Below, piece by piece: positions 1 through 11,587 of a stretch of 11,587 nucleotides of DNA. The first letter of the stretch is position 1. Each line of letters opens with the position of its first letter. The notes under the pieces are model-generated. The model searched no databases. It saw nothing but the letters and a program-made list of their open reading frames with translations, and was not told the origin of the DNA. The DNA is from Bacteroidales bacterium UBA3868 (GTDB lineage Bacteria; Bacteroidota; Bacteroidia; Bacteroidales; WCHB1-69): the NCBI GenBank assembly GCA_002392325.1, contig DGGS01000193.1:1-11587 (forward strand), read 5' to 3'. The position numbers were made by a program, and so were the translations under genes.

Positions 1-1
1 T

Positions 2-322
2 TTTGTGAACGGCTATCTGGACCTGCTGACCATCACATTCATGACCAAGTTTGGCAAGAAACCGATGCACGCATTCGGCGTTTGGGGCAGTTTGTCATTT
101 TTGGTCGGTTTTGTATGTGCCATTTGGCTGATTATTGCCAAACTCGTGCATCAGGCCCATGGTTTGCCTTATCGCCAGGTGATGGACCAACCGCTCTTCG
201 GCATCGCCATGCTGGCTATGGTGCTCGGATTCATGATGTTCCTGGCAGGATTCCTGGGCGAACTTATCGCCCGCAACGGCTCCGATCGAAACAAGTACCT
301 TATTTCTGATAAAATCAATTAG
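2..322 (+). CDS. C-terminal part of a membrane-anchored family 2 glycosyltransferase (5' end outside the window)
   Basis: The reading frame is open from the first bases, so this is the tail of a longer gene; the GTG at position 5 is probably an internal Val codon. What is seen is a segment reading LDLLTITFMTKFGKKPMHAF followed by two hydrophobic helices (about residues 27-48 and 65-88 of the visible part) and a short charged tail ending NKYLISDKIN. This arrangement, with a D-L-T-x-x-F and K-P-M-H motif before two C-terminal membrane helices, is typical of DPM1/GtrB-like GT2 enzymes, which move a sugar from a nucleotide donor to a polyprenyl phosphate or similar lipid carrier at the inner membrane. 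The catalytic GT-A domain is not in the window, so donor and acceptor cannot be named. The stop is 2 nt before the next ATG, which points to co-transcription with the acyl-CoA synthetase gene. Confidence 0.85.
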   Translation, partial: FVNGYLDLLTITFMTKFGKKPMHAFGVWGSLSFLVGFVCAIWLIIAKLVHQAHGLPYRQVMDQPLFGIAMLAMVLGFMMFLAGFLGELIARNGSDRNKYLISDKIN

Positions 323-324
323 TT

Positions 325-2124
325 ATGGCTATAAGACCTACTCGTATATTTGACATTCTGGATGTCATTTCCGAAAAATATGAGAAGCCCGATTTCTTTG
401 CCAAACGCACAGATGACGGCAACGGTTGGGTAACCTACAGCATCCCCGAATATGTGGATTATGCCCACAATTTCGCTTGCGCTTTTTTGGAACTCGGTTT
501 CCAAAAGGGCGATAAGATTGTCACCATCATGCGTAACCGTCCGGCATGGAATTTCTTGGATATGGGCATCATGCTGGCCGGAATGGTGCATGTGCCTGTT
601 TATCCGACCCTTAATCCGGAAGAATACCGCCATATCCTGAACCATTGCGACTGCAAGTGCATCGTGTTCGGCATTGAATCCATTTACAAACGGGTGGAGC
701 CTGTAATTCCCGATATCCAGCAACACCCCTTGATGTATAGTGTGGATAAGGTGAACAATGTTCCCTCTCTGGAAGAGTTGCTTGAACTTGGTCGCCTGAA
801 TCGCGAAAAATGGGAACCCGTGATCGAGGAAAACAAAAGAACCATATCTACCGATGACATCGCCACCATCATATACACATCCGGCACTACTGGAAAATCC
901 AAAGGTGTGATGTTGTCGCATGGTAACATCTGTAACAATTTCTTGCCCATAGTGGAAGATTTGCAGAATCTGGACTATCATTGTAAAATGCTCAGCTTCT
1001 TGCCGCTATGTCATGTTTATGAGCGTATTGTGAATTATCATTACCAATACATGGGCGTAAGCCACTATTATGCCGGAAGTCTGGCCACCATCGCCAAAGA
1101 TATGCACGACATGCATGCCGATGGGTTCTGTGCGGTCCCACGTGTGTTTGAAATGATGTATGACAAGCTGTATGCGGCAGGCAAGAATCTAAAGGGCATC
1201 AAAAAACATATTTATCTTTGGGCTTTCCGCTTTGCCACCAAATTTGATTACTATTGTGAGCGTCCACTATACCTGCTCAAGTACAACATTGCCGACAAAC
1301 TGGTGTACAGTAAATGGCGAGAGGCTTTGGGTGGACACGAGATGACCGTAGTGTCAGGTGGCTCCAGCATTCCCGAAAAGGTAATCCGTCTGTTTGTGGC
1401 CGCCAAAATCCGCGTGTATGAGGGTTATGGCCTCACAGAGACTTCCCCTGTTATTGCTGTGAACAATCCAAGAGGAAATAGCATTCAGATTGGTTGTGTG
1501 GGCGAAATCTTGCGTGGCGTGGAATTTAAGTTGGCCGATGATGGCGAAATTTTGACCAAAGGCCCTTGCTTGATGAAAGGATACTACAAAGATGAGCAAT
1601 ATACCAAGGAAGTAATTGATGAGGATGGCTGGTTCCACACAGGTGACATCGGCAGTTTGGAGAAAGGCAAGTATTTGAAAATTACCGACAGAAAGAAGGA
1701 AATCTTCAAACTCTCCCTGGGCAAGTATATTGCTCCACAAGTTGTGGAAAGCAAGCTGCACGAATCAAATTACATTGAAAATGTCATGGTGATTGGCGAG
1801 AATGAGAAATTCGCCTCCGCCATTATTGTACCTTCTTTTGATAATCTTGAGGCATTCTTCAAAAAGCGCCACTTGTCCATGCCCACATCCCGCGAAAATA
1901 TTATCCACCATCCAGAAGTGATGGCCTTGATGTCTAAAGAAGTGGATAAAGTGAACAAGACGTTGGCTGATCATGAACAAATCAAGCGTTTCAGAATGGT
2001 CCCAGACACTTGGAATATTGGTGCGGAATTGTCACAGACCATGAAGTTAAGGAGAAAATACATCTATCAGAAATACGATGCGCTTTGCCGCGAAATCTAT
2101 AACTACGACAAGAAAGAAGATTAG
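325..2124 (+). CDS. Long-chain fatty acid-CoA ligase (AMP-forming acyl-CoA synthetase, ANL superfamily)
   Basis: Predicted to activate a fatty acid with ATP to an acyl-adenylate and transfer it to CoA. The 599-residue length fits the FadD15-like class. Core ANL motifs are present in order: the phosphate-binding loop YTSGTTGKSKG (about 184-194), YEGYGLTETSP (about 364-374), GWFHTGDIG with the ribose-binding Asp (about 435-443), DRKKEIFKLSLGKYIAPQ (about 455-472) at the hinge, and a C-terminal TMKLRRK (about 572-578) matching the end of long-chain enzymes. There is no signal peptide or obvious membrane segment, so it is probably cytoplasmic or peripherally membrane-bound. The ATG is 2 nt after the glycosyltransferase stop, so the start is well fixed and the two are likely one operon; lipid precursor supply is a possible common theme, but this is inference. 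The next gene begins 109 bp downstream. Chain-length preference cannot be read from the sequence. Confidence 0.95.
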   Translation: MAIRPTRIFDILDVISEKYEKPDFFAKRTDDGNGWVTYSIPEYVDYAHNFACAFLELGFQKGDKIVTIMRNRPAWNFLDMGIMLAGMVHVPVYPTLNPEEYRHILNHCDCKCIVFGIESIYKRVEPVIPDIQQHPLMYSVDKVNNVPSLEELLELGRLNREKWEPVIEENKRTISTDDIATIIYTSGTTGKSKGVMLSHGNICNNFLPIVEDLQNLDYHCKMLSFLPLCHVYERIVNYHYQYMGVSHYYAGSLATIAKDMHDMHADGFCAVPRVFEMMYDKLYAAGKNLKGIKKHIYLWAFRFATKFDYYCERPLYLLKYNIADKLVYSKWREALGGHEMTVVSGGSSIPEKVIRLFVAAKIRVYEGYGLTETSPVIAVNNPRGNSIQIGCVGEILRGVEFKLADDGEILTKGPCLMKGYYKDEQYTKEVIDEDGWFHTGDIGSLEKGKYLKITDRKKEIFKLSLGKYIAPQVVESKLHESNYIENVMVIGENEKFASAIIVPSFDNLEAFFKKRHLSMPTSRENIIHHPEVMALMSKEVDKVNKTLADHEQIKRFRMVPDTWNIGAELSQTMKLRRKYIYQKYDALCREIYNYDKKED

Positions 2125-2145
2125 AGAAACACGGTCGTGCGTCTC
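2124..2145 (+). other. Weak hairpin overlapping the acyl-CoA synthetase stop codon
   Basis: GAGA (2124-2127) can pair with TCTC (2142-2145), and inside it CAC with GTG around a GGTC loop, separated by a 2x2 internal mismatch. No T-run follows, so it is not a convincing intrinsic terminator; it may be a 3'-end stabilising structure or chance. Confidence 0.2.
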
Positions 2146-2232
2146 AGGATACAAGCGGTGAAAGAGGTTGATGAGGTAAATGGGGTGAAATGGGAACATG
2201 AGGTGAAAATGATTTAATAGGTGAATTGGAAA
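2146..2232 (+). repeat. Purine-rich degenerate spacer with repeated GGTGAAA words
   Basis: This intergenic stretch is strongly purine-biased and built from degenerate 7-9 nt words: GGTGAAA appears three times, plus GGTAAAT and GGTGAAT variants. It separates the acyl-CoA synthetase from the TonB-dependent receptor and contains no clear TAnnTTTG promoter box. A similar tract lies at 9477-9540, and a weaker one on the minus strand at 6510-6562. The function is unknown. Confidence 0.5.
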
Positions 2233-2233
2233 T

Positions 2234-4528
2234 ATGGGAAAAAGAATTCTATTTTTGTTGGTTGTTGTACTGATGTGTGGTCTTGCAGGGGCACAGACTC
2301 TGCGGGGGCGTGTGTTGGAGGTGAATGAGCAAGGAGACACCACCGCTGTGTCTTCGGCGGCCCTTCAGTGGCTGCACACCGCTGTGGGCACGCACTCGGA
2401 TGCGAATGGTGAGTTTTCGCTTCCTCGCTCCAAATCCGACTCCCTGGTGGTGTCTTTCCCGACCTATCAGCCGGACACGCTTTGGATCACGCCGACACAA
2501 AATGAGGTTACCATTTTTCTGTCACATGCCCACTCACTGGCGGAAGTGAGTGTGGTGGGGCGTGACGGTTCGTTTATTTCCACGCAACCTATTCTTACCA
2601 CGGTGATTACGCAACAAGGTCTCCGCCGTGCCGCATGTTGCAACCTCGCCGAGAGTTTTGAGAGCAGCGTGGCCATTGATTCCGAATTTCCTGACGCGGT
2701 GAGTGGCGCGCGCCAAATCTCCATGCTCGGATTGGCGGGCGTGTATTCCCAAATTCTGCTGGAAAATGTGCCCTTTATCAGACTTCTTGCGCACCAGTTC
2801 GGTCTCGGGTTCGTCCCCGGCTCGTGGATGGAGTCAATCAGTCTTTCGAAAGGAACTTCTTCAGTGGTAAATGGCTTTGAAGCGATTACCGGCCAGATTA
2901 ATGTTGACTACAAGAAACCGGAAACGAATTTGGAGCGCTTCTTCATGAATTTTTACGCCAATTCGATGGGGAAAGGCGAATTGGCGATGAATACACGCAT
3001 TCCAATAGGCAAAAAGGATAAGGCGAGCACGAATTTCCTCGTTTTCCTGGCCGACCAGTTTGCGAAAATGGATATGAACAAGGACGGTTTCATGGATGTG
3101 CCGCGTAGTCGTCAGGTCAATGTGATGAACCGATGGGATTATAAGTCTCCGGTGGTGGAAGGCCGTACAATGGCCGGTTTTGTGTGGGACAACCGATTCG
3201 GCGGGCAGATGGGATATCATCCGAATGGCATTATGCCGGCTATTCCGGTTTATGGTTTCACCGCTGACAACAAGCGGTTGGATGTCATTACCAAGAACGG
3301 ATTCCTGTTGAATGGCGAACACGAGAGCATAGGTACGATTATTTCCTATACCGGACATTGGCTCAATTCCCACTATGGATCAACCAAGGATTATCAGGGA
3401 AATCAGCATAGTGTTTATGCTAATGTGTTGTATTCCAATAAATTCGGCGCTAAGGAACGTCATAAGTTAACGGCGGGCGGTAGTCTGCAGTTCGATTGTT
3501 TGAATGAGTATTTTCAGAATGTAAGCCAAGTTGATTTTATTGACTACAGCAGACCTCATCATCATGATCTGATTCCCGGTGTTTTTGCCGAATATGCTTA
3601 CATTATTGACCCGAAATTGGTGGTGATGGCCGGTATGCGCTTGGATTACAATATGGTACGCGACAGACAGCATTCGAATAATTGGGAGAGCATCAATCAG
3701 TTGTTCTGGACTCCGCGTGTGCATCTCAAATGGCAGGCCACAAAAAACCTGTCCGTGCGTGCTTCGGCGGGAAAAGGGTACCGAAACGCCCATTTTTTCA
3801 CCGAGAACCAGTCGTTGTTGTTTTCTTCTCGCAGCATTAGTTTCGACAGCCATCCAAAACCCGAAGAGGCGTGGAATGCGGGAGCAAGCATGGTTTATCA
3901 GTTTGACATGCCCGCGGGTAAGGGCTCTGTGGCAATTGATTATTTTTACACGCATTTTTTGCAGCAGATGATTGTGGATTTGGATCAGAACGTGCATGAA
4001 ATACATTATTATGCCCTCAACGGTGATTACAATGGTTATGGAAACCGTTCTCGCTCACATTCCGCGCAGATTGAAGTGACCCTTTGGCCGTTCAAACGCT
4101 TCGAGATGTTGCTGGCCTATCGATACAATGATGTGCGTTATATGCGCAATGGAGAGATGCGGCAGAAGGACTTGATGAGTCCGCACAAGGCACTCGTCAA
4201 TCTTAACTACAGCACCCGTTATGACAAATGGAAGTTCAATGTGACATTGCAGGTGAACGGTCCGCAACAACTCCCCGACATGTCTGCCAACCCGGCCAGC
4301 TCGCTGCCGGAGTATGCGCCAGCGTATTGCATTCTTAATGCGCAGATAACCAAGAAATTCCGCCGATGGGAAATCTATGTGGGCGCAGAAAACATGCTCA
4401 ACTATAAGCAAACCAATCCTATTGTGGATGCGCGGAATCCCTTTGGCGACAATTTCGACGCCACGGTGGTATATGCTCCGATTACGGGCATAATGGGTTA
4501 TTTGGGTGTCCGTTGTATCCTGAAATAG
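2234..4528 (+). CDS. TonB-dependent outer-membrane receptor, probably metal-related
   Basis: A 764-residue TonB-dependent receptor. Residues 1-20 are a signal peptide ending AGA|Q. Residues about 21-88 form a carboxypeptidase-regulatory-like beta domain (the RGRVLE start, GEFSLP and DSLVVSF strands), common in Bacteroidota receptors. The plug spans about 100-215 and includes SGARQISMLGLAGVYSQILL and the SLSKGTSSVVNGFEAITGQI segment near its end. The rest is barrel-like, with alternating aromatic strands and a final strand MGYLGVRCILK. It would take up a scarce ligand across the outer membrane using TonB energy. Possible ligand clues are a CysCys pair in the plug (135-136), HHHD in a predicted barrel loop (442-445), and the HMA-domain gene immediately downstream. 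The metal assignment rests mainly on that neighbour and on recollection that similar receptors sit beside HMA proteins. The ATG at 2234 is chosen because it begins the signal peptide. A cobalamin or other ligand is not excluded. Confidence 0.93.
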   Translation: MGKRILFLLVVVLMCGLAGAQTLRGRVLEVNEQGDTTAVSSAALQWLHTAVGTHSDANGEFSLPRSKSDSLVVSFPTYQPDTLWITPTQNEVTIFLSHAHSLAEVSVVGRDGSFISTQPILTTVITQQGLRRAACCNLAESFESSVAIDSEFPDAVSGARQISMLGLAGVYSQILLENVPFIRLLAHQFGLGFVPGSWMESISLSKGTSSVVNGFEAITGQINVDYKKPETNLERFFMNFYANSMGKGELAMNTRIPIGKKDKASTNFLVFLADQFAKMDMNKDGFMDVPRSRQVNVMNRWDYKSPVVEGRTMAGFVWDNRFGGQMGYHPNGIMPAIPVYGFTADNKRLDVITKNGFLLNGEHESIGTIISYTGHWLNSHYGSTKDYQGNQHSVYANVLYSNKFGAKERHKLTAGGSLQFDCLNEYFQNVSQVDFIDYSRPHHHDLIPGVFAEYAYIIDPKLVVMAGMRLDYNMVRDRQHSNNWESINQLFWTPRVHLKWQATKNLSVRASAGKGYRNAHFFTENQSLLFSSRSISFDSHPKPEEAWNAGASMVYQFDMPAGKGSVAIDYFYTHFLQQMIVDLDQNVHEIHYYALNGDYNGYGNRSRSHSAQIEVTLWPFKRFEMLLAYRYNDVRYMRNGEMRQKDLMSPHKALVNLNYSTRYDKWKFNVTLQVNGPQQLPDMSANPASSLPEYAPAYCILNAQITKKFRRWEIYVGAENMLNYKQTNPIVDARNPFGDNFDATVVYAPITGIMGYLGVRCILK

Positions 4529-4556
4529 AGTCATATACGGATATGCTAAAAAAATG

Positions 4557-4564
4557 TATTTTTG
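4557..4564 (+). promoter_or_regulatory. Probable -7 promoter box for the HMA/HKC-repeat gene
   Basis: TATTTTTG followed by CAC matches the Bacteroidota sigma-ABfr -7 consensus TAnnTTTG exactly. It lies 78 bp before the ATG at 4643, giving a leader of roughly 70 nt. No clear TTTG -33 element is seen at the usual distance. This suggests the HMA gene can be transcribed independently of the receptor. Confidence 0.55.
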
Positions 4565-4642
4565 CACGATTTAACCCAAGACCCTTTTTTGAGTCATAAA
4601 AGAGTTTGAAATTTATTATTAACCAATATCAAATACTGAAAA

Positions 4643-5410
4643 ATGAAAAAATTCATCTTGTTGGCCCTGATGGCCGTTGTGACGCTGGGTGCTTACGCTC
4701 AAATGCAAAGCGTTACCATTCAAACCAATGCTTCTCTCAAATGTCAGAAGTGCATTGACCGTTTCAAAGATAATGTCCCGTTCTTCAAGGGCGTGAAAGA
4801 TTACACATACGATGCCAACACGGCAAAAATCACGATCAACTACGATTCCAAGAAGACCACTCCTGACCAGTTGCGTCAGCAAATCAGCAAATTAGGTTAC
4901 AATGCGGATGCTGTGAAGGCCGATCCCGCCGCGCGTGAGAAACTCCCCGCATGTTGCAAGAACAGCGGGACCTGTGGCCACGCCGAGACAACCGCTGCGC
5001 CGGAGCACAAATGCCAACACGCTGACGGACAACACAAATGCCAAGGCCAAGCCGCTGGTGAACACAAATGTCAGGGTGCCGCTAACGGAGAGCACAAATG
5101 CCAAGGCCAGGCTGCTGGTGAGCATAAGTGCCAGGGTCACGCCGAAGGTCAACACAAATGCCAGGGTGCCGCTAATGGCGAGCACAAATGTCAAGGCCAG
5201 GCCGCTGGTGAACACAAATGCCAGGGTCACGCCGAAGGTCAGCACAAATGCCAGGGTGCCGCTAATGGCGAGCACAAATGTCAAGGCCAGGCCGCTGGTG
5301 AACACAAATGCCAGGGTCATGCCAACGGCGAGCACAAGTGTGCTGGAGCCCAGGAACATAAATGTCAAGGGCAGAAAGTGGACAACTCAAAAGCGGTAGA
5401 GAAAAAATAA
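4643..5410 (+). CDS. Exported HMA-domain protein with a tandem Cys/His (HKC) repeat tail, probable metal binder
   Basis: 255 residues in three parts. Residues 1-19 are a signal peptide cleaved at AYA|Q. Residues about 22-92 are a ferredoxin-fold HMA domain with the metal-binding loop carrying C34-x-x-C37 (LKCQKCIDRF) and a C-terminal SKLGYNADA strand; this fold binds Cu(I), Zn(II) and similar ions in CopZ- and MerP-type proteins. A linker has a second thiol cluster, C104, C105, C111 and H113. Residues 121-241 contain 13 copies of His-Lys-Cys, mostly every 10 residues in units such as GEHKCQGQAA, GEHKCQGHAE and GQHKCQGAAN. The whole protein has 18 Cys and 18 His. The likely role is to bind, buffer or hand over a soft metal in the periplasm or at the surface; the metal is not known. 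It follows the TonB-dependent receptor by 114 bp, has its own promoter box, and is closed by a strong terminator. The low-complexity tail could also be a disulfide-linked or structural segment. Confidence 0.9.
   Translation: MKKFILLALMAVVTLGAYAQMQSVTIQTNASLKCQKCIDRFKDNVPFFKGVKDYTYDANTAKITINYDSKKTTPDQLRQQISKLGYNADAVKADPAAREKLPACCKNSGTCGHAETTAAPEHKCQHADGQHKCQGQAAGEHKCQGAANGEHKCQGQAAGEHKCQGHAEGQHKCQGAANGEHKCQGQAAGEHKCQGHAEGQHKCQGAANGEHKCQGQAAGEHKCQGHANGEHKCAGAQEHKCQGQKVDNSKAVEKK
5003..5365 (+). repeat. In-frame 30-bp tandem repeat with a 90-bp higher-order unit encoding the HKC array
   Basis: A 30-bp unit centred on CACAAATGC/T repeats throughout and is in frame with the HMA gene. A three-unit, 90-bp superrepeat is seen at 5071-5160, 5161-5250 and 5251-5340. 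The last two copies are identical over their first 69 bases and differ mainly in the final 20, showing a recent duplication, whereas the first copy has several mostly synonymous changes. Because the unit is a multiple of three, gain or loss of copies keeps the frame and would change the number of HKC motifs. The other frames also stay open through the array, which creates spurious ORFs on both strands. Confidence 0.95.
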
Positions 5411-5434
5411 GCTTTTGGAATTTTAGAAAAACAG

Positions 5435-5472
5435 AAGCACCACAGTCATACGGATTGTGGTGCTTTTTCTTT
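5435..5472 (+). terminator. Strong intrinsic terminator after the HMA gene, possibly bidirectional
   Basis: AAGCACCACA (5435-5444) pairs with TGTGGTGCTT (5456-5465); three more pairs, GTC with GAT including one G-T, extend the stem to 13 bp around an ATACG loop. It is followed by a T-rich tract through 5472. It lies 25 bp after the HMA stop. Read on the minus strand it is followed by CTGTTTTT, so it may also end transcripts from the convergent hicB gene. Confidence 0.88.
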
Positions 5473-5479
5473 GTCCAGT

Positions 5480-5525
5480 TTAAGGTGCGTTCATTGTTCT
5501 ATTGCACGCGTCACCTGCGCCTTAA
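5480..5525. other. Inverted repeat between the convergent genes
   Basis: TTAAGGTGCG (5480-5489) pairs with TGCGCCTTAA (5516-5525) with two G-T wobbles and a 26-nt loop. No T-run follows. It lies between the terminator and the hicB stop codon. It could be a secondary 3'-end structure, but the long loop makes this weak. Confidence 0.25.
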
Positions 5526-5538
5526 GGGTGTTCTATGC

Positions 5539-5937
5539 CTAAAGTGTAATGCTCAAAAGTTCTTCGGCGAAGCGATGGATTCCGTTCCGAATTCGATCTA
5601 TCTGTTTCTTACGGGGGGTTGCTTTGTGGTTGAGGTAATTGGATAGTTGTTTTTGGTTGATCCCGGTCATTTTCTCCATGCCAGATAGTGACATAAAGTT
5701 GGAATAATATTCGAGGAAAGAAGGTACATCAATCTTCCATTCTATGGTATAATCGTCCTTCAGAAGATAAGGCCATTGTTCTTCTGGCTTGGTTTCTTTC
5801 AGAAGTCGAATGGCCTCTACGGTATCCATTTTTACGGCTTCTATGGAATCTCCAGCCGCATAGATGCCATCACAGTTTTCAGCATAGGCACCGAAATGGT
5901 CTTTTGATTTTTCTATAATCATAATGATCTTTTCCAT
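5539..5937 (-). CDS. hicB: HicB-family antitoxin-like protein with C-terminal helix-turn-helix (no HicA seen)
   Basis: 132 residues. The N-terminal half (MEKIIMIIEKSKDHFGAYAE, then a glycine-containing GIYAAGDSIEAVKMDTVEAIRLL) matches the HicB partial-RNase-H fold, which neutralises a HicA mRNA interferase. Residues about 84-130 (MEKMTGINQKQLSNYLNHKA and following basic helices) look like a helix-turn-helix DNA-binding domain, so autoregulation is likely for the family. The frame stays open upstream to a TTG at 6063, but the ATG at 5937 is chosen because homologs as I recall begin MxKIIxIIEKSKDxxxAY and because an AT-rich tract precedes it. HicA is normally a 60-80 residue protein next to hicB; none is seen on either side, as the 131 bp upstream holds no HicA-like frame and downstream lies the terminator. 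It may be an orphan regulator or the remains of a toxin-antitoxin pair. Confidence 0.85.
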   Translation of the reverse strand: MEKIIMIIEKSKDHFGAYAENCDGIYAAGDSIEAVKMDTVEAIRLLKETKPEEQWPYLLKDDYTIEWKIDVPSFLEYYSNFMSLSGMEKMTGINQKQLSNYLNHKATPRKKQIDRIRNGIHRFAEELLSITL

Positions 5938-6068
5938 AATATAAAAATTATGCTGACGCCGGTTTGGGACACAGCTTCGCACAGCGGTCAATAATGGTGT
6001 TAGCCCACACGAATTCTGAATCACAGGCGGGTTTGCCCCGTGTGCCATCAAACCCATAGACAAATGCG
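5938..6068 (-). other. Spacer with ankyrin-like reading frame or dispersed-element remnant
   Basis: This 131-bp gap between the DUF2147 gene and hicB has unusual content on the minus strand. The frame leading into hicB reads MGLMAHGANPPVIQNSCGLT followed by PLLTAV, which resembles part of an ankyrin repeat (HGANP and G-x-TPL-x-x-A). A second minus-strand frame is also open to a TAA at 5948-5950 and gives a Cys-containing peptide (ACDSEFVWANTIIDRCAKLC then PKPASA) without a start codon. Either reading could be a remnant, or both could be accidental within a non-coding repeat element. It also contains a hairpin (6022-6044) and a GCTGTG direct repeat (5968-5983). No function is assigned. Confidence 0.3.
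6022..6044 (-). other. GC-rich hairpin downstream of the DUF2147 gene
   Basis: CACA-CGGG pairs with CCCG-TGTG around a 5-nt loop, with a two-base bulge: an 8-bp GC-rich stem starting 25 bp after the DUF2147 stop on the minus strand. No T-run follows, so it is at best a weak or Rho-assisted terminator, or a structural part of a repeat element. Confidence 0.35.
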
Positions 6069-6488
6069 CTATTTCTGCACCCTTACTTTACTTTCGCGGT
6101 GCCAGTCAACGGTCTTGCCGAGGAATGAGGCTCCCAAGTAGCCGCGCATGTGCAAGGTGTTTTTGTCGGCGGACATGCGGATAAAAGTGCTGTAGGTGCC
6201 AGGCTTGCCCGGATATTTCAATTTGCCTTTCCGGTATTCCTTGGCTTCTGAATCATATACCAATTTGGTCATGAATACCAGACCCAACTGATTTTTCTTT
6301 TTGGGGTTCTCTACCCATACCACCTTGGCTTCGTAAGTGCCGTCAGCGGCTTTGTAAATCTCACATTGAGAACCCTCTTTGGAAAACGGGTCCACGGAAT
6401 GGAAAATACCGCAAATATCATCGGCTTTTTGTGCGAAACTGGCGATTGCCAGTGCCATTATCATCAGGGTTGTTAATGTCTTTTCCAT
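6069..6488 (-). CDS. DUF2147-family exported protein
   Basis: About 139 residues from the preferred start. A signal peptide (MEKTLTTLMIMALAIASFAQ) is followed by ADDICGIFHSVDP, then a compact all-beta-looking domain with EIYKAADGTYEAKVVWVENP, YRKGKLKYPG and a final LGKTVDWHRESKVRVQK. This order (D-x-x-x-G-x-W/F near the N terminus, an internal GTYEAKV strand, and a W-x-R near the end) matches the DUF2147 family of small secreted bacterial proteins; their function is not established. An in-frame ATG at 6509 would add seven residues; 6488 is preferred because an A-run directly precedes it and the signal peptide then starts in the usual way. It lies 74 bp after the peptidase gene with no clear promoter between, so co-transcription is likely. 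Confidence 0.85.
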   Translation of the reverse strand: MEKTLTTLMIMALAIASFAQKADDICGIFHSVDPFSKEGSQCEIYKAADGTYEAKVVWVENPKKKNQLGLVFMTKLVYDSEAKEYRKGKLKYPGKPGTYSTFIRMSADKNTLHMRGYLGASFLGKTVDWHRESKVRVQK

Positions 6489-6509
6489 TGTTTTTTTTAT
6501 GGTAATCAT

Positions 6510-6562
6510 TATTCTTCTAATCTTAAATCCTGCACCCTACACCTCAAATCTCACATCTCATA
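6510..6562 (-). repeat. Purine-rich spacer between peptidase and DUF2147 genes
   Basis: On the minus strand this short spacer is purine-rich and contains words such as GAGATGTGAGATTTGAGGTG and GGGTGCAGG, resembling the spacers at 2146-2232 and 9477-9540 more loosely. No promoter box or terminator is evident. Confidence 0.3.
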
Positions 6563-7969
6563 TTACTCCTCCGGTGCAAACAACGGGTCCCAAGCAGGTA
6601 ATAAGATGGGCGTTTGCTCGAAAAGTTTAAGGGTCTTAGCCGGGATGTATTTGGATTCCACCACCAAGCGGAACATGTACTCGTTGAACCATTCGTTGGT
6701 CATGATGAGGAAACCGTTGTGCCCGTATTTGGGTCCCCAACTGTTCTCCACCATCCATTTCAGCGGTTTGCCGTCCTTGTCAAGATCCACAGCACAGAGC
6801 GTCATGGCGTGAGAGGACATGCTGGCGTACGAGGCGATACGCTGACGCTTGTCCATGTTGAAAGTGGTGCCGAATAGTGAACCATAGTCGTAGTTGTTGA
6901 CATCCAGATAACCCTTGTCGCGGTCGAGGAACTTGCCCACATCGCAGGAGAAGTACATGTTGGTGCTGTCCTTGATGGAGGCGATGGCCATATCGGCGAT
7001 TTCGTTCATGGGCAGGTTGAGGAATTTCCAGTTCTGACCATCATACACATGGCGGTCGTAGGCGATTTCATAGACTTTATAATACTCGCGAGTCGGGTCG
7101 TTCATGATCATGTGGAACTTGCTGAAGTCCGCATCAATGAACTTTTGTGCGAAACTCATCGGGGTGTAGGTTTCGGTGCTCACCACATTGCCTTTGGCAT
7201 CGCGCTGGGTCCAAGTGAACTCCGCAGGCGGTTCGCCGTAGGCGAAAACCAACATCCGATAGATGGTCTGCAACATTTCCATCTTCTTGTCCTGCAGCAT
7301 TTTCTCCGTCACACTCTTGTTGTTGGCCATCTTGCGCAACTCCAAGGCATCCTCACGCAGTTTCAACTTGATGAGTGAGGAGATTTGGGAGGTGTTGTTG
7401 CTGTTGTGTGTCTCAGGCATGGCCTCTTGTGGCATGACACCGTATTTTGTGATGAGGTTGGCCACTCCTGTGAACTGGCCGCCGTCGCTCAGCGGGTTCT
7501 GGAAGAGCCATTTAACGGTTTCATCTTCCATCGATTTGACGCGGTTGTCCAAAATGGCTTGCAAGAACAGGTTCGATTTTTCCAGTTGGTCCCAGAAGAA
7601 TGTATAGCATTGCGAGAATTGGAAGTCGGAGGGGAGATTGTGTTTTTTGATGGCTTTGGAACGCAGCACATTCATGCCCGTGAACATCCAGCAGCGGCCT
7701 GAAGAGGCTTGGTCGGTGATGGCCTTGGAGGGCACTTCGTTGGAAAAATGGTCGTCGAAGGCGGTGCGGTTGTCGAAGTTCTTCGCCAATTTATTGATGT
7801 CGTTGGTGACAATGGCGTTGCGCAGGGCTTTGTCGGCCCCGGTGGCCTTGTACGAGTTTTGGATGGTCTTGATTTGATCAGCGGTCAGTCCGCCGTTCTT
7901 GCTGATAGGTTGTGCGCAAAGCAGACCGAAGCAGCAGAGGCACAGGGTGATAAGGGATAGTTTTTTCAT
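6563..7969 (-). CDS. Exported aminopeptidase C / bleomycin hydrolase (peptidase family C1B)
   Basis: 468 residues. A papain-like cysteine peptidase of the PepC/bleomycin hydrolase type, which trims N-terminal residues from peptides and usually forms a hexameric cage. The active site is complete: Q87 and C93 in QASSGRCWMFTGMNVLRSK, H387 in SMSSHAMTLCAVD, and N409 in WMVENSWGPKYG. The length fits the family (about 440-480). Unlike the cytosolic enzymes of Firmicutes and eukaryotes, it begins with a signal peptide, MKKLSLITLCLCCFGLLCAQ, so it should act in the periplasm or outside the cell. The start at 7969 (ATG) is preferred over the upstream TTG at 7993 because it begins the signal peptide and leaves room for the promoter box at 8003-8010. 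The C terminus ends LLPAWDPLFAPEE; bleomycin hydrolases use the C-terminal tail to limit access to the active site. The likely job is peptide scavenging, probably with the downstream DUF2147 gene in one transcript. Confidence 0.93.
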   Translation of the reverse strand: MKKLSLITLCLCCFGLLCAQPISKNGGLTADQIKTIQNSYKATGADKALRNAIVTNDINKLAKNFDNRTAFDDHFSNEVPSKAITDQASSGRCWMFTGMNVLRSKAIKKHNLPSDFQFSQCYTFFWDQLEKSNLFLQAILDNRVKSMEDETVKWLFQNPLSDGGQFTGVANLITKYGVMPQEAMPETHNSNNTSQISSLIKLKLREDALELRKMANNKSVTEKMLQDKKMEMLQTIYRMLVFAYGEPPAEFTWTQRDAKGNVVSTETYTPMSFAQKFIDADFSKFHMIMNDPTREYYKVYEIAYDRHVYDGQNWKFLNLPMNEIADMAIASIKDSTNMYFSCDVGKFLDRDKGYLDVNNYDYGSLFGTTFNMDKRQRIASYASMSSHAMTLCAVDLDKDGKPLKWMVENSWGPKYGHNGFLIMTNEWFNEYMFRLVVESKYIPAKTLKLFEQTPILLPAWDPLFAPEE

Positions 7970-8002
7970 ATTTTCGGATGATTGTTTTTTCAAAATAGGC
8001 TG

Positions 8003-8010
8003 CGAAAATA
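8003..8010 (-). promoter_or_regulatory. Probable -7 promoter box for the peptidase gene
   Basis: On the minus strand the sequence reads TATTTTCG followed by CAG, one mismatch from TAnnTTTG. It is 33 bp upstream of the ATG at 7969, in the 61-bp gap after the unknown membrane-protein gene. The spacing would place transcription start close to 7996, which argues against the TTG at 7993 as translation start. Confidence 0.4.
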
Positions 8011-8030
8011 CAAAAAATACACATGCGGAT

Positions 8031-9476
8031 TTATTTCATCTCTTCGCATGTCACTATACCATCGCGCGTAGCTGTGATGCGGAACCCTCTGTACTCGGTT
8101 TCCTCATTGTGACTGAACTGCAAAACAATATGGATGATATACACCCGCAAGGTGGGCACCGACCGCAGTGTGCCATCCTCCGTGAGCAAGTCCACGGGCA
8201 AGGTGGGATCGTCCATTTTCTGTGTGTATTGCTGGATGTGGAACCGCATGATGTCGTTGATGCCCGCAAACTGGTACTCGTAATGGTTGCGCAGGTTCTG
8301 AGTGTTGATGCTGACCTGCTTGCGGTACAGGATGGTGCGCTCCTGCTGCAAGGTGTTGTCCGCCTCCAGATCGCTTCTGTTACGGATGGCCAGCACCCGG
8401 TCGGGCGTCTTGGCATCGTTGATGAAGTCCATGCCCTCCTTGACCCAGCCAATTTCCTCTTCCTTGAAATGGATGGTGGTTTTGTGGTCGAAATACTTGG
8501 ATTTCAGCCGGTGCACGAAAAGGTTGCGTGCGAAATCCTTGATGCGGTCCTTGAACATGTAGGCCACAATCAGGATGATGAAAATGAGGAACGGGTAACT
8601 GCCCAGATACTTTTGGAAAGGCCAGGCAATGAGCGTGGACACCAGCATGGCGAATCCGGCGGCGATGCTGAAGGTGATTTCCTTCATGGCGGCGCCGTCG
8701 TTGGTGGTGTCCTTTTTAAGATACAACGCGCTTTCGATGTATTTCTTGAGCAGACCGTGCTTGTACACAAGGTCTTGGTTGGCCTTGTCATCATGGGGCG
8801 TAATGTGGCTGTATCCCATGCCCTCTTTGTATGCAATCTCTTGTTGGATAAGCTGTTGCAGTTTTTGGCGGGCATCTCCGAAATCATGCTCCGGATGCGT
8901 GTCCATAAAACGCAGCAGTCGTGCGGCCTGAATGCCGATAAGATGGCTCATGTATTCGTCGCCATGCAGGAAAACGGTAGGCACAAACTCGTTTCCATCA
9001 TATTCTTGAATCAGCTGGCGATAAGATCGGGTGATGCGGGTGACAACATCGGTTATGTCTGCCGGCGCAGAGGCGGGAATGTCGGCAGGTGCCGATTTCA
9101 GAATCCCGTTGGAGGCGTCACGCAAGGCGCTTTTGAAAATGGCGCAGAACATCTTGACTTGGAATTCCAGATCGTGAATGCTGGCGGGCTGTTTGCGGTA
9201 TTGTTCAAGGGCTTGTCGCACATGCGCCAGAGGCGAATCCGCACCATCCACCAATTCCGAAAGGGCATAATTGGGCGTGATGAGGCGGATGTTCGACTTC
9301 ACATCACGGTAAAACTGCTCCTTGCTGTAGGTGGAGGCATTGATTCCCATACTGTTCGGGATAAAAATCCAGGAATTCACCTTGAAATTGCTCTCCATAT
9401 CCTTCTCGCTGCCGGCAAAACCGACTTTGAACTCGATGGAGAATTGGTCATGTATTTTGGTGGTGATGTTGATCAT
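8031..9476 (-). CDS. Conserved-looking membrane protein of unknown function with two adjacent transmembrane helices
   Basis: 481 residues, not recognised. No signal peptide is present. Residues 1-265 look soluble and mainly helical, with a low-complexity SAPADIPASAPADIT duplication (128-142), a TVFLHGDEYMSHLIGIQAAR segment (167-186) and a charged Gln/Lys-rich helix (201-260). Two hydrophobic helices follow at about 268-286 and 293-308, separated by only a short QKYLGSY turn, and then a strongly basic stretch (KDRIKDFARNLFVHRLKSK). By the positive-inside rule both ends should be cytoplasmic, making a hairpin anchor. The last 170 residues are charged and end with strand-like segments (LRVYIIHIVLQFS, YRGFRITATRDG). 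The ATG at 9476 is preferred to a TTG at 9539, which would put the promoter box inside the coding region and add a non-conserved-looking tail read from a purine-rich spacer. It is divergent from the fucosidase-GH3 gene. No function is proposed. Confidence 0.85.
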   Translation of the reverse strand: MINITTKIHDQFSIEFKVGFAGSEKDMESNFKVNSWIFIPNSMGINASTYSKEQFYRDVKSNIRLITPNYALSELVDGADSPLAHVRQALEQYRKQPASIHDLEFQVKMFCAIFKSALRDASNGILKSAPADIPASAPADITDVVTRITRSYRQLIQEYDGNEFVPTVFLHGDEYMSHLIGIQAARLLRFMDTHPEHDFGDARQKLQQLIQQEIAYKEGMGYSHITPHDDKANQDLVYKHGLLKKYIESALYLKKDTTNDGAAMKEITFSIAAGFAMLVSTLIAWPFQKYLGSYPFLIFIILIVAYMFKDRIKDFARNLFVHRLKSKYFDHKTTIHFKEEEIGWVKEGMDFINDAKTPDRVLAIRNRSDLEADNTLQQERTILYRKQVSINTQNLRNHYEYQFAGINDIMRFHIQQYTQKMDDPTLPVDLLTEDGTLRSVPTLRVYIIHIVLQFSHNEETEYRGFRITATRDGIVTCEEMK

Positions 9477-9536
9477 GTAGGGGTGAAAAGGGTAAACGGT
9501 GAAAGGAGTAAAAGAGTAAGAGAGTAAAAGAGGGTG
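9477..9536 (+). repeat. Purine-rich degenerate spacer, second copy of the GGTGAAA type
   Basis: The plus strand is almost entirely purine plus T at fixed positions, with GGGTGAAA, GGGTAAA, GGTGAAA, GGAGTAAAA, GAGTAAG and GAGTAAAA following one another. It resembles the tract at 2146-2232. Here it forms the 5' leader of the minus-strand membrane-protein gene (pyrimidine-rich in that transcript). Confidence 0.5.
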
Positions 9537-9544
9537 CAAAGGTA
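9537..9544 (-). promoter_or_regulatory. -7 promoter box for the unknown membrane-protein gene
   Basis: The minus strand reads TACCTTTG followed by CAC, an exact match to TAnnTTTG. It is about 60 bp upstream of the ATG at 9476, giving a leader of about 54 nt. No clear TTTG is found at -33. Confidence 0.6.
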
Positions 9545-9566
9545 ATATTTTTATCGTTTTTTTGTG

Positions 9567-9574
9567 TAATTTTG
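9567..9574 (+). promoter_or_regulatory. -7 promoter box for the fucosidase-GH3 gene
   Basis: TAATTTTG followed by CGG matches TAnnTTTG exactly and lies 17 bp before the ATG at 9592, leaving a leader of only about 10 nt. It is 22 bp from the opposing minus-strand box, so the two promoters are back to back and may compete or share regulation. Confidence 0.6.
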
Positions 9575-9591
9575 CGGTTTAAAATGACGAT

Positions 9592-11587
9592 ATGAAAAAA
9601 TTATATTTCTTATTCTCGCTTCTGCTGTTGCTTTTCTCCGGTTATTCGCAAGACGCCGCTGACGCTAACCCCGACTTGGACCTCTCTGCCCAATACACGC
9701 CGCCCCGCGAGGCCAACGTGCGGGCGCACCTCGACCAGTGGCAGGACCTGAAGTTCGGCATGATCATCCACTGGGGTCTATACGCTGTGCCCGGCATCGT
9801 GGAGTCGTGGTCGATATGTTCTGAAGACGAAGACTGGATTCCGCGCGACAGCACCATGGACTATAACGCCTACAAGCAATGGTACTGGAATCTCAATAAA
9901 GAATTCAATCCCAGGCAGTTTGACCCCGACCAATGGGCCGCCTCCGCCAAAAAAGCGGGTATGAAATATGTGGTTTTCACCACCAAGCACCATGATGGTT
10001 TTGCCATGTATGACACCAAGTACAGCGACTATTCCATCGCCAAAGGCCCCTTTGCCGACCATCCCAAGGCCGATGTGGCCAAGTATGTGTTTGAGGCCTT
10101 CCGCAACCAGAACATGATGATCGGGGCCTATTTCTCCAAGCCCGACTGGCACTCGCAGGACTATTGGTGGAGCCGCTATGCCACCCCCGACCGGCATGTG
10201 AATTACACCATCGCCAACCATCCACAACGCTGGAATGATTTTAAGCAATTTGTTTATAATCAGATAAATGAGATTACATCGAATTATGGTAAGATTGACA
10301 TCCTTTGGTTGGATGGCGGTTGGGTGCGTGCTCCGAAGGAAGATGTTGACATGGACAACATTGCCCGCATGGCGCGCCGCAACCAGCCCGGCCTAATCAT
10401 CGTGGACCGTACTGTGACCGGTGAGTACGAGAACTACCGCACACCCGAGAAGATGATTCCCGAGAAACAGCTGCCGTACCCGTGGGAGACCTGCATGCCG
10501 CTGAGCAAGGATTGGGGCTTTGTGCCAGGTGCCGTTTTCAAAAGTCCGGATGTCATCATTTCCACGCTGATAGAGGTGGTGGCCAAGGGCGGGAGTCTGC
10601 TGCTGGGCGTAGGTCCTACCCCCGAAGGCGTCATAGAACCGGAAGAGACCAAGATTCTGGATGAAATAGGAAATTGGTTGAAAAATAATGGCGAAGCCAT
10701 CTATAATACCCGCAATACCCCGATATACCATGATGAAAATGTCTGGTTTACAGCTTCTAAAGATAAACTGACCACCTACGCCATCGTGCGCCCCGAAGGA
10801 CCAATGCCGGCCACTGTCTCTTGGCATGGCAACCTGCCCGCCAAAGGCGCGAAGATGGTTCTGCTGGCCGACAAATCTGTTATAAAATACAAGATTTCGG
10901 GCGATTCGGTCATCGTTACGGTGCCCAAATCTGTGCGTGCCAAGGGCAAACCCTTTGCGGTAGCGTTCAAGACGATGGCGAATGGGTTTTCGTACAATGA
11001 CTTGAACCGCAACGGCCAATGCGACCCGTATGAAAATCCGTATCTTACTGTGAATGAAAGGGTTGAAGACCTGCTTTCCAAGATGACTTTGGAAGAAAAG
11101 GCCGGTCAGTTGGTGATGACGATGGGGTGGGAGTATTATGAAAAAACTGGGAATCAATATGTTTTGACGGAAAAATTCAAGGATGCCATCCAAACCAGGC
11201 ATATCGGCAGCACTTGGGCGGTAATGCGTGCCGACCCGTGGACACAGAAGACATTACAGAACGGGCTGACCCCAGAGGCCGCGCACAATTTGACCAACGA
11301 AATGCAGCTCTGGAACCGGAAAAACACCCGTTTGGGTATCCCGTTGATATTCGCGGAAGAGGCGCCCCACGGGCACATGGCCATCGGCGCCACCGTCTTC
11401 CCCACGTCCATCGGCCTCGCCGCCACCTGGGACACCGCGCTGGTGGAAAAGGTGGGTGCCGTGATTGGCAGCGAACTCACCGCGCAGGGCGGCACCATCG
11501 GCTACGGACCGGTCATCGACCTTTCCCGCGAGCCCCGCTGGTCCCGCGTGGAAGAGACCTATGGAGAAGACATGTTCCTTACCTCCG
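9592..11587 (+). CDS. Exported GH29 alpha-L-fucosidase fused to a GH3 glycoside hydrolase (3' end outside the window)
   Basis: The frame is open without interruption from the ATG to the window edge (665 codons seen). Residues 1-20 are a signal peptide (MKKLYFLFSLLLLLFSGYSQ). Residues about 40-370 are a GH29 domain: FGMIIHWGLYAVPG (H60, W61), the KHHDGF motif (132-137), FSKPDWHS, and IDILWLDGGW with D241 as the expected nucleophile of this retaining fucosidase family. A C-terminal beta region follows to about 458. Then an acidic D-x-N-x-N-G-x-x-D-x-Y-E element (about 468-479), as seen just before many GH3 domains, leads into KMTLEEKAGQL (497-507), IPLIFAEEAPHG, and GPVIDLSREPRWSRVEETYG with D643. 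These are the N-terminal signatures of GH3 beta-glucosidase/xylosidase-type enzymes; the GH3 nucleophile Asp lies beyond the window. A single exported chain would remove fucose and then a beta-linked sugar from one glycan. The first start candidate (ATG at 9584) stops at once. Confidence 0.93.
   Translation, partial: MKKLYFLFSLLLLLFSGYSQDAADANPDLDLSAQYTPPREANVRAHLDQWQDLKFGMIIHWGLYAVPGIVESWSICSEDEDWIPRDSTMDYNAYKQWYWNLNKEFNPRQFDPDQWAASAKKAGMKYVVFTTKHHDGFAMYDTKYSDYSIAKGPFADHPKADVAKYVFEAFRNQNMMIGAYFSKPDWHSQDYWWSRYATPDRHVNYTIANHPQRWNDFKQFVYNQINEITSNYGKIDILWLDGGWVRAPKEDVDMDNIARMARRNQPGLIIVDRTVTGEYENYRTPEKMIPEKQLPYPWETCMPLSKDWGFVPGAVFKSPDVIISTLIEVVAKGGSLLLGVGPTPEGVIEPEETKILDEIGNWLKNNGEAIYNTRNTPIYHDENVWFTASKDKLTTYAIVRPEGPMPATVSWHGNLPAKGAKMVLLADKSVIKYKISGDSVIVTVPKSVRAKGKPFAVAFKTMANGFSYNDLNRNGQCDPYENPYLTVNERVEDLLSKMTLEEKAGQLVMTMGWEYYEKTGNQYVLTEKFKDAIQTRHIGSTWAVMRADPWTQKTLQNGLTPEAAHNLTNEMQLWNRKNTRLGIPLIFAEEAPHGHMAIGATVFPTSIGLAATWDTALVEKVGAVIGSELTAQGGTIGYGPVIDLSREPRWSRVEETYGEDMFLTS

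Follow-up and report, generated by a model that had tools for sequence, protein, structure and literature searches.

The window analysed here, the whole 11,587-nt stretch of DNA from Bacteroidales bacterium UBA3868 (contig DGGS01000193.1), encodes an exported HMA protein with a C-terminal His-Lys-Cys array next to a TonB-dependent outer-membrane receptor. Our best explanation, to which we give a probability of roughly 0.64, is that the HMA protein acts as a periplasmic metal relay or buffer for this receptor and carries a metallothionein-like tail; the metal binding, the identity of the metal (Cu(I) or Zn(II)) and the direction of the metal flux are what we infer from the comparisons below. 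These comparisons show that receptor and HMA gene occur side by side across much of Bacteroidia, in some genomes merged into one protein, and that the C-terminus, or the linker in some fusions, has been repeatedly expanded into Cys- and/or His-rich stretches. As judged from sequence and gene order, the HMA protein does not stand alone: what is conserved is its combination with the TonB receptor, to which the array has been added. This combination was missed in an earlier note on this DNA, which described the HMA protein and its array.

An exported HMA protein with a His-Lys-Cys array

The gene (4643..5410, + strand) is an ATG-start open reading frame encoding 255 aa, recognized by its Pfam HMA match and its homologs. 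It begins with a signal-peptide-like N-terminus (residues 1-20; 4643..4702, +; MKKFILLALMAVVTLGAYAQ, judged by eye), in which no lipobox was seen and in which A19 and Q20 are invariant across 16 aligned members. The HMA domain follows at residues 32-86 (4736..4900, +), with its CxxC formed by C34QKC37, and matches the PF00403 profile at 37.7 bits against a cut-off of 24.8 (E = 2.8e-9), which places the protein in the HMA family. The sequence does not single out a metal: the usual HMA motif is MxCxxC, and the core of the window protein is without the Met, just as the receptor described below is without the OprC motif at its CC. A second cluster, C104 C105-x5-C111-x-H113 (4952..4981, +), was delineated from sequence and alignment, with C104 and C105 invariant in 29/29 aligned members.

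The array itself spans residues 122-241 (5006..5365, +) and comprises 13 HKC motifs, positioned at residues 122, 131, 141 and so on up to 231 and 239. When the residues from 101 on were shuffled 20,000 times, at most 4 HKC motifs were obtained (mean 0.2), as compared with the 13 observed. The open reading frame, the PF00403 match and the residue counts bear out the inventory given in the earlier note, namely a signal peptide, an HMA domain with CxxC, a CC-x5-C-x-H cluster, 13 HKC motifs, and 18 Cys and 18 His in the whole protein. The even 10-residue spacing that was also described holds for ten of the gaps; the first and last gaps measure 9 and 8, respectively, and the 10-residue period is nested within a 30-residue repeat, the counterpart of the 90-bp DNA unit of a tandem repeat detected by TRF (3.3 copies, 90% matches; 5031..5323, +).

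In the AlphaFold2 model, block means of pLDDT were 88-97 over residues 21-100, which contain the confidently modelled HMA core, and 41-60 from residue 111 on, in the tail, which is modelled with low confidence. Foldseek matched the core to the HMA domains of copper ATPases, a zinc ATPase, copper chaperones and MerP, with a best E value of 2.1e-3, and no HMA match to the core model fell under E 0.001.

A terminator-like hairpin of 15 pairs lies 3' of the gene (5433..5467, +); the hairpin scan, run over positions 2050-5600, returned 3 such sites, as compared with 4.0 expected in shuffles, and this one has the most pairs. Further along the window, a 174-aa protein encoded at 5539-6063 (-) has a weak HTH match and by eye is HicB-type antitoxin-like, and a 502-aa protein encoded at 8031-9539 (-) has no Pfam or NCBIfam match above cut-off.

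Pairing with a TonB-dependent receptor

The gene upstream (2234..4528, +) encodes a TonB-dependent outer-membrane receptor of 764 aa, assigned from Pfam and from its recurrence as a conserved neighbour. Its barrel scores 75.5 bits, above the cut-off, and its plug (23.0 of 23.9 bits) and CarbopepD_reg_2 domain (29.1 of 32.2) both fall just below theirs. The plug contains a CC motif, C135-C136, that is invariant in 29/29 aligned receptors ranging from Rufibacter to the gut genus of the window. In the receptor model the barrel is of fair quality and the plug poor, and Foldseek matched the model alike to CirA, BtuB, ZnuD and OprC; we rejected an assignment of the metal from fold matches, as these do not discriminate.

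The two genes are adjacent on the same strand, with 114 bp between the receptor stop at 4528 and the HMA start at 4643. This gap holds the sequence TATTTTTG (4557..4564, +), a putative element read by us in the sequence, which resembles the Bacteroidales -7 promoter element, with its consensus TAnnTTTG. As TAnnTTTGC occurs in 4/8 aligned TonB-HMA gaps, transcription of the HMA gene may start from a separate promoter.

A receptor gene directly upstream of the HMA gene (within 400 bp, same strand) was found for 38 of 69 HMA genes tabulated from genome records, a set drawn from 73 loci with L084, L088, L092 and L105 left out and L102 represented by its second copy only. This adjacency varied with the type of tail, and was seen for 11/15 HKC, 15/21 tail-less, 11/17 short and 1/16 CxxH tails; among the 16 CxxH-tail genes, besides the single adjacent case, 2 had a receptor near, 10 had no receptor in the locus and 3 were at contig edges. 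In a wider sample of the class, an HMA gene lay within 500 bp of a receptor ORF, or inside it, in at least 123 genomes (123 of the 149 with a receptor among the matches listed, best scores first, compiled by hand with G000 excluded, and with two genomes counted as adjacent because the genes are fused). No opposite-strand neighbours were seen among these 149, and in 26 of them no nearby HMA gene was found among the matches listed. The HMA gene was placed downstream of the receptor in 64 and upstream in 21 of the 123 genomes in one set, and downstream in 11 and upstream in 28 in a second, in which one genome counts both as downstream and as upstream. The genomes of L154, L156 and L157, whose Cys-rich tails are described below, were absent among the receptor matches listed; since CxxH tails are also mostly unpaired, tail and receptor can part.

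Other neighbours were less regular. In the window, FadD precedes the receptor, and no HYC_CC_PP-type third gene, which would encode a small exported Cys/His protein, is found before it. An ORF of about 118-161 aa lies directly before the receptor in L060, L067-L069, L073, L075-L078, L094-L099, L102, L104 and L105; out of 7 such pre-receptor proteins from relatives that were tested, 3 matched NF047658 (HYC_CC_PP), all below cut-off. A ferritin-like gene occurs directly upstream of the TonB-HMA pair in L065 (by eye) and L074 (an ORF of the same size), and a tandem pair of exported HMA genes follows the receptor in L102. We rejected an assignment of the metal from neighbours, because the SulP/bicarbonate-type permease, FecCD-like permease and ferritin-like protein near some relatives form no consistent pattern.

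Natural fusions of the HMA protein and the receptor

In 6 of the 8 long ORFs that we read (L120, L134, L136, L137, L140 and L141), HMA domain and receptor are fused within a single ORF, in the order signal peptide, HMA domain(s), CC motif and TonB receptor, with two HMA domains each in L140 and L141; the other two long ORFs read, L135 and L138, contained no HMA-receptor fusion. In L120, the Pfam plug and CarboxypepD-like domains pass their cut-offs and the HMA domain falls just below (24.7 of 24.8 bits), and a His-rich, Cys-free linker is found between the CC motif and the receptor. L134 carries, between its HMA/CC part and its receptor, a HEGHDHD-type repeat that is likewise His-rich and Cys-free, and that we read as an independent ligand array at a position matching that of the HKC repeats.

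The N-terminus of TonB receptors is established to be on the periplasmic side of the outer membrane. Because the HMA and His-rich stretches of the fusions are joined to the receptor at this end, they are predicted to be periplasmic. This placement, together with the lack of a visible lipobox, argues against the surface capture that the earlier note had entertained, which is unlikely because the window protein looks periplasmic and not lipoprotein-like. We also rejected a surface lipoprotein or T9SS cargo, as no lipobox was seen and no secretion-domain match passed its cut-off; the sole match to a T9SS-type domain was to the PorU N-terminal model, at 22 of 40 bits.

Distribution of the HMA core and of its tails

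Our first protein search returned 196 relatives, with a precomputed HMA domain in 119 of the 120 best listed. The exception, P0075, has an HKC tail on an unrelated start and comes from a lone 1037-base contig, so that it may be a chimera or a case of tail capture. A second search, with a short-tailed relative as the query, returned 359 relatives (best 120 listed), and among the 60 nearest genomes, a set that includes the one of the window, 46 had a match. The closest loci belong to uncultured Bacteroidales whose labels name the rumen, reticulum, omasum, abomasum or caecum, or horse faeces, and more distant ones to LacPavin MAGs, Marinifilum, Flavobacterium and Rufibacter; the bin of the window, which is 79.6% complete, has one HMA domain. 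Across a sample of the class Bacteroidia, the core profile matched 242/296 genomes (240/294 among genomes with a completeness of 90% or more and a contamination of 5% or less), and the open frames among the listed matches were mostly of about 110-160 aa.

The distant HMA forms stop a few residues past the LPxCC motif, whereas those of the gut lineages continue into a short Cys/His tail, a GCGNH/CSGH-type array or an HKC array. Arrays of the HKC type were encountered in the gut genus of the window and in close metagenomic relatives only. On a tree of 69 HMA cores, which was built from 85 columns and leaves many forks unresolved, the HKC label changes 6 times, with at least 4 of the changes forced by well-supported branches.

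Independent Cys-rich tails unlike HKC occur on the same core in two other families. In one of these (f79), the signal-HMA-CC layout of L139 continues into CSDKNCKDKDCKDK repeats and an HD run, directly before a receptor gene. In the other (f63), L154, L156 and L157 have Cys-rich tails with CC and CxxxxC clusters and little His; in appearance these tails are closer to classical metallothioneins than is the HKC array. These four are the Cys-rich cases (4/28) among the readable long HMA ORFs outside the genus, a set chosen for length that covers mostly 150-240 aa, with the frames of about 280-320 and 420-700 aa lying outside this reading and with L149 lacking a readable core; L146 has a short His-rich tail. 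The tails of L139, L154, L156 and L157 rule out that arrays of Cys and His occur in gut Bacteroidales alone. In two isolates (RGIG7251 and RGIG9758; L045 with L081 and L054 with L083, respectively), a tail-less HMA gene adjoins the receptor and a copy with an HKC tail lies at another site, as if roles had split.

Metal efflux in the genus

P1B ATPases were found in 23/40 genomes of the genus. Tail classes were assigned in 30 of the 40 (with G009, whose tail is mixed and partly frameshifted, counted as HKC), and a P1B heavy-metal ATPase (TIGR01525) was not found in 14/17 HKC-tail genomes but was present in 13/13 CxxH-tail genomes (p = 4.8e-6, Fisher). The ten unclassified genomes, comprising G008, G010, G021, G026, G030 and G031, which gave no HMA match, and G060-G063, which were outside that search, include 7 with a P1B ATPase and 3 in which it was not found; one of the latter is G060 (90% complete), the sole HMA ORF of which is 131 aa. 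The P1B label changes twice on the HMA-core tree, with only 1 change forced by well-supported branches, so that the association with the tail is weak as evolution; we rejected P1B loss as proof of compensation, since one or two events suffice. RND efflux was rejected as well, because all 40 genomes match the HME-RND profile but 39 do so only below the cut-off and 1 above it. CDF exporters were found in 36/40 genomes. The two P1B pumps that were read carry SCPCALVIS, which we take to be a Zn/Cd-type P1B motif. Three genus members (L117, L118 and L119) encode permease-like proteins with a C-terminal HMA domain, presumably resembling SO_0444-type efflux permeases.

The missing P1B ATPases are no more than suggestive of a buffer that takes over from efflux. 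A further-reaching reading, which we put forward tentatively and consider somewhat doubtful, is that the protein is a receptor-coupled periplasmic metallothionein, in which TonB-dependent import would load metal directly into an HMA protein with an evolvable, metal-storing ligand array and make import and sequestration one unit; arrays would have been invented on this core several times in Bacteroidia, and in part of the gut genus the array would replace the missing P1B efflux ATPase.

We think it rather unlikely that the array is a detoxification sponge, which would shield the envelope from excess Cu, Zn or Ag instead of efflux pumps, the link to the receptor being ancestral and incidental to the tail. 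The contrast in P1B pumps between HKC-tail and CxxH-tail genomes would fit such a sponge, as would the single HME-RND pump above the family cut-off and the SCPCALVIS motif of the two pumps read. That contrast, however, amounts to the two tree changes, only one of them forced, and is drawn with 10/40 genomes unclassified for tail, including the 3 without P1B and among these G060 with only its 131-aa HMA ORF; CDF exporters are widespread in the genus, and the window's bin is just 79.6% complete.

Conservation of Cys and His in the arrays

All 13 HKC copies of the window protein recur in P0012, a database protein that is likewise of 255 aa, and eleven proteins of 225 aa (P0001-P0011) have one 30-aa unit fewer, with 10 HKC motifs each, or 9 in P0007. 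Because these proteins differ by whole units, the number of HKC copies is polymorphic, and the array cannot be put down to a single faulty assembly.

We compared 194 unique tails, between 9 and 170 residues long (2/212 proteins without the LPxCC motif being excluded), of which 73 were of the HK/QC type, 76 of the CxxH type and 45 of neither. The Cys count tracked tail length (r = 0.92). The Cys+His fraction was the least variable of the quantities measured (CV 0.15, although a sum can be expected to be steadier than its components), as compared with CVs of 0.19 for Cys, 0.24 for His, 0.29 for K, 0.35 for G, 0.45 for both Q and A, and 0.72 for E. The HKC arrays differ in unit and in length, with Cys+His retained.

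A similar pattern was seen at the level of codons, in 70 repeat units that were anchored on GE and not on the motif itself (14 HKC-type proteins among the 66 unique proteins recovered). Diversity at codon positions 1-2 did not exceed 0.14 in the codons of H, K and C, as compared with 0.38-0.54 at the five following codons, and the third positions of the H, K and C codons had a diversity of 0.31-0.37. These tests are not independent, and are weakened as formal tests, since the repeat units are copies that share descent; despite this, the contrast in conservation is one between neighbouring codons within the same repeats.

The 12 tails with the lowest Cys+His content among the 194 ranked comprised one frameshifted tail (P0111), partly decayed ones (e.g., P0208) and others with a ligand-poor end. 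None of them was an intact array without ligands, the case that the earlier note had named as refuting its reading. Another tail, that of L017/L049, is partly frameshifted, and single units have lost a ligand in P0007 and P0041.

A redox role, in which the Cys array would be a periplasmic thiol/disulfide buffer or electrophile sink and not a metal store, strikes us as improbable. The many thiols on an exported protein, the retention of Cys at least as well as His, and the Cys-rich, His-poor tails of L154, L156 and L157 would suit it, but the His of the HKC units is kept about as tightly as the Cys, a constraint that would be superfluous in a thiol sink, and metal is indicated by the HMA core and by the linkers of L120 and L134, which are rich in His and free of Cys. 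Very improbable is a selfish tandem-repeat expansion that left a slippage-prone, near-neutral, low-complexity tail without a function of its own: near-identical proteins do differ by one 30-aa unit, and frameshifted tails have lost Cys and His (P0111, L017/L049), but the H, K and C codons are conserved in HKC units with their neighbours free, silent changes exceed amino-acid ones at His and Cys, the Cys+His density is steady across different units, and unrelated ligand-rich tails occur on the same core in other families.

Discussion

Several known systems resemble parts of the pair. The HMA metallochaperones (CopZ/Atx1 and MerP; PF00403) have the HMA fold and the CxxC in common with the window protein, and MerP is also periplasmic. 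The window protein nevertheless scores far below the cut-offs of the MerP equivalog (29.6 of 92.55 bits; TIGR02052) and of the CopZ equivalogs (27.7 of 95, NF033794; 26.7 of 91, NF033795), and it adds the CC cluster and the His/Cys array and has a TonB receptor as its partner. Bacterial metallothioneins, such as SmtA and MymT, are akin to it in their high Cys content and presumed multi-metal binding; the window protein differs in being exported and in the distribution of its array Cys, which occur once per 8-10 residues beside His and form no CxC clusters. No metallothionein profile was found among the Pfam and NCBIfam matches up to E 1, so that the likeness to metallothioneins raised in the earlier note does not extend to family membership. 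Plant HMA4-type Zn ATPases also bear a long Cys/His-rich tail on an HMA protein, but there the tail belongs to a eukaryotic membrane pump, unlike in the window protein.

The SilE/PcoE sponges are likewise exported and built with repeated ligand motifs, and a sponge of the SilE type folds on metal. According to the available portion of one report, the motifs of SilE consist of His and Met, and metal-free SilE is disordered (PMC5008109); the window protein has a signal-peptide-like start and low pLDDT block means (41-60) in its tail. SilE/PcoE lack an HMA domain, and no sequence relation to them was found. The Csp1/Csp3 copper storage proteins also use many Cys for high-capacity storage, and the part of the literature available to us describes a periplasmic member of the family (PMC12510493) and, for Csp3, a four-helix bundle with the Cys facing inward (PMC5171941), whereas the Cys of the window protein sit in a low-complexity tail.

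On the receptor side, the OprC/NosA copper receptors share the TonB-dependent fold, and OprC was among the matches to the receptor model. The metal site of OprC is CxxxM-HxM, and no chaperone partner is described in the accessible portion of its report (PMC8610252). We rejected an OprC-like copper receptor, as the plug CC, to which this comparison was limited, reads C135-x3-A139 and C136-x3-E140 and does not fit CxxxM-HxM. Periplasmic HMA proteins and an OprC-like receptor are listed for Bizionia argentinensis in the accessible portion of PMC11213822. We found no description of the HMA-receptor pair or of the arrays in the accessible portions of the open-licence PMC literature, including PMC11213822, PMC10434189, PMC8610252 and PMC5008109.

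According to our preferred reading, a periplasmic relay or buffer for the TonB receptor, the receptor would carry either Cu(I) or Zn(II), as a soft or borderline metal, over the outer membrane, and the CxxC and CC sites would accept it where the plug faces the periplasm. The disordered array would bind many ions and serve as a periplasmic buffer or store, from which metal could later be released and by which free metal would be kept low. The HMA protein would then work as if a metallothionein or a SilE-type sponge had been attached to a chaperone domain. Cu(I) is favoured because of the HMA family, and Zn(II) because Zn-type pumps are missing, and we prefer neither to the other. Weighing against this reading are the CxxH tails that mostly lie away from the receptor, the 26 receptor-bearing genomes in which no nearby HMA gene was found among the matches listed, the fold matches that do not discriminate, and the separate promoter that the HMA gene may have.

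To our knowledge, the import of ionic copper or zinc across the Gram-negative outer membrane, and its hand-over on the inner side, are poorly known. The widespread pairing of a TonB receptor with an HMA protein, along with the natural fusions of the two, provides a concrete candidate for a hand-over complex in Bacteroidia. The arrays point to a capacity for metal that is adjusted through the number of repeats, and the gene pair and its fusions suggest a built-in metal trap for what the receptor imports.
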